Origin: Brucella pseudintermedia
Lineage (GTDB): Bacteria > Pseudomonadota > Alphaproteobacteria > Rhizobiales > Rhizobiaceae
Direction of reading: 5' to 3'
Assembly: GCF_008932435.1 (NCBI RefSeq)
Contig: NZ_WBWE01000001.1
Span: 186,001 to 250,000, forward strand
DNA length: 64,000 nucleotides
The position numbers and the translations under genes were made by a program. This document shows, piece by piece, positions 1 to 64,000 of this stretch. The number at the start of each line of letters is the position of its first letter. Within the stretch, counting starts at the first letter, position 1. The notes under the pieces are model-generated. The model was not told the origin of the DNA and ran no database searches. It saw only the letters and a program-made list of their open reading frames with translations.

Positions 1-153
1 GAAAAACACGAAGTTACGGTTCATGACAAAAGCCATAACCGAACCGAGCCTGCGTTGAAACACGCAAAACGCAGAATGCCCGTCTTTTCCCACTATGGTT
101 GCCTTAACATTCATATCAAATCCGAAACCACCGGCAAAAGCCGTCAGGCAAGA

Positions 154-180
154 ATGGCGATCCGTAACCCGGATCGCCAT
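154..180 (-). terminator. Hairpin downstream of small lipoprotein gene
   Basis: An 11-bp inverted repeat (ATGGCGATCCG and its complement) closes a short loop about 65 bases beyond the stop of the minus-strand lipoprotein gene. The T-run that follows on the minus strand is weak, so this may be an inefficient terminator or an RNA-stabilising hairpin. Confidence 0.5.
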
Positions 181-244
181 TCGGCTGCAAAGCGGTCACG
201 ACGTCGCGACCTTGGAGCGCATCCCACTCAGATCGAAACGCGCA

Positions 245-454
245 CTAGTTGGAAGGTGCGGTTCCCGTACCCGGCGTCGATGGTGCCGGAGTGGTCGGTG
301 CGGGTGTGGTCGGGGCTGGCGCCGTGTCGTTGTTCGAAGGCGCTGTCGGCGCGGATGGTGCCGGCGCGTTGGTCGTGTCGTCCTTCTTGTCGTTGCACGC
401 TGCAAGACCGAGAAGTGATACGGCGGCGACAGAAGCAATCAGAAACTTCTTCAC
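245..454 (-). CDS. Small Pro/Ala/Thr-rich lipoprotein
   Basis: A 69-residue predicted lipoprotein. The N-terminus MKKFLIASVAAVSLLGLAAC is a lipoprotein signal with lipobox LAAC and lipidated Cys at residue 20. After a short acidic/lysine stretch (NDKKDD) the rest is low-complexity Pro, Ala and Thr with repeated PAPTTP units, which suggests an extended periplasmic linker rather than a folded enzyme. The start is GTG at 454, chosen because AAGGAGAG lies just upstream. It is divergent from btaA. No family is recognised; such small lipoproteins are common in Rhizobiales and easily missed in annotation. Confidence 0.75.
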   Translation of the reverse strand: MKKFLIASVAAVSLLGLAACNDKKDDTTNAPAPSAPTAPSNNDTAPAPTTPAPTTPAPSTPGTGTAPSN

Positions 455-804
455 TTAGGCTCTCCTTCCTAGGTTAGGCTCTTGGCCTGGTTTGGGCATC
501 AAATGGCAAGTTGCCAAACGCCTCTCTGTTTCTCCGTGCGTGGCCGGTTTTCCGGCCAATCACCTTTGCGGCCTCTCATCGACACAGAAATCCTGTCGAC
601 CCGGACCTTCACCCGAAAAAACGGCAGCAGCGCGAAAAGGTTCTCTCAAATAGTCTTACCAGACGTAATAAAGCGATAGTATTACAGGGCTGTAGCCCAA
701 TTCCGCCGGTTCATGGGCCCGCAATTATTTCGTCACGTCCCTGTCATTGGACGATGTTTAACTTTGCATAATCGAAGCCGGATTCGCGCATTGAGGAACT
801 TTTG
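455..804. other. Divergent intergenic region between lipoprotein and btaA
   Basis: About 350 bases with no gene. The right end holds the Pho-box-like array described separately (730-758) and a CATAAT-type -10 at 767-772. The left end holds the ribosome-binding site of the lipoprotein gene. I see nothing else of note. Confidence 0.6.
730..772 (+). promoter_or_regulatory. Pho-box-like array and -10 box of btaAB
   Basis: Three heptamers are spaced 11 bases apart: TCGTCAC (730-736), CTGTCAT (741-747) and the weaker CGATGTT (752-758). CTGTCAT repeated every 11 bases is the known form of rhizobial PhoB sites. A CATAAT sequence at 767-772 follows 8 bases after the last heptamer, the usual place for a PhoB-activated -10 box, and the btaA ATG is at 805. 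The inference is phosphate-starvation control of btaAB, which fits what is known for rhizobial betaine lipids. The same pattern recurs before two other transcription units in this window. Confidence 0.75.
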
Positions 805-2040
805 ATGACAGAGCAAGCAACAGGCGGCACAATTCTCAAACGTGCGGTGACACAAAACAACGCCCTTTCACGCGCGGGTTTTTCCGAAAGATTGTTCGCG
901 TGGCTGTTCAAGGGGCTGGTGTATCCGCAAATCTGGGAGGACCCGGAAGTCGATATGGCGGCGCTTGCCATCGAACCGGGCCACCGCATCGTCACGATTG
1001 CATCGGGCGGCTGCAACGCCCTTTCCTATCTGACCGCCGACCCGGCCCGCATCGAGGCCGTCGATCTCAACCAAGCCCATGTCGCCTTCAACCGGCTGAA
1101 GCTGGCGGCACTGAAGCATCTGCCCGATTATCAGGCTTTTTATCGCTTTTATGGCAAGGCTGACGACAAGACCAATCTGGCCGCCTACAAGCGCTTCATC
1201 CGCCCGCATCTCGACAGCGAAAGCCGCGCTTATTGGGAAAAGCGCAAATGGAACGGCCGCCAGCGCATTTCCATCTTCTGGCGCGATCTTTATCGCCACG
1301 GCTTGCTCGGCGTCTTCATCGGCATGGGTCACCGCGTGGCGCGACTCTACGGGATCGATCCGCGCGACATATTGAAGGCGCGCACGATGGAAGAACAGCG
1401 CAGCTTCTTCGACGCGGCGCTGGCACCGCTTTTTGAAAAACGCATGGTGCGCTGGGCGACAGCCCGCAAATCCTCCCTGTTCGGGCTTGGCATACCGCCA
1501 CAGCAATATGACGCCCTTGCCACCGCTGGAAATGGCGACATGGCGCTTGTCCTGTGCAGCCGCCTTGAAAAACTCGCCTGCGGCTTTCCCCTCGCCGATA
1601 ATTATTTCGCCTGGCAGGCCTTCGGGCGCGGCTATGGCGGCGATGAAGAGACCGGGCCGCTCCCGCCTTATCTGTCACGGGGCAATTTCGAAACGGTGCG
1701 CGCCCGCGCCGATCGCCTGACAGTGCAGAACGCGAGCTATACCGATTTTCTCGCGGCCAAGCCTGCCGCTTCCGTCGACCGTTATATTCTGCTCGATGCG
1801 CAGGACTGGATGAGCGACGGACAACTCAACGCGCTATGGAGCGAGATCACCCGCACGGCGGCGCCCAATGCCCGCGTCATCTTCCGCACCGCTGCCGAAC
1901 CGAGCCTGCTTCCGGGACGGGTGGCGCCAGAGATACTGGATCGCTGGACGTACCAGGCGGACCAATCCCGCGCCTTGCATGACCGCGATCGTTCCTCGAT
2001 CTATGGCGGCTTTCATCTCTATATCTTGAAGGATGCCTGA
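805..2040 (+). CDS. btaA: BtaA, SAM:diacylglycerol 3-amino-3-carboxypropyltransferase
   Basis: 411 residues of the DUF3419/BtaA family. BtaA moves the 3-amino-3-carboxypropyl group of S-adenosylmethionine onto diacylglycerol to give diacylglyceryl-homoserine, the first step of the phosphorus-free betaine lipid DGTS. The characteristic N-terminal VYPQIWEDPEVDM is present near residues 38-51, followed by a SAM-binding-like segment with SGGCNALSYL. ATG at 805 is preferred to TTG at 802 because GAGG lies 8 bases upstream of it. The gene is followed 1 base after its stop by btaB and preceded by a Pho-box-like array. Confidence in the family is high; the activity is inferred from the family and the partner gene. 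Confidence 0.93.
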   Translation: MTEQATGGTILKRAVTQNNALSRAGFSERLFAWLFKGLVYPQIWEDPEVDMAALAIEPGHRIVTIASGGCNALSYLTADPARIEAVDLNQAHVAFNRLKLAALKHLPDYQAFYRFYGKADDKTNLAAYKRFIRPHLDSESRAYWEKRKWNGRQRISIFWRDLYRHGLLGVFIGMGHRVARLYGIDPRDILKARTMEEQRSFFDAALAPLFEKRMVRWATARKSSLFGLGIPPQQYDALATAGNGDMALVLCSRLEKLACGFPLADNYFAWQAFGRGYGGDEETGPLPPYLSRGNFETVRARADRLTVQNASYTDFLAAKPAASVDRYILLDAQDWMSDGQLNALWSEITRTAAPNARVIFRTAAEPSLLPGRVAPEILDRWTYQADQSRALHDRDRSSIYGGFHLYILKDA

Positions 2041-2041
2041 C

Positions 2042-2716
2042 ATGCTGCGCAGCCCATGGAGCATTCAGGGTATCGACCATGCCAGCCTCATGGATCGGGT
2101 CTATCGCCGCCAGCGGCACTTCTACGATGCCACGCGCAAATATTATCTTCTGGGCCGCGATCCGATGATTGCGGGACTGGCCGTCCCCAAGAACGGCACG
2201 GTTCTGGAGATCGGCTGCGGCACAGGCCGCAATCTGGTGAAGACCGCGGAACATTATCCCGACGCCAGGCTGTTCGGTATCGATATTTCCGCGGAAATGC
2301 TGGATACCGCCCGCCGGGCTGCGGAGCGCGCCGGCATCGAAAGCCGCGTCCGGCTTGAGCGTGCCGATGCCGCGCAATTCGATCCCGAACGATTGTTCGG
2401 ACAAACGGGCTTCGACCGGATTTTCATTTCCTATGCCGTGTCGATGATCCCGCAATGGCAGTCAGTTGTCCGCGAGAGTATCCGCCATCTCGCTCCACAG
2501 GGGGAATTGCACATCGTCGATTTCGGCGATCAGGCGCGCTTGCCCGGCTGGTTCAAGCGCGCCCTCTATACATGGCTTGAGTGGTTCCGTGTGACGCCGC
2601 GCAACGACCTGCTCTCCTTCTGCGAACAGCTTGCATCAGAACGCGGCTTTTCGACCGAACAACGCATTCTTTATCGCGGCTTCGCGTGGATCATCACGGC
2701 TAAAGCTATTCATTAG
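2042..2716 (+). CDS. btaB: BtaB, diacylglyceryl-homoserine N-methyltransferase
   Basis: 224 residues, class I SAM-dependent methyltransferase. BtaB trimethylates diacylglyceryl-homoserine to DGTS. SAM motif I is VLEIGCGTGRN (about residues 52-62), followed by the acidic position in LFGIDIS. The early YDATRKYYLLGRDPMIAGL segment is typical of BtaB. An in-frame ATG at 2033 would overlap btaA, but GAAGGA at 2028-2033 is correctly spaced only for ATG 2042, so I chose that start. The 1-base gap after btaA implies translational coupling in one operon under the upstream Pho-box-like promoter. Confidence 0.9.
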   Translation: MLRSPWSIQGIDHASLMDRVYRRQRHFYDATRKYYLLGRDPMIAGLAVPKNGTVLEIGCGTGRNLVKTAEHYPDARLFGIDISAEMLDTARRAAERAGIESRVRLERADAAQFDPERLFGQTGFDRIFISYAVSMIPQWQSVVRESIRHLAPQGELHIVDFGDQARLPGWFKRALYTWLEWFRVTPRNDLLSFCEQLASERGFSTEQRILYRGFAWIITAKAIH

Positions 2717-2748
2717 CTTAACAAATATACTAACCGCGCATTATAATA

Positions 2749-3192
2749 TTATTCCACAGTAATTTTGATTTCCGCATCGTCCTGAACGCCTTCCAAACCA
2801 TGAGGGTCGGTACATTCTTTGCCATCACAAGTTGCATTAACAGCCCCAGTTACTGCCGTAAGCCACTTTTTATTATATTTCCAGTGTTTAAACTCTATAA
2901 TATTATTGTTGTTTTGATCTCTCCACCTAACTGCTTTACTGCCATCGGCACAAACCATAAAATTGCTATCCTGAATAACAAAAGGTTTAGGGGTATTACT
3001 CACATCAATACTCTCAGGACCTGCATCATGCATGCATTGGACCCAAATCCTTTTCATAACGGTCGTTTTTGACGTCGCATTTTGAAAAGTAACAATATAT
3101 TTTTGTTCGGCACTCGCTGATGAAATCAATATAAAACTAAAAATACCCGCCGAAACGGCCGTTAGCGCTTTTTTTAACATAATTTTAACCAT
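2749..3192 (-). CDS. AT-rich orphan secreted protein
   Basis: 147 residues with a signal peptide (hydrophobic stretch ending SSASA|EQK, about residue 28). The mature part is about 119 residues, likely beta-rich, with four cysteines (CMHD, VCADG, TCDGKEC) that could form two disulfides, and an asparagine run. Base composition is strongly AT-rich with codons unlike the neighbours (AAA, ATA, AAT), and the flanks are AT-rich as well, which suggests recent acquisition. Start ATG 3192 or ATG 3180; neither has a clear Shine-Dalgarno site. I recognise no family. It is convergent with btaB and divergent from the GH25 gene. Confidence 0.7.
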   Translation of the reverse strand: MVKIMLKKALTAVSAGIFSFILISSASAEQKYIVTFQNATSKTTVMKRIWVQCMHDAGPESIDVSNTPKPFVIQDSNFMVCADGSKAVRWRDQNNNNIIEFKHWKYNKKWLTAVTGAVNATCDGKECTDPHGLEGVQDDAEIKITVE

Positions 3193-3287
3193 AGATTTTT
3201 TAAATTAAAAAGATTTTTGGAAACCAGCGTCAATCCAGCCAATTTACAGAAACTACTATATCCCATTCCATATTGTGGAACTCCTGT

Positions 3288-4136
3288 ATGAATCACCTGG
3301 CCAGCCGTTTTATCCCGTCTCTGGGCATCTTGTCTTTGAGCGCCTTTCTGCTTTCCGCCTGCACGACGGTGGACTACGACTTTTCCGATGTGAAGAAATC
3401 AGGCGGCTCGGTAGCCCGGATTCCGCCGCCCTCCGGCCCTGTGAAGGCATCGCGTTTCGGTGATCGCGACCCGCACGACTGGACTGGCAAGACCCCTTGG
3501 CACTATCCGATCCACGGCACGGACGTTTCCAAATATCAGACCAATATTGACTGGAGCGCCGTTCGCGCCAGTGGCATTTCCTTCGCCTTCATCAAGGCGA
3601 CCGAAGGCGGTGACAGGGTTGATGACCGTTTTCAGGAGCACTGGAACGGCGCCCGTCAGGCAGGCATCGCACGGAGCGCCTATCACTTCTACTATTTCTG
3701 CCGTCCGGCCATCGAGCAGGCGCGCTGGTATATCCAGAACGTGCCGCGTGACCCCGGCGCGCTTCCGCCCGTCCTCGACATGGAATGGAACCCGCAATCG
3801 CCGACCTGCAAGCTGCGCCCCAATGCAGCCGTTGTGCGCAAGGAAATGCGCATCTTCCTGCAAGCGCTGGAAAAGCATTACGGCAAGCGCCCGATCATCT
3901 ACACGACGGTCGATTTCTTCGATGACAATGACCTGCGGCAGATGGCGGATTATCCATTCTGGCTACGCTCCGTTGCCGGTCATCCGGACGAGAAATACGG
4001 TCCGCATCCGTGGACGTTCTGGCAATATACGGGCACCGGCTCCATTCCCGGCATCAAGGGCGACGCCGACATCAATGTCTTCGCTGGCGATGCCAACACC
4101 TGGAAAAAGTGGCTGGAAAGCAACAAGGTTCGCTAA
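3288..4136 (+). CDS. GH25 lysozyme-like lipoprotein
   Basis: 282 residues. Lipoprotein signal with lipobox LSAC near residue 25, then a glycoside hydrolase family 25 domain (about residues 70-280). GH25 N-acetylmuramidases cleave peptidoglycan. Visible motifs are HGTDVSKYQ, FAFIKATEGG with its conserved Glu, and VLDMEW with Asp and Glu on the catalytic strand, plus FWQYTGTG near the end. ATG 3288 is preferred over TTG 3273 because it gives a clean signal peptide. It stands alone, just before a lytic transglycosylase gene on the same strand, so both may act in wall remodelling. Anchorage in a membrane is inferred from the lipobox. Confidence 0.88.
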   Translation: MNHLASRFIPSLGILSLSAFLLSACTTVDYDFSDVKKSGGSVARIPPPSGPVKASRFGDRDPHDWTGKTPWHYPIHGTDVSKYQTNIDWSAVRASGISFAFIKATEGGDRVDDRFQEHWNGARQAGIARSAYHFYYFCRPAIEQARWYIQNVPRDPGALPPVLDMEWNPQSPTCKLRPNAAVVRKEMRIFLQALEKHYGKRPIIYTTVDFFDDNDLRQMADYPFWLRSVAGHPDEKYGPHPWTFWQYTGTGSIPGIKGDADINVFAGDANTWKKWLESNKVR

Positions 4137-4255
4137 CACGGCTCGGTTTGGCGGTTCACTCTAAGTTTTGCTTCATTTCCGATGCTTGTTGAGGCAATAG
4201 CAGAACAATCCTCGGAAGGGAGCCGCATGCTCCCGATCATTAGTGTGAGTTACCA

Positions 4256-5491
4256 ATGAAGTTTTTTGCTTCAGTTATAGCAGCCGCATTGCTCGCGTCG
4301 ACAACCATGTCCACCGCACAGGCCGCCGCATCTCCGGCGCCCGCTGTGACGCCATCTGAAAACACCGTCAACCTTCCAAAGCCGGAATGCGAGATTGATT
4401 TCGGCCAGTGGATGGACAATCTGACCAAGGAAGCCCGTGACGCCGGTGTCGGCGAAAAAGGTATCGCGGAACTGCACAAGGCCATGCTTGAGCAAAAGGT
4501 GCTCGACCGCGACCGCAAGCAGACCGTCTTCAACCTGACCTTCACTGAATTTTCCAAGCGTCTCATCTCGGATGCGCGCCTGAAGAAGGGCCGCGAAAAT
4601 CTGGTCAAATATGCCGATGTCTTCAAGAAGGTTGAGGACACCTATGGCGTTCCCGGGCCGGTGCTTGCCGCTTTCTGGGGGCTTGAAACCGATTACGGCG
4701 CGATCCAGGGCGATTTCGATACGCTCAACGCACTTGTCACCCTTTCCTATGATTGCCGCCGCCCGGACCTGTTCCGCCCGCAGCTCATCGCCCTTCTCAA
4801 GCTTTTCGATCAGGGCGTCGTCGATGCGGCGACCACCGGCGCTTGGGCCGGCGAAATCGGCATGATGCAGCTTCTGCCGAAGGATTATCTGGAGCGCGGC
4901 GTCGATGGCGACGGCGACGGCAAGGTCGATCTGAAGAACAGCGTTCCCGATGCCATGATGACCGCCGGTCGTATGATCTCGGAACTTGGCTGGAAACGCG
5001 GCCAGCCCTGGCTTGAGGAAGTTCGTCTCACCAAGGATCTGCCTTGGGAAGAAGCGATCCGCACCAACCGCAAGCCGCATTCCTGGTGGGCCGAACAGGG
5101 CGTGACCGGGATCAATGGTCCCCTCGGGCCGGATGACGGCGATGCGTCGCTTCTGCTGCCGCTTGGCCGCAAGGGACCGGCTTTCCTGTCCTATCCGAAC
5201 TTCGACGTGTTCGTGGAATGGAACAAATCCATCGTCTACGCCACGACGGCTGCCTATTTCGCCACACGCCTGGCTGGCGCGCCCGCCTTCGATCCGGGCA
5301 ATCCTGATCAGGGATTGACGCAGGACCAGTTGAAGGAACTTCAGACCAAGCTTCAGGCGCGTGGCTATGACATGGGCAAGATCGATGGCGTTTTCGGTGT
5401 CGCCACCCGCGATGCCGTGCGCGCCGAACAGATGCGCCTTGGAATGCCGGCCGATTCATGGCCGACGCCGGAGCTTCTCGATAAGCTCTGA
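4256..5491 (+). CDS. Lytic murein transglycosylase, MltB/SLT_2 family with peptidoglycan-binding domain
   Basis: 411 residues. Signal peptide ends near AQAAA. The SLT_2 domain (about residues 45-335) carries the catalytic-Glu region FWGLETDYG and the conserved GAWAGEIGMMQLLPKDYLERGVDGDGDGK segment split here as GEIGMMQLLP and DGDGDGKVDL. A C-terminal PG_binding_1 domain (about 350-410; LQTKLQARGYDMGKIDG, TRDAVRAEQ) follows. The enzyme cuts the glycan strand non-hydrolytically to give anhydromuropeptides in the periplasm. An intrinsic terminator follows directly. Family assignment is very secure; which paralogue it is cannot be told. Confidence 0.93.
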   Translation: MKFFASVIAAALLASTTMSTAQAAASPAPAVTPSENTVNLPKPECEIDFGQWMDNLTKEARDAGVGEKGIAELHKAMLEQKVLDRDRKQTVFNLTFTEFSKRLISDARLKKGRENLVKYADVFKKVEDTYGVPGPVLAAFWGLETDYGAIQGDFDTLNALVTLSYDCRRPDLFRPQLIALLKLFDQGVVDAATTGAWAGEIGMMQLLPKDYLERGVDGDGDGKVDLKNSVPDAMMTAGRMISELGWKRGQPWLEEVRLTKDLPWEEAIRTNRKPHSWWAEQGVTGINGPLGPDDGDASLLLPLGRKGPAFLSYPNFDVFVEWNKSIVYATTAAYFATRLAGAPAFDPGNPDQGLTQDQLKELQTKLQARGYDMGKIDGVFGVATRDAVRAEQMRLGMPADSWPTPELLDKL

Positions 5492-5499
5492 TTTTCGGC

Positions 5500-5529
5500 A
5501 AGGCGCGGAGTTCAAAGCCCGCGCCTTTT
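5500..5529 (+). terminator. Intrinsic terminator after lytic transglycosylase gene
   Basis: AAGGCGCGG (5500-5508) pairs with CCGCGCCTT (5519-5527), followed by a short pyrimidine tract TTTTCCTTTCC. It lies between the transglycosylase stop and the AEC gene start at 5546. Confidence 0.75.
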
Positions 5530-5545
5530 CCTTTCCTGAACTGAA

Positions 5546-6490
5546 ATGCGCCCCATGCTCACCACGCTGTTCGTTGTCCTTCCCGTTTTCGCGCTGATTT
5601 TCTCCGGTTGGGGCGCCTTCAAGCTGAAAATACTGGGTCCTCATGCGATAGCGGAGCTGAACCGCTTCGTGGTCTATCTGGCGCTGCCCGCCCTTCTGTT
5701 CGACATCATGGCCAATACAAATGGCAGCGAACTATGGCAGCCCGGCTTCATTGCGGTGTTCCTGCTTTCGAGCGCGATTGCTTTCGCCTTGCCGTTTGTG
5801 GTGCGGCTGCGCGGAAAACTGCCGCTTGCGGATACCGCACTCGACGGCCTCAACGCCGCCTATCCCAATACCGGCTATATGGGCATCCCGCTTTCGATGA
5901 TTGCCTTCGGCTCCGGCGTTCTGGCCGCAACCACCATTTCGATCATCATCACCGTCTGCGTCACCTTTGCTTTCGCAATCGTGCTGATCGAAATCGGCCT
6001 GCAAACCGAGAAGAAACCGCTCCGCCTCATCTGGAAGGTCATGCGGTCCCTGATCCGCAATCCGCTGCTTGTCGCTCCGGCGTTGGGCGCGGCTGCGTCT
6101 TTTCTTGGGCTCACCATCCCCGCCCCTGCGGAAACCTTCCTCAAGATGCTCGGCGGCGCCGCATCCCCTTGCGCGCTGGTTGCGCTTGGACTGTTCCTCG
6201 CCCAGCCCCGCAAGATCGAACGCGAAAGCGTCAATGCCATAGCCTTCCTTGTTGCTGTCAAGCTGATCGTGCAGCCGCTCGCAACCTGGCTGCTGGCGGT
6301 CTATGTATTCGGACTGCCGCCCCTCCTCGCGCAGAGCGCCGCCCTTCTCGCAGCCCTCCCCACCGGCACCGGTCCCTTCATGCTGGCCGAGCATTATCGC
6401 CGCGAAGCAACGATAACCTCCAACGTCATCCTCTATTCGACCGTGCTATCCATCCTCACTTTGTCGGCATATCTGGCGCTAATTCGCTAA
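5546..6490 (+). CDS. AEC-family auxin efflux carrier-like permease
   Basis: 314 residues, hydrophobic throughout with about ten membrane segments in two five-helix halves, as in the AEC (auxin efflux carrier) family, PF03547. The conserved NTGYMGIPL motif lies about residue 106-114 and PTGTGPFMLA near residue 273. Bacterial members export or import small organic anions such as malate; the substrate here is unknown. Start ATG 5546; ATG 5555 is an alternative. It begins 17 bases after a terminator, so its promoter must overlap the end of the preceding gene, or it depends on read-through. Confidence 0.88.
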   Translation: MRPMLTTLFVVLPVFALIFSGWGAFKLKILGPHAIAELNRFVVYLALPALLFDIMANTNGSELWQPGFIAVFLLSSAIAFALPFVVRLRGKLPLADTALDGLNAAYPNTGYMGIPLSMIAFGSGVLAATTISIIITVCVTFAFAIVLIEIGLQTEKKPLRLIWKVMRSLIRNPLLVAPALGAAASFLGLTIPAPAETFLKMLGGAASPCALVALGLFLAQPRKIERESVNAIAFLVAVKLIVQPLATWLLAVYVFGLPPLLAQSAALLAALPTGTGPFMLAEHYRREATITSNVILYSTVLSILTLSAYLALIR

Positions 6491-6757
6491 AAACCACAAA
6501 AAACATGCCAAAAAACCTGTGGCAACTGCGGCGAAAACAGCACCAAACGTGGCAGTTCGATGTCTTTTTCATGAAATGTGAACAAATTTTTCTGGTCAAA
6601 TATTTCAATGATTTAGAGGGTAAACAATAGGTTTATTCCCCTATCACGGCAGATTGCAGAACGAAATCTTCTTTTGTTCGAGGCGTTTTGCGCTTAGATT
6701 CCTGTTTCCTACCAGCGCGCGTCCGCTCCGTCGGGCGCATATGAAGGAGACAGACCA

Positions 6758-6844
6758 ATGGGACTTACGCGATCTTTGAATGTCCTCATGATCTGTGCGG
6801 CATTTGCATTTGTTGCAGCGTTGATAGCAGGGGTCATCCCTTAA
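6758..6844 (+). CDS. 28-residue single-span membrane peptide
   Basis: A very short frame beginning MGLTRSLNVLMI and ending AGVIP, with AAGGAGA at 6744-6750 at ideal spacing. Residues 7-27 form one uninterrupted hydrophobic segment after a positively charged start (R5), as in small inner-membrane proteins. It stands alone between the AEC gene and a RIME-like repeat. Function unknown. The evidence is the strong ribosome-binding site and the membrane-helix composition; conservation could not be tested here. Confidence 0.6.
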   Translation: MGLTRSLNVLMICAAFAFVAALIAGVIP

Positions 6845-6946
6845 AGCATGTCTCCCGAAAGTGGGAACCGGTTTCGGGATAAAGACATGCGTGAAAACAA
6901 ATCGAGAGCATTTCCGACGATCCAGCCTAAACAGGAAATGCTCTAA
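6845..6946. repeat. RIME-like palindromic mosaic repeat, copy A
   Basis: Outer stem CATGTCT...AGACATG and inner stem CCCGAAA...TTTCGGG (6847-6891), followed by a second palindrome GAGCATTTCC...GGAAATGCTC (6904-6943). The first unit recurs at 31532-31580 and 47168-47217. It resembles the RIME-type intergenic mosaic elements of Rhizobiales. Confidence 0.85.
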
Positions 6947-7011
6947 GGGAAATGGCCTAAACCATTACGGCGGCTTCGGTTTTTGAGGATAGGCCGACCC
7001 GCACGAAAACG

Positions 7012-7041
7012 AGAAAGCCCGGCGAAATTGCCGGGCTTTCT
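7012..7041 (-). terminator. Intrinsic terminator of metF
   Basis: A perfect 12-bp stem AGAAAGCCCGGC / GCCGGGCTTTCT lies 5 bases beyond the metF stop codon on the minus strand, followed by CGTTTTCG. Confidence 0.85.
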
Positions 7042-7045
7042 TATT

Positions 7046-7957
7046 TCAGGCAACCTCAAGAACCGCCTCTGCCTTCGGCCTTATGCCGATCATATGACAG
7101 ATCGCAAAAGGCAGATCGGCGCGATTCATCGTATAGAAATGGAAATCCTGCACGCCGCGTTCGATCAGGTCCATCACCTGTTCCGCAGCAATCGCCGCCG
7201 CCACGAGCTGATGTGTCTGCGGATCGTTGTCCAGCCCCTCGAATCGTTCCGCCAGCCAGCTTGGAATATGCGTCGCCGAGCGCGCGCAGAAATTCTTGAC
7301 CTGCTTGAAGTTATGGACCGGCAGCACGCCCGGAACGATCGGAATGTAGATACCGGCGCGGCGTACGCGCTCGACATAACGCTCGTAAAGATCGTTTTCG
7401 AAGAAAAACTGGGTGATGGCGCGCGTCGCTCCATTATCGACCTTGCGCTTCAGCATATCGATATCGGTCGCAAAATCCGGGCTTTCCGGATGTTTTTCCG
7501 GATAGGCAGAGACCGAAATGTCGAAATCCGCAATATTGCGCAGGCCGGAGACCAGTTCGGCGCCGTTCTGGTAGCCGCCGGGCGTCGGCACATATTTCTC
7601 GCCGATACCGGCTGCCGGATCGCCGCGCAGTGCCACGAAACGATTGACGCCAAGCGAAGCGAATTCACGCACAACACGGTCGACTTCCTCGCGCGTCGCA
7701 TCCACACATGTCAGATGCGCGGCGGGCTTGATGTCGGTTTCCTTGAGAATGCGCGCTACGGTGCGTGCCGTGCGTTCCCGCGTGGAACCGCCCGCGCCAT
7801 AGGTCACCGAAACAAATTCGGGCTGCAACGGGGCAAGCCGCGTGACCGTATCCCAGAGACGCTGTTCCATTTCTTCCGTCTTGGGCGGGAAGAATTCGAA
7901 CGATACCCGGGTGGTCTGGCCAACGTCCGGTCGGCGGGAAAGACCGTAAAAACCCAT
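7046..7957 (-). CDS. metF: 5,10-methylenetetrahydrofolate reductase
   Basis: 303 residues, full-length MetF TIM barrel. It reduces 5,10-methylene-THF to 5-methyl-THF with FAD, supplying the methyl group for methionine synthesis. Motifs include SFEFFPPKTEE near the N-terminus, VSVTYGAGGSTRERT, HLTCVDATREE, LRGDP and the ITQFFFEND substrate segment. ATG 7957 is chosen: GGAG is 8 bases upstream, and the upstream in-frame extension lacks family similarity. It lies about 107 bases downstream of the ArsR-methyltransferase gene on the same strand, so the two probably form a methionine-cycle operon controlled by that regulator. Confidence 0.96.
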   Translation of the reverse strand: MGFYGLSRRPDVGQTTRVSFEFFPPKTEEMEQRLWDTVTRLAPLQPEFVSVTYGAGGSTRERTARTVARILKETDIKPAAHLTCVDATREEVDRVVREFASLGVNRFVALRGDPAAGIGEKYVPTPGGYQNGAELVSGLRNIADFDISVSAYPEKHPESPDFATDIDMLKRKVDNGATRAITQFFFENDLYERYVERVRRAGIYIPIVPGVLPVHNFKQVKNFCARSATHIPSWLAERFEGLDNDPQTHQLVAAAIAAEQVMDLIERGVQDFHFYTMNRADLPFAICHMIGIRPKAEAVLEVA

Positions 7958-8042
7958 CAAACTGTCTCCGTCATGCTCGGAGCATTTTGCAGCCGGATAC
8001 AAACATCTGGCGTCGCATAATGCCGTGAATACAAATATTCAA

Positions 8043-8081
8043 AGCGCGTTTCCGTCCAACCTCGTCAGGCCGAAACGCGCT
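8043..8081 (-). terminator. Inverted repeat at the end of the ArsR-methyltransferase gene
   Basis: AGCGCGTTTC (8043-8052) pairs with GAAACGCGCT (8072-8081) and overlaps the stop codon at 8065-8067. On the minus strand it is followed by TTGAATATTTG, a poor T-run, so it may only partly terminate before metF or act as a 3' stabiliser. Confidence 0.45.
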
Positions 8082-9081
8082 CAATTGTTTTCGACACCGG
8101 GTCGGCGATCAGAAGGCGCGGATCGCGAGCAAGCCACAGCTTCACTGTCAGCCCCTCATCTCCGTTGGTGGCCTTCGGCTCCAGTTCCAGTGTCTTCTCC
8201 GGCTCAAGTCCGGCATCCTTCATCCAGCCCAGCATCTGCTCATCGCTGAAACCAAGCCGCAAATGTGCGTGTTCCTCGCGCAGGAACTCAAGCCTGTGCG
8301 GTGCAAAATCGACGATCAGCAGCCGTCCGTTGGGGCGCAGCGCCCGCGCGCCCTCCCGGATCGCGGCCAGCGGGTCGTCGAGAAAGTGCAGAACCTGATG
8401 AATAGTCACCAGATCGAAACTCTCGCGCTCGACAGGCAGCGCATAGACATCGCCCTGGCGAACCTGTGCATTGCCGATTGCCGCCAGATCGAGATTGGCA
8501 CGCGCCACGGCCAGCATGTCGCGATTGATGTCGATGCCGACGCCGCGCAGGTAAAGCGGGGCAAAAAGCTCCAGCAAGCGGCCTGTACCTGTGCCGACGT
8601 CCAGCATGGCCTGAAACGGCTTGTCGCCGACAATCTTCTTGAGCGCGACCTCGACCGCATCCTCGGAAACATGCAGCCTGCGAATCTGATCCCAGCTTCC
8701 GGCATTGGCGCTGAAATAGGCGGCCGCCTTTTCCTGTCGGCTGGACTTCACCTGCGACAGCCGCTCCATGTCGCGCTCAACCAGCGCATCGGCGCTATCG
8801 AGACGCGCCAGAAGCCCACGCGCAAGATCGCCGCTGATCGCATTGTCCGCGAGACGGAAATAGGCCCACGCCCCTTCCTGATAGCGATCAATGAGATCAG
8901 CTTCGGCCAGCAGCTTCAGATGACGCGAAACCCGCGGCTGTGACTGCCCCAATATTGTCGTGAGGTCGGAGACGGTCAGGTCGCCCCGCGCCAAAAGCGC
9001 CAGAATGCGCAAACGGCTTGGCTCCGCCACCGCTTTCAACACATCCACCATCTGATCGAGTTGCAGTTGCAAACCGCTCAT
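8065..9081 (-). CDS. ArsR-family regulator fused to SAM-dependent methyltransferase domain
   Basis: 338 residues in two domains. Residues about 5-80 form an ArsR-type winged helix (LKAVAEPSRLRILALLARGDLTVSDLT, then QSQPRVSRHLKLL recognition helix). Residues about 150-310 form a class I methyltransferase fold (MLDVGTGTGRLLELF, GVDIN-like acidic loop GIDINRDM, LPVERESFDLVTIHQVLHFLDDP). No metal-binding cysteine pair is visible, so a metal sensor is unlikely. Fusions of this kind are known as proteobacterial methionine-cycle regulators sensing SAM or S-adenosylhomocysteine; position before metF supports that role. A 16-base palindrome lies 28 bases upstream of the start. Whether the C-domain still methylates is unknown. 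Confidence 0.85.
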   Translation of the reverse strand: MSGLQLQLDQMVDVLKAVAEPSRLRILALLARGDLTVSDLTTILGQSQPRVSRHLKLLAEADLIDRYQEGAWAYFRLADNAISGDLARGLLARLDSADALVERDMERLSQVKSSRQEKAAAYFSANAGSWDQIRRLHVSEDAVEVALKKIVGDKPFQAMLDVGTGTGRLLELFAPLYLRGVGIDINRDMLAVARANLDLAAIGNAQVRQGDVYALPVERESFDLVTIHQVLHFLDDPLAAIREGARALRPNGRLLIVDFAPHRLEFLREEHAHLRLGFSDEQMLGWMKDAGLEPEKTLELEPKATNGDEGLTVKLWLARDPRLLIADPVSKTIERVSA

Positions 9082-9108
9082 CCCTTGCCCTCAGGCCGAC
9101 TAAAAGAC

Positions 9109-9124
9109 ATAAAGATATGTTTAT
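9109..9124 (-). promoter_or_regulatory. Palindromic operator before the ArsR-methyltransferase gene
   Basis: ATAAAGATATGTTTAT is an inverted repeat with seven of eight pairs matching. It lies 28-43 bases upstream of the ATG at 9081, in the promoter region. ArsR proteins bind such AT-rich palindromes, so this is a plausible autoregulatory site that would also control metF. Confidence 0.6.
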
Positions 9125-9307
9125 ATGGAAAATGATTCCGACGCAAGGACTTTTCATGCAGAATGGGTGACATAAGGGATTCGCAGTGGAGCGCGATCCG
9201 TCCTTGCGGACGCACAAAGGACATTCAAAATAGCGAAGCCACGCATCGCGCATTCAGAAAATCGTTTCGGATTTTCAGGCAGATGCAGAACATGGAAGGA
9301 GAGCGGA

Positions 9308-9631
9308 ATGAGCGCAGGCACCAATCGCCAAAAGGCAATTGCCAAATCGCTGACGCTCCTGCTTCCGGCAGTACCCTATTCGGATTCCGAGCCGATCCGC
9401 GCCGCGGCGCTCAGCCCCCATATGAAGGCGCTGCCGCCATCCACCGCGGTGTGGCTCGCAACCGTTGCGCATGTGCGCCATGCTCATACCGATTACGACG
9501 CGTTGCGTGATGAAGGCTATGATAGGGATTCGGCACGTTTCTTCGTCATGGATGCGATCAACGCGAAACTTACGGAATGGCGCGCCACCCGTCTCGTCTC
9601 GCCGGAAGACGACGAAGCGGTGCAGATGTGA
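9308..9631 (+). CDS. DUF2293 family protein
   Basis: 107 residues, cytoplasmic, no signal. The central segment PPSTAVWLATVAHVRHAHTDYDALRDEGYDRDSARFFVMDAINAKLTEW is split across the DUF2293 core: helix-rich with the HVRH-H-T-DYD pattern and FVMDAIN. The function of this family is unknown. ATG 9308 follows GGAGAGCGGA. It has no operon partner; the AT-rich region begins just downstream. Confidence 0.8.
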   Translation: MSAGTNRQKAIAKSLTLLLPAVPYSDSEPIRAAALSPHMKALPPSTAVWLATVAHVRHAHTDYDALRDEGYDRDSARFFVMDAINAKLTEWRATRLVSPEDDEAVQM

Positions 9632-10032
9632 AAACACCGCATGGAAGCATGCAACGTTTTAGAGTGCGTTTAGATCTGAGTGGATCAGATTCATACTTTT
9701 CGGGATGCGCTCCAATAATTGAAAACAAGATCACACATCACAGTGATGGCGACCAACACTCCGCAATATGCGACATCAAGGCGGAGCATTTCGTTACATC
9801 GTGAAGCGACACAGAATCCTCCACTGAATGTACAGAGATCTCTTCTTGGAAGAATAAATCCTTACTTTGGATTATTGTGTTCGGCCGAATTCGCCTTATT
9901 ACCGAATCGAAAGTGGATTTATCAATACAACCTAATACTATTTTAGTAAAAATTTGATACCTGCTATTTGTGACAGTTTATAATGCTTATAAAATAAATT
10001 AATATATCGACTGTTATATACAGGAGTTTAAA
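9632..10032. other. AT-rich intergenic region with repeat remnant
   Basis: About 400 bases. The left end (9655-9715) holds a diverged repeat with an ATCTGAGTGGATCAGAT palindrome, like intergenic elements common in this group. Composition turns strongly AT-rich after about 9780, marking the edge of the region around the orphan gene at 10033. A likely promoter for that gene is listed separately. Confidence 0.55.
9954..9984 (+). promoter_or_regulatory. Sigma-70-like promoter of the AT-rich orphan gene
   Basis: TTGATA (9954-9959) and a perfect TATAAT (9979-9984) are 19 bases apart, slightly long but near consensus. The downstream gene has AGGAG just before ATG 10033. In such an AT-rich stretch chance matches are possible. 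Confidence 0.4.
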
Positions 10033-10488
10033 ATGCATAATAATAAAATTTTTGATCTATCTAATACTTTAAATTCCGAGTCTGATTTTGACTTTTTAGG
10101 AGTATGTCAAATCAGTGATGGAACAGTCAGTGGAGGAACCTTAGCTTCGTCAGGTTGGACCATTAAAATTGATAAACTTGTAGATGGAGTAAAGGTAAAC
10201 ACCGGCGTTGGCGATATAGCTAAGGTTACTGTTTTCTGGCACGGAAAGCCGGTACCGGATGCAGTGTTAGGCTGCACCATTGACAATGCGCCAATGAACT
10301 CATTTGCACCCTCCCTGGCTGAACGTGAAAATATTATAGCTTTTGATCATTATACTGCATTGGGAAAAACAGACTCTACTGGTTCTTTTGTAATTACTAT
10401 CGGCAGATGGGAGATTGGCGGCGAGGTGAAATTTACAGCATATTGCGCCACTGCTTCAGCAAGCAAAAATTTTAATTTTATTGATTGA
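10033..10488 (+). CDS. AT-rich orphan protein, possible Ig-like fold
   Basis: 151 residues, no signal peptide or membrane segment. Codon use is strongly AT-rich, unlike the neighbours, and both flanks are AT-rich too. Residues about 55-145 have an alternating beta pattern with AKVTVFWHGKPVPDAVLGC and TDSTGSFVITIG, reminiscent of bacterial Ig-like domains in which a variable loop precedes a T-D-x-x-G-x-F turn. Two cysteines, C68-like in LGCTID and C143-like in AYCATA, could pair. A good AGGAG site precedes the ATG. No family is firmly recognised; lateral acquisition is inferred from composition alone. Confidence 0.7.
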   Translation: MHNNKIFDLSNTLNSESDFDFLGVCQISDGTVSGGTLASSGWTIKIDKLVDGVKVNTGVGDIAKVTVFWHGKPVPDAVLGCTIDNAPMNSFAPSLAERENIIAFDHYTALGKTDSTGSFVITIGRWEIGGEVKFTAYCATASASKNFNFID

Positions 10489-10705
10489 TGTAGAAAACAT
10501 ATCATGACTTATAATATAACCCAGTGAATAAAATTCGCCGGGTTGTATTTTGTTATTTTACATATCTGAATAACTATATATTAATTGTAATTTTTAATAC
10601 TTAAACTAGAAATAGATAAATTGTTTTTAATAATTAATACTATCTTATAATACTACAATTTACTTATATTTCAAGAGTGTCAACTCATAAGCCATTTCGG
10701 GCTGT

Positions 10706-12046
10706 TCAATCAACCATACCATGCCCTTGCAGATAGCCGTGCTTGCGCGGGTTGGGCATCACGATACTGACGGCGAAGACGACCACCATGATTACGGTCA
10801 CATACCAGAAGAAGCCGCTTTCCATGCCCTGCTGCTTGAACCACAGCGCCACATATTCAGCCGTGCCGCCAAAAATCGCATTGGCGATGGCGTAGGAAAA
10901 GCCGACGCCCAGCGCCCGCACTTCCGCCGGAAACAGCTCTGCCTTCACGATGCCGCTGATGGAGGTGTACATGCTGACGATCGCGAGCGCGATCACGATA
11001 TAGATGAATGCCCACACCGGGCTTTGCACCGAACCGATCAGCGTGAGAAGCGGAATCGTGGTCAGGATCGAAATGCCGCCAAAGCCGATCATCATCGTCT
11101 TGCGCCCGATCTTGTCGGACAATGCGCCGAAAAGCGGTTGCATCAGCATATAGACCAGCAGCACGAAGGTCATGGTTTCGCTGGCTGTTTCCTTGCTCAT
11201 GCCGGCGGTGTTGACCAGATATTTCTGCATATAGGTCGTGAAAGTATAGAAGGCGAGCGAGCCGCCAGCCGTGAAGCCGACGACGACAAGGAAAGCCTTG
11301 CGGTGGTTCTTCCAGATATTGGCGAAGCTGCCTGCCGCCTTGTTGCCGCGGGTTTCTTCCGTCGAGGTCTCATGCAAGGTCCGCCGGAGGAAAAGCGCCA
11401 CGATGGCCGCAACACCGCCAATTGCGAACGGGATGCGCCACCCCCATGCGTGAAGCTCATCCGATGTCAGGAAGAACTGCAGCACCACGATAACCAGAAC
11501 GGCCAGCAACTGCCCGCCGATCAACGTGACATACTGGAACGAGGAGAAGAAGCCGCGGCGACCGGCCAGCGCCACCTCGCTCATATAGGTTGCGGTGGTG
11601 CCGTATTCGCCACCGACGGAAAGTCCCTGCAAAAGCCGCACGATCAGCAGCAGTAACGGCGCCAGAATGCCGATGCTCTGATAGGTCGGCAGAATGGCGA
11701 TGGCGAAAGAGCCAAGGCACATCATCGTGACCGAAATCAGCATGGATGTGCGCCGGCCGAGCCGGTCGGCAATGCGGCCAAAAAGCCAGCCGCCGATAGG
11801 ACGCATGAGGAAGCCTGCCGCAAAAATCGCAGCCGCGTTCAGCAACTGGCTGGTCTGGTCTTCCGCAGGGAAAAACTGCGATGCGAAATAAAGCGCACCG
11901 AAGGAATAGACGTAAAAATCGTACCACTCCACCAGATTGCCCGATGCGCTGGCCACGATGGCAAACACGCGGCGGCGCGTGTCATGGGCATCATGTGCCG
12001 CTTCGATCTCGCCATTGGCGTCAGCATGCATTTCTGCATTGTTCAT
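10706..12046 (-). CDS. MFS transporter, KgtP/ProP-like (metabolite:H+ symporter)
   Basis: 446 residues, twelve predicted membrane segments. The start of the protein core, [16 protein letters not shown], is the hallmark of the metabolite:H+ symporter group containing alpha-ketoglutarate permease KgtP and the osmolyte carrier ProP. The MFS loop 2-3 motif appears as [14 protein letters not shown], and [13 protein letters not shown] matches the helix-5 motif. Likely import of a dicarboxylate or related compound; the substrate is not fixed. ATG 12046 is preferred to the longer frame because GGGAG precedes it and family members begin here. It is alone, with a long gap upstream. Confidence 0.88.
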
Positions 12047-12576
12047 TCTGAAAACTCCCGATAGCAGGCGGTTTGTGAAACCGCCTGCAAGCCGCCGGTC
12101 CCACACGCGGGATGACCGAAGTCGGCGCTTGTTTCACGTCACAAAGGTGCGGGCCGCACTTCAACCACAAGGCAGGCACGCATTTGAAATGTCCTCCCGG
12201 CCAAACCATGCCGTCTCAATCGCTCGCGACGGCGAGCAGTCCTTGGACCGGCGGTCTCGGTGTTCATTCCCAACGAAAAATGTAACGGAGCAAAAGCATC
12301 GAAACCGGCATCCTGAACGAAATCGCAACGGGATGAAGCATCATGGCGTTGCGATCACAGGCTCCATATCTAGAGCAGTTTCAGGATGCGGCCAGACCAT
12401 AGGAACAAAATCGTTTGCATGCAATCTATTCCAATATAAGAAATTGCTGACGGACGCGACCGGAACCGGTGCGCAAATCAGGCACACTGCAACCCTTTGA
12501 AATAACGTTGAAATAATAAGGGACGGCCTACACGGGCAGTCGATCAAATCCCCGTGTAGAACGATTCTTGAGCCCG
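12047..12576. other. Long intergenic region between MFS gene and tam
   Basis: About 530 bases. It should hold the promoter of the MFS gene (minus strand). At 12367-12450 there is an AGAGCAGTTTCAGG-type segment resembling degenerate intergenic repeat sequence. No convincing short gene, terminator or RNA was found. Confidence 0.45.
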
Positions 12577-13344
12577 CTATTTCTTCTGGGCAACCAGAAA
12601 AATACGCGGAAAACGCAACAGGACTTTTCCGTCGACCGTTGCCGGATAATGCGGCGCGATCCGCGCCTTGTAAGCCGCCAGATAATCCACCTGCTCCTGT
12701 GGGTCGAGCGGATCGAGAAAAGGCCGCAAACCTGTTCCCTTCACCCACTCCACAATCGCATCCACGCCATCCAGCGTATGGTTGTAGATCGTATGCCATA
12801 TATCGATGCGTGCGGAATGAGCGGCCAGCGCGTTGTAATATTCCGCCGCTGGCGGCAGAGGGTCCCTGCCCTCAGTGCCGATCTTGGCGGCAAAGGCTTC
12901 GGTTCTTGCAACATCACGCATACCGACATGGGTTGGCTCGGCCATATTGTCGGGCATCTGCACGGCCAGCACCGCGCCCGAACGAAGCCGCGACAGAAGG
13001 CGCTTCATCTGCTCCATGTGATCCGGGAGCCACTGGAAAACGGCATTGGAGAAAAGAACGTCGGTTTCCGCATCCGGCTCGTAGCTCTTCACGTCGCCGA
13101 TAGTGAAATTGACCTGCGGCAAGCGCGCACTGGCCTTTTCGATCATGTCAGGCGATGTATCAAAGCCGGAAATTTCCGCGCCCGGCCAGCGTTCGGCCAG
13201 AAGTTCCGTCGAGTTGCCCGGTCCGCAGCCCATATCGACAACCTTGCGCGGCTTGTCGAGCGGTATCCGGGCCAGAAGGTCACCCGCCGGGCGGCTGCGT
13301 TCGTCTTCAAACTTCATATATTGCTGCGCAGACCAGTCTTTCAT
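12577..13344 (-). CDS. tam: Trans-aconitate 2-methyltransferase
   Basis: 255 residues, the usual length of Tam. It methylates trans-aconitate with SAM, removing a spontaneous inhibitor of the citric acid cycle. SAM motif [13 protein letters not shown] lies at about residues 33-44 and is followed by GFDTSPDMI; the [10 protein letters not shown] and VQMPDN segments are typical. ATG 13344 gives [20 protein letters not shown], the family N-terminus, with AGGAAACAGG before it; the longer in-frame extension is non-coding. A perfect hairpin lies only about 23 bases upstream of this start (see the terminator at 13367-13392). Confidence 0.92.
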
Positions 13345-13366
13345 CCTGTTTCCTTTCATCAAATGA

Positions 13367-13392
13367 AAAGGCCGGTGCAATGCACCGGCCTT
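13367..13392 (-). terminator. Terminator of ettA, placed right before tam
   Basis: AAGGCCGGTGCA / TGCACCGGCCTT is a perfect 12-bp stem; on the minus strand it is followed by TTTTC. It lies 145 bases beyond the ettA stop and only 23 bases before the tam ATG, so it may also act as an attenuator for tam. Confidence 0.8.
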
Positions 13393-13536
13393 AACTTCAA
13401 ATCGCCAGAGGTTCGTTGAGGTTCTGGTTATAGCAAGGCGAAAATGGTGAGGTTCGAAGCGTACTTTGCGTAGGTGAGCGCCGGAAGCACAGAACCACGC
13501 CATTCGCAGACCGCGAGAACCTGAACATCTCGAACC

Positions 13537-15186
13537 TTACCGCGTCAGCGGCTTGTAGGTCACCCGTTTCGGGTTGACGCTGTCCGGTCCGAGACGGCGG
13601 ATCTTGTCAGCTTCATAGTCCTCGAAGTTGCCTTCAAACCATTCGACGTGGCTGTCGCCTTCGAATGCGAGGATATGCGTTGCCAGGCGATCGAGGAACA
13701 TACGGTCGTGGCTGATGATAACGGCGCAGCCAGCGAAATTTTCCAGCGCATCTTCAAGTGCGCCCAGCGTTTCCGTATCAAGGTCATTGGTCGGTTCGTC
13801 GAGGAGCAGGACATTGCCGCCGGACTTCAGCATCTTGGCAAGGTGAACACGATTGCGCTGACCGCCGGAAAGATTGCCGACCTTCTGCTGCTGGTCGCCG
13901 CCCTTGAAGTTGAACGCGCCGCAATAAGCGCGGGAGTTCATTTCAAACTTGCCGAGCTTGATGACGTCATTGCCGCCGGAAATCTCTTCCCAGACGGTCT
14001 TGTTGGGGTCGAGCGCGTCGCGGCTCTGATCCACATAGGACAGATGAACCGTCTCGCCAATACGCACAGAGCCCTTGTCCGGCTGTTCCTGACCGGTCAG
14101 CATCTTGAAGAGCGTCGATTTACCGGCACCGTTCGGGCCGATGACGCCGACAATGCCGCCCGCAGGCAGCTTGAAGCTCAGATCGTCGATCAGCAGTCGG
14201 TCGCCAAAGCCCTTCGACAGGTTTTCAACCTCGATCACCACCTGACCAAGGCGCTCGCCCACCGGAATGATGATCTGCGCATCGCCGGGGCGGCGCTCTT
14301 CCGCGCTCTTGACCAGTTCGTCATAGGCCTTGATACGCGCCTTGGACTTGGCCTGACGCGCCTTCGGGCTTGCCGAAATCCACTCGCGTTCGCGCGACAA
14401 CGCCTTTTCGCGAGCAGCTTCCTCGCGGCCTTCCTGCGCCATGCGCTTGGCCTTGGCTTCCAGATAGGCGGAATAGTTGCCTTCATAAGGAATGCCGCGA
14501 CCGCGGTCGAGCTCCAGAATCCAACCCGTCACATTGTCGAGGAAGTAACGGTCGTGGGTGATGATCAACACCGAACCCGGATATTCGCGCAGGTGCTTTT
14601 CAAGCCATGCGGTGGTTTCGGCGTCCAGATGGTTGGTCGGTTCGTCGAGAAGCAGCAGCTCCGGCTTCGAAAGCAGAAGCTTGCAAAGCGCCACGCGGCG
14701 CTTTTCGCCGCCCGAAAGCTTGGTCACGTCCGCATCGCCCGGAGGGCAGCGCAGCGCCTCCATGGCCATCTCGACCTGGCTGTCCAAGTCCCAGAGGTTC
14801 TGGCTATCGATGATATCCTGAAGCTTTGCGCCTTCGTCGGCGGTCTCATCGGAATAATTCATCATCAGTTCGTTGTAACGGTCGATGATCGCCTTCTTGT
14901 CGGCGACGCCTTCCATCACATTGCCGAGCACATCCTTGGAAGGATCGAGCTCCGGCTCCTGCGGAAGATAACCGCAGGTAGCGCCTTCGGCGAGCCACGC
15001 CTCGCCGGTATATTCCTTGTCGAGGCCGGCCATGATCTTGAGCACGGTCGACTTACCGGCGCCGTTCGGACCGAGAATGCCGATCTTGGCGTCAGGATAG
15101 AAGGAGAGATGAATATTCTCCAGAATCTTCTTGTTGCCATAGGCCTTGTTGAGGCCGGACATATGATAAATGAACTGGCGTGCCAT
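13537..15186 (-). CDS. ettA: Energy-dependent translational throttle protein EttA (ABC-F)
   Basis: 549 residues, an ABC-F ATPase with two nucleotide-binding domains and no membrane segments. EttA binds the ribosomal E site and gates early elongation according to ATP/ADP. Both Walker A motifs read GPNGAGKST (about residues 39-47 and 347-355), with signatures LSGGEKRRV and LSGGQRNRV and Walker [12 protein letters not shown] and [11 protein letters not shown]. The linker between domains is rich in Arg and Lys ([16 protein letters not shown]). Length and motifs match EttA rather than Uup. The start ATG 15186 begins [14 protein letters not shown], as expected. Confidence 0.95.
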
Positions 15187-15658
15187 AAAGCGCGTCGTCT
15201 CCGCAGGTTGAGAAGCGCGGGTCGCCGATCATGCGAACCGCGCGGAAATTGCTGACGCGTATGTAGGCCAAATACGCCCCGGAAGCAAACGCCAACCCGT
15301 GAAATGGAAGCGGCCGGAACCGCCAGTCCGTATCTGCTGATGAAACACATATAATGAAACCGGGCGCGGATATTTCCGTCACCCGGTTTCCCCTCTGGCC
15401 ACCGTCCGCGAAAGTTTCCTCCCTTTCATCGGACGGCCTGCAAGTTATGACGCGAATTCCGTCTCTCGACGCCCCTGAATGCCCTTCAAAACCCCGTCTG
15501 CAAGGCTAGATTTGCCCAAGCTTTTGCGCTTTTCAAGCAGAATCTGCACAAAAAACGCTGTTGCCTAAAATTCACTCACCCCACGGTCCGATGCCTGTTT
15601 ATGCGACGCTACATAAGGGGAGATTGACTATTTGCACGGCATAAAATCAGATGGCGGA
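15187..15658. other. Divergent intergenic region between ettA and hydrolase gene
   Basis: About 470 bases. The only clear structure is AAACCGGG (15357-15364) pairing with CCCGGTTT (15382-15389), a hairpin without a T-run. Promoters for both flanking genes must lie here. No short gene or RNA gene could be supported. Confidence 0.45.
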
Positions 15659-16603
15659 ATGACCTTCAAAACCATTCATCATCTGCCGGTCCCAGACAAA
15701 CCGGAACTTCCGTTCCGCACCATCCGTGCCGACGCGCCGCGAGCGGTCGTCCAGATATGCCACGGTCTTGCCGAACACTCGGCGCGATACGAACGCTTCG
15801 CATCCGCCCTCGCTGCGGCTGGCTGCCACGTCTATATTCACGACCATCGCGGACACGGCGCCAATATCGGCGCTCATGCACCAAGAGGCATGTTCGCGCA
15901 AAAACAGGGTCATATCGTGGCCATCGAGGACGTCCGGGCGCTCAACCGACACATCCACGAGAAACATCCGGGCTTGCCCGTGGTGCTTTTCGGCCATTCC
16001 ATGGGAGGGCTGATCGCGCTGAACTATGTGCTGAACCATGCCGATACGGTCGATGCGGCGGCAATCTGGAATGCCAATTTCGACGGCGGAGCGGAAAGCG
16101 CAGCGGCCCTCGCACTTCTTTATATGGAGCGCATGCTGAAAGGCTCGGACGTTCCAAGCAGCATCCTGCCGAAAATGACCTTCCGCGCCTGGGGCCGGTC
16201 CATAAAGGGACACCGCACGCTGTTCGACTGGCTTTCCCACGATGCAGCGGAGGTCGATGCCTATATCGCCGATCCGCTTTGCGGCTTTGACGCCAGCGTG
16301 GCGCTATGGATCGACATTTTCCGCTTGATCCGCCGTGCCGCCGACGACCGCAACTTCGCGAAAGTTCCGCGAGACATGCCGTTCAATCTCGTTGGCGGCG
16401 CGGAAGACCCGGCAACGGCAAACGGTGCTGCTGTGCAGAGGCTGGCGGAGAGACTGCGGAACATGGGCTTCAAGCGTGTCGATTGCACGATCCTGCCCGG
16501 CACCCGCCACGAAAGCCTCAACGAAACCAACCGGGACCAGGTGACACAGAATTTTCTGGATTGGCTGGCAGCGGCCCTTCCGTCTGCGCCAATGTCCGGC
16601 TAA
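15659..16603 (+). CDS. Alpha/beta hydrolase, monoacylglycerol lipase-like (serine aminopeptidase S33)
   Basis: 314 residues. Catalytic Ser sits in GHSMGG (about residue 112-117); the acid and His are probably in the AEDPAT and GTRHE segments near the C-terminus. The segment VVQICHGLAEHSARYERFA is typical of the Hydrolase_4 lysophospholipase/monoacylglycerol lipase group. It is likely a cytoplasmic esterase acting on lysophospholipid or monoacylglycerol, by family. ATG 15659 is preferred over TTG 15632 on family length and a GGCGGA site. It is upstream of, and may be co-transcribed with, the GT2 gene, though the 175-base gap makes that uncertain. Confidence 0.85.
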   Translation: MTFKTIHHLPVPDKPELPFRTIRADAPRAVVQICHGLAEHSARYERFASALAAAGCHVYIHDHRGHGANIGAHAPRGMFAQKQGHIVAIEDVRALNRHIHEKHPGLPVVLFGHSMGGLIALNYVLNHADTVDAAAIWNANFDGGAESAAALALLYMERMLKGSDVPSSILPKMTFRAWGRSIKGHRTLFDWLSHDAAEVDAYIADPLCGFDASVALWIDIFRLIRRAADDRNFAKVPRDMPFNLVGGAEDPATANGAAVQRLAERLRNMGFKRVDCTILPGTRHESLNETNRDQVTQNFLDWLAAALPSAPMSG

Positions 16604-16778
16604 AACAGCGGTCAATCGACTAATCGAGCTATTATCGGGGCCAAAACTCACGATTACTTGAACCGTCTTGGCTTTGCCATGCAATCAATGCTATGCAGCG
16701 CGCCTTGCGCGCTATCGGGTTTCCGGGCAGATAAGCCGGGCTTAGGCAGATGGCGCGAGGAATGAAGGAACACTCCGC

Positions 16779-17510
16779 TTGGACACACCGACGATTTCTG
16801 TGGTTATCCCCTGCCGCAACGAAGCCGACAATCTTGCCTTTCTGCTGGATGAAGTCGATGCCGCCATGCAGGGCCGCGCATACGAAGTCATCGTCGTAGA
16901 CGACGGTTCGACGGACTCGACGAGCGATGTGCTCGCGGGCCGCATCCATGCGGGCAAGCCGCTCCGCCATCTGCGCCATGACCGCTCGTCGGGTCAGAGC
17001 GCCGCTGTGCGCTCCGGTGTTTTCGCAGCGCGCGGCAAGATCGTCGTGACCATGGATGGCGACGGGCAGAACAACCCGGCCTATCTGCCGGTTCTGGCGG
17101 ATGCGCTGATCAAAGCCGGACCGGATTACGGCATTGCAGCCGGACAGCGCCTCAAGCGCACCGATACCAAGCTAAAGCAGTTGTCTTCCCGTTTTGCCAA
17201 CAATCTGCGCGGCGCGATCCTCAAGGATAAGACACGCGATTCCGGTTGCGGACTGAAAGCGCTGCACACCGACCTGTTCCGGCAACTGCCTTTCTTCGAC
17301 GGCTGGCATCGCTACCTTCCCGCGCTGGCGCTGCGCGAGGGCTATGACGTGGTGCATGTGGATGTGGTCGACCGCGAACGCCGCCACGGCAAATCCAATT
17401 ATGGCATTCTGGACCGTGGAATGCGCGGCATCCTTGACCTTTATGGCGTCTGGTGGCTGCGCAAGCGCCGCAAGGTCGTTCCTCGTGTGAGGGAGATCAC
17501 CCATGACTGA
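16779..17510 (+). CDS. Family 2 glycosyltransferase (dolichyl/undecaprenyl-phosphate mannose synthase-like)
   Basis: 243 residues, a GT-A fold transferase without C-terminal membrane helices. N-terminal ISVVIPCRNEADN, the VIVVDDGSTDSTSDVL nucleotide-binding segment and TMDGDGQNNP containing the DxD-like site match polyprenyl-phosphate glycosyltransferases (DPM1/ArnC group). It probably makes a polyprenyl-phosphate sugar donor at the inner face of the membrane. Start is TTG 16779 after AAGGAACAC. The next gene overlaps by 8 bases and encodes a LAB_N protein, a common partner in Rhizobiales for envelope glycan modification. Confidence 0.88.
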   Translation: MDTPTISVVIPCRNEADNLAFLLDEVDAAMQGRAYEVIVVDDGSTDSTSDVLAGRIHAGKPLRHLRHDRSSGQSAAVRSGVFAARGKIVVTMDGDGQNNPAYLPVLADALIKAGPDYGIAAGQRLKRTDTKLKQLSSRFANNLRGAILKDKTRDSGCGLKALHTDLFRQLPFFDGWHRYLPALALREGYDVVHVDVVDRERRHGKSNYGILDRGMRGILDLYGVWWLRKRRKVVPRVREITHD

Positions 17511-17832
17511 TATTTTCAACAGCCTGTCGCAATGGCTGCACGAGGTCTTCGTGGCGCAATGGGACGGCTGGATCGTGCTGGGCTTCATCGCCCAGGCCTG
17601 TTTCACCATGCGCTTCGTGGTGCAGTGGCTGGCGTCCGAAAAGGCAAAGCGCAGCGTGATGCCTGTTGCCTTCTGGTTCTTCTCGCTTTTCGGCGGCACG
17701 CTACTTTTGATCTATGCGATCCAGCGCAAGGACCCGGTCTTCATTGCCGGACAGGCGCTTGGCCTCGTCGTCTATATCCGCAATCTCTGGCTCATCGCCA
17801 ATGAAAAGAAGCGGCTGACAGCCGGGGAGTAA
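17503..17832 (+). CDS. Lipid A biosynthesis N-terminal domain (LAB_N) membrane protein
   Basis: 109 residues with three predicted membrane segments. The LAB_N domain motif is visible as QACFTMRFVVQWLASEKAK and the FWFFSLFGGTLLLIYAIQRKDPV segment given here in parts. Free-standing LAB_N proteins pair with GT2 polyprenyl-phosphate transferases and often an ArnT-like third gene; no third gene is present here. The 8-base overlap with the GT2 gene shows translational coupling. A stem-loop overlaps its stop codon. The precise function is unknown. Confidence 0.85.
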   Translation: MTDIFNSLSQWLHEVFVAQWDGWIVLGFIAQACFTMRFVVQWLASEKAKRSVMPVAFWFFSLFGGTLLLIYAIQRKDPVFIAGQALGLVVYIRNLWLIANEKKRLTAGE

Positions 17833-17842
17833 ACTCCCCGGC
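17821..17842. terminator. Bidirectional hairpin between LAB_N gene and ugd
   Basis: GCCGGGGAGT and ACTCCCCGGC form a perfect 10-bp stem around the LAB_N stop codon (17830-17832). The two genes converge here. There is only a weak T-run on either side. Confidence 0.6.
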
Positions 17843-17849
17843 ATTTCAC

Positions 17850-19160
17850 TCAGATTGGAAGCGTCCGCCCCACCGAACGGTAATCAAGTCCGGTGCCTGC
17901 AATGTCTTCGGCCTTGTAGACATTGCGCAGGTCGATCAGCACATTTCCGGCCATGGCGCTGGCTATCCGTTTAAGATTGAGCGCGCGATAGGCGTTCCAT
18001 TCGGTCAGCAGGGCGACGACGCCCGCACCTTCCGCCGCTTCATAGGCTGAATTGCACCAGACGACGTTGGGCAACACCGCTCGGGCAGCACCCATGGCTT
18101 CCGGGTCGTGGGCCTGAACCTTGATCCCGGCTTTCTGGATGGCCGCGATAATGTCGAGCGCGGGAGACTCGCGAATATCATCGGTGTTCGGCTTGAAGGC
18201 GACGCCAAGAACCGCAACCGTATCCGCCCCGCTTTCCTTGGCGGCAGTCACGATCCGTTCGGCCATGGATTGCTTGCGCGCTTCATTGACCGCGATGACC
18301 TGCTCGATCAGCGATTGTGGCGCATCATATTTCTTGCCGGTTGCAGCGAAGGCGCGCGTGTCTTTCGGGAAGCATGACCCGCCAAAACCCGGTCCTGCAT
18401 GCAGGAACTTGGAACCAATGCGGTTATCCATGCCGATGGCGCGCGCCACTTCCTGCACATTGCCGCCGGTCTTCTCGCAAAGATCGGCCACCTCGTTGAT
18501 GAATGTCACCTTCATCGCCAGAAAGGCATTGGCGGCATATTTGATGATTTCCGCATTTTCGAGCGACGTGACGACCATCGGCGTTTCACGCAGGTAAAGC
18601 GGACGATAGAGACGTTGCATCGCAGCCCTGCCGCGCTCGTCCTCCACGCCGACCACCACACGGTCAGGCCGCATGAAATCTTCGATTGCGGAACCTTCCC
18701 GCAGAAATTCCGGATTGGACACCATAGAGAACGGCACGCCCGGATTGGCGGCCTTGATGCGGTCGCGTATGCGCGCATTGGTGCCCACCACCACCGTCGA
18801 CTTGATGACGACCACGGCACCGGGTTTCATGGCGGCGGCGATTTCATCCGCAGCCGCTTCGATATATTGCAGGTCCGCCTCGCCGTCACCACGACGCGAC
18901 GGCGTGCCGACCGCTATGAAGATGACATCGGCGTCCGCCACGCTTGCCGGAAGATCGGTGCTGAACTCCAGTCGGCCATCGCGAATATTGCGGGTCATCA
19001 ACTCATCGAGTCCCGGCTCGAAGATGGTGACCTTACCGGCTTTCAGCCGTTCGATGATCGACGGATTCTTGTCGACGCAGATGACGTGAAAGCCGAATTC
19101 AGCAAAACACACACCCGAAACCAGCCCCACATAGCCCGTTCCGATCATCGCCAGCTTCAT
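17850..19160 (-). CDS. ugd: UDP-glucose 6-dehydrogenase
   Basis: 436 residues. It oxidises UDP-glucose twice with NAD+ to UDP-glucuronate, a precursor of envelope polysaccharides. The Rossmann motif GTGYVGLVSG is at residues 7-16, the catalytic Cys is in GFGGSCFPKDT (about residue 258), and the C-terminal VLGVAFKPNTDDIRESPAL segment is diagnostic. In rhizobia the orthologue is called rkpK. It is convergent with the GT2/LAB_N pair, which may share a role in surface glycans. ATG 19160 gives the expected MKLAMIGTGYVG start. Confidence 0.95.
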   Translation of the reverse strand: MKLAMIGTGYVGLVSGVCFAEFGFHVICVDKNPSIIERLKAGKVTIFEPGLDELMTRNIRDGRLEFSTDLPASVADADVIFIAVGTPSRRGDGEADLQYIEAAADEIAAAMKPGAVVVIKSTVVVGTNARIRDRIKAANPGVPFSMVSNPEFLREGSAIEDFMRPDRVVVGVEDERGRAAMQRLYRPLYLRETPMVVTSLENAEIIKYAANAFLAMKVTFINEVADLCEKTGGNVQEVARAIGMDNRIGSKFLHAGPGFGGSCFPKDTRAFAATGKKYDAPQSLIEQVIAVNEARKQSMAERIVTAAKESGADTVAVLGVAFKPNTDDIRESPALDIIAAIQKAGIKVQAHDPEAMGAARAVLPNVVWCNSAYEAAEGAGVVALLTEWNAYRALNLKRIASAMAGNVLIDLRNVYKAEDIAGTGLDYRSVGRTLPI

Positions 19161-19328
19161 GATTTAGTCCTTCAGTTTGCTTCGCGAGAGCCTGTTGAGA
19201 TTCCGGTTCCGGTTTGCCTGAAATGGAGCCGTTGGAGAACCGGAGCATTGTTCACTTAAAGTTACATGCGGACCGGAAGCGTCAAACAACACCATTTGCA
19301 GGCTGCCAGAAACGAAATATCGGTAGGA

Positions 19329-20015
19329 TCACAGCCATTTGTCGTAGTCCGATACCAGCAGATGCAGCGGCTTCTCGTTTTCTTCGATATTCGAAAAACG
19401 GCCGATCGGCTCGCGGAAAATATTGTCTGTCAGGTCATCGTTGACGGTCGAAACCTCACCGATCAGCACATCGCCGCCCTCGCCCCAGAAAGCATGCCAG
19501 TTGCCGGGCAAGAGGGTCACGCTTTCACCGGGCTGAAGCTTCAGGTGAGCGCCAGCCTTCTGCGTCACAAGGCGTCCGTCGGTTGCGACCGTCACGTCGG
19601 TTTCCTCATCCACGCTGCCGTCCGGGAGCGAATTGAACAGTTCCAGCACCAGCGTGCCGCCGCCGCGATTGATGATGTCTTCCGCCTTCACTACATGGCG
19701 GTGCATCGGGGAAAGCTGATTCTCACGCGAAATCATGATCTTTTCGGCATAAAGCATCCCGCCGCCGCGCTTGAGGTCCTTCGCATTGCCGTTGCGCGTG
19801 GTGAAGAGAAACAGTCCGAGATCGGCAAACTTGCCCTGCCCGTAGTCGGTGATATCCCAGCCGAGGCGCGCGTCGCGGATTGCGCGCGCATCGGACGAGG
19901 TGCGCGCCTTCAGTTCCTCCGGCGACCAGTAGGCGAAAGGCGGCATGACATAGCCGAAAGAGCGGATGAAGGCGTCGCTTTCGCGAATGATTTCGTTGAT
20001 TTCGGAACGTTTCAT
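19329..20015 (-). CDS. D-lyxose isomerase family protein
   Basis: 228 residues, cupin fold of the D-lyxose ketol-isomerase family (PF07385). Members interconvert D-lyxose/D-xylulose and D-mannose/D-fructose with a divalent metal. The metal-binding segment is SPMHRHVVKAEDIINRGGG, with His and Glu ligands, and a later His is in LLPGNWHAFWGEGG. ATG 20015 is chosen over ATG 20033 because GGGAGG lies upstream of it at workable distance. No sugar transport or kinase gene is next to it, so the pathway is not revealed by context. Confidence 0.85.
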   Translation of the reverse strand: MKRSEINEIIRESDAFIRSFGYVMPPFAYWSPEELKARTSSDARAIRDARLGWDITDYGQGKFADLGLFLFTTRNGNAKDLKRGGGMLYAEKIMISRENQLSPMHRHVVKAEDIINRGGGTLVLELFNSLPDGSVDEETDVTVATDGRLVTQKAGAHLKLQPGESVTLLPGNWHAFWGEGGDVLIGEVSTVNDDLTDNIFREPIGRFSNIEENEKPLHLLVSDYDKWL

Positions 20016-20355
20016 GGCCACCGAGCCTCCCATGGAATGAAACAGATTGGGATATGGTTGACGTGGTAACTGGCTTTTAAGCCAATTTGCAATCCTGGAA
20101 ACGTCGCAAACGCGATAATTTGACGTGTCGTCTTTACGCGAAAACCATGTCGCATCCCAATGCGCGTTTAGAATAGTTCAGTGATTGAATCAGGGTAACG
20201 GAAGCCAGTCCGCAGACCTCGGGAGATGTGGACAAGCCATTGAGATAACGGGACAAGCCGTGCTTCCGGAAGACAAAGGGAACACCGGATCGCGCCATGG
20301 TCGCTGGGAGAACAGCAGAAGGCGGATCCAAGATGGAAAGCAAGGGTTCGAGGCT
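20016..20355. other. Divergent intergenic region before gbcA
   Basis: About 340 bases between the isomerase-like gene and gbcA. It must contain both promoters. An in-frame extension of gbcA runs to 20185 but has no protein-like character. No clear operator palindrome was seen. Confidence 0.45.
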
Positions 20356-21603
20356 ATGGACGTTCGCAACGAAATGCTGGGGCTGTTGACCGGGCGCGAC
20401 CCCAATTTCAGCCTGGAGCAGAAATTCTACACCGATCCTGAATATTACAAGCAGGATCTGGAGAACATTTTCTACAAGGACTGGCTGTTTGTCGGCCACG
20501 ACTGCGAGTTGCCGAAAACCGGTTCCTACATGACCGTGCAGATCGGCGCTTATCCCGTCGTCATCGTTCGCGACACGCAGGGCGGCATTCGTGCTTTCCA
20601 CAATTCCTGCCGCCATCGCGGCTCGCGCATCTGCGCCGCCGAAAAGGGAACGGCCGCAAAGCTCGTCTGCCCCTATCACCAGTGGACTTATGAGCTCGAC
20701 GGACGCCTGCTCTTCGCGCGTCAGGTCGGCCCTGACTTCAAGCCTGCGGAATACGGCCTCAAGCCGGTGCATTGCGAAACCGTGGCTGGCTATATCTATA
20801 TCTGCGTCGCCGATGAAGCGCCCGATTTCGCGGCCTTCCGCAATCTGGTCGAACCTTATCTCGCGCCGCACAATATCAAGGACGCGAAGGTCGCCTTTGA
20901 AAGCTCGATCATCGAGAAGGGCAACTGGAAGCTGGTCTGGGAAAACAACCGCGAGTGCTATCACTGCGCTGCCAACCACCCCGAACTCTGCCGCACCTAT
21001 CCGGAAGCGCCATCGGCAACCGGCGTGCAGGGCGTCATGGAAGACCCGGAAATCAACCAGCTCTGGAAGAATTGCGCCAGCGTCGGCCTGCCTGCACAAT
21101 TCAACATGTCGGAAGATGGCCGTTACCGCATCACCCGCATTCCGCTTCTGCGCGACGCGGTGAGCTACACCATGTCCGGCAAGGCAGCGGTCAAGAAGCC
21201 ATTGAGCGAGCAGGTGGCTGGCGGCACGAATATCGGCGCCATGCTGCTGTTCAACTATCCGTCGACCTGGAACCATCTGATGGCCGACCACGCGATTTCC
21301 TTCCGCGTCTTGCCGATCAGCGCCGAGGAAACGCTTGTCACCACAAAATGGCTCGTTCACAAGGACGCTGTCGAAGGCGTGGATTACAATCTCGACGAAC
21401 TGACCCATGTATGGATACAGACCAACGATCAGGACCGGCAGATCGTCGAGGAAAACGCGGTGGGCATTCGCTCGCCCGCTTATCAGCCCGGCCCGTATTC
21501 GGTCGAACATGAAGGCGGCGTGATGCAGTTCCTCGAATGGTACACCAACACCATGACGCCGCGCCTGCGTGGCGAAGCGGCAAAGCTTAGCCGCGTCGCC
21601 TGA
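20356..21603 (+). CDS. gbcA: Glycine betaine demethylase oxygenase subunit (Rieske non-heme iron)
   Basis: 415 residues, Rieske-type aromatic-ring-hydroxylating oxygenase family, GbcA branch. It oxidatively demethylates glycine betaine to dimethylglycine, releasing formaldehyde. The [2Fe-2S] Rieske site reads CRHRG then CPYHQW (about residues 85-107), and the mononuclear iron site NNRECYHCAANHPEL is near residue 197-211. The start ATG 20356 matches the family N-terminus (MDVRNEMLGLL). The adjacent reductase gene 32 bases downstream completes the enzyme. Closely related enzymes use stachydrine or carnitine, so the substrate is likely but not proven. Confidence 0.9.
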   Translation: MDVRNEMLGLLTGRDPNFSLEQKFYTDPEYYKQDLENIFYKDWLFVGHDCELPKTGSYMTVQIGAYPVVIVRDTQGGIRAFHNSCRHRGSRICAAEKGTAAKLVCPYHQWTYELDGRLLFARQVGPDFKPAEYGLKPVHCETVAGYIYICVADEAPDFAAFRNLVEPYLAPHNIKDAKVAFESSIIEKGNWKLVWENNRECYHCAANHPELCRTYPEAPSATGVQGVMEDPEINQLWKNCASVGLPAQFNMSEDGRYRITRIPLLRDAVSYTMSGKAAVKKPLSEQVAGGTNIGAMLLFNYPSTWNHLMADHAISFRVLPISAEETLVTTKWLVHKDAVEGVDYNLDELTHVWIQTNDQDRQIVEENAVGIRSPAYQPGPYSVEHEGGVMQFLEWYTNTMTPRLRGEAAKLSRVA

Positions 21604-21635
21604 TACCGTAATATGAAGCGAGAAGTGAGAAGGCC

Positions 21636-22748
21636 ATGCAGCCTCTGAAATATCTGGATGAGATGCTGCCGTGGAACGACAGGTTGCAGATGCTGGAATG
21701 CATCTCGGCCATCGAAGAAGCGCCAGACGTCATGACCTTCTCCTTCAAGACTGCCGAGGACAACTGGTTCCGCTATACGCCGGGCCAGTTCGTCACCCTC
21801 GAACTGCCGATTGAACGGGCCGATGGCCTGGGGCCGGTGCTGCGGACCTATACGCTGTCCTCCACCCCTTCCCGTCCCTACCACATCTCTGTCACGGTCA
21901 AGGCGCAGAAGGGCAGCATCGGCACACGCTGGATGCTCGACAATCTGCGTCCGCCGATGAAAATCAAGGCTTACGGGCCGAATGGCGATTTCTCGCTCGC
22001 CAACCATCCCGGCGAAAAATACCTCTTCGTCTCCGCCGGTTCCGGTATCACGCCGATGGTCTCCATGACCCGCTGGCTTTTCGACTGCGCCCCGGCAACC
22101 GACGTCGCCTTTATCAACTGCGCGCGCACGCCGGACGACATCATTTTCCGCCGGGAGCTGGAACTGCTTTCCGGACGCATGGAAGCCATGCGGCTGGCCT
22201 TTATCGTCGAGCAATCATCGGCACGCCATGTCTGGCCCGGCCTGCACGGGCGCATCGACCGCGCCCGGCTCGAACTTCTGGCGCCGGATTTCCTGCATCG
22301 CACCGTCTTCTGCTGCGGGCCGGAGCCGTTCATGAACGGCGTGCGCGGCCTGCTGGAAGATGCCGGCTTCAACATGGCCAACTACCATCAGGAAAGCTTT
22401 AATCCGGCCAGCGAGATTTCGTCGGTTCCAGTGCCTTCCACGCTCTCCGAGGCGGCTTCGCCAGCACCCGCCGCTCCGGCGGTGGCTTCCGCCAGCGTCG
22501 TCTTCAGCCTTTCAGGTGTCGAAGTCGAATGCACCGAAAACGATACGATCCTGCTTGCGGCACGCAATGGCGGGCTCAAGATTCCAAGCGCCTGCGAGTT
22601 TGGCATCTGCGGCACCTGCAAGGTGAAGTGCCTCGGCGGTGAGACCGAAATGAATCACAATGGCGGCATACGCGATGACGAGATCGCGGAAGGCTATATC
22701 CTCGCCTGCTGCAGCCGCCCGCGCGGTCGCGTGGAGATCGACGCCTGA
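21636..22748 (+). CDS. gbcB: Glycine betaine demethylase reductase subunit
   Basis: 370 residues, electron-transfer partner of GbcA. An FAD-binding ferredoxin-reductase-type domain (about residues 15-110; RTYTLSSTPSRPYH) is followed by an NAD(P)H domain (SAGSGITPMVSM; FCCGPEPFM), an Ala/Pro-rich linker, and a C-terminal plant-type [2Fe-2S] ferredoxin domain with CEFGICGTCKVKC and a final Cys pair in ACCSRP. This order is typical of class IA-like reductases serving Rieske oxygenases of quaternary amines. Same operon as gbcA. Confidence 0.9.
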   Translation: MQPLKYLDEMLPWNDRLQMLECISAIEEAPDVMTFSFKTAEDNWFRYTPGQFVTLELPIERADGLGPVLRTYTLSSTPSRPYHISVTVKAQKGSIGTRWMLDNLRPPMKIKAYGPNGDFSLANHPGEKYLFVSAGSGITPMVSMTRWLFDCAPATDVAFINCARTPDDIIFRRELELLSGRMEAMRLAFIVEQSSARHVWPGLHGRIDRARLELLAPDFLHRTVFCCGPEPFMNGVRGLLEDAGFNMANYHQESFNPASEISSVPVPSTLSEAASPAPAAPAVASASVVFSLSGVEVECTENDTILLAARNGGLKIPSACEFGICGTCKVKCLGGETEMNHNGGIRDDEIAEGYILACCSRPRGRVEIDA

Positions 22749-22785
22749 CCTTGTAGTTACACAGGGCGACTTTTGGAACAGGCTC

Positions 22786-23007
22786 TCAGGCTTTCTTCAG
22801 AAACTCAGTTCGCAGCACCAATCCCTTGACCTGCTTGGTGCTGCAATCGACTTCCGCCGGGTTTCCGGTCAGGCGAATGCCCTTGACCAGCGTTCCCCGC
22901 TTCAATGTCGTGGAGGTTCCCTTGACCTTCAGGTCCTTGATGAGCGTGACGGAATCGCCGTCATTCAACTGGGTGCCATTGCTGTCGCGGACGATTACAT
23001 CTGTCAT
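22786..23007 (-). CDS. PhnA/YjdM C-terminal domain protein
   Basis: 73 residues matching only the C-terminal domain of the PhnA (YjdM) family: VRDSNGTQLNDGDSVTLIKDLKVKG, GTLVKGIRL and the ending KGLVLRTEFLKK. The zinc-ribbon N-terminal domain of full-length PhnA is absent, and no four-cysteine ribbon is present. Despite the name, a role in phosphonate use is not established for this family. Start ATG 23007; SD GGAAATC. It is convergent with gbcB and divergent from pncA. Confidence 0.85.
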   Translation of the reverse strand: MTDVIVRDSNGTQLNDGDSVTLIKDLKVKGTSTTLKRGTLVKGIRLTGNPAEVDCSTKQVKGLVLRTEFLKKA

Positions 23008-23144
23008 GATGATTTCCTGTTGGGACTGGTTTGGGTCGTCCGTAGCACCCTTGCCGATGTTATACCAGAACGCGGCTTATTGCTGGCCTCGCAAAACCTC
23101 TCTGGCTATAGTCGACCGTAGAGCAAACCAAGCGGGAGCGCTTC

Positions 23145-23774
23145 ATGATCGGTCATGCACTTGTGGTTATCGACGTCCAGAATGATTTCTGCCCCGGCGG
23201 TTCGCTGGCGGTTGATCGCGGCGATGAAATCATTCCCACCGTCAACCGGCTGATCGAGGAAAGCGAGAACGTCATCCTCACGCAGGACTGGCACCCGGCC
23301 AACCATTCAAGCTTCGCCTCATCCCACCCTCGCGCCATGCCATTCGATACGGTGGAAATGGCCTACGGCCCGCAGACGCTGTGGCCCGACCATTGCGTGC
23401 AAGGCAGCCGCGGCGCGGATTTCCACCCCGCCCTGCAATGGACGCGGGCGCAGATCATCATCCGCAAGGGCTTTCGCGTCGGCATAGACAGCTATTCCGC
23501 ATTCTTCGAAAACGATCATAAAACGCCGACCGGCCTTGGCGGATATTTGCGCGAACGCAATATCGGCTCGCTCACCCTGGTGGGCCTCGCTACCGATTTC
23601 TGCGTCGCCTATTCGGCGCTCGATGCCGTGGCCCAGGGCTTTCAGGTCCGCGTCCGTCTCGATGCCTGCCGCGGCATCGACCTCAACGGTTCAATGGACA
23701 TCATGCTGGAAAGGATGAAACAGGCTGGCGTCGAACTGATCGACGAGCCTGTTTCAGCATCACACTTAATCTAG
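23145..23774 (+). CDS. pncA: Nicotinamidase/pyrazinamidase
   Basis: 209 residues, isochorismatase-like hydrolase. It deamidates nicotinamide to nicotinate in NAD salvage. Catalytic triad positions are visible: Asp in VIDVQNDF (residue 10), Lys in IIRKGF (about 109) and Cys in GLATDFCVAY (about 152). The metal site is in DWHPANHSSFAS (Asp and two His), and LWPDHCVQGS is conserved. Length fits PncA. Its end overlaps by 9 bases with the end of the converging DUF2165 gene. Confidence 0.94.
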   Translation: MIGHALVVIDVQNDFCPGGSLAVDRGDEIIPTVNRLIEESENVILTQDWHPANHSSFASSHPRAMPFDTVEMAYGPQTLWPDHCVQGSRGADFHPALQWTRAQIIIRKGFRVGIDSYSAFFENDHKTPTGLGGYLRERNIGSLTLVGLATDFCVAYSALDAVAQGFQVRVRLDACRGIDLNGSMDIMLERMKQAGVELIDEPVSASHLI

Positions 23775-24263
23775 TTCGCCGTCAGGCATCGCCACGAAGA
23801 TAAGTACGGCAATGATGGTGATGAAGAACCGGAACGCAGATTCGATCCCGTTCCAGGTTTGCGACATCCACATGCCGAACCATTCTCCACCAACGGACAT
23901 GAAGCCCACCTGCCAGACCAGAAAACCGAGCGACAGACCGGCAATGGCCCATTTCTTGGAGCGGTTGAAGCTCGCCGCCCGGTCGGTCAGGCGGCCAAGC
24001 ATGGCAACAGCTCCGATCCAGCACAGGATTGCAGTCAGCGTTTCCGCCGCGATGATCAGAAGATAGGCGGCGTTGTGCAGCATCGGATTATCGATGGCAC
24101 GGTACTTCGTCGTGGCGTCGGGAAAGATCGTGTCCATCATCAGAACGTGCTGCACGAAGGCAAAATTGGTGTCGTAATCGGTGATATTGCCGAACGAAAC
24201 CAGCGTTGCGAAAAAAGCTATTGCCGCCACGAAAGCGATCTTGCTCAACCGTGTAACGACCAT
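23766..24263 (-). CDS. DUF2165 family membrane protein
   Basis: 165 residues with four predicted membrane helices. The long loop after helix 1, FAFVQHVLMMDTIFPDATTKYR, and the conserved NGIESAFRFF near the end mark the DUF2165 family, which has no assigned function. Start ATG 24263 with GGGGGAGGGGA upstream. The last 9 bases overlap the end of pncA on the other strand. Confidence 0.85.
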   Translation of the reverse strand: MVVTRLSKIAFVAAIAFFATLVSFGNITDYDTNFAFVQHVLMMDTIFPDATTKYRAIDNPMLHNAAYLLIIAAETLTAILCWIGAVAMLGRLTDRAASFNRSKKWAIAGLSLGFLVWQVGFMSVGGEWFGMWMSQTWNGIESAFRFFITIIAVLIFVAMPDGELD

Positions 24264-24384
24264 GGAAACGTCCCCTCCCCCTGTAAAAACCGCATCGCTG
24301 CATCGACACGACTACGGCAAGTTGCGAAATCCATCGCATTCATAAATGGTCTTCAACTCCGGCGATTCGGTCAAGCCCAACAAA

Positions 24385-24414
24385 AAAGGGGCCGCATGAG
24401 CGACCCCTTTTTTT
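24385..24414 (-). terminator. Intrinsic terminator after DUF475 gene (bidirectional form)
   Basis: AAAGGGG-C-CGC pairs with GCG-A-CCCCTTT (one C-A mismatch), with A-run on one side and T-run on the other. It sits 19-48 bases beyond the stop of the DUF475 gene on the minus strand. Confidence 0.8.
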
Positions 24415-24432
24415 CAAACTACACAATATAGG

Positions 24433-25500
24433 CTAATGCCCCGGGGCCTCTTCGGCTTCTTCCTGCCAGTTCGGATTGAGCCGGTTGTAGCGTAGCGACG
24501 ACATGAAAGAGAGACCGATCAGGGCCGCGCCGATAAGGCCGGTGATGACTTCGGGAATATGCACCAGCGTCTGGACATACATGATGACCGCCAGAACCAG
24601 GATCGCATAAAAAGCGCCATGCTCGAGATAGCGGTACTGGCCGAGCGTCTTGCGCTCGACAAGCATGATGGTGAGCGAGCGCACATAGAAGGCGCCGATA
24701 CCAAGACCGATGGCGATGATGAACAGGTTCGTGGTCAATGCGAACGCGCCGATAACCCCGTCGAACGAGAAGCTGGCATCGAGCACTTCCAGATAAATGA
24801 AAGCGCCAAGGCCGCCGCGATGCACCATGTCCATCTGCTCCTGCGTCGCGTCCAGGACCTCGCCAAGTCCTTCAACGGCAAGGAAGGTCAGAAGACCGAA
24901 TAGGGCCGCGATGAGGAACGTGTGCGAATGCTCGGCATCAAGCTGATAGGAGAAGAAGATGATCAGCGCGATTGCGACGCCGATTTCCACCCCTTGCACG
25001 GAGGCGAACTTCGACATGCGGCTTTCGATGGCCTTGATCCAGTGCACATCCTTTTCGACATCGAAGAAGTACTTCATGCCGACCATGAGCAGGAATGTGC
25101 CGCCGAAGGCCGCGATGCCGGTATGCGATTCCGAGATCACGCGGGCATACTCATCGGGCTGCCAGATGGCGAGTTTCAGTGCCGAGATCGGATCGGTCCA
25201 CATGGCAACCGCGACGATGGCCAGCGGAAAAATGATGCGCATGCCGAAAACGGCGATGATAATGCCCCAGGTCAGGAAGCGGTGCTGCCATTCCGGCGTC
25301 ATGTCACGCAGAATGCGCGCATTGACGATGGCGTTATCGAAGGAAAGCGAGATTTCGAGAACGCTCAAAACTGCACAGATGATGAAGACGGAGACCATTC
25401 CCCCAAAAGTGCCGGTCAATTCGTAACCAAGCCAGACGGCACCAGCGAGACCCAATACGGTGAAAACCATGGGCCAGATGAAATAACGAAGAGTGGCCAT
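24433..25500 (-). CDS. DUF475 (TerC-superfamily) membrane protein
   Basis: 355 residues with about nine membrane segments. The segments LEISLSFDNAIVNARIL and DASFSFDGVIGAFALT carry the paired acidic residues within helices typical of the TerC/DUF475 superfamily, whose members handle metal ions or support protein secretion stress. ATG 25500 matches the family start (MATLRYFIWP); the longer frame adds 30 unrelated residues. Function in this organism is unknown; there is no ter cluster around it. Confidence 0.87.
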   Translation of the reverse strand: MATLRYFIWPMVFTVLGLAGAVWLGYELTGTFGGMVSVFIICAVLSVLEISLSFDNAIVNARILRDMTPEWQHRFLTWGIIIAVFGMRIIFPLAIVAVAMWTDPISALKLAIWQPDEYARVISESHTGIAAFGGTFLLMVGMKYFFDVEKDVHWIKAIESRMSKFASVQGVEIGVAIALIIFFSYQLDAEHSHTFLIAALFGLLTFLAVEGLGEVLDATQEQMDMVHRGGLGAFIYLEVLDASFSFDGVIGAFALTTNLFIIAIGLGIGAFYVRSLTIMLVERKTLGQYRYLEHGAFYAILVLAVIMYVQTLVHIPEVITGLIGAALIGLSFMSSLRYNRLNPNWQEEAEEAPGH

Positions 25501-25909
25501 TGCAAACCATCGGATTATTATTGTTATCAAACGGAAACCGGCAGCGGACGCCGCAAAACGAACCCGCGAAGCGAAATTCGCTTGCCGCATCCGTTCTGCC
25601 TGACCACTGCTCTTCCCGCCAAGGCGTATCGGCTATGTAAGTAGCAGGCCAGATGCAAACAAGAGAAAGCGTGGCAATAAATTGGCAATTTTGCGGATTT
25701 GATGTGCTGAAATATTTCGTTACTATTCTGTGATACTAAAGTCGGACGAATCCGCCCTCTCCCGCATCCCTTTGGCAGTAAAGTCCTCTCGACGTGATCG
25801 TTTTGTACGAATTGTCGCGTGGTAAAAACTTGATCTCAACATAGATTCCGGGTGCGGATTGCAGTCAGCAATGGCTGCGCACTTTTACAGGAACGAAGGA
25901 ACTCAGCAG
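25501..25909. other. Divergent intergenic region before a small conserved gene
   Basis: About 400 bases holding promoters for the DUF475 gene and the small gene at 25910. AT-rich around 25680-25740. No operator, riboswitch or small gene could be recognised. Confidence 0.4.
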
Positions 25910-26173
25910 ATGATTGCTCCGGAAGAGCTACAGCGCCGAATCGAGAAAAGACTGGCCGAGAGCAGCTTTACACAACCCGAACTGCTTATCCGCCGAGCGC
26001 ACCGCGTGGCGCTCGAAGGCAAGAACGGATCGGCCTCTGACGCCAACGCGCTGCTGAAGGAAGCCGGCTCGCAGATCGGCCTGCAGGAACTGACCGAAAT
26101 TATTGACCACCGGCCCTGGCTTCTCGAAATCATTATCAACAGCGCCGGGAAAAGCAATTCCAGCCATCACTAG
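25910..26173 (+). CDS. Hypothetical small helical protein
   Basis: 87 residues, soluble, no signal. Predicted mostly helical (PEELQRRIEKRLAESS, QELTEIIDHR), ending in a hydrophilic Ser/His tail. ATG 25910 is preferred over ATG 25859 because GAAGGA stands 9 bases before it. No family is recognised. It is alone, with normal GC content for this genome, so it is probably a lineage-conserved gene rather than a recent arrival. Confidence 0.65.
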   Translation: MIAPEELQRRIEKRLAESSFTQPELLIRRAHRVALEGKNGSASDANALLKEAGSQIGLQELTEIIDHRPWLLEIIINSAGKSNSSHH

Positions 26174-26409
26174 CTCGCGAAATGGGGAGAAGCGTATTGC
26201 CGCTGATAGATTCCGGCGGCAATCGCGGAGGAGCGCCGTACTGTCCTGCAGCCAATAAATTGCGACACCCGCTGAAAATCCACAGAATAAACGTCAGTAC
26301 TGGCAAGAATTTTCGTTTTATTTCTCAAAACGATTAACATATATATGGAGAAAGATTTGAGTCCGATGTATTATCAGAAATGCTAATACATAATCGAGGG
26401 GTTTTTTCA

Positions 26410-27261
26410 GTGAAACGCGGAAGATCACGTAACCAGAACGGGAATTTACTGTCAAAATTTTCCAGAAATATTATATTAGCAACAACTGTTTTAATAGGTT
26501 CATCAATAGCATCCCTTGCCGCCGATGCCGTGGCGCCACAACCAGAAATTCAGGATCAGCAGCGCTGGCGGGTGGTCGTCAGCCCTTATCTTTGGGGCGC
26601 CTCGCTGAATGGCAGCGCCGGATTGCTGGGCCGCAGCACCGATGTCCATATGCCGTTCAGTGAGATTTTCGACAATCTCGATATGGGCCTGATGGGCAAT
26701 GTTGATATTTCCAACGGTACGTTCGGCTTTTTCATCGACGGGCAGTACGTGAAAACCAGCCAGGAGGAGAACCTCCGCGACAACGAGCTGTCGCTTGACA
26801 TCACAACGACAAGCCTGTCGGGCGGCGCGTACTACCGTATTTATGAACAGCAACTCGAAGGAACAACGCTTTTCGGAAACCAGCGTGTTTTCGCGATTGA
26901 ACCGACAATCGGCGTGCGCTGGACAAAGCTGGAAGCGGGACTGGAAGTCGGGCGTTTCAGCGGTTCGCGCAAGGTGGAATGGACTGACCCGTTCGTGGGC
27001 ACCCGCGTCTTCTACGATATCAATGACCGGTGGAACATTTTCGCGGAAGCCGATATCGGCGGCTTCGGAGCCGGAACCAAACTCAGCGCCAACGGCCAGA
27101 TCTATCTGGGCTATCGCACGCTGGTTTTCGATGTGCCGACAACATTCCGCGTTGGTTATCGTGCGCTCTACCAGGATTACAAGGACAACGATACGGTTTC
27201 GAAGTTCAAGTATGACGTGACCCAGCATGGGCCTGTTGTCGGCTTTTCCGTCTCGTTCTGA
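26410..27261 (+). CDS. Outer-membrane beta-barrel protein
   Basis: 283 residues. A signal peptide (KFSRNIILATTVLIGSSIASLA|ADAV) is followed by alternating beta strands rich in aromatic residues: WRVVVSPYLWGASLNG, YRIYEQQ, IGVRWTKLEAGLEVGRF, IYLGYRTLVF, ending VVGFSVSF with the C-terminal Phe recognised by the BAM complex. GTG 26410 is preferred to ATG 26380 since GAGGGG lies 8 bases upstream. The signal-peptide part is more AT-rich than the barrel. A strong terminator follows. It is probably a small porin-like or structural barrel of unknown role. Confidence 0.8.
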   Translation: MKRGRSRNQNGNLLSKFSRNIILATTVLIGSSIASLAADAVAPQPEIQDQQRWRVVVSPYLWGASLNGSAGLLGRSTDVHMPFSEIFDNLDMGLMGNVDISNGTFGFFIDGQYVKTSQEENLRDNELSLDITTTSLSGGAYYRIYEQQLEGTTLFGNQRVFAIEPTIGVRWTKLEAGLEVGRFSGSRKVEWTDPFVGTRVFYDINDRWNIFAEADIGGFGAGTKLSANGQIYLGYRTLVFDVPTTFRVGYRALYQDYKDNDTVSKFKYDVTQHGPVVGFSVSF

Positions 27262-27291
27262 CCCCGGCAAATTCGAATTTCACCTGCTCAG

Positions 27292-27317
27292 CCCGCCGGC
27301 TCAACCGGCGGGTTTTT
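27292..27317 (+). terminator. Intrinsic terminator after outer-membrane protein gene
   Basis: CCCGCCGG-ctcaa-CCGGCGGG followed by TTTTT, a textbook terminator about 30 bases beyond the stop. Confidence 0.92.
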
Positions 27318-27337
27318 CTATTGGGGCAGTTCCTGTT

Positions 27338-27393
27338 TTAGCCGAGTTTCCGAACGCAAAACCGTTTCACACTTTTGCTGGAAATGCTCTAAG
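27338..27393 (-). repeat. RIME-type repeat half element
   Basis: Read on the minus strand the segment contains GAGCATTTCCAGCAAAAG followed by GTGTGAAACGGTTTTGCG, a recurrent intergenic unit type in this group. Shorter related pieces occur at 55873-55899 and in copy A (6904-6946). Confidence 0.6.
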
Positions 27394-27536
27394 TAAAATT
27401 CAACACTTCTCCCTAATATTAGCTGCCAACAAGCCGATATCAGAGCGCAGCCGAAAGCGGCTTTGATGAAAGATATGCGGCAGAACAACAGGTGAGAGCG
27501 ATCCCGATCGACCGGCAGCGCTCCAAGTGGGGAAGA

Positions 27537-28301
27537 ATGACCTTTATCTTCGAGCTGCCGATTTACCTGTCATTTGTAGCCTTCGCCGTACTCGGAATTG
27601 TGTTCTATGGGGTCGGGCGTTTCGCACTGGACATGCTGTCAAAACACGCAGCCAGTGACGCTTTGTCAATTCCGATCGGTGCCTTCATCGGCACTATCGC
27701 CACGGCCTGGGCTTTATCGCTCGGCTTTGTCGCGGCCGATATATGGAGCGTCAATTCCCGGGCCGATCAGGCTGTCAGTGAAGAACGCTCGGCGATTTCC
27801 CGCCTGATCGGAACCTCCAATGCGGAGATATTGGCCGCGCCTGCCCTTACAACCGCCCTCACCGGCTATCGCCGCGCGGTGATCGACGATGAATGGCGCG
27901 ACAAGATCAATGTCGAGCCCGCCGGTTCCGTCGAAACCGCACTGCAGGACATAAGGCGCGAGATCATCAATCTTGCGCGCACCGATGTCCCCTCGCCCGT
28001 CATCTCCCAGCTCATCAACGACTTCGATGAATTGCAGGATGCCCGCAATACCCGTCTGGCGGTCGGATCGACCTCGATCGACTATTACAAATGGTATCTT
28101 GTGCTTTCGCTCACATTTCTGACCGCGATAACCATCGCCGCAACTCACGCCGACCGCGTGCGGGCAGGCGTGAAAGCGCTCGTCATCTACTCACTGACGG
28201 CCTCGTTCTGTCTCTGGATTCTGGCAATCCATGCCAATCCCTATCAGGGGCTGGAGCGCCTGGAGCCCTCCCTGCTTTTCACAAGCCATAAGCATCGCTA
28301 G
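27537..28301 (+). CDS. DUF4239-like membrane protein
   Basis: 254 residues. Two N-terminal membrane helices (about residues 5-27 and 45-68), a helical soluble middle (SRADQAVSEERSAISRLIGTSN and following), then two C-terminal helices (about 185-205 and 215-233). This layout matches bestrophin-like DUF4239 proteins of unknown function. ATG 27537 is chosen because GTGGGGAAGA precedes it. It is followed at 28378 by a secreted protein gene on the same strand and may share a transcript. Confidence 0.72.
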   Translation: MTFIFELPIYLSFVAFAVLGIVFYGVGRFALDMLSKHAASDALSIPIGAFIGTIATAWALSLGFVAADIWSVNSRADQAVSEERSAISRLIGTSNAEILAAPALTTALTGYRRAVIDDEWRDKINVEPAGSVETALQDIRREIINLARTDVPSPVISQLINDFDELQDARNTRLAVGSTSIDYYKWYLVLSLTFLTAITIAATHADRVRAGVKALVIYSLTASFCLWILAIHANPYQGLERLEPSLLFTSHKHR

Positions 28302-28377
28302 AATATCGGGAGATTCGGTCTATTTTATCTTGCTGAAATTGCACGGAAATTCGGTCAACCGGATACGGAGCGGCGAT

Positions 28378-28941
28378 TTGATAAAACTGCTGGGTACAGG
28401 CATCCTCATAGGTCTGGCGTTCCCTGGCGGACCGGCTTCGGCACAGACCTTCAGCGTCTGCCACGGTTACGAATGCCATTACCGGACCAAGGTTACGCTG
28501 AGCGCAAAGGACGAACAGCGCATCCGCAATCTGCTGCAGAACGGTAACCGAAGTGCAGACGGCGAGCGCAAGGCATTGCGGGCCGCAGTGGCCATCTTCG
28601 AACAGCGCAGCACCGCGACCATCGGCATCCGCGACAAGCCGAGAATGCAGTTCGGCAAGGCCCGCATCCGGGGCCAGATGGATTGCATCGATGAATCGAC
28701 CAATACCGACAACTTCCTGCGCTATCTGCAATCACGCGGGTGGCTGAAACATCACACGGTCGCCCGGCGCGCATCCCGCGGCGCTTTCATTGACGGTCGT
28801 TACCCGCACTGGACAGCGGTTATCGAAGACCGGCAAGGCCAGCGCTGGGCCGTCGACTCCTGGTACGAGGCAGGCGGAGGGCCGCCGGACGTCATGCCAT
28901 TGCAGCAATGGAAACAGCGCGGATATATGGGAGAGCGTTAG
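28378..28941 (+). CDS. Secreted protein with Cys-His-Asp, possible papain/transglutaminase fold
   Basis: 187 residues from TTG 28378, chosen because GGAG is 7 bases upstream and a signal peptide results (IKLLGTGILIGLAFPGGPASAQ, cleavage about residue 23). In the mature part a Cys at 103 (QMDCIDES), a His at 144 (YPHWTAV) and an Asp at 160 (WAVDSW) occur in the order and spacing seen in transglutaminase-like or NlpC-like cysteine hydrolases. A second cysteine pair (C28, C33) could form a disulfide. No family is firmly recognised; catalytic activity is only inferred. Confidence 0.7.
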   Translation: MIKLLGTGILIGLAFPGGPASAQTFSVCHGYECHYRTKVTLSAKDEQRIRNLLQNGNRSADGERKALRAAVAIFEQRSTATIGIRDKPRMQFGKARIRGQMDCIDESTNTDNFLRYLQSRGWLKHHTVARRASRGAFIDGRYPHWTAVIEDRQGQRWAVDSWYEAGGGPPDVMPLQQWKQRGYMGER

Positions 28942-29165
28942 AGTATACTCCGACCGGAGTGAAACGAGGATCGATAAGAATATGCTTCAAGTAAAAGGCT
29001 TTTTAGCGCTGATCTGACAAGATTAAATAAAAACGCGCTTTATTGCCGGTGCACCTGTCTTCCCAACAGCAATCGCTGCCTTATATCGCGTTGCGAAGGG
29101 CATTCGCCCGACGGCCAACGGGCGTTCTGCCCGTAAGATTACGGGCATCACAGAGGGGACTATTC

Positions 29166-30233
29166 ATGCCGATTTCGAAGCGGTCTTTTTCCAGCACCTG
29201 CATCGCAGCGCTCGTTGCAGGCAGCATGCTCGCCGCACCGGTTGCCGAAGCATGTACGCGTTTCGTTTATCATGGGGCCAACGATCAGGTGATGACCGCC
29301 CGATCCATGGATTGGAAAGTGGATGTCGCAACCAATCTCTGGATCTTTCCGCGCGGCATGAAACGCTCCGGCGAGGCGGGCAAGAATTCGCTCCAGTGGA
29401 CGTCCAAATATGGCAGCGTTATCGCCTCCGGTTACGACATTTCCACTACCGACGGCCTGAACGAAGCAGGACTTTCCGTTGGCGCGCTGTGGCTGGTCGA
29501 ATCCGAATATCCCAAATATGACGGCACCACGCCGGGCCTCACCATCGCCGCATGGGCGCAATATGTACTCGACAACTTCGCAACCGTCGACGAGGCGGTC
29601 CAGAAGCTGCGCAGCGATCCCTTTACAATCGTGACGGACAAAGTCCCCGGCGAAGACCGGCTGGCGACGCTGCATCTGGCCATTTCCGATTCGAGCGGCG
29701 ACAGCGCGGTCATTGAATATATCGAAGGCAAGCAGGTTATCCATCATGGCAGGCAATATCAGGTGATGACCAACTCGCCGGTTTATGACGAACAGCTGGC
29801 ACTCAACGCCTACTGGACCCAGATTGGCGGCACCGTGATGCTGCCGGGCACAAATCGCGCTGCCGACCGTTTTGCACGCGCATCGTTCTACGTAAACGCC
29901 GTCCCGAAAACCGAAGATCCGGTCAAGTCGATTGCCAGCGTGTTCAGTGTTATCCGAAACACATCCGTTCCTTTTGGCCTGACGACGCCTGACCAGCCCA
30001 ACATTTCCTCGACGCGCTGGCGAACGGTAGCTGACCAGAAGCGCAAGCTTTACTTCTTTGAATCTGCTTTGACACCGAATGTCTTCTGGGTCGATCTGAA
30101 GAAAATCGACTTTTCACCGGAGAGCGGCAAGGTGAAGAAACTCGACCTTGGCGTCAACCAGACCAACACCTTCAATGGCGTCGTCAACGACATGTTCAAG
30201 GAAAGCGAGCCCTTCCAGTTTCTCGGTCTCTGA
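29166..30233 (+). CDS. Choloylglycine hydrolase / linear amide C-N hydrolase family
   Basis: 355 residues. A signal peptide ends VAEA|CTRFVYHG, leaving Cys30 as the N-terminal nucleophile typical of Ntn hydrolases such as bile-salt hydrolase and penicillin V acylase. SMDWKVD supplies the conserved Asp, and MTNSPVYDEQ and the late NISSTRWRTVADQK contain the conserved Asn and Arg. A periplasmic enzyme is thus predicted. Brucella has a well-known cholylglycine hydrolase of this family involved in bile resistance; acyl-homoserine lactone or penicillin amidase activity is an alternative. ATG 29166 follows AGAGGGGAC. Confidence 0.9.
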   Translation: MPISKRSFSSTCIAALVAGSMLAAPVAEACTRFVYHGANDQVMTARSMDWKVDVATNLWIFPRGMKRSGEAGKNSLQWTSKYGSVIASGYDISTTDGLNEAGLSVGALWLVESEYPKYDGTTPGLTIAAWAQYVLDNFATVDEAVQKLRSDPFTIVTDKVPGEDRLATLHLAISDSSGDSAVIEYIEGKQVIHHGRQYQVMTNSPVYDEQLALNAYWTQIGGTVMLPGTNRAADRFARASFYVNAVPKTEDPVKSIASVFSVIRNTSVPFGLTTPDQPNISSTRWRTVADQKRKLYFFESALTPNVFWVDLKKIDFSPESGKVKKLDLGVNQTNTFNGVVNDMFKESEPFQFLGL

Positions 30234-30254
30234 GCGGATTGCGCAATTTTTTAC

Positions 30255-30279
30255 TGAACCAATCGTGGTCCGTTGCGTT
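30255..30279 (+). promoter_or_regulatory. EcfG-type general stress promoter before csbD
   Basis: TGAAC (30255-30259) and CGTT (30276-30279) are separated by 16 bases; the alphaproteobacterial EcfG consensus is GGAAC-N16/17-CGTT. Only one base differs. The ATG of csbD is 38 bases beyond. CsbD genes are classic general-stress genes, which supports the call. Confidence 0.6.
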
Positions 30280-30316
30280 AGTTAACCATAACCAACCCGG
30301 AACGGAGGAACGACCA

Positions 30317-30526
30317 ATGGACTGGAATCGCGTTGAAGGAAACTGGAAACAGGCCAAGGGCAAGATCAAGGAACAGTGGGGCAAGCTCACCGATGACGAT
30401 CTTGATCAAATCAACGGCCGGCGCGAGCAGTTGGAAGGTAAGATCCAGGAACGCTACGGCATTGAGAAGGACCGTGTTCGGTCGGAGCTGGACGATTGGT
30501 ACAATCGTCAGACCTGGCTTTCCTGA
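30317..30526 (+). CDS. CsbD family stress protein
   Basis: 69 residues, hydrophilic and helical. MDWNRVEGNWKQAKGKIKEQW is the CsbD family signature; the second half ends in YGIEKDRVRSELDDWYNRQ, typical of proteobacterial members (YjbJ type). These proteins accumulate in stress or stationary phase; the molecular role is unknown. ATG 30317 follows GGAGGAACGACC. A strong terminator follows, and an EcfG-type promoter precedes. Confidence 0.92.
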   Translation: MDWNRVEGNWKQAKGKIKEQWGKLTDDDLDQINGRREQLEGKIQERYGIEKDRVRSELDDWYNRQTWLS

Positions 30527-30544
30527 GGCCGGACATTTCAAGTC

Positions 30545-30572
30545 AAAGCCCTGCCAGCCGGCAGGGCTTTTT
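30545..30572. terminator. Bidirectional terminator between csbD and ialB-like gene
   Basis: AAAGCCCTGCC-agcc-GGCAGGGCTTT followed by TT; the two genes converge on it. The minus side also has an A/T flank. Confidence 0.88.
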
Positions 30573-30577
30573 CGGCA

Positions 30578-31081
30578 TTACCGGCAGCTATCCACGCGCT
30601 GCAAGGAGGCTGACAGCCCCATCAGAGAAAACGTGTAGCGGGTCTGTGTGCCCCGCGCCGATGTCGCCTGCACATTGAGCGTCTTACCCGCGCGCATTGC
30701 ACGTATCAGCTTCGCCTCATCGGCGACATTTTCCGCCCAGGCGCGATTGCCCTCGCTGAAAAACGGGAAGCGCGCGCCATCAACCACCACATTGACTGCG
30801 CTATCGGCCTTCAACTGATATCCCATCACCAATTGGGGGCTGTATTGTCCATCCGCCTTGGAAATAATCACAAAATTATCGCCATGCCGCACGCCGGCAG
30901 GATGAAAATTAATCGGCACGGTCAAAGCATAGCACTTGTTTCCCGCAAGCTCGGTGTTCTGGTAAACACCCCAATCCCGAAATTCACCCAGATAACTCGT
31001 CTTCGCTGAAGCCGCGAGAGAACTCGCCACCAACCCCGCTAGTGCCAGCGCAACGGTGGTTGCATTTTTTCTCATCGCCAA
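30578..31081 (-). CDS. Invasion-associated locus B (IalB) family protein
   Basis: 167 residues with a signal peptide (ALALAGLVASSLAASA|KTSY). The mature domain matches the IalB family: FRDWGVYQN at its start, then KCYALTVPI, a central FVIISKADG and a C-terminal TYTFSLMG-like strand with a last Cys that may pair with the first. IalB-type proteins are periplasmic and linked to erythrocyte invasion in Bartonella; their biochemical role is unclear. Start ATG 31081 or ATG 31075. Terminates at a shared bidirectional hairpin with csbD. Confidence 0.85.
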   Translation of the reverse strand: MAMRKNATTVALALAGLVASSLAASAKTSYLGEFRDWGVYQNTELAGNKCYALTVPINFHPAGVRHGDNFVIISKADGQYSPQLVMGYQLKADSAVNVVVDGARFPFFSEGNRAWAENVADEAKLIRAMRAGKTLNVQATSARGTQTRYTFSLMGLSASLQRVDSCR

Positions 31082-31354
31082 AAACCTCCAATTTGTTGCC
31101 AGTTCACGTCACTTAAAAAATTGTTTCATTGCGTTACTATTTTCTTAACGAACCGCTAAAATTTGTTGAAACTTTGTAGTGAGGCCAGCACCACCGACCT
31201 GTTGGAACAGGCGGCTGTTTTTCATGTGCGATTGTTGCCAAGGCCGATCCTGTCGAAACTGACTTATCGGAGATCGAATTTTTGCAGCGGACACGCCACG
31301 GAAAGCGCGCGTTCGGACAGGAATTTCTGTCGCTAAAAACTGCTGAGAGGAAAA

Positions 31355-31431
31355 TGGTGGGCCCGGAGGGACTCGAACCCCCAACCAAGCGGTTATGAGC
31401 CGCCGGCTCTAACCAATTGAGCTACAGGCCC
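31355..31431 (-). tRNA. tRNA with CAT anticodon, probably tRNA-Ile2
   Basis: 77 bases including an encoded CCA. The acceptor stem GGGCCTG/CGGGCCC, D-arm GCTC...GAGC, anticodon stem GGCGG with loop CTCATAA, and T-arm GGGGGTTCGAGTCCCTC all fold. The anticodon is CAT. G1-C72 pairing rules out initiator tRNA. The anticodon arm and variable region (CCGCTTGGTT) resemble the Ile2 species, where C34 becomes lysidine, more than elongator Met, but this is not certain. The gene stands alone. Confidence 0.95.
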
Positions 31432-31783
31432 CACGCATCCTTGCCCTACCCTAAAGAAAGCCGGGACACAAGCTGTCAAATGCATCAGTTGCCCTAATGC
31501 GCACATATTCAGTTGCGATGCATGCAACCGGGAGCATGTCTCTCGAAAGTGGGCACCGGTTTCGGGATGAAGACATGCGACGAAACAAATACTTAGAGCG
31601 GCTCCTAGCACTTCCGCTGTTTTAACCGGAGGTTGCATTTGGCGCGCAACTCGAATCTGATATCGTCGGCTCCACGCATGAGAGGGAACTCAAGAAATAA
31701 ATGATTTCAAAGACAAAGCGGCCAGCCCTTCCGGCACGGCCTGCTCTGCCAAAGCTGCCTCAACTTTCTCTACAGGAGATTTT
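31432..31783. other. Intergenic region between tRNA and bp26 with RIME copy
   Basis: About 350 bases upstream of bp26. It contains RIME-like copy B (31532-31580) and a 28-codon open frame (31701-31787) whose TGA overlaps the bp26 ATG. The promoters of the tRNA and bp26 are probably here. Confidence 0.5.
31532..31580. repeat. RIME-like palindromic repeat, copy B
   Basis: GCATGTCT...AGACATGC outer stem and TCTCGAAA...TTTCGGGA inner stem. Close to copy A at 6845 and copy C at 47168, with a few compensating or G-U changes. Confidence 0.85.
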
Positions 31784-32539
31784 ATGAACAACCGCGCTAC
31801 CACTCTTCTTGCAACCTCCTTTTCTGCAATCATGCTCGCAGGCGCGCTGACCCTGCCGGCTCTGGCACAGGAGAATCAGATGACGAAGCAGCCTGCGCGT
31901 ATCGCCGTGACCGGCGAAGGCACCATGACCGCCTCGCCCGACATGGCCATCCTCAATCTCTCCGTGCTGCGCGAGGCGAAGACCGCCCGCGAAGCGATGA
32001 CCGCCAACAACGAGGCCATGGCAAAGGTGCTCGAAGCCATGAAGAAGGCGGGCATTGAAGACCGCGACCTTCAGACCGGCGGCATCAACATCCAGCCGCG
32101 CTACGTCTACCCGGACGACAAGAATGGCCTGAAAGAGCCCAGCATCACCGGCTATACGGTCTCGAACAGCCTGACGGTGCGCGTCCGCGATCTGGCCAAG
32201 GTCGGCAACGTACTTGATGAATCCGTGACGCTCGGCGTCAATCAGGGCGGCGATCTGAGCTTCGTCAACGACAACCCGTCCGCCACGATCAATGAAGCGC
32301 GCAAACGTGCCGTTGCCGACGCAATCGCCAAGGCGAAGACGCTTGCCGATGCTGCCGGTGTAGGTATCGGTCGCGTCGTCGAGATCAACGAACAAAGCCG
32401 CCCGCCAATGCCGATGCCGATCGCTCGTGCCCAGTTCAAAACCATGGCCAGCGCAACGCCGGAAGATGCCGTGCCTGTCGCAGCGGGCGAAAACAGCTAC
32501 AACGTTTCGGTCAACGTTGTTTTCGAAATCAAGGAATAA
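31784..32539 (+). CDS. bp26: Periplasmic 26-kDa immunogenic protein BP26 (Omp28), SIMPL domain
   Basis: 251 residues. Signal peptide ending LPALAQ|EN, then a SIMPL (DUF541) domain: [27 protein letters not shown] given in parts, [29 protein letters not shown] and a conserved ending [13 protein letters not shown]. From memory this matches Brucella BP26/Omp28 closely but not identically, which places the genome near Brucella, probably an Ochrobactrum-type member. BP26 assembles into periplasmic channel-like rings; its role is unclear. AGGAG precedes ATG 31784. Two terminators follow. Confidence 0.95.
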
Positions 32540-32561
32540 CGACAACTCAACTGGCAAGATC

Positions 32562-32586
32562 AAAGGGGCGCACCGGCGCCCCTTTT
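32562..32586 (+). terminator. Intrinsic terminator of bp26
   Basis: AAAGGGGCGC-accg-GCGCCCC followed by TTTTCTTT, 23 bases past the bp26 stop. Confidence 0.9.
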
Positions 32587-32604
32587 CTTTACCTGTCGGC
32601 AAAG

Positions 32605-32640
32605 AAAAGCCCCGGCCTGACTGCTCAGGCCGGGGCTTTT
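32605..32640. terminator. Second hairpin shared by bp26 and converging gene
   Basis: AAAAGCCCCGGCCTGA pairs with TCAGGCCGGGGCTTTT, a 16-bp stem with T-runs on both strands. It ends transcripts from both sides and serves the minus-strand gene at 32657. Confidence 0.9.
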
Positions 32641-32656
32641 CAAACTCAAACCGGGT

Positions 32657-33010
32657 TTAGCGAATGATCGGGCAGCCGCGCACATTTGCGAAGACGACCC
32701 CGGCGGGGCGACCATGGCGGAAGCCGCGAACCTGAACCGACTTGCCGCGATAGGCGACGCGCGCATTGCGGATGCCCATGCGGTTGGCCTTCATCTTGGC
32801 GCCTTCAACCGAGCAGGCAGGGCCGCGATAGACCGGGCGGCCATGGCGATGCCCCCGATAGTCGACGTTCACGATGGCAGAGCTTGCCGACGTGGCGACA
32901 GCGGGAACGGCGACCGGCGATGCGGCGCCGGCCGTAGCTGCCGTCGTGAAGATGGCGGCAACGCCAAGAGCGGCGGTTACGACGAACGACTTGAGCGAAA
33001 TTGCAGACAT
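32657..33010 (-). CDS. Small secreted basic protein
   Basis: 117 residues. A signal peptide ends near ATAGAASP; the mature protein is rich in Gly, Arg, His and Val (DYRGHRHGRPVYRGPAC, VRGFRHGRPAG) with two cysteines, one near the middle and one in RGCPIIR at the end, possibly disulfide-bonded. ATG 33010 (MSAISLKS) is preferred to ATG 33013 because AGAGG is then 7 bases away. No family is recognised. It is convergent with bp26. Confidence 0.7.
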   Translation of the reverse strand: MSAISLKSFVVTAALGVAAIFTTAATAGAASPVAVPAVATSASSAIVNVDYRGHRHGRPVYRGPACSVEGAKMKANRMGIRNARVAYRGKSVQVRGFRHGRPAGVVFANVRGCPIIR

Positions 33011-33258
33011 CATTGAACCTCTTTCGATTTGCTTCCAGGGCTTGCCTGAGACACCCGAGAATTAGCCCGCAATAGATGAACAGAATGAAAAGCCATCATT
33101 CATGTGCCGTTCAGCTTACCGTGAAGCGGAAGACACATCCGCATCGCATCCCTATAAAACAAATAAATTCAATACGTTATGGCAATGCAAAAAACCGCGT
33201 CGCACTGTCCCGGTCGCGGATTAAATTTAAGCAATGTTTGAAAAACACAGGCCAGCCG

Positions 33259-33711
33259 TCATCGCTCGCCCGGCATCACCATATGATCGAGATAATCGTC
33301 GTCATCTTCCATATCATGATCGAAGGCCGTCACCTTGCCGCGAACAGAGACACCCGCTTCATGCACGGTTTCGGGTGAACCCGAAACAAGCGGGTGCCAC
33401 CAGTACAGGTCCGAACCTTCCGCGACCAGACGGTAGGCGCATGTCACAGGCAGCCAGTCCACTTCATCGACGATTTCCGGCGTCAGGAACACGCAGTCCG
33501 GCACTGTCTTTTTCCGGTTGGGATAGTCGCGACACTGGCACGTTTCGGCATTGAGCAGCGTGCAGGCGACGCTCGTCCAGTAAATCTCGTCGGTGTCCTC
33601 GTCCTGCAATTTATGCAGGCAGCATTGGCCGCAACCGTCACACAGGCTTTCCCACTCGCTGCGGGTAAGCTGGTTCAGGGTCTTGGTGCGCCAGAATGGT
33701 TTGTCGTTCAT
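33259..33711 (-). CDS. YcgN/UPF0260 cysteine-cluster protein
   Basis: 150 residues, cytoplasmic. Cysteine cluster [12 protein letters not shown] (about residues 24-35) with further Cys in [19 protein letters not shown] and DCVFLT, the pattern of the YkgJ/YcgN family thought to bind metal or an Fe-S cluster. The function is unknown. ATG 33711 is the family start (MNDKPFW); the longer frame adds unrelated sequence. No clear operon partner. Confidence 0.9.
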
Positions 33712-33919
33712 GATGCAGCGTATAATGGAATTGTGTCGGGAATGGCATGGACAAATCGCCGCCATTCTGAACGGTTGAAATCGGCTCACGGACAGGCTAA
33801 TCAAACAGCGTCATCATCATGACCGTAAGCGTCTTACGTCAGGCAACGCGTCGATCCCGCCGGGAACGGCAATCACGTTGATGTTCGTTGCGTTCCCAGC
33901 ATAATATTCAGGAATACAT

Positions 33920-34180
33920 ATGTCTCGGTTTGAATGCGCACGCCGCAGGAAGCTGCCCGCTCGCTATGCATCCATTGTGATGCCTTTCATCCTCTCGATC
34001 ATGATGACATTCATCGTGTCGCTGATTGCGACCGCCAAAAGCCTTGGCTTTACCCATCCCGATCTCGCGTCGAGCTGGATGGGCGCCTGGGCTCTTTCAT
34101 GGGTGGTCGCGTTTCCGGTGCTCCTCGCCATTCTGCCCATCGTGCGCAGACTGGTCGCCATGGTGTGCCATCCGCACTGA
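33920..34180 (+). CDS. DUF2798 family small membrane protein
   Basis: 86 residues with two membrane helices (about 20-42 and 56-78) after a basic N-terminus (RRRKLPARY). The MPFILSIMMTFIVSLIAT and WMGAWALSWVVAFPVLL helices and the final VRRLV match DUF2798. The function is unknown. It is convergent with the hlyU gene, with a hairpin between. Confidence 0.85.
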   Translation: MSRFECARRRKLPARYASIVMPFILSIMMTFIVSLIATAKSLGFTHPDLASSWMGAWALSWVVAFPVLLAILPIVRRLVAMVCHPH

Positions 34181-34192
34181 ACTTCAATCGAA

Positions 34193-34221
34193 AAAGCCGC
34201 GCATTTTACGTGCGCGGCTTT
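34193..34221. terminator. Terminator between DUF2798 gene and hlyU
   Basis: AAAGCCGCGCA-ttttacg-TGCGCGGCTTT forms an 11-bp stem between two converging genes; the minus-strand side continues into a TTTTTC run. Confidence 0.82.
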
Positions 34222-34241
34222 GTCAATCTTCTTGCAGGCGG

Positions 34242-34532
34242 TCAGCGAAAAATGGCCTCGCCCTGTTCGTCCACGATCTGTCGCCCCTTGTTCAGCGCAA
34301 TGCTGGCGGCATCTTCGATACCGGGGCAACGGTCGGCACGAACAAAGCGATATTCCTTCACTTCACCGTCAATCGACTTGGAAATGACGCCGCAGACCTG
34401 ATACTGCCCGCCCTCGCTATAGGGCGTGGCAATGATAAGAAAGTCCTTATGCTCAAGGCGACCAGCCTCTTTCGGCTCCGCTGGCGTTTCAGAGGCGGAG
34501 CCTCCACCAAAAAGACGCTTCAAAAAGGACAT
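34242..34532 (-). CDS. HlyU family protein
   Basis: 96 residues of the HlyU family as defined by PF10115 (distinct from the ArsR-type Vibrio HlyU). MSFLKRLFGGG opens the protein; HKDFLIIATPYSEGGQYQVCGVI and DRCPGIEDAASIALNKGRQIVDEQG are conserved, the last two given in part. The cellular function is not known. It is 37 bases downstream of rpoD on the same strand, so it may be read as part of the rpoD transcript. Confidence 0.88.
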   Translation of the reverse strand: MSFLKRLFGGGSASETPAEPKEAGRLEHKDFLIIATPYSEGGQYQVCGVISKSIDGEVKEYRFVRADRCPGIEDAASIALNKGRQIVDEQGEAIFR

Positions 34533-34569
34533 ATCGCCTCCCCTTCCCGTATCGTTTGGCTGTCCAAGC

Positions 34570-36588
<2,019 letters not shown>

Positions 36589-37054
36589 ATGTTCTTCTCC
36601 AGGCGACCCCGGTCGCTTCTAAGATAGATAGAGTTCTCGGACAGTTTTGCGAGGTCGCAATCCGTCAGTTGATTCTGCGAGTAGCCGATTTCCTGTTAAT
36701 GGCGGATTAACCTTGCCATCGGTATCGGGCTTCTTCATCTCCGATTTCTTGTGGGCAGATCGGGCGGTCCACCGGACAATACCGATTTTCCGGGCCAGTC
36801 TTCCGGGCAGCTTTCCGGCCCGTACCCAGCTTGCCGCCTTGCAGCCTCGGATATCACCGGTTTCTGTTCTTTTCCTTGTTCGAACTGTCGTGATTCCGTC
36901 ATTTACGCCATACGTCAAGAGCGACTCACCTGATTCGCGCCTAAAAAGCGAATCATTTTGTTGTCGCGGCCCCTTCGCTGGCCAGATAGAGCACGGTTTT
37001 GGGATCGCAACCCCGCATTTCCGGCAGTTCGGCAAGCCTGATTCGTAAACCGAA
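36589..37054. other. dnaG-rpoD intergenic region
   Basis: 466 bases upstream of rpoD, long for a leader and presumably holding the rpoD promoters (minus strand). The open frame at 36619-37098 crosses into dnaG and has no protein character. I could not identify a definite heat-shock or other promoter. Confidence 0.45.
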
Positions 37055-39025
37055 TCAGAAACCGCCGGGCGGACGTCCCGAAGACAGGCCGAAACCATCG
37101 ATCAGCGCTTCTGTCGCATCAGCTTTCAAAATCTGATTTTGTATATCCTTAAGACGTGCGAATAACTCGCCCGTTTCGTCTGTTTCAAGCGCGGCTTCAA
37201 CGGCTCGCAGTTCCTTATGTAGTGTACGCGCCCGCTGATGCAAGTGAAGCGCCTGCCGAAGCGCTTCCCGGGCATCATCTTCAGCGGCCAGAGCCGTCGC
37301 GGTCCAGAGCTTCGCGCCCTTCACCACAAGTTCGAGCATTTCGATCTGTTCGCCATGTCCGGCATTGACCAGCGCCCGCCGCATCGCATGGCCATCTTCG
37401 ATGTGACCGGCAGCCAGCACATCCAGCATGGCCAGATGCAGCGACCTCAACGCTTCATGCCCCAGATCGAGCGCGGCCAGCGTTTCAAAATCCTCTTCGA
37501 TCAGGCGCGGATGGTTGAGAAGCGTCAGCACGATTGCGGTTTCGCGCAAAGGCGCGTGCGAGCCCGCCCCCGGCCTGCCGCCTTTTACCAGCGTGGAACG
37601 CACCAGACTGTCGGAAATCGCAAGACGCCCCCCGGCGCCAGCCGGTCCGCCGCGCCCGCGTCCGCCTTCGTTCCTGCGGTTGAAAGACGAATTGCGCTGC
37701 CCTCCGCCCTGATACCCCTGACGTCCCTGACCGAAGAAAGCCTGCGCCCGGTCGCGCATGTCCTGGCTGTAGTGGCGGCGAATATCCTCATTGGCGATGC
37801 GGCTCGTAATCTCGCGCAGCCGCGCTTCAAGCTCGGCCCGGCGTTCCGGCGTATCGAAGACACCGCCCGTCGTTTCCCGCGTCCACACCATGTCGACCAG
37901 CGGCTTGGCATCGCGCAGGACCGCGTGGAACGCAGCCGGACCTTCCGCCTTGACGAGATCGTCCGGGTCCTGACCTTCCGGCAGAAGCGCGAAACGCAGC
38001 GACTTGCCGGGCTGCAAAGCGGGCAATCCCAGATCGACGGCGCGGTAGGCGGCGCGAAGCCCCGCCCCGTCGCCATCGAAGCACAGAACGGGTTCCGGGC
38101 TGATGCGCCACAGCAGATCAAGCTGTTCTTCCGTCAGCGCCGTGCCCAGCGGAGCCACCGCCTGATGGATACCCGCCTGCGCCAGCGCAATCACATCCAT
38201 ATAGCCTTCAACGGCAATGATGGATTTGGCGGGCTCGCCGCCTTGCGGCTGGCAGGCCTTGCGCGCCCGCAGGCCGTTATAGAGCACCCGGCCCTTGTGA
38301 AACAGTTCGGTTTCCGGCGAGTTCAGATATTTGGCCGGGGCATCGGCGGAAAGCGCGCGCCCGCCAAAGGCGATGATGCGCCCGCGCAGATCCTCGATCG
38401 GGAACATGACCCGATCGCGGAAACGGTCATAGGAAACGGCAATGCCCTCGCCATGGACGACAAGGCCGCACGCCTCGATCTGTTCGCGCGACACGCCCTT
38501 GCCAGCCAGAAACTCCTTCAAGGCGTTGCGCGATTCCGGCGCATAGCCGATACGGAACGTCTGCTGCGTCGCCGTCGAAAGGCCGCGGTCGCGCAGATAG
38601 GCGCGCGCCTTGGCCCCGACAGCGTTTTGCAACTGGCTCTCAAAAAACTGCGCCGCCAGTTCCATGACATCGTAGAGCGTAGCGCGCTGCGCCTCACGCT
38701 TTTCCATTTCCGGGTCACGCGCAGGCATCGGAACGCCCGCCATATCGGCAACGCGTTCGACAGCCTCAGGGAAACTCAGCCCCTCAAGATCGGTCAGAAA
38801 CTTGAAGTGATCGCCGGTCACACCGCAACCGAAACAATGATAGCGGCCCTTGCGGTCTTCACAGTGAAAGCTCGGCGTCTTCTCGCCATGGAAAGGGCAG
38901 CAGGCCCAGAAATCGCCCTTTGGCGGATTGCTCTTCTTGCGGTCGAACGAAACGCGCGTTCCAATCAGCGTCGAGATCGGGACGCGGTCTCTGATCTCAT
39001 CGAGAAAGGAGGGCGGAAAACGCAT
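37055..39025 (-). CDS. dnaG: DNA primase
   Basis: 656 residues. It makes RNA primers at the replication fork. Order: zinc-binding domain with CPFHGEKTPSF and CFGCG (about residues 41-66), catalytic TOPRIM core containing VEGYMDVIAL, LGTALTEEQL and the metal-binding CFDGDGAG, a Gly/Arg-rich linker (about 430-460), and the C-terminal DnaB-interacting domain. The family start is ATG 39025 (MRFPPSFLDEIRDRV); GTG 39037 is a possible alternative adding four residues. Upstream of rpoD in the same direction. Confidence 0.96.
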   Translation of the reverse strand: MRFPPSFLDEIRDRVPISTLIGTRVSFDRKKSNPPKGDFWACCPFHGEKTPSFHCEDRKGRYHCFGCGVTGDHFKFLTDLEGLSFPEAVERVADMAGVPMPARDPEMEKREAQRATLYDVMELAAQFFESQLQNAVGAKARAYLRDRGLSTATQQTFRIGYAPESRNALKEFLAGKGVSREQIEACGLVVHGEGIAVSYDRFRDRVMFPIEDLRGRIIAFGGRALSADAPAKYLNSPETELFHKGRVLYNGLRARKACQPQGGEPAKSIIAVEGYMDVIALAQAGIHQAVAPLGTALTEEQLDLLWRISPEPVLCFDGDGAGLRAAYRAVDLGLPALQPGKSLRFALLPEGQDPDDLVKAEGPAAFHAVLRDAKPLVDMVWTRETTGGVFDTPERRAELEARLREITSRIANEDIRRHYSQDMRDRAQAFFGQGRQGYQGGGQRNSSFNRRNEGGRGRGGPAGAGGRLAISDSLVRSTLVKGGRPGAGSHAPLRETAIVLTLLNHPRLIEEDFETLAALDLGHEALRSLHLAMLDVLAAGHIEDGHAMRRALVNAGHGEQIEMLELVVKGAKLWTATALAAEDDAREALRQALHLHQRARTLHKELRAVEAALETDETGELFARLKDIQNQILKADATEALIDGFGLSSGRPPGGF

Positions 39026-39343
39026 TACAGATTTCACTTTCGGTTGATAGGGCAGGCTGTTCGGGCAGCGCGTGCATTTAACAGAGTATATAGGCGCGCC
39101 CGCTTCCGCAGTCCATCGCGCAGGCGCGTCCCTCCCCGCTAATCACATGTCGCGAGCAGACAAGTTCATTGTCACAAAACTGTCATATATTCGTCATGAC
39201 TGCATGGGAATGGATTGCTTTTGGTTGCGAACAAGCCCATATCTCTTGGAAATTTGATTAGCCGGAACATATTTTTTCTTCATTTGTTGCGTTAGCTCAA
39301 TCAACCAGTTTCAACCCTGTCTCCAACCCGAAGGGATTTTGCC
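39026..39343. other. Divergent region between dnaG and Na/Pi cotransporter
   Basis: About 320 bases. It contains a three-repeat Pho-box-like array (listed separately) facing the cotransporter gene, and presumably the dnaG promoter. No short gene was found. Confidence 0.55.
39169..39197 (+). promoter_or_regulatory. Pho-box-like array before the Na/Pi cotransporter
   Basis: Three heptamers at exact 11-base intervals: TTGTCAC (39169-39175), CTGTCAT (39180-39186) and TCGTCAT (39191-39197). This is the clearest Pho box in the window. It lies about 147 bases upstream of the start codon, so the leader would be long. PhoB control of a phosphate transporter fits. Confidence 0.85.
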
Positions 39344-41020
39344 GTGAATGGTTCTGTAGTCCTTTTGCATCTGGCCGGTGCAGTTGCCCTCCTGTTATGG
39401 GCAACACGCATGGTGCGGACCGGGGTGGAGCGCGCCTATGGCGACCGGCTGCGCAGGCGCTTGCGCAACCAGATGCAGAACCCGCTGCTTTCCGTTGCCT
39501 TTGGCCTTGCCCTTGCTGTCGCCCTGCAAAGCTCGACGGCGGTTACGCTTCTCGTCGGCTCCTTTGTCGGCTCCGGCTTTGTCAGCGGCATCGGGGGCCT
39601 CATGGCCGTGCGCGGCGGCGAGCTTGGCTCCGCCCTTGTCGTCAAGATTCTGAGCTACGACCTCACGCTTCTGGTGCCGCTCTGCCTCGTCATCGGCACG
39701 GGCATCTTCATGACCACCGAGCGCCGCGACTGGCGGCAGATCGGGCGTATTCTTGTTGGCATCGGCCTGCTCATCATGTCGCTGGAAATGACCGGGCAAG
39801 CCACGGAGCCGCTGCGGCAAAGCGAATTGCTGCCGGTTATCGTCGATTATCTTTCCGGCGATCCGGTCACGGCCTATCTGCTCGCAGCCCTGATGACATG
39901 GCTTTTTCACTCCAGCGTTGCCGCCGTCATCCTGCTCACCACCTTTGCCTCGCGCGGGCTGATCCATCCCGAGCTTGCCGTGGTGATGGTTCTGGGCGTC
40001 AATCTGGGTTCGTCGATCATCGCCCCGATCCTGACCCGCCATGCCCCGCCCGAAACCCGCGTCGTGCCGCTCGGCAATCTCCTGATGCGCGGTGCGGGGT
40101 CGCTCATCATGCTGGTGCTTTATCAGACCTTCAAACCGTCTATAGCCTTCCTTGGCGCTGACCCGGTTTCGCAGGTGGTCAACGCGCATATCCTGTTCAA
40201 CGTCATCGTGATGATTGCGGGCATCCCTCTTTCCGGCCTCGTTCTGCGCGCGACCGAAGCGCTCGTGCACCTCAATGCCGACAGGAATGCGCCCGCGCAG
40301 CCTCTGGCGGCCGAGGAATACAGCGCGCTCGACGCCGCCGTGCTCGACCGGCCTTCGCAAGCGCTCGCCAATGCGACCCGCGAAGTTGTCGGCGTCTGCG
40401 ACACGATCGAGGTCATGCTGCGCCGCATCATTGAACTTTATGAAAAGCCGGATCAAGCCCGGATAAATGAGCTGGCCGCGCTTGACGACCGGGTGGACAA
40501 GAAGCACGCGGCGATCAAGCTCTATCTCACCAGGCTTGCGACCCATGAGCTGACCGATTTCGAGTCGCTGCGGATGCAGGAACTGCTCGGCGCCTGCGTG
40601 AAGCTCGAACAGGTGGGCGACATCATCGTGCGCAACATGCTGGCGCATGTTCAAAAGAAGATGGACCACAACCTTGAATTTACCGAGGAAGGCTGGAAGG
40701 AACTCAGCCATTTCCACGCCATGGTTCTGGCCAATGCGCATATGGCGTTCAACGTAATTGTTTCGCGCGATGGCCGCACGGCCCGCCAGCTTGTGCAGGA
40801 AAAGGACCAGTTGCGCGAACTGGAAAAGCAGACGAGCATGCGCCATTTCACGCGCCTGCGCGAAGGTGCCACCCGCAGCATCGAAACGAGCTCCATCCAC
40901 CTCGACACGATCCGCGACCTCAAGCAGATCAACTCGCTGCTGGCCTCCATGGCCTATCCAGTGCTCGAAGAACAGGGGCTGCTCAGCGACACGCGCCTCA
41001 AGGCCGCCAAACAGAGCTGA
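39344..41020 (+). CDS. Na/Pi cotransporter family protein with C-terminal PhoU-like domain
   Basis: 558 residues. Two inverted NptA/PF02690 repeats form about nine helices; each contains the QSSTAVTLL or HSSVAAVIL motif of sodium/phosphate cotransporters. Residues about 340-550 form a PhoU-like helical domain (ATREVVGVCDTIEVMLRRIIELYE and ELLGACVKLEQVGDIIVRN in parts). It takes up phosphate, or in some bacteria exports it. Start is GTG 39344 after AAGGGA. The Pho-box-like array upstream supports a phosphate role. Confidence 0.9.
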   Translation: MNGSVVLLHLAGAVALLLWATRMVRTGVERAYGDRLRRRLRNQMQNPLLSVAFGLALAVALQSSTAVTLLVGSFVGSGFVSGIGGLMAVRGGELGSALVVKILSYDLTLLVPLCLVIGTGIFMTTERRDWRQIGRILVGIGLLIMSLEMTGQATEPLRQSELLPVIVDYLSGDPVTAYLLAALMTWLFHSSVAAVILLTTFASRGLIHPELAVVMVLGVNLGSSIIAPILTRHAPPETRVVPLGNLLMRGAGSLIMLVLYQTFKPSIAFLGADPVSQVVNAHILFNVIVMIAGIPLSGLVLRATEALVHLNADRNAPAQPLAAEEYSALDAAVLDRPSQALANATREVVGVCDTIEVMLRRIIELYEKPDQARINELAALDDRVDKKHAAIKLYLTRLATHELTDFESLRMQELLGACVKLEQVGDIIVRNMLAHVQKKMDHNLEFTEEGWKELSHFHAMVLANAHMAFNVIVSRDGRTARQLVQEKDQLRELEKQTSMRHFTRLREGATRSIETSSIHLDTIRDLKQINSLLASMAYPVLEEQGLLSDTRLKAAKQS

Positions 41021-41027
41021 TCCATTC

Positions 41028-41053
41028 AAAAAGCCTCCGCCAAGGCGGAGGCC
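41028..41053 (-). terminator. Terminator of yqeY
   Basis: GCCTCCGCC and GGCGGAGGC form a perfect stem (41033-41052), followed on the minus strand by TTTTTG. It lies 30 bases past the yqeY-like stop and also close to the stop of the converging cotransporter gene. Confidence 0.82.
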
Positions 41054-41082
41054 CGAAAGGCTTGCAGAGAAGCTCTATCTTT

Positions 41083-41535
41083 TCACTGCAAAAGCGATTT
41101 CACGATGGCGCTGGCCTTGGTGAAATCCATCTTGCCGGCATAGCGCTCCTTCAGCACCGCCATGCACTTGCCCATGTCGCGCAGGCCCTGGGCGCCGATT
41201 TCGGCAATGACATCCGCACAGGCCTGCTTGATCTCGTCGTCCGACATCTGCTGCGGCAGGAACTCGGAAATGATCGCAATTTCCTCACGCTCGGCTTCCG
41301 CCAGTTCGATACGGCTGCCTTCCTCGTAAATGCGGGCGGATTCCTCACGCTGCTTGACCATCTTGCCGAGGATGCCGAGCAATTCCTCGTCCCCTACCGG
41401 GTCCTTGCCCGCGGTGCGATTGGCGATATCTCGGTCCTTCACCGCGGCCATGACAAGGCGCAGCGTCGACATGCGGCGCTTGTCCTGCGCTTTCAGCGCG
41501 GTCGTGAGGGCCTGGGAAATCTCCTGGCGAAGCAT
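41083..41535 (-). CDS. GatB/YqeY domain protein
   Basis: 150 residues, the free-standing YqeY form of the tRNA-amidotransferase B C-terminal domain. MLRQEISQALTTALKAQDKRRMSTLRLVMAAVKDRDI is characteristic (quoted in part: MLRQEISQALTTALKAQ and STLRLVMAAVKD), as is the C-terminal GLRDMGKCMAVLKERYAGKMDF. Its role is thought to be tRNA-related but is not proven. It is divergent from carA, as in many alphaproteobacteria. Confidence 0.92.
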   Translation of the reverse strand: MLRQEISQALTTALKAQDKRRMSTLRLVMAAVKDRDIANRTAGKDPVGDEELLGILGKMVKQREESARIYEEGSRIELAEAEREEIAIISEFLPQQMSDDEIKQACADVIAEIGAQGLRDMGKCMAVLKERYAGKMDFTKASAIVKSLLQ

Positions 41536-41902
41536 AACGTCTCTCCTGACGGTGTTTGTTCTGTGTTGTTCGTTTCGTGCATCTATACAGCAAGCGCACA
41601 GAAACGCCGAGCTGTCCGAACCGACATCCCGAGAAATAATGCGATGAATATCGTCATTATTTCGGGAAAGCCAGGTTGCAGACGATTGACCCGGCCTTCA
41701 AGTTTCTCTATTGCTCAAGGCTTAGCAGGACATCGGCACGTGCTGGCAGTGGGAGGTTTGAAATCCCCGCTGCCTTTTGGCGCATATATGACCCTTGACG
41801 CTTCATCTTTCAAGCTACCTTACCGGTGGCGGGTTGGAACACGAACGCGTGCCGCACGAACTGACAATGAAATAACATGCTGGCGAAACAGGAGTGCAGA
41901 CC
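41536..41902. other. Divergent intergenic region before carA
   Basis: About 370 bases with promoters for yqeY-like gene and carA. No attenuator hairpin with T-run, arginine-repressor palindrome or riboswitch was recognised. Confidence 0.4.
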
Positions 41903-43126
41903 ATGACAGAAAATACACCCAAAACAGCACCCTGGACTGTCGAGAAGCGAACCGCCATCCTGGTGCTTGCAGATGGAACCGTGATCGAAGGCAAGGGCCT
42001 CGGCGCGACCGGCGCGATCGAAGCCGAAGTCGTGTTCAACACGGCGCTGACCGGTTACGAAGAAATCCTGACCGATCCGTCCTATGCCGGGCAGATCGTC
42101 ACCTTCACCTTCCCGCATATCGGCAATGTCGGCGCCAATGCCGAAGACATTGAAGACCTCACGCCAGCCAACCGCCATGGCGCGGTCGGCGCGATCTTCA
42201 AGGCCGACATCACCTCCCCATCGAATTTCCGCGCCACGGAAGATCTGGACGCGTGGCTCAAGCATCGCGGCATCATCGCCCTCGCCGGTATCGATACCCG
42301 TGCGCTGACCTCGCTCATCCGCGAACGCGGCGCGCAGAACGCAGTCATCGCGCATGATCCGAGCGGCAAGTTCGACCTCGACGCGCTCAAGGCCCGCGCT
42401 GCAGCGTGGAGCGGCCTCGAAAACCTCGATCTCGCCAAGGACGTTACGGTCGGACAGAGCCTCACATGGAAGGAAACGCCATGGACGCTCGCAAATGGCT
42501 ATGGCGAACAGGAAGCCCCGGAATATCACGTAGTGGCGCTCGACTTCGGCGTGAAGCGCAACATCCTGCGCCTGCTCACCGGTCTCGGCGCGAAAGTCAC
42601 CGTACTGCCTGCAACTGCGACGGCTGAGGATGTTCTGGCTCACAATCCCGATGGCGTCTTCCTGTCCAACGGCCCCGGCGACCCGGCGGCGACCGGCGAA
42701 TATGCCGTGCCGACCATCAAGAAGCTGGTCGAAACCGAACTCCCGGTCTTCGGCATCTGCCTCGGTCACCAGATGCTGGCGCTGGCGCTCGGCGGACGCA
42801 CCGAGAAAATGCATCAGGGTCATCACGGCGCCAACCATCCGGTCAAGGACTACACGACCGGCAAGGTCGAGATCGTGTCAATGAACCACGGCTTCGCGGT
42901 GGATTCAGATTCGCTGCCGGAAAATGTCGAGGAAACGCATGTGTCGCTCTTCGACGGCACCAATTGCGGCCTGCGCGTGGTCGGCAAGCCGGTCTTCTCG
43001 GTGCAGCATCACCCTGAAGCATCGCCTGGCCCGCAGGATTCGCATTATCTCTTCCGCCGTTTCATCAATCTGATCCGCGAAAGGAAGGGTGAAGCGCTGC
43101 TTCCAGAACGCGAACAGGCAGCTTAA
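41903..43126 (+). CDS. carA: Carbamoyl-phosphate synthase small subunit
   Basis: 407 residues. It hydrolyses glutamine and passes ammonia to CarB for carbamoyl-phosphate, feeding arginine and pyrimidines. The N-terminal CPSase domain (LADGTVIEGKGLGATG; GYEEILTDPSYAGQIV) is followed by a class I amidotransferase domain with nucleophile Cys in GICLGHQMLALALGG and the His/Glu pair in HHPEASPGP. ATG 41903 is chosen (AGGAG 8 bases upstream) instead of GTG 41894. Its partner carB is 4.1 kb downstream. Confidence 0.97.
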   Translation: MTENTPKTAPWTVEKRTAILVLADGTVIEGKGLGATGAIEAEVVFNTALTGYEEILTDPSYAGQIVTFTFPHIGNVGANAEDIEDLTPANRHGAVGAIFKADITSPSNFRATEDLDAWLKHRGIIALAGIDTRALTSLIRERGAQNAVIAHDPSGKFDLDALKARAAAWSGLENLDLAKDVTVGQSLTWKETPWTLANGYGEQEAPEYHVVALDFGVKRNILRLLTGLGAKVTVLPATATAEDVLAHNPDGVFLSNGPGDPAATGEYAVPTIKKLVETELPVFGICLGHQMLALALGGRTEKMHQGHHGANHPVKDYTTGKVEIVSMNHGFAVDSDSLPENVEETHVSLFDGTNCGLRVVGKPVFSVQHHPEASPGPQDSHYLFRRFINLIRERKGEALLPEREQAA

Positions 43127-43149
43127 ACCCGCCGCAAATTATCAAAGTA

Positions 43150-43178
43150 AAAGGCCGAAGCGAAAAACTCCGGCCTTT
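43150..43178 (+). terminator. Terminator after carA
   Basis: AAAGGCCG pairs with CGGCCTTT with a 13-base loop, followed by CCGTTTTC. It lies between converging carA and the MFS gene and may work in both directions. Confidence 0.7.
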
Positions 43179-43193
43179 CCGTTTTCACATCCG

Positions 43194-44432
43194 TCAAACC
43201 TCTGACAGCTTGGCCGCAGGCGCGGGCCGCACCCGCGCCACCACGATGACCAGCGCCAGAAAGACCAGCCCGGCGCCCACCGCATAAGGCATGCCCGCAA
43301 AGACGAACGGCGCATTCTTGCCGGTGAAAATCGCGAAAAGCTGCGTGAAGATGAGCGGGCCGATAATGGTCGTAATGCTCGACACGCTTGTCAGGGCGCC
43401 TTGCAATTCGCCTTGCGCCGAAGGCGGAACCTTACCCGCAGCGATGCTTCGCAGCGGCGGATCGGCCAGACCTTCCAGCGCCGTCAGGAAGATGACGGCA
43501 TAGACCATCCAGCCTTCCCACGCGATGGCGTATCCGATCAGGCCCAGACAGGAAAACAGCACGCCGGTAATCGCCGTGCGCCGCTCGCCGAGCACCGGCA
43601 GAATGCGCGGCAGAACCAGCGCCATGACGACAGCCGCGCCGATGCCGAAAAGCCCGAGCGAAAAGCCGATCTGCGCTTCACTCCAGCCGTAGCGGTAAGC
43701 GCCGACAAAAGCCCAGACGGACGGATAGACGGCATGGGCCAGCCAGAACAGGAAGAAGACCAGCACGACCCAGCCGATGCCGGGATAGTTCCGCATCTGC
43801 TTGAGCGCGCCAAGAGGATTGGCGCGCGCGATCTGGAATGAGCGCCGGTTTTCGTGCTTCAAGGTTTCCGGCAGCAGGAAATAGGCCAGAATGAAGTTGA
43901 TGAAGGACAGGAACGCCGCTCCGTAGAACGGAACGCGCGGGCCGAACTCACCCAGCAAGCCGCCCAGAACCGGACCGAGCGCGAAGCCGACACCGAAGGC
44001 AATACCGATCAGGCCGAAATTGCGCGCACGATTGCTGTCATCGCTGACATCGGCAATGTAGGCCGAAGCCGTGGCGAAGCTCGCGCCGCTGATCCCTGCC
44101 AGCACTCGGCCGACGAACAGCATCCAGTAGGTCGTTGCCAGCGCGCAGATGAGATTGTCGAGCGCGAAGGTGAAGATCGAGGCGAGCAGCACCGGACGTC
44201 GGCCAAAGCGGTCGCTCAGATTGCCGATCATCGGGGCGAACAGGAACTGCATCCCGGCATAAACCAGCAAAAGCCAGCCGCCATCCACGGCAGCGGTGCT
44301 GATATCCGCCCCGGTCAGCTCTTCGAGAAAAGTCGGCAGAACCGGCATGATGATCGCAATGCCGATAATGTCGAGAAACAGTGTCATAAAGACGAGTAAC
44401 AAGCCCCGCCGTACAAACTGGGGATCATGCAT
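43194..44432 (-). CDS. MFS drug-resistance transporter, TetA-like
   Basis: 412 residues, twelve predicted helices. The N-terminus MPVLPTFLEELTG and loop motif GNLSDRFGRRPVLLAS belong to the TetA/multidrug 12-TM family, and GRVLAGISGASFATASAYIAD is the helix-5 antiporter motif. Probably a proton-coupled drug efflux pump; similarity to tetracycline pumps does not by itself prove resistance. ATG 44432 is chosen since it gives MHDPQFVRRG, the usual start. It sits alone between carA and a metallopeptidase gene. Confidence 0.88.
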   Translation of the reverse strand: MHDPQFVRRGLLLVFMTLFLDIIGIAIIMPVLPTFLEELTGADISTAAVDGGWLLLVYAGMQFLFAPMIGNLSDRFGRRPVLLASIFTFALDNLICALATTYWMLFVGRVLAGISGASFATASAYIADVSDDSNRARNFGLIGIAFGVGFALGPVLGGLLGEFGPRVPFYGAAFLSFINFILAYFLLPETLKHENRRSFQIARANPLGALKQMRNYPGIGWVVLVFFLFWLAHAVYPSVWAFVGAYRYGWSEAQIGFSLGLFGIGAAVVMALVLPRILPVLGERRTAITGVLFSCLGLIGYAIAWEGWMVYAVIFLTALEGLADPPLRSIAAGKVPPSAQGELQGALTSVSSITTIIGPLIFTQLFAIFTGKNAPFVFAGMPYAVGAGLVFLALVIVVARVRPAPAAKLSEV

Positions 44433-44651
44433 GGGACACCTGAAATACGCTCCACGAGAGACAAGGTGGAACATTCAAAAACTGTGTTGATTGGAGAACT
44501 CGCGCGCCATCGCCGCTCAAAAATGAGCGTCACGCTTGTAAATCGAAAAAAGGCCGCGCCGGTGCGAAGCATTTATCTGGAAAATTATTTCACGACAAGG
44601 CGAATATTGCCAGTCCTGAACAAAAGAATAAGCGATGTTCATGCAAAAAGG

Positions 44652-44676
44652 AAAAGGCGGTCGAAACCGCCTTTTT
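44652..44676 (-). terminator. Terminator after neutral zinc metallopeptidase gene
   Basis: AAAAGGCGGT-cgaa-ACCGCCTTTT, 20 bases past the stop of the gene on the minus strand; strong T-run. Confidence 0.9.
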
Positions 44677-44695
44677 CTATAGTCTCACAGTGGCC

Positions 44696-45628
44696 TTAAA
44701 CATCGCCGCTGAATGTATCGCAGGATTCCAGCTTTCCGCTGTCGAAACCGCGCTGGAACCATTTGGCGCGCTGGGCTGAGGTGCCATGGTTGAAGCTTTC
44801 CGGCACGACATAGCCTTGGCTGCGGCGCTGCAACGTGTCATCGCCGATCTGATGCGCGGCATTCAGCGCTTCCTCCAGGTCTCCGGCTTCCAGAATGCCT
44901 TTCTGCTCGGTGTAATAACCCCATACACCCGCGAAGCAATCGGCCTGCAATTCCACGCGCACCGACATCTGGTTCGCCTGCGTCTCACTCAGTTGCTGAC
45001 GCATCTGGTTGAATTTCGGCAGAATGCCCAAAAGATTCTGGACATGATGCCCGACCTCGTGCGCCAGAACATAGGCCTGCGCGAAATCGCCGGATGCGCC
45101 GAAACGGTTCGCCAGTTCCTTATAAAAACTCAGATCGATGTAAAGCTTGCGGTCGCCGGGGCAATAAAATGGCCCGGATGCGGCAGAAGCAAAGCCGCAG
45201 GCTGAACGGACCTGGCCGGAAAACAGCACCATGGTCGGCGGCGTATAGGTCTGGCCCCGCGACTGGAAAATGCCGCTCCACACGTCTTCCGTCTCGGCCA
45301 GCACCGTGCGGGCAAACTGCGTGGTCTCATCATTGGCGACATTGCCGCCTTCGGCGACCGTCCGTCCTGATTGGTCGACTTGCTGGGTCATGCTCGGTCC
45401 CATGCTGCCATCGCCGAACAGGATCGGCAGCGGGTCAATGCCGAGCGCGCGCAACACGAAGAACATTACCACCAGAATGAGAATGCCGGAAATGCCGCCG
45501 CCGCGCACGATTCGAAAACCGGGACCGCCGAGTCCCCCGCCGCGACCGAAGCCGCCGCCTATACCACCGCCCTGCTCTCCGCGCAGATCTTCAACATTGT
45601 CGCTTTGCCTACGGCCTTGCCAGCGCAT
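44696..45628 (-). CDS. Neutral zinc metallopeptidase (YpfJ family)
   Basis: 310 residues. A Gly-rich N-terminal segment (GEQGGGIGGGFGRGGG), one membrane helix (about 48-66) and a C-terminal zinc-peptidase domain. The zinc motif HEVGHH occurs in YVLAHEVGHHVQNLLG (about residue 198), with LQADCFAGVWG supplying a further ligand region. The catalytic part is probably outside the cytoplasm. ATG 45628 is preferred (GGGGAG upstream) over the 67-residue longer frame. Physiological substrate unknown. Confidence 0.9.
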   Translation of the reverse strand: MRWQGRRQSDNVEDLRGEQGGGIGGGFGRGGGLGGPGFRIVRGGGISGILILVVMFFVLRALGIDPLPILFGDGSMGPSMTQQVDQSGRTVAEGGNVANDETTQFARTVLAETEDVWSGIFQSRGQTYTPPTMVLFSGQVRSACGFASAASGPFYCPGDRKLYIDLSFYKELANRFGASGDFAQAYVLAHEVGHHVQNLLGILPKFNQMRQQLSETQANQMSVRVELQADCFAGVWGYYTEQKGILEAGDLEEALNAAHQIGDDTLQRRSQGYVVPESFNHGTSAQRAKWFQRGFDSGKLESCDTFSGDV

Positions 45629-45884
45629 TGACCAACTCCCCTGCACCGTGCCGCTCCGAAGAAGCGCCACCAAACTATACCTGTAATTGTCGCAGAAAGA
45701 GTTGGCACGGCAACATAAAAAGTAAATGGCAGCGTCAATCACAAACGAAGACTCTTTCGCAATAGTTTGGGCACAAGAACACCCGTCATGCGCCGATAGG
45801 CGAAGCCTCTGCGATCTATACGCTAGCAATTGCAGAAATGCTCGGTTATCGCTACAGCATGTACCGTCAATGTGGGCACAGACG

Positions 45885-46967
45885 ATGCAGAACCGAAAGC
45901 AACTTTACTCGATCCAGATCTTGCGCGGTCTCGCCGCAACTGCCGTCCTGATCGCTCATACGATCGAGCATCCACGCGCTGAAACCAACAATGCCATCAC
46001 GATGCTGGGCGTTTTCGGTGTTCAACTGTTTTTCGTCATCAGCGGTTTTATCATCGCCTATGTCAACGCCGATGGTCCGTTCCGGCCCGGCGACTTCCTG
46101 ACAAGGCGCGTTTTCCGCATCGTGCCGCTTTACTGGCTATGCACGATCACGGTTTTCTTCTGCGCGCTCTATCTGCCATCCCTGTTCAAAACCACGGTCG
46201 CGGATGTCGGCTATTTCATCAAGTCGCTCTTCTTCATTCCTGCGGCCACGCCGGGCGATCCGAGTGACTGGCGCCCGATCTTCAAGCTCGGCTGGTCGCT
46301 CAACTACGAACTGTTTTTCTATGCGGTCTTCGCCCTGTTCTGGTGGTGCAAAAGCGCCTTGCAGCGCACGGTCCTCCTGACCATAGTCTTCGGTGCCTGC
46401 GTTATCGGAAGCTTCTTTGTCGAGCCGTCGGCAAGTGTCGCCGCGTTCTATCTGCACAAGAACCTGCTGACTTTCATGAGCGGCATGTGGCTGGCGGAAG
46501 CGGAAAAACATCGCCTGTGGGAAAGGATGCCCCCGGCAACACTGGCTGGAATCGGGATACTGGCTGTGGCCGCGCTCTACGGCACCTTCTCCACCCCGCT
46601 GGCCGCGTTCAACAATTTCCCGATATATCTCATCATGTGCGGCGCGGCTGTCCTGCTGGTCGCTGGCGCGTTGGGCGTCGAGCGCTGGCTTGGCGACCTG
46701 CGAGACAATTTCTTTGTGGATCTCGGCGCGATTTCCTATTCGCTTTACCTGACGCACATGTTCGTGGTCGGTTTCGGCTGGGCGGTGCTGCGTAAATTGA
46801 ACCTTGGCCCTGCTACTGAAATCGCCGGCATGGCAGCCATCGTGGTCGCGGCGATCATCGCGGCCAAGATTTCGTATCGCCTGATTGAACAGCCGTCGAA
46901 CAGGCTCGGCCAGATGCTCACCAGGCGCAACAAACCATCGCTGACGGTCGCTCAGGCGGAAGCCTGA
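45885..46967 (+). CDS. Acyltransferase family 3 membrane protein (ExoZ/OafA-like)
   Basis: 360 residues with about ten membrane helices. The start LYSIQILRGLAATAVLIAHTI contains the conserved R and H of acyltransferase-3 proteins; FGVQLFFVISGFIIAY and the following TRRVFRIVPLYW also match. These proteins add acetyl or succinyl groups to cell-surface polysaccharides. ATG 45885 is chosen; ATG 45870 is possible. It is upstream of carB but separated from it by a RIME repeat and is functionally unrelated. Confidence 0.88.
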   Translation: MQNRKQLYSIQILRGLAATAVLIAHTIEHPRAETNNAITMLGVFGVQLFFVISGFIIAYVNADGPFRPGDFLTRRVFRIVPLYWLCTITVFFCALYLPSLFKTTVADVGYFIKSLFFIPAATPGDPSDWRPIFKLGWSLNYELFFYAVFALFWWCKSALQRTVLLTIVFGACVIGSFFVEPSASVAAFYLHKNLLTFMSGMWLAEAEKHRLWERMPPATLAGIGILAVAALYGTFSTPLAAFNNFPIYLIMCGAAVLLVAGALGVERWLGDLRDNFFVDLGAISYSLYLTHMFVVGFGWAVLRKLNLGPATEIAGMAAIVVAAIIAAKISYRLIEQPSNRLGQMLTRRNKPSLTVAQAEA

Positions 46968-47167
46968 ACGGCCCGTAAACGCTTTGGTTCGGTTATAACA
47001 TCTTTCGAGAAAGCAGAATTTTCGTGAATGCCCCCACTTTCTTTGAAATAAAACGATTTGTGGGGTTCCGCTTATCGAAATGATTGCCTATAAGGCCCGC
47101 TTAGCCCACAGAATTCATACGCTGCCAACCCGCCGGAAAACCGTGCGGGCTTTTCTGGCAGGCTAAG

Positions 47168-47217
47168 AAGCATGTCTCTCGAAAGTGGGAACCGGTTTCG
47201 GGACAAGACAATGCGCG
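47168..47217. repeat. RIME-like palindromic repeat, copy C
   Basis: The same unit as copies A and B (AAGCATGTCTCTCGAAAG and AACCGGTTTCGGGA). The outer stem is spoiled by changes near its end (AGACAATG instead of AGACATG). It ends about 22 bases before the carB start. Confidence 0.82.
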
Positions 47218-47238
47218 CGAAGAAGATAGGATGAGCTC

Positions 47239-50724
<3,486 letters not shown>

Positions 50725-50749
50725 TCATCTGTCACGATGAGCCTACCGA

Positions 50750-50776
50750 GCCGCCGGTCATTCCGGCGGCTTTTTT
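50750..50776 (+). terminator. Terminator of carB
   Basis: GCCGCCGG-tcatt-CCGGCGGC followed by six Ts, ending at the stop codon of the converging ABC-family gene. Confidence 0.92.
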
Positions 50777-52647
50777 CATGCCGTTTTCGCAGCCCGCACC
50801 TCCAGAGGCTTTCCCGAAGGATCGTCTTCCAGACTGACCTGCTGGGTGAAAAGCCCGTCATGCAGATGCGGTTTTCCCAGATGAATGACAGCCGCATCCT
50901 TCAGTTCATTAGTCAGCATGTCGCGGATTCGGTCGTAGGCTTCCGCATCAAGGCCGTCGAGCGCGCCATCGATGACGATCCATTTCGGTTTCTGCAAGAT
51001 CAGGCGGGCAAAGGCGATACACTGGCGCTCGTCGTCGGTCAGGACGCGGTCCCAGCGCGCGACGCGATCCATGCTCGTGGAAAGCCGGTCCAGCCCGGCC
51101 CGCCGCAGGACATTTTCCAGATCCTCTTCGGAAAACTTCCTGATATCGAGCGGATAGACCATGATCCCCTTGAGGTTGCCCGGCGGGAAATAGGGCGCGC
51201 GCGGCATGAAGGCGACCCCATCGCTGGCGGGCATGCCGATCCGCCCCTCGCCCCATGGCCAAAGCCCGCCCAATGCGCGAAACAGCAGCGTTCGTTGCGT
51301 TTCTGTCCCGCCAGTCACCAGCACCCGCTCGCCGGGCTTCACCGAAAAGGCCCTGCGGGAAAGCTTAAGGCACTGATCGGGCGCGGCGATCGACACACCG
51401 TCCAGTGTCAGCCTGTCATCGTCATTCGTTGCAAGATCGATCTGCCGGTCCAGATGGCCAAGCGCATCCATGTGCAGCACCGCCTGACGAAAACTCGCGA
51501 CGCGAAGCAGCGTCGCCCGCCAGTCGGCAATCGCCCCAAAATTATCGACGAACCAGCGCAGCGCGTTATGCACCTGCGTGAACGCGCCGACCGCCATCAT
51601 CAACCCGCCGAATGTCAGCCCGCCGCCGAAATAGACGGGAGCCGCCACAAGGATCGGCGCGACGATGGTCAGCCAGCCATAACCGGCCGTCACCCATGTC
51701 AGCCGGGTGGTTGCGTAGACGATCTTGCGGATCGCGCCCAGAACCGCATCAATGTCCAGATCGAGGCGGCGCCTCTCGTCGCCCTCGCCGCGCGACAGGG
51801 TGATGGCGTCGAGATGCTCGTTGACCCGCATCAGCGACGCGCGAAAATCCGCCTCGCGCGCATAGCGATTGGCATTGATATTGACCAGGCTGCGTCCGAC
51901 CATCCATGTGAGCCACGATGCGGAGGCCGCATAGATGATGACGGCCCAGACCATGTAGCCGGGGATCGAGAAACTGTAACCGGCGACATGAAACACGAAA
52001 CCGCTCGACAGCGACCACAAGACCCCGACGAAACTCACCAGAATGACAGTCGACTGGAGCAGGTTGATCCCCAGATCGCAGGAGGTTTCGGCCAGATGGC
52101 GGGCGTCCTCATGCAGGCGCTGGTCCGGGTTGATGCCAATCTCGCCCGCATTGGCCAGCCGAAAGGCACGCCCCGGCACCAGCCATTGCCCTACCAGATC
52201 GCGGGCCAGCCCCTCGCGCATCTTCAGCTTGAACATCTGGTTGAGCCAGGTCTGCGATACGTTGAGCAGCAGGAGCGCGCCCGCGATCCCGAAAAACACC
52301 AGCAACTGATGGAAGAAAGCCTGCAAATCCCGGCGGGCAAGCGCATCGTAAAAAGGCTCGTTCCAGCGATTGATGGCGACCTGCCCGATGGCGATCAGCA
52401 CGACCAGCACGAAAATGCCGGTCCCCAGCGCGATCAGCGTGTTGCGCACCGGCGAAACCAGAAAAGCGCCCACCATCATCGAGACCTGCGAAAAAAGATC
52501 GGTCCCATCGCGGGACGGAGTGCCGCCGAACAGCTTCGCTGAACTTTTGCGCAGGCGTTCCGTGACGCTGCGCCTCGCCCTCTTGCGGGGACGGCCTTTT
52601 TTGGGTGCGCTCTGCTTCGTCTTGTCCTTGTCTGGTTCAGACGTCAT
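50776..52647 (-). CDS. ABC transporter-like fusion with degenerate ATPase domain (SbmA/YddA type)
   Basis: 623 residues. A basic N-terminus (KKGRPRKRARRSV), then a SbmA/BacA-like membrane domain (about 60-390) with motif TWLNQMFKLKMREGLARDLV, then a domain shaped like an ABC ATPase. Each catalytic motif is altered: Walker A reads GGTETQRT (about 445-452) without the Gly-Lys-Ser/Thr; the signature is LTDDERQ (about 535); Walker B ends VIDGALD, lacking the catalytic Glu; the Q-loop Gln is Arg (MPRAPYFPPG); and the switch His is replaced (HLGKPH). I checked these on the DNA. Family members import peptides or cofactors. It may be proton-driven, like SbmA, or inactive. Confidence 0.82.
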   Translation of the reverse strand: MTSEPDKDKTKQSAPKKGRPRKRARRSVTERLRKSSAKLFGGTPSRDGTDLFSQVSMMVGAFLVSPVRNTLIALGTGIFVLVVLIAIGQVAINRWNEPFYDALARRDLQAFFHQLLVFFGIAGALLLLNVSQTWLNQMFKLKMREGLARDLVGQWLVPGRAFRLANAGEIGINPDQRLHEDARHLAETSCDLGINLLQSTVILVSFVGVLWSLSSGFVFHVAGYSFSIPGYMVWAVIIYAASASWLTWMVGRSLVNINANRYAREADFRASLMRVNEHLDAITLSRGEGDERRRLDLDIDAVLGAIRKIVYATTRLTWVTAGYGWLTIVAPILVAAPVYFGGGLTFGGLMMAVGAFTQVHNALRWFVDNFGAIADWRATLLRVASFRQAVLHMDALGHLDRQIDLATNDDDRLTLDGVSIAAPDQCLKLSRRAFSVKPGERVLVTGGTETQRTLLFRALGGLWPWGEGRIGMPASDGVAFMPRAPYFPPGNLKGIMVYPLDIRKFSEEDLENVLRRAGLDRLSTSMDRVARWDRVLTDDERQCIAFARLILQKPKWIVIDGALDGLDAEAYDRIRDMLTNELKDAAVIHLGKPHLHDGLFTQQVSLEDDPSGKPLEVRAAKTA

Positions 52648-52852
52648 TTCCTGCCTCGCTGCCCACCCGCCGTTCCATGGTGCAGATATATTTGCAACAT
52701 GCGCATTATGTACGTCACGCGGAAGTCAAAGATAGGATACCAGCACGCTTTTCGTGCAAACCAGCCGTGGTGACCCACAACAATATGCGGGTTTAGTCGA
52801 GAACCATTCGCTGCAATCATGGCCGGAAACCAATCCTGCCGGGAAGCAATAC

Positions 52853-53293
52853 ATGGCTGTCACGATTACGCCTATCGACAAGGTGCTCATTTATGCGACG
52901 TGGAACAACCGCCTTTTAGTCTTTGAAGAACCGGATTTTCCCGAAACGCCGCTTCAGGTGCCGGGCGGCACGGTTGAGGCGGGAGAAGACATTCTCGCCG
53001 CCGCCTATCGCGAATTCACCGAAGAGACGGGGCTTCTTTACGGCGACGGGATGATCCATCTCGAAACCGTCGATTATGACTATCCGGAAAGAGGATATAC
53101 GGAACCTCACCGCCGCCATTGCTTCCATCTGAAATTGCAGGCTGCATTGCCTGAAACCTGGGACCATTATGAAATGTCGCCATGCGGCGGAAGCGATCCG
53201 ATTCTGTTCAGGCTGTTCTGGCTCGACCGCCGGAGCGCACAAGACCGGCTGGGCCTCGGAATGGCAGGAAGCCTGAATAAAATCAATTTCTAG
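52853..53293 (+). CDS. NUDIX hydrolase
   Basis: 146 residues. The Nudix box is complete: GGTVEAGEDILAAAYREFTE followed by ETGL (G-x5-E-x7-REU-x-EE-x-GU), about residues 41-64. Nudix enzymes cleave nucleoside diphosphates linked to another group; the substrate is unknown. ATG 52853 is favoured by GGGAAG upstream and by family length. It stands alone between the ABC-like gene and csp. Confidence 0.88.
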   Translation: MAVTITPIDKVLIYATWNNRLLVFEEPDFPETPLQVPGGTVEAGEDILAAAYREFTEETGLLYGDGMIHLETVDYDYPERGYTEPHRRHCFHLKLQAALPETWDHYEMSPCGGSDPILFRLFWLDRRSAQDRLGLGMAGSLNKINF

Positions 53294-53484
53294 CTGGCAA
53301 CGCAGCTGTCTTGTGTTGGTCAAATTTGTCGCATATAGTTAGCGCATCGATTTTTCGGTCGAGTGACTTTGCGACCCGTGCGGCCAGCCGTGCTTCCTGA
53401 CGATCTCCTGTCCATAAATTCGATCCACAGGGACGTGTGCGAAGCATACGGACTATTCTACTACTTGTTACAAAGGAATTTCCC

Positions 53485-53694
53485 ATGGCTACGGGAACAG
53501 TTAAGTGGTTCAACACGACCAAGGGCTTCGGCTTCATCCAGCCTGACCAGGGCGGCACGGACGTTTTCGTTCACATCTCCGCCGTTCAGCGCGCTGGCCT
53601 TGCCACGCTCGATGAAGGTCAGAAGGTTTCTTACGAAATCGTCCAGGACCGCCGTTCGGGCCGTTCGTCTGCCGACAACCTCGTCGCAGCATAA
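53485..53694 (+). CDS. csp: Cold shock protein, CspA family
   Basis: 69 residues, a single cold-shock domain. RNP1-like KGFGFI and RNP2-like VFVHI are present ([20 protein letters not shown] and [10 protein letters not shown]). It binds single-stranded RNA and DNA as a chaperone. AAAGGAATT precedes ATG 53485. A long GC-rich leader and a strong terminator are consistent with a monocistronic gene. Whether it is cold-inducible cannot be told from sequence. Confidence 0.95.
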
Positions 53695-53713
53695 GTTTTG
53701 CCGCAAGGCATGG

Positions 53714-53742
53714 AAAAGGCGGGTCTTCGGGCCCGCCTTTTT
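53714..53742 (+). terminator. Terminator of csp
   Basis: AAAGGCGGG-tcttcggg-CCCGCCTTT followed by TT, 20 bases beyond the csp stop. Confidence 0.9.
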
Positions 53743-53810
53743 GTTTGTCCGCATTTTTCTGCTATTCCAACGTCATAACGCTTGTGCAAGCATCAGCGCC
53801 GGACAGAAGG

Positions 53811-54422
53811 TTACGGCAGCCAATTGATCGGCACATGCCCCTTGTCGTTGGCGACACGCTGCAACCATTCACCCACGGCGGGATATTGCTGCATGTCGAA
53901 GCCGCCAAGATGGGCTTCATGCGTATAGGCATAGAGCGCGATATCGGCCACCGTATAATTGTCTCCGGCGATGAAGGGCGTTTTCTTCAACTGGGTTTCC
54001 ATCACCGCCAGCGCCTTTTCGCCGCCAGCCAGCGTGGAAGCCAGACGCTCCGGCGTCGCATCACGCGACCGCTCCGGATAGACCTTCAACGCACGGCGCA
54101 CGGCAATGTAAGGCTCGTGGCTATATTGCTCGAAGAAAAGCCACTGGTAAACCAGAGCCCGCTCGTAAGCATCTTCCGGCAACAGGGGCGTCCCTTCCGC
54201 CAGATGCAGGAGAATGGCATTCGATTCCGCGAGGAAACGCCCGTCTTCCAGTTCCAGCAGCGGAACCTTGCCGTTCGGGTTCTTGGCCAGATATTCCGGC
54301 GTGCGCGTCGATCCATCGAGCGAGGAAACCGCGACATGGCGAAACGGCCTGCCGATCTTCGCCAGAAGCAGGCGGGGTTTGTAGCAATTGCCGGAATCGG
54401 CTTGTTCATAAAGCGTCAGCAT
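53811..54422 (-). CDS. Glutathione S-transferase family protein
   Basis: 203 residues. N-terminal thioredoxin-like domain (about 1-78): LTLYEQADSGNCYKPRLLLA and the glutathione-binding NPNGKVPLLELEDGRFLAESNAI in parts, with the cis-Pro and ES pair. The C-terminal all-helical domain carries FIAGDNYTVADIALYAYTH with the N-capping Asp. Substrate unknown. It ends near the csp terminator region and is divergent from the aspB gene. Confidence 0.9.
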   Translation of the reverse strand: MLTLYEQADSGNCYKPRLLLAKIGRPFRHVAVSSLDGSTRTPEYLAKNPNGKVPLLELEDGRFLAESNAILLHLAEGTPLLPEDAYERALVYQWLFFEQYSHEPYIAVRRALKVYPERSRDATPERLASTLAGGEKALAVMETQLKKTPFIAGDNYTVADIALYAYTHEAHLGGFDMQQYPAVGEWLQRVANDKGHVPINWLP

Positions 54423-54605
54423 GGTCGTCTCCTGTTTGCCGCAATATTCCTGCCCGCCGGCTTCCTGTCCAATCAGTTTCTTTGCGCCAATATGTCAGCA
54501 TTGCTGATGGATCTGTTCGTTTCGGCAACACATTTGCGCGAAATCCCGCAATTGCCGCCAAATTCTCAATCCTTCTGTTGCGCTTTCCGGGCCAATGGGA
54601 CATAG

Positions 54606-55874
<1,269 letters not shown>

Positions 55875-55920
55875 GGCATTTCCAGCAAAGGCGTGAAATA
55901 GTCAGAGCAAAGAATACCGA

Positions 55921-55941
55921 GGGGCCGAAAGGCCCCTTTTT
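55921..55941 (+). terminator. Terminator of aspB
   Basis: GGGGCC-gaaa-GGCCCC followed by TTTTT, about 47 bases beyond the stop. Confidence 0.92.
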
Positions 55942-56057
55942 CATATCTGCATGTCGGGACATGCCGTGGCGGGTGCCCGGACCTGTCAAAACAGACAGTT
56001 GAGCGTGAAAACCATCCGGCTATCCTTGCAATGCGTCGCACGGCCCGGCGAAAGGTC

Positions 56058-56170
56058 AAAAAAAAAGCCAGACAAATGTCTGGCTTTGAGTTTTGAAGGT
56101 GCCTTCAAGGCAAACCTCCAGAGGGGAACACTCAGCCCGCGCAAATGGGAGGAGGAAACGCAGCGCTGAG
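56058..56170 (-). ncRNA. Candidate trans-acting small RNA, AbcR (alpha-r15)-like
   Basis: Predicted RNA of about 113 bases on the minus strand. Stem 1 is CTCAGC...GCTGAG, with loop bases TTTCCTCCTCCC, an anti-Shine-Dalgarno sequence. A second CCCCTCTGGAGG segment follows, then TTGAAGG...CCTTCAA. It ends with GCCAGAC-aaat-GTCTGGC and nine Ts (56058-56066), a rho-independent terminator. The three-stem form with two CCUCC loops is that of AbcR RNAs, which repress ABC-transporter mRNAs in Rhizobiales. Being next to aspB and in the same window as lsrB/vtlR adds support. The exact 5' end is estimated from the promoter. Confidence 0.75.
56064..56087 (-). terminator. Rho-independent terminator of the candidate small RNA
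   Basis: AAAGCCAGAC-aaat-GTCTGGCTTT, 10-bp stem, followed on the minus strand by a run of nine Ts down to 56058. No protein gene precedes it on that strand. Confidence 0.9.
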
Positions 56171-56176
56171 ATGACC

Positions 56177-56207
56177 TTTATATGCCTGTTGCCCATTGTT
56201 TTTGCAA
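56177..56207 (-). promoter_or_regulatory. Likely promoter of the candidate small RNA
   Basis: On the minus strand a TATAAA -10 box (56177-56182) is preceded by TTGCAA (56202-56207), 19 bases apart. This would start RNA near 56170, which agrees with the predicted stem 1. Confidence 0.5.
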
Positions 56208-56407
56208 TGAGACTTTAGCGCAATGCAGCTATGCATTTTACGCATGTCTAGATCAGACAAGAAAACCATTTAAAATCATCAAGTTACCTCGATCAGAATT
56301 ACTTGATTATATTATGATTGGCAGATCGACCGCCTAAAGCATGGGCATTGGCAGCAAAGCGATGCCCGCAAATTTGGCAAATCACCCTTTTTGAGTCGCC
56401 CTAGCAG

Positions 56408-56461
56408 ATGTCACGCAACTGTCACTGCAATGCAGCGGGCCTGTCACATAACGAGCCTAAA
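56408..56461 (+). promoter_or_regulatory. Four-repeat Pho-box-like array before phosphodiesterase-ABC operon
   Basis: Heptamers start exactly every 11 bases: ATGTCAC (56408), CTGTCAC (56419), weaker ATGCAGC (56430) and CTGTCAC (56441). This could hold two PhoB dimers. A CTAAAA-like -10 lies near 56456-56461. The first gene starts at 56556. Inference: the operon is induced when phosphate is scarce. Confidence 0.78.
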
Positions 56462-56555
56462 AGCCCCGGCAAGACGCCGCGCATGATGCGCCCGGCGCAT
56501 GAGCAGCGCGTGAAATGCGCTGCCCCCACAGACAGACCCGAGAAGGAGCGTACCC

Positions 56556-57401
56556 GTGCGGATCGTTCAGATTACAGACACCCACCTCAGCCCCATCAAG
56601 CCGCACTTCAACCGCAACTGGGAGCCGCTCGTTGCCTGGATCGACCAGCAGAAGCCCGATCTCATCATCCACACCGGCGACCTGACGGTGGACGGCGCCG
56701 ATGTGGAGGCCGACCTTCTGTTCTGCCGCGCCTGCCTCAACGAACTTCCCGCACGCGTTCTCACCCTTCCGGGCAATCACGATATCGGTCATCTTCCCGA
56801 AAGCCACCAGCCCGTCAATGCGCAGCGCCTGATGCGCTGGCGCCGTCATATCGGCCCCGACCGCTGGGCGGAAAACTTCGGCGACTGGCGCATTATCGGT
56901 CTCAACAGTCTCATTATCGGTTCCGGCGAAGCCGAAGAAGCCGAACAGTTCCAGTGGCTCGAAGACGAATTGAAGCACAGCGACGGCAAGCCGGTCGCCG
57001 TCTTCGCGCACAAGCCGCTCTTTGTGGACGGTCCGGACGAAGGCGACAGCGGTTACTGGGGCATCCGCCCTGCCCCGCGCCAGCGTCTCTATGATCTTTT
57101 CGCGCAGTATAATGTACAGCTTCACGCCAGCGGCCATCTGCACCGCGCATGGTCGGGCGACGCCTTCGGCACGAACTATGTCTGGGCGCCTGCCGCAGCC
57201 TTCATTGTCGGACCGATGGAACGCGATCTCCCCGGCGAGCGCATTCTGGGCGCAGCCGTTCACGATCTCGATGAAGTTGCCACGAGCAGCATCGTCCGCA
57301 TCGATACGCTGACGCCTTATGTCATCGACGATGTGGTGCATGAAGTCTATCCGCACCACACCGGCGATGGCGAGAAGGTTACCGAGGAGGCAAGCCAGTG
57401 A
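56556..57401 (+). CDS. Metallophosphoesterase (phosphodiesterase, CpdA/GpdQ-like)
   Basis: 281 residues, calcineurin-like fold. Metal ligands are present in order: DTH near residue 8, GDLTVDG (about 43-49), GNHD (about 75), AHKPL (His about 152) and GHLH (about 192). Enzymes of this class cleave cyclic nucleotides or glycerophosphodiesters. There is no signal peptide, so it acts on an imported compound. Start GTG 56556 with AAGGAG upstream; its stop overlaps the GTG of the transporter ATPase by 4 bases. With an upstream Pho-box-like array, glycerophosphodiester or similar substrates are more likely than cAMP, but alternatives such as a PlcP-type lipid phosphodiesterase remain. Confidence 0.85.
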   Translation: MRIVQITDTHLSPIKPHFNRNWEPLVAWIDQQKPDLIIHTGDLTVDGADVEADLLFCRACLNELPARVLTLPGNHDIGHLPESHQPVNAQRLMRWRRHIGPDRWAENFGDWRIIGLNSLIIGSGEAEEAEQFQWLEDELKHSDGKPVAVFAHKPLFVDGPDEGDSGYWGIRPAPRQRLYDLFAQYNVQLHASGHLHRAWSGDAFGTNYVWAPAAAFIVGPMERDLPGERILGAAVHDLDEVATSSIVRIDTLTPYVIDDVVHEVYPHHTGDGEKVTEEASQ

Positions 57402-58576
57402 GCACGCTCGTCCTCCGCGACATCGGCAAATCCTACGGGGGAAACCGCATTCTCGATGGCATTTCCATCGAAGCCGCGGAAGGCGAATTCATCGCCCTTG
57501 TCGGCCCGTCAGGATGCGGCAAGAGCACGCTTTTACGCATTCTCGCCGGTCTCGACCATGCCGATGAAGGAAGCGTCGAGCTTGCAGGCCGCAACATAAC
57601 CGGCGCTCATCCCGCCGACCGCAACATCGCCATGGTATTCCAGTCTTATGCGCTCTATCCCCACCTGACGGCGGCGCAGAACATTGCCGTGCCGCTTGCC
57701 ATGCGCGACCTGACCGCCGTGGAACGCCTGCCGATGATCGGCGCATTCGTTCCGGGGCAGCGCGGCAAACGCGCCGCCATCCAGAAACAGGTCAAGGCAA
57801 CCGCAACCAGCCTCAAGATCGACCACCTGCTCGACCGCAAGCCGGGCCAGATGTCGGGCGGCCAGCGCCAGCGCGTGGCGCTTGCCCGCGCTCTCGTACG
57901 CCAGCCGGGCGCATTCCTGATGGATGAGCCGCTGTCGAACCTCGATGCCAATCTGCGCGTTCACACACGGGCCGAAATCGTCGAACTGCATCGCCGTGCC
58001 GGTGTTCCCACCATCTACGTGACCCACGATCAGGCCGAAGCGCTCAGCATGGCCGACCGCGTTGCGGTCATGATGGGCGGCAAGCTGCTCCAGATCGACA
58101 CGCCGACCGCGATCTATAACGATCCCCGCCATATCGAGGTCGCGCAATTCATCGGCACACCGCGCATCAATATTCTGGAAGCATTGGTCAGCGATAACGG
58201 CATGGTGCATTTTGCCGGCCGCGCCATTTTGCAGGATGTCGCCGCCCATTCCGGCACCAATATCCGCATCGGCATTCGTCCCGAGCATTTTAAGCTCAAG
58301 CCGCACGACAAGACAGGTATTGCAGGCACGGTCGCGCGGATTGAGTTTCTGGGCTCCGAAGTGCTCGTCTACCTCAAGGCTCCGGGCGCCGCGCAGGACC
58401 TCACCGTGAAGCTTGCCCCGGAAGAAGCCCGCGACATCGCTGTTGGCCTGCCTGTCGGGCTGCATTTCGATGCCGCCCACGCCTATCTCTTCGGGGAGGA
58501 TGGCCTGCGCCTGCGCCAGCCCGCCGGGAATATCGTCAAAACCGCATCTCCGGCAAAGGCCGCCGCTCATGTCTGA
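57398..58576 (+). CDS. ABC transporter ATP-binding protein, UgpC/MalK-type
   Basis: 392 residues. Walker A GPSGCGKST (about residue 37), Q-loop MVFQSYALYPH, signature MSGGQRQRVALARAL, Walker B FLMDEPLSNLD and switch His in VTHDQAE are all intact. A segment after the Q-loop (ERLPMIGAFVPGQRGKRAAIQ) is longer than in MalK. The C-terminal half is a TOBE/MalK regulatory domain. It probably powers import of sugar-phosphate or glycerol-phosphate compounds. GTG 57398 is preceded by GAGGAGG; the permease start overlaps its end by 8 bases. Confidence 0.92.
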   Translation: MSTLVLRDIGKSYGGNRILDGISIEAAEGEFIALVGPSGCGKSTLLRILAGLDHADEGSVELAGRNITGAHPADRNIAMVFQSYALYPHLTAAQNIAVPLAMRDLTAVERLPMIGAFVPGQRGKRAAIQKQVKATATSLKIDHLLDRKPGQMSGGQRQRVALARALVRQPGAFLMDEPLSNLDANLRVHTRAEIVELHRRAGVPTIYVTHDQAEALSMADRVAVMMGGKLLQIDTPTAIYNDPRHIEVAQFIGTPRINILEALVSDNGMVHFAGRAILQDVAAHSGTNIRIGIRPEHFKLKPHDKTGIAGTVARIEFLGSEVLVYLKAPGAAQDLTVKLAPEEARDIAVGLPVGLHFDAAHAYLFGEDGLRLRQPAGNIVKTASPAKAAAHV

Positions 58577-59501
58577 TATAACGTTATCCGGCACCGCAGT
58601 CACCGGCGCACGCACGGCGGCGGAGGAAGCCCGCCGCCGCGAAGAACGGCTTGCCTGGAAGCTGGCGGCTCCGGCCATCATCCTCACGGTGCTGCTGATT
58701 CTTCTTCCGACAGCCGCCGTCATTTTCTGGAGCCTCACCAATTTCGAGCTCGGTTATGACGGTTTCGAATTCATCGGGCTGGAAAACTATGCCGAACTGT
58801 TCAGTGACCGCACTTTCCTCGTCTCGCTGAAGAACACCGCCATCTATACCGCCATCGTCGCGCCCGCTTCCGTCTTTCTCGGTCTCGGCGTGGCGCTCCT
58901 TATCGAAGGCGAAGTTCGCGGCAAATCCTTCTTCCGCACGGTTTACTTCCTGCCGGTCGCCTCGCTCCTCGTCGCCATGGCCACCGTCTGGCAATATCTG
59001 CTGCACCCGACCCTTGGCCCCGTCAACGCCATGCTGGGCATGATCGGCATTGCCGGTCCCAACTGGCTCGGCTCCAGCGACACCGTGCTGTTCAGCCTCG
59101 CGCTGATCGGCGTCTGGCAGAGCGTCGGCTTCAACATGGTGCTGTTTCTGGCCGGTCTCACCGCCATTCCGCGCGAACTCTATTCCGCTGCAGAAGTGGA
59201 TGGCGTCAAAAACGGCTGGGAACGCTTCCGGCTGGTCACATGGCCGCTGCTCGGCCCGACCACGCTTTTCGTCACGACGATCAGCATCATCAACGCCGTG
59301 AAGGTCTTCGAAACAGTCAAGACGCTGACCGAAGGCGGTCCGAACAAGGCTTCGGAAGTCCTGCTCTGGACCATCTATCAGGAAGGCTTCGTCTATCTGC
59401 GCGTCGGCTATGCCTCTGCCATGACGGTGATCTTTCTCGCGGTCCTCGTGATCCTGATGTTGCTGCAATTCCGCGTGCTGGACCGCCGCACCCATTATTG
59501 A
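58569..59501 (+). CDS. ABC transporter permease, UgpA/MalF-type
   Basis: 310 residues, six membrane helices after a charged N-terminal tail (EEARRREERLAWK). The binding-protein-dependent permease EAA loop is represented by AAEVDGVKNGWERFRLVTWPLLGPT split here as AAEVDGVKNGW and FRLVTWPLLGP. It forms the membrane channel with the second permease. ATG 58569 lies within the end of the ATPase gene (8-base overlap). Confidence 0.92.
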   Translation: MSDITLSGTAVTGARTAAEEARRREERLAWKLAAPAIILTVLLILLPTAAVIFWSLTNFELGYDGFEFIGLENYAELFSDRTFLVSLKNTAIYTAIVAPASVFLGLGVALLIEGEVRGKSFFRTVYFLPVASLLVAMATVWQYLLHPTLGPVNAMLGMIGIAGPNWLGSSDTVLFSLALIGVWQSVGFNMVLFLAGLTAIPRELYSAAEVDGVKNGWERFRLVTWPLLGPTTLFVTTISIINAVKVFETVKTLTEGGPNKASEVLLWTIYQEGFVYLRVGYASAMTVIFLAVLVILMLLQFRVLDRRTHY

Positions 59502-59511
59502 GGATACCCGG

Positions 59512-60333
59512 ATGACATTGGCTCGTTCTTTCCGTCTTGGACTTCTGTCGCTGGGTGCCCTGCTTTTCCTCGCGCCCTATATCTTCATGCTGTCGACGGC
59601 AGCAAAATCGCAGCAGGACATATTCTCATCCTCCTTGTCGCTGATCCCGCACAACTGGGCGCTTTGGGAAAACATCACCAAGGCAATGAGCCGCGTGCCG
59701 ATGGGGCTTTTGCTGTTCAACGGCGTGGTGGTCTGCGCGCTCGTCCTGGTCATCCAGGTCGTGGTCGCCATTCCCTGCGCCTACGCCATGGCAAAGCTCA
59801 ACTTTCGCGGCCAGCGCATCATGATGATGATGGTCATGCTCGGCCTTTTGGTGCCGATCCATGCCACGGCACTGCCCTTCTATGTCGGCTTCAACCAGCT
59901 CGGCGTGCTCAACAGCTACTTTGCCTTAAGCGCCCCGTTCTTCATCTCGGTCTTCGGCATATTCCTGTTCCTGCAATTCTTCCGCGCCATGCCGGATGAT
60001 CTCATTAGCGCCGCGCGTCTCGATGGCATGTCGGAAGCTGGCATCGTCATGCGGGTAATCGTGCCCAATGCCTGGCCTGCCATCACCGCCTTCTCGATCT
60101 TCTCCGTCGTCGCGCACTGGAACGACCTGTTCTGGCCGCTGATCGTCGTCAACGGCATGGAACGCGCCACGCCGCCGCTCGGCCTCCTTTATTTCCGCGC
60201 TGCGGAAGCGGGCGATGATTACGGGGCGCTGATGGCGGCAACGCTCATCATCACCCTGCCGTTGCTGCTGGCATTTCTCGCCGCCCAGCGCCGCTTCATC
60301 GAAGGCATCACCCTCACCGGCCTCAAGGGCTGA
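59512..60333 (+). CDS. ABC transporter permease, UgpE/MalG-type
   Basis: 273 residues, six helices. The EAA-type loop occurs as ISAARLDGMSEAGIVMRVIVPNAWP in parts (AARLDGMSE; IVPNAWPA). MalG-type partner of the preceding permease; the gap is 10 bases. ATG 59512 follows GAGGATACCCGG. Part of the same operon. Confidence 0.92.
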   Translation: MTLARSFRLGLLSLGALLFLAPYIFMLSTAAKSQQDIFSSSLSLIPHNWALWENITKAMSRVPMGLLLFNGVVVCALVLVIQVVVAIPCAYAMAKLNFRGQRIMMMMVMLGLLVPIHATALPFYVGFNQLGVLNSYFALSAPFFISVFGIFLFLQFFRAMPDDLISAARLDGMSEAGIVMRVIVPNAWPAITAFSIFSVVAHWNDLFWPLIVVNGMERATPPLGLLYFRAAEAGDDYGALMAATLIITLPLLLAFLAAQRRFIEGITLTGLKG

Positions 60334-60367
60334 ATTCGTCCCTCCCATCCTCCACAGGAGTTCAAAC

Positions 60368-61633
60368 ATGAAACGCTTTTCCGGCGCACTCGCCGCTCTG
60401 ACCATGGCAACGGCCTTCGGCTCGCCCGCCCTTGCCGACACGACGCTGAACGTGCACTACCCGATGCCGGGTTTCTTCAAGGATGTCATGGCCGACATCT
60501 CCAAGAAGTTCATGGAAGAAAATCCGGGCATCAAGATCAACTTCGTCAGCCCCTCGGCAACCTATGAGGAAGGTATCCAGACGATCATGCGTCAGGCTGG
60601 AACCTCCGAAATGCCGGATATCACCTTCACCGGCCTGAACCGCCTGCGCGTGCTGGCGGAGCGCAATATCGGCGTCGACATGAAGCCGCTGGTCGAAAAA
60701 GAAACCGACATGGAAGCGCAGGGCTTCACCGATCACCTGCTGAGCCTCGCCCGCGTCGGCGACCGTCAGGTCGGTCTTGCTTTCGCAACCTCCAACCCGA
60801 TCATGTATTACAATGCCGATCTTCTGAAAGCGGCAGGCGGCAATCCCGACACTCCCCCCACCACCTGGGACGAAGTGATTGAACTGGGCGGCAAGATCAA
60901 GGCGCTCGGCAACGGCAATGAGGGCATCGATTTCCGCTGGCAGGGCGACGACTGGATGTTCTCCGCCCTTCTGTTCGGCGCGGGCGGCACCATGCTGACC
61001 GAAGACGAAAAGAAGGTTGCCTTCAACGGACCGGAGGGGCTCGAAGCCTTCAAGCTCATCGACCGCATGGTGAAGGAAGGCGGTATGCCGGTTCTGACCA
61101 AGGCGGCTGGCGAACAGGCTTTCGCGGCTGGCAAGGTCGGCTTCTCGTTCCAGACCACCGGCGCGCTGCGCAACACGATCAAGAATGTCGGCGACAAGTT
61201 CGATCTTCGCACGGCGAAAATCCCGCTCATCAACGCCGAAAAGGGTCGCCTGCCAACCGGCGGCAATGCGGTCGTCATCCTGACCGAAGACCAGTCCAAG
61301 CTTGATGCGGCATGGAAATTCGCCAAGTTCGCCGCCGGACCTTATGGCGCGTCCGTGGTCGTCCCCGGCACCGGCTATGTGCCGAACAACGAACTGGCCG
61401 CAAAGTCCGACGAATATCTCGGCAAATTCTATGAAGAAAATCCACTCTTCAAGGCCGGTCTCAGCCAGATGAACCTGATGATCCCGTGGTATGCCTTCCC
61501 CGGTTCCAACGGCGTGAAGGTGACGCAGACCATCGTCGACAATCTTTCCCGCGTCGTTGAGCAGTCCGCCACGCCGGAAGACGCCCTTGCCGACGCTTCC
61601 AGAGAAGTCCAGCGCCTGCTGCCGCGCAAGTAG
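60368..61633 (+). CDS. ABC transporter extracellular solute-binding protein (family 1)
   Basis: 421 residues. A signal peptide (FSGALAALTMATAFGSPALA|DTTL) precedes a family 1 solute-binding domain: LNVHYPMPGFFKDVMADI, PDITFTGLNRLRVLAER, SNPIMYYNADLLKAAGGNPDTPPTTWDE in parts, and GNAVVILTEDQ later. It captures the ligand in the periplasm. Being last in the operon is less common than being first. UgpB-like members bind glycerol-3-phosphate or glycerophosphocholine, which fits the phosphodiesterase; other sugar-type ligands are possible. AGGAG precedes the ATG. Confidence 0.9.
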   Translation: MKRFSGALAALTMATAFGSPALADTTLNVHYPMPGFFKDVMADISKKFMEENPGIKINFVSPSATYEEGIQTIMRQAGTSEMPDITFTGLNRLRVLAERNIGVDMKPLVEKETDMEAQGFTDHLLSLARVGDRQVGLAFATSNPIMYYNADLLKAAGGNPDTPPTTWDEVIELGGKIKALGNGNEGIDFRWQGDDWMFSALLFGAGGTMLTEDEKKVAFNGPEGLEAFKLIDRMVKEGGMPVLTKAAGEQAFAAGKVGFSFQTTGALRNTIKNVGDKFDLRTAKIPLINAEKGRLPTGGNAVVILTEDQSKLDAAWKFAKFAAGPYGASVVVPGTGYVPNNELAAKSDEYLGKFYEENPLFKAGLSQMNLMIPWYAFPGSNGVKVTQTIVDNLSRVVEQSATPEDALADASREVQRLLPRK

Positions 61634-61653
61634 TCAAACCTTGATCCCAGTAG

Positions 61654-61766
61654 CCCTCACCCTGAGGTGCGGAGCGGAGCGAAGCCTCGAAGGGCGAGGG
61701 TGCAGTATACGCTCCCTCGCCCTTCGAGACGCTGCCTTCAGCAGCTCCTCAGGATGCGGGGAGCGG
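61654..61766. repeat. REP-like inverted repeat (cruciform) element
   Basis: CTCGAAGGGCGAGGG (61686-61700) is complementary to CCCTCGCCCTTCGAG (61714-61728), and an outer pair CCTGAGG/CCTCAGG lies near 61661 and 61747. The unit is a GC-rich intergenic element of the type scattered in this group. It fills most of the gap after the solute-binding protein gene. Confidence 0.8.
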
Positions 61767-61785
61767 GATGCCGTCCGCCCTAAAC

Positions 61786-61820
61786 AAAAAGGCCGCGCTG
61801 GCGATCAGCGCGGCCTTTTG
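61786..61820. terminator. Bidirectional terminator between the ABC operon and lsrB
   Basis: AAAAGGCCGCGCTG-gcgat-CAGCGCGGCCTTTT, a 14-bp stem with A/T-runs on both sides, between converging genes. Confidence 0.93.
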
Positions 61821-61838
61821 ATGGAGTGCAAGATGCGA

Positions 61839-62744
61839 TCAATAGGTCCAGTTGCGGGCCTTCGAGAACAGGAAGTCGCGGAAGGCGTGGAGTTTCGCGG
61901 AATTCTTCAAGGCTTCCGGATAGCAGAAGAAGGTATCGAAGGACGGTATTTCCTCCAGCTCCGGCAGAAGCTGGACCAGACCGGACTCCTTGTCCGCCAT
62001 ATAGTCGGGAAGAACCGCGATGCCGACGCCCCGCTGCACGGCGCGGCGGATCGACAGAAGATTGTTGACCTGCAATGCCGGGATGCGCGAGCTGCCGTCG
62101 GTGCGTCCGGCGATCTCCAGCCAGTTGAGGCCGGTCAGATAGCTCGGCGCCGGTTCACCGAAGGTCACGACGCGGTGCTGGTCGATCTCGTCTATCGAGT
62201 TGAGCTTGCCATATTTCGAGACATAACCCGCAGATGCATAGACATGCATATGCACCGTGAACAGGCGGCGCTGGATCAGGTCGGGCTGCTGCGGCTGCCG
62301 CAACCGGATGGCGCAATCCGCATGGCGCATTGTCAGGTCCAGTTCCTCATTGTCGAGGATGAGCTGGAGCTGGATATCGGGATAAAGCTCGACGAATTCC
62401 TGAATGCGCTCGATCAGCCAGCCGGAACCGAGACCGACGGTCGTCGTGACGCGCAGGCGGCCTGTCGGCTTTTCCTTGCTTTCGGCAAGCTTCGAGCGAA
62501 CGTTTTCCAGCTTCATCAGCACATCATGCGCGGTGCGATAGAGCGTTTCGCCTTGCTCGGTCAGGATGAGACCGCGCGCATGACGATGAAACAGCGGGAC
62601 GCCGACATCCTGCTCAAGCGCGCTCACCTGACGCGAAATAGCCGATTGCGACAGATGCAATGTCTGGGCCGCGTGGGTGAACGACCCAGCCTCAGCCGCC
62701 GCATGAAAAATGCGCAGTTTATCCCAGTCGAGCGGTGCGACCAC
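61839..62744 (-). CDS. lsrB: LysR-family regulator LsrB/VtlR
   Basis: 301 residues. N-terminal helix-turn-helix (about 1-65; FHAAAEAGSFTHAAQTLHLSQSAISRQVSALE in parts) and a periplasmic-binding-like effector domain. It starts VAPLDWDKLRIFHAA. The gene lies 15 bases after trxB, the arrangement of LsrB of Sinorhizobium and VtlR of Brucella, which control redox genes, surface functions and an AbcR RNA. In line with that an AbcR-like RNA occurs 5.7 kb away in this window. Identification is by context and overall similarity; effector unknown. Confidence 0.85.
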   Translation of the reverse strand: MVAPLDWDKLRIFHAAAEAGSFTHAAQTLHLSQSAISRQVSALEQDVGVPLFHRHARGLILTEQGETLYRTAHDVLMKLENVRSKLAESKEKPTGRLRVTTTVGLGSGWLIERIQEFVELYPDIQLQLILDNEELDLTMRHADCAIRLRQPQQPDLIQRRLFTVHMHVYASAGYVSKYGKLNSIDEIDQHRVVTFGEPAPSYLTGLNWLEIAGRTDGSSRIPALQVNNLLSIRRAVQRGVGIAVLPDYMADKESGLVQLLPELEEIPSFDTFFCYPEALKNSAKLHAFRDFLFSKARNWTY

Positions 62745-62759
62745 GGTATTCCCCTCTCA

Positions 62760-63734
62760 TTACTCCGCAGCTTCGTGCAGCGGTTCCTGTGCGGCAAGCC
62801 AGCGCTCGGCCTCAAGGGCAGCCATGCAGCCCATGCCGGCAGCAGTCACGGCCTGACGATAAATGTCGTCCGTGACGTCGCCCGCGGCGAAAATGCCCGG
62901 AACGTCGGTAGCCGTCGAATCGGGCGCGGTCCATAGATAGCCGTTCGGCTTCTGCTTCAGTTTGCCCTCGAACAAGGAAACCGCAGGCGCATGGCCGATG
63001 GCGACAAAAACGCCATGCGTGTCGAGTTCCTGCGTTTCGCAGGTCACGACATTCTTGAGACGCACGCCGGTGACGGTCGCGCCCATGGGCGGTTTTGCTT
63101 CGGTGCCGAGGATTTCATCGATCACGCTGTTCCAGATAACGGAGACGTTCTGGCGCGAAAGCAGGCGATCCTGCATGATCTTTTCTGCGCGGAAACCGTC
63201 GCGGCGATGCACAACCGTCACGCTCTTGGCAATATGCGAAAGGTAAAGCGCTTCCTCGACAGCGGTATTGCCGCCGCCGACCACGACCACATCCTTGCCG
63301 CGATAGAAGAAGCCGTCACAGGTCGCGCAGGCCGAAACGCCGCCGCCCATGAAGGTCTGCTCGCTGTCGAGGCCAAGCCATTTGGCCTGTGCGCCCGTGG
63401 CGATGATCAGGGCATCGCAGGTATAGACCGTGCCGGAATCGCCTTTCAGGCGGAAAGGACGCACCGTCGTTTCAACCTCGGTGATGATGTCATGGACGAT
63501 TTCAGCGCCGACATTCTGCGCCTGCGTCGCCATCTGGTCCATCATCCACGGTCCCTGCACCGGATCGGCATAGCCCGGATAGTTTTCCACGTCGGTGGTG
63601 ATCATCAGCTGACCGCCCTGCTGCAGCCCGGCGATCACGATGGGCTTCAGCATGGCGCGGGCGGCATAAATCGCCGCAGTATAACCAGCAGGACCCGAGC
63701 CGATGACAATGACTGGCGCATGACGCTGTGACAT
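62760..63734 (-). CDS. trxB: Thioredoxin-disulfide reductase
   Basis: 324 residues. FAD and NADPH domains with GSGPAGYTAAIYAARA near the N-terminus and VVGGGNTAVEEALYLS for NADPH. The redox-active motif is CATC in SACATCDGFF (about residues 135-138). It reduces thioredoxin. Followed by lsrB on the same strand with a 15-base gap, so the two form an operon. Start ATG 63734 (MSQRHAPVIVIGSGPAG). Confidence 0.97.
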   Translation of the reverse strand: MSQRHAPVIVIGSGPAGYTAAIYAARAMLKPIVIAGLQQGGQLMITTDVENYPGYADPVQGPWMMDQMATQAQNVGAEIVHDIITEVETTVRPFRLKGDSGTVYTCDALIIATGAQAKWLGLDSEQTFMGGGVSACATCDGFFYRGKDVVVVGGGNTAVEEALYLSHIAKSVTVVHRRDGFRAEKIMQDRLLSRQNVSVIWNSVIDEILGTEAKPPMGATVTGVRLKNVVTCETQELDTHGVFVAIGHAPAVSLFEGKLKQKPNGYLWTAPDSTATDVPGIFAAGDVTDDIYRQAVTAAGMGCMAALEAERWLAAQEPLHEAAE

Positions 63735-63801
63735 GAAGTTTTCTCCGGTCCCGGAGCGCTTCGGCCTGCTCAGGCCTTGTCAGCGCCCCACATGTTGGCT
63801 T

Positions 63802-64000
63802 TCACGTGCGCCTCGAACCGCTCACAATCCGGCACACACTAAAATCGATTAAAAGCGGCGGGTTCCAGCCCAGCAGAATCGCTTTCGCATCCTGTTCGGC
63901 CAATGCCCCGATATTATGGCCAAGGTAGGTCCGGCCCTCATCGTTTGCAAGGTTCCACAGGGATTTGCTGCGCTTTAGCCACAGCTTGTAACCATTTGAG
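63802..64000 (-). CDS. Partial C-terminal fragment of an unidentified protein, cut by window edge
   Basis: An open frame of about 66 codons runs into the window from the right and ends at TGA (63802-63804). It includes YKLWLKRSKSLWNLANDEGR, then TYLGHNIGALAEQDAKAILL and GWNPPLLIDF, a protein-like composition with normal codon use. It has no start inside the window. No family is recognised; it could also be chance. It would lie upstream of trxB in the same direction. Confidence 0.4.
   Translation of the reverse strand, partial: SNGYKLWLKRSKSLWNLANDEGRTYLGHNIGALAEQDAKAILLGWNPPLLIDFSVCRIVSGSRRT

What the first reader, a model, noticed from the sequence alone, without database searches (positions are those of the whole stretch)
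56408..61633. Phosphate-starvation-type operon: phosphodiesterase plus complete ABC importer under a four-repeat Pho-box-like array
A metallophosphoesterase with all metal ligands but no signal peptide is coupled (4- and 8-base overlaps) to a complete UgpC/A/E/B-like importer. Upstream, CTGTCAC-like heptamers occur every 11 bases four times (56408, 56419, 56430, 56441). Seen: the overlaps, the motifs, the array. Known: Pho boxes are CTGTCAT repeats with 11-base period, and PhoB controls ugp genes. Inferred: the cell imports a phosphodiester (for example glycerophosphocholine or another glycerophosphodiester) and cleaves it in the cytoplasm. Putting the hydrolase first and the binding protein last differs from the usual ugp order.
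Basis: partly seen in the sequence, partly recalled or inferred. Interest (0 to 1): 0.75.

Follow-up and report, generated by a model that had tools for sequence, protein, structure and literature searches.

The report
Phosphate-starvation phosphodiester importer with hydrolase
A soil bacterium of the Brucella/Ochrobactrum group carries a five-gene unit that is probably switched on when phosphate runs out and that probably imports a small phosphate-containing molecule and cuts it inside the cell; the same unit occurs in many plant-associated relatives, and its exact food molecule is still unknown.

Summary
Phosphate control is well supported: the array is conserved across congeners, many other genera have a promoter of the same layout, nine paralogous operons lack it, and the genome has PhoB plus matching sites at phn, Na/Pi-transporter and PlcP-like genes. 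The gene order is standard: 77 of 80 related loci share it. The hydrolase's nearest solved relative by profile is the glycerophosphodiesterase GpdQ, all seven metal ligands aligned. The binding protein's model is closest to glycerophosphocholine-binding UgpB, with sugar binders close behind; yet no subunit reaches an Ugp cut-off and the genome has a separate true UgpB. UgpB's phosphate-holding residues are kept (one Ser is Thr); the acid and arginine that hold glycerol hydroxyls are not at the aligned places. So: PhoB-controlled import and cytoplasmic cleavage of a phosphodiester, likely; a glycerophosphodiester, possible, not shown. Four congeners keep the Pho-boxed hydrolase without this importer. 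A known type of system in a widespread variant for which my searches found no description.

The parts
56408..56447 (+). Pho-box array: heptamers at 56408, 56419, (degenerate) 56430, 56441, 11-base period
   Evidence: conserved in 29 genus sequences
56456..56461 (+). probable -10 element (CCTAAA); CTAAA begins 16 bases after the start of the last heptamer
   Evidence: same spacing with CTAAA in 10 of 21 loci L065-L085 and 31 of 59 other loci; function inferred
56556..57401 (+). class III metallophosphoesterase (phosphodiesterase), GpdQ-like, 281 aa, cytoplasmic
   Evidence: PF00149 2.5e-18; GpdQ 2dxl 1.4e-16 by profile
57398..58576 (+). UgpC/MalK-type ABC ATPase, 392 aa
   Evidence: UgpC model 365.9 bits, cut-off 432
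58569..59501 (+). UgpA-type permease, 310 aa
   Evidence: 150.8 bits, cut-off 335
59512..60333 (+). UgpE-type permease, 273 aa
   Evidence: 114.3 bits, cut-off 297
60368..61633 (+). UgpB-like solute-binding protein, 421 aa, Sec signal by eye
61787..61819 (.). inverted repeat with A/T runs between the operon and the convergent LysR gene, probable terminator
   Evidence: sequence read by eye; not listed by the scan

Best explanation
When phosphate is scarce, phosphorylated PhoB binds the 11-base repeat array at 56408-56447, which stands where a -35 element would be, and starts one transcript of five genes. The binding protein captures a small phosphodiester in the periplasm through a UgpB-type phosphate site, the ATPase and two permeases import it, and the GpdQ-like metallophosphoesterase cleaves it in the cytoplasm to a phosphomonoester and an alcohol, so that the phosphate becomes usable. 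Shown by sequence: genes, overlaps, array, conservation, order, metal ligands, phosphate-site residues. Inferred: PhoB binding, induction, transport, reaction. The ligand is probably a phosphodiester; a glycerophosphodiester is the best single guess but below even odds.
Confidence: 0.68

Rival explanations
1. A glycerophosphodiester-specific system: a second Ugp in which the GpdQ-like enzyme takes the place of UgpQ and the ligand is glycerophosphocholine or a similar compound.
For: GpdQ as nearest solved relative by profile; model closest to glycerophosphocholine-binding UgpB of M. tuberculosis; phosphate site and both Trp kept; the genome's true UgpB lies on C21 and the one GDPD enzyme found on C32, so Ugp has no linked UgpQ there; congeners without this importer still have true UgpB (4 of 4).
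Against: The acid and Arg that hold glycerol hydroxyls in UgpB are not at the aligned places in 21 of 21 clade I proteins (alignment only, K/R384 is close by); UgpB model 80 bits against a cut-off of 411.
Confidence: 0.42
2. The ligand is another phosphodiester, such as a sugar or polyol phosphodiester, or a nucleotide fragment, with a non-glycerol alcohol.
For: Phosphate site kept while the glycerol end is changed; best single-sequence matches among solved chains are a dinucleotide-binding protein (7c1b, 7c0v), which PMC12718374 (passages) lists with the same phosphate residues as UgpB; LacI-family genes, typically sugar-responsive (recalled), beside the operon in 37 of 80 loci.
Confidence: 0.33
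3. An ordinary carbohydrate (CUT1) importer with a broad phosphatase, for carbon; the Pho array is incidental.
For: CUT1 family, annotated as sugar transporter; sugar binders among the nearest structures; LacI neighbour in 37 of 80 loci.
Against: Array conserved and absent from nine paralogous operons; phosphate-site residues kept.
Confidence: 0.12
4. The hydrolase serves an internal purpose (turnover of a cyclic nucleotide or of the cell's own phosphodiesters at low phosphate) and shares only the promoter with the importer.
For: Hydrolase kept under the array without this importer in four congeners, with low dN/dS in three pairs among three of them (0.06-0.11, dS 1.1-2.1); sub-cut-off matches to cyclic-nucleotide phosphodiesterase models.
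Against: Coupling by order in 77 of 80 loci and linkage in paralogous clades; long branches where this importer is missing suggest a change of task.
Confidence: 0.13

Closest known systems
E. coli ugpBAECQ (sn-glycerol-3-phosphate / glycerophosphodiester importer with phosphodiesterase UgpQ)
   Same: CUT1-type importer with a phosphodiesterase gene in one unit; PHO boxes before ugp are stated in PMC4415409 (passages); UgpB phosphate site kept
   Different: hydrolase is a GpdQ-type metallophosphoesterase, not GDPD-type UgpQ; it is first, binding protein last; every subunit below the Ugp cut-off; two glycerol-contact residues not found; coexists with a true UgpB
GpdQ, glycerophosphodiesterase (PDB 2dxl, 2zo9, 3d03; the name is recalled, the chains are labelled Phosphohydrolase)
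   Same: all seven metal ligands aligned
   Different: aligned over about 200 residues only; substrate not tested; hydrolase model not obtained
UgpB of Phaeobacter (9lff) and glycerophosphocholine-binding UgpB of M. tuberculosis (4mfi, 6r1b)
   Different: 19-22% identity; acid and Arg at the glycerol end not at the aligned places
Dinucleotide-binding protein 7c0f and mutants
   Different: 24% identity; ligand end not compared
acc operon for agrocinopine uptake in Agrobacterium (recalled, no call)
   Same: ABC importer plus cytoplasmic phosphodiesterase for a phosphodiester, phosphate-responsive
   Different: other transporter and enzyme families

Membership tests
PhoB (Pho) regulon | Pho box: 7-base direct repeats in 11-base register | tested here: met
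   definition from passages of PMC4415409
PhoB (Pho) regulon | PhoB present in the genome and the same motif at known Pho genes | tested here: met
   the PstS-like gene itself is weak, 24.7 bits against a cut-off of 205, and the true ugpB has only a weak box (8.3)
PhoB (Pho) regulon | PhoB binding and induction at low phosphate | not testable with these tools
   needs an experiment
Ugp importer (UgpB, A, E, C equivalogs) | subunits over the curated NCBIfam cut-offs | tested here: not met
   80.1/411, 150.8/335, 114.3/297, 365.9/432 bits; true UgpB elsewhere in the genome, 502.5 bits
Ugp importer (UgpB, A, E, C equivalogs) | UgpB phosphate contacts (two Tyr, two Ser) | tested here: met
   Y66, S142, T263/T264 (Ser to Thr), Y337; transfer from Phaeobacter to E. 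coli numbering is my inference
Ugp importer (UgpB, A, E, C equivalogs) | UgpB glycerol-hydroxyl contacts (Gly, Glu/Asp, Arg) | tested here: inconclusive
   Gly region kept; Glu aligns with L90 and Arg with T386 by sequence; the model's coordinates could not be inspected
Class III cyclic-nucleotide/glycerophosphodiesterase-type metallophosphoesterase | seven metal ligands D-x-H, D, GNH, H, GHxH | tested here: met
   invariant in 28 rows, aligned with GpdQ
Class III cyclic-nucleotide/glycerophosphodiesterase-type metallophosphoesterase | phosphodiesterase activity | not testable with these tools
   needs an assay

The most novel reading that the evidence does not exclude
The operon is a dedicated phosphate-starvation pathway for a phosphodiester whose alcohol is not glycerol (a sugar or polyol phosphodiester, or a nucleotide fragment): the UgpB phosphate site was kept and the far end of the pocket rebuilt, and a GpdQ-type enzyme was recruited as its hydrolase. 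It would be an undescribed phosphorus source for many root-associated bacteria.
Probability: 0.3. Interest if true: 0.6.

Novelty: new variant of a known kind. Interest (0 to 1): 0.42.

Why it matters
In the six annotated records read, these operons are named only as a sugar transporter plus a metallophosphoesterase. The evidence here turns that into a testable claim: a phosphate-starvation scavenging route for a phosphodiester in Hyphomicrobiales, distinct from Ugp and patchily distributed (hydrolase in 21 of 151 genomes of the family, own included). Knowing the ligand would say which organic phosphorus in soil and on roots these bacteria can use. The lineages that lost this importer but kept the Pho-boxed hydrolase give a natural experiment on what the enzyme does alone.

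Tried and rejected
The AbcR-type sRNA gene between aspC and the array was tested as a regulator of the operon: ungapped complementarity to the first bases of the five genes is reached by 23, 28, 5, 93 and 70 of 100 shuffles (hydrolase, C, A, E, B). One 6-base motif complement lies in the hydrolase gene. No claim is made.

The idea that the operon is the genome's ugp was rejected. The idea that gene order is unusual was rejected. Chance origin of the array was rejected. A single-box search is not specific on its own. Of the 12 genome sites with at most one mismatch, eight were not tied to phosphate genes (among them one before a DUF465-like small gene by my reading, one inside an MFS-type gene, one near a chromate-type transporter, one at a sulfatase/LtaS-like gene) and were not followed further. 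One relative of the hydrolase outside the clades (L154) has no importer of this type beside it. Ten literature searches (titles and starts of abstracts seen) showed no paper on this operon; Yuan et al. 2006 on PhoB promoters in Sinorhizobium and twelve proteobacteria and Fenn et al. 2019 on M. tuberculosis UgpB are not held, so an earlier prediction cannot be excluded. Passages only were seen of PMC8829014, PMC8603345, PMC5082522, PMC8844928, PMC4415409, PMC5461406 and PMC7486931; of PMC12718374 passages, the outline and section 7. The first extraction of true UgpB sequences was faulty for most rows and was redone. In one search the loci on the reverse strand were printed unturned; one search mended that.

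On checking, I added a search for the binding protein in the importer-less genomes, a count of the -10 spacing, and the model and fold comparison that had arrived meanwhile; I corrected the place of the -10 element and the end of the terminator.

Full report
What is there. Pfam finds a calcineurin-like phosphoesterase, an ABC ATPase with TOBE domains, two BPD-type permeases and an SBP_bac_8/1 binding protein. Of the four heptamers, three fit CTGTCAY with at most one mismatch (56408, 56419, 56441); the one at 56430 (ATGCAGC) fits at 3 of 7 places. The exact three-heptamer pattern with its spacing occurs once in the window; with up to three mismatches it occurs twice, and shuffles give 0.12 hits on average.

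Where it is. The window is part of a 4.39 Mb genome. Its close relatives with names are Brucella tritici, B. oryzae, B. cytisi, B. pecoris and others of the Ochrobactrum type. Of 34 congeners searched, 28 have a hydrolase with E below 1e-100. In the family the hydrolase is patchy: 21 of 151 genomes at E of 1e-60 or less, own included. Whether the classical Brucella species have it was not tested by name.

Phosphate control. Across 29 genus sequences (own included; the one sequence from another genus, L034, was left out) the heptamers are 86, 86, 78 and 92% conserved, the three spacers 78, 66 and 58%, the flanks 62-63%. Close congeners are over-represented in that set. In 80 named loci, 45 have a two-heptamer box within 300 bases upstream at a shuffle p of 0.01 or less and 68 at 0.05 or less, 200 shuffles each; all 21 of L065-L085 (Brucella, Ochrobactrum, Falsochrobactrum, Paenochrobactrum and two unnamed isolates) are in the first group, 24 of the other 59 are. 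In many Rhizobium and Ensifer loci the boxes read like CTGTTAC-N4-CTGACAT. CTAAA stands 16 bases after the start of the last heptamer in the window, in 10 of 21 loci L065-L085 and in 31 of the 59 others; allowing any TA-bearing pentamer there, in 20 of 21 and 49 of 59, a lax test without a shuffle control. Controls: five paralogous operons of clade II and four of clade III have no box above a score of 5.0, against 12.7-17.3 for the four clade I loci without importer and about 19 for close relatives of the window; but two clade I operons of other genera, L155 and L158, reach only 9.4 and 7.6. The genome encodes PhoB (333.5 bits, cut-off 296.2). The two-heptamer pattern with up to two mismatches has 91 sites in the genome against 43 for the reversed pattern, so weak sites are often noise. 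Among the 12 sites with at most one mismatch are those at phnF/phnH, at a Na/Pi cotransporter at 39169 in this same window, at a metallophosphoesterase-glycosyltransferase pair like PlcP-Agt (names recalled), and this operon; a two-mismatch site lies before a PstS-like gene about 6 kb from phoB. The other eight were not tied to phosphate genes. The true ugpB of this genome has only a weak box (8.3).

The unit is a unit. In 6 of 6 annotated plasmid records read, the 4- and 8-base overlaps are the same; a seventh record had no annotation. Related hydrolases of clade II (5 loci, same order), clade III (4 loci, divergent) and L162 (hydrolase last) also sit beside such an importer; L154 does not.

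Hydrolase. A profile of 28 rows finds GpdQ-type chains first (2dxl, 1.4e-16), then Rv0805; all seven metal ligands align. The single sequence found nothing. No NCBIfam model reaches its cut-off. There is no signal peptide by eye, so it should be cytoplasmic. Its structure job did not finish.

Hydrolase without importer. In G003, G011, G019 and G031 the hydrolase stays at the same place between aspC and the LysR gene, with its Pho array, but the four importer genes are absent there. Nor is this binding protein found elsewhere in them: best identity 40% in G003 and G031 and 30% in G011 and G019, against 86% in the control G004. On the tree these four lie in one supported fork with five other congeners, three of which were checked and have the full operon, so loss, once or twice, is the simplest reading; their branches are long. 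Among G003, G011 and G019 dN/dS is 0.06-0.11 with dS of 1.1-2.1; for G031 against the window dS could not be computed. All four have true UgpB. One reading is that the enzyme can be fed by Ugp, which would favour glycerophosphodiesters; it is not proof.

Neighbourhood. An AbcR-type sRNA gene (Rfam ar15) lies on the other strand at 56059-56172. The LysR gene next to trxB at 61839-62744 is in the place of vtlR: PMC7486931 (passages) says that trxB-vtlR is well conserved in Alphaproteobacteria and that the abcR genes follow vtlR in Agrobacterium and S. meliloti. In the window the operon therefore sits between the vtlR-like gene and the sRNA gene. aspC, LysR and trxB flank it in 17 of 21 loci L065-L085; in L086-L144 the same search (E of 1e-20 or less, within the DNA held) found neither aspC nor trxB. 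ar15 was found in 4 of 10 loci scanned. In 37 of 80 loci, none of them in L065-L085, a gene related to a LacI-family gene of L192 lies downstream; four such genes were checked with Pfam and carry LacI domains.

Verdict. My estimates: PhoB control about 0.9; phosphate-bearing ligand about 0.8; import and cytoplasmic cleavage of a phosphodiester as a whole 0.68; glycerophosphodiester as the ligand 0.42. It is a new variant of a known kind, the phosphate-starvation importer with its hydrolase, and not categorically new.

Noticed in passing
window 56059-56172, minus strand: AbcR-type sRNA gene (Rfam ar15, 75.5 bits, gathering score 40), one of two found in the genome (the other at G000:C21:179209). 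Pairing with the operon was not above chance.
   Followed up: partly
window 61839-62744 and 62760-63734, minus strand: LysR gene beside trxB, in the position of vtlR/lsrB; the operon lies between it and the sRNA gene.
   Followed up: partly
window 39169-39197: Second Pho-box-like array in the window (TTGTCAC, CTGTCAT, TCGTCAT in 11-base register), upstream of a Na/Pi cotransporter gene that starts at 39344.
   Followed up: partly
window 61654-61760: Palindromic intergenic repeat; partial copies (77-100% identity) in ten other places of the genome.
   Followed up: partly
L145-L149, L150-L153, L162: Further clades of metallophosphoesterase linked to a Ugp-like importer: same order (clade II) and divergent (clade III), both without Pho boxes; hydrolase last in L162.
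   Followed up: partly
G000:C21:54806 and G000:C32:90536: True ugpB and the one GDPD-type phosphodiesterase gene found lie on different contigs; ugpB has no strong Pho box; a gene 30% identical to the LacI of L192 lies near it.
   Followed up: partly
G021:C23:290109-290703: A relative of the hydrolase in two pieces with stop codons, apparently a decayed copy.
   Followed up: no
L091: A record titled Bacillus subtilis SK6B4 carries the operon at Pseudochrobactrum-like identity; probably mislabelled or contaminated.
   Followed up: no
L037 (G000:C43:87648): Exact-consensus Pho-box-like site between a sulfatase/LtaS-like gene and an ABC exporter gene.
   Followed up: no
L189 1973-4108: In Phyllobacterium sp. 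628 a phytase-family esterase and a histidine phosphatase lie shortly upstream of the operon.
   Followed up: no
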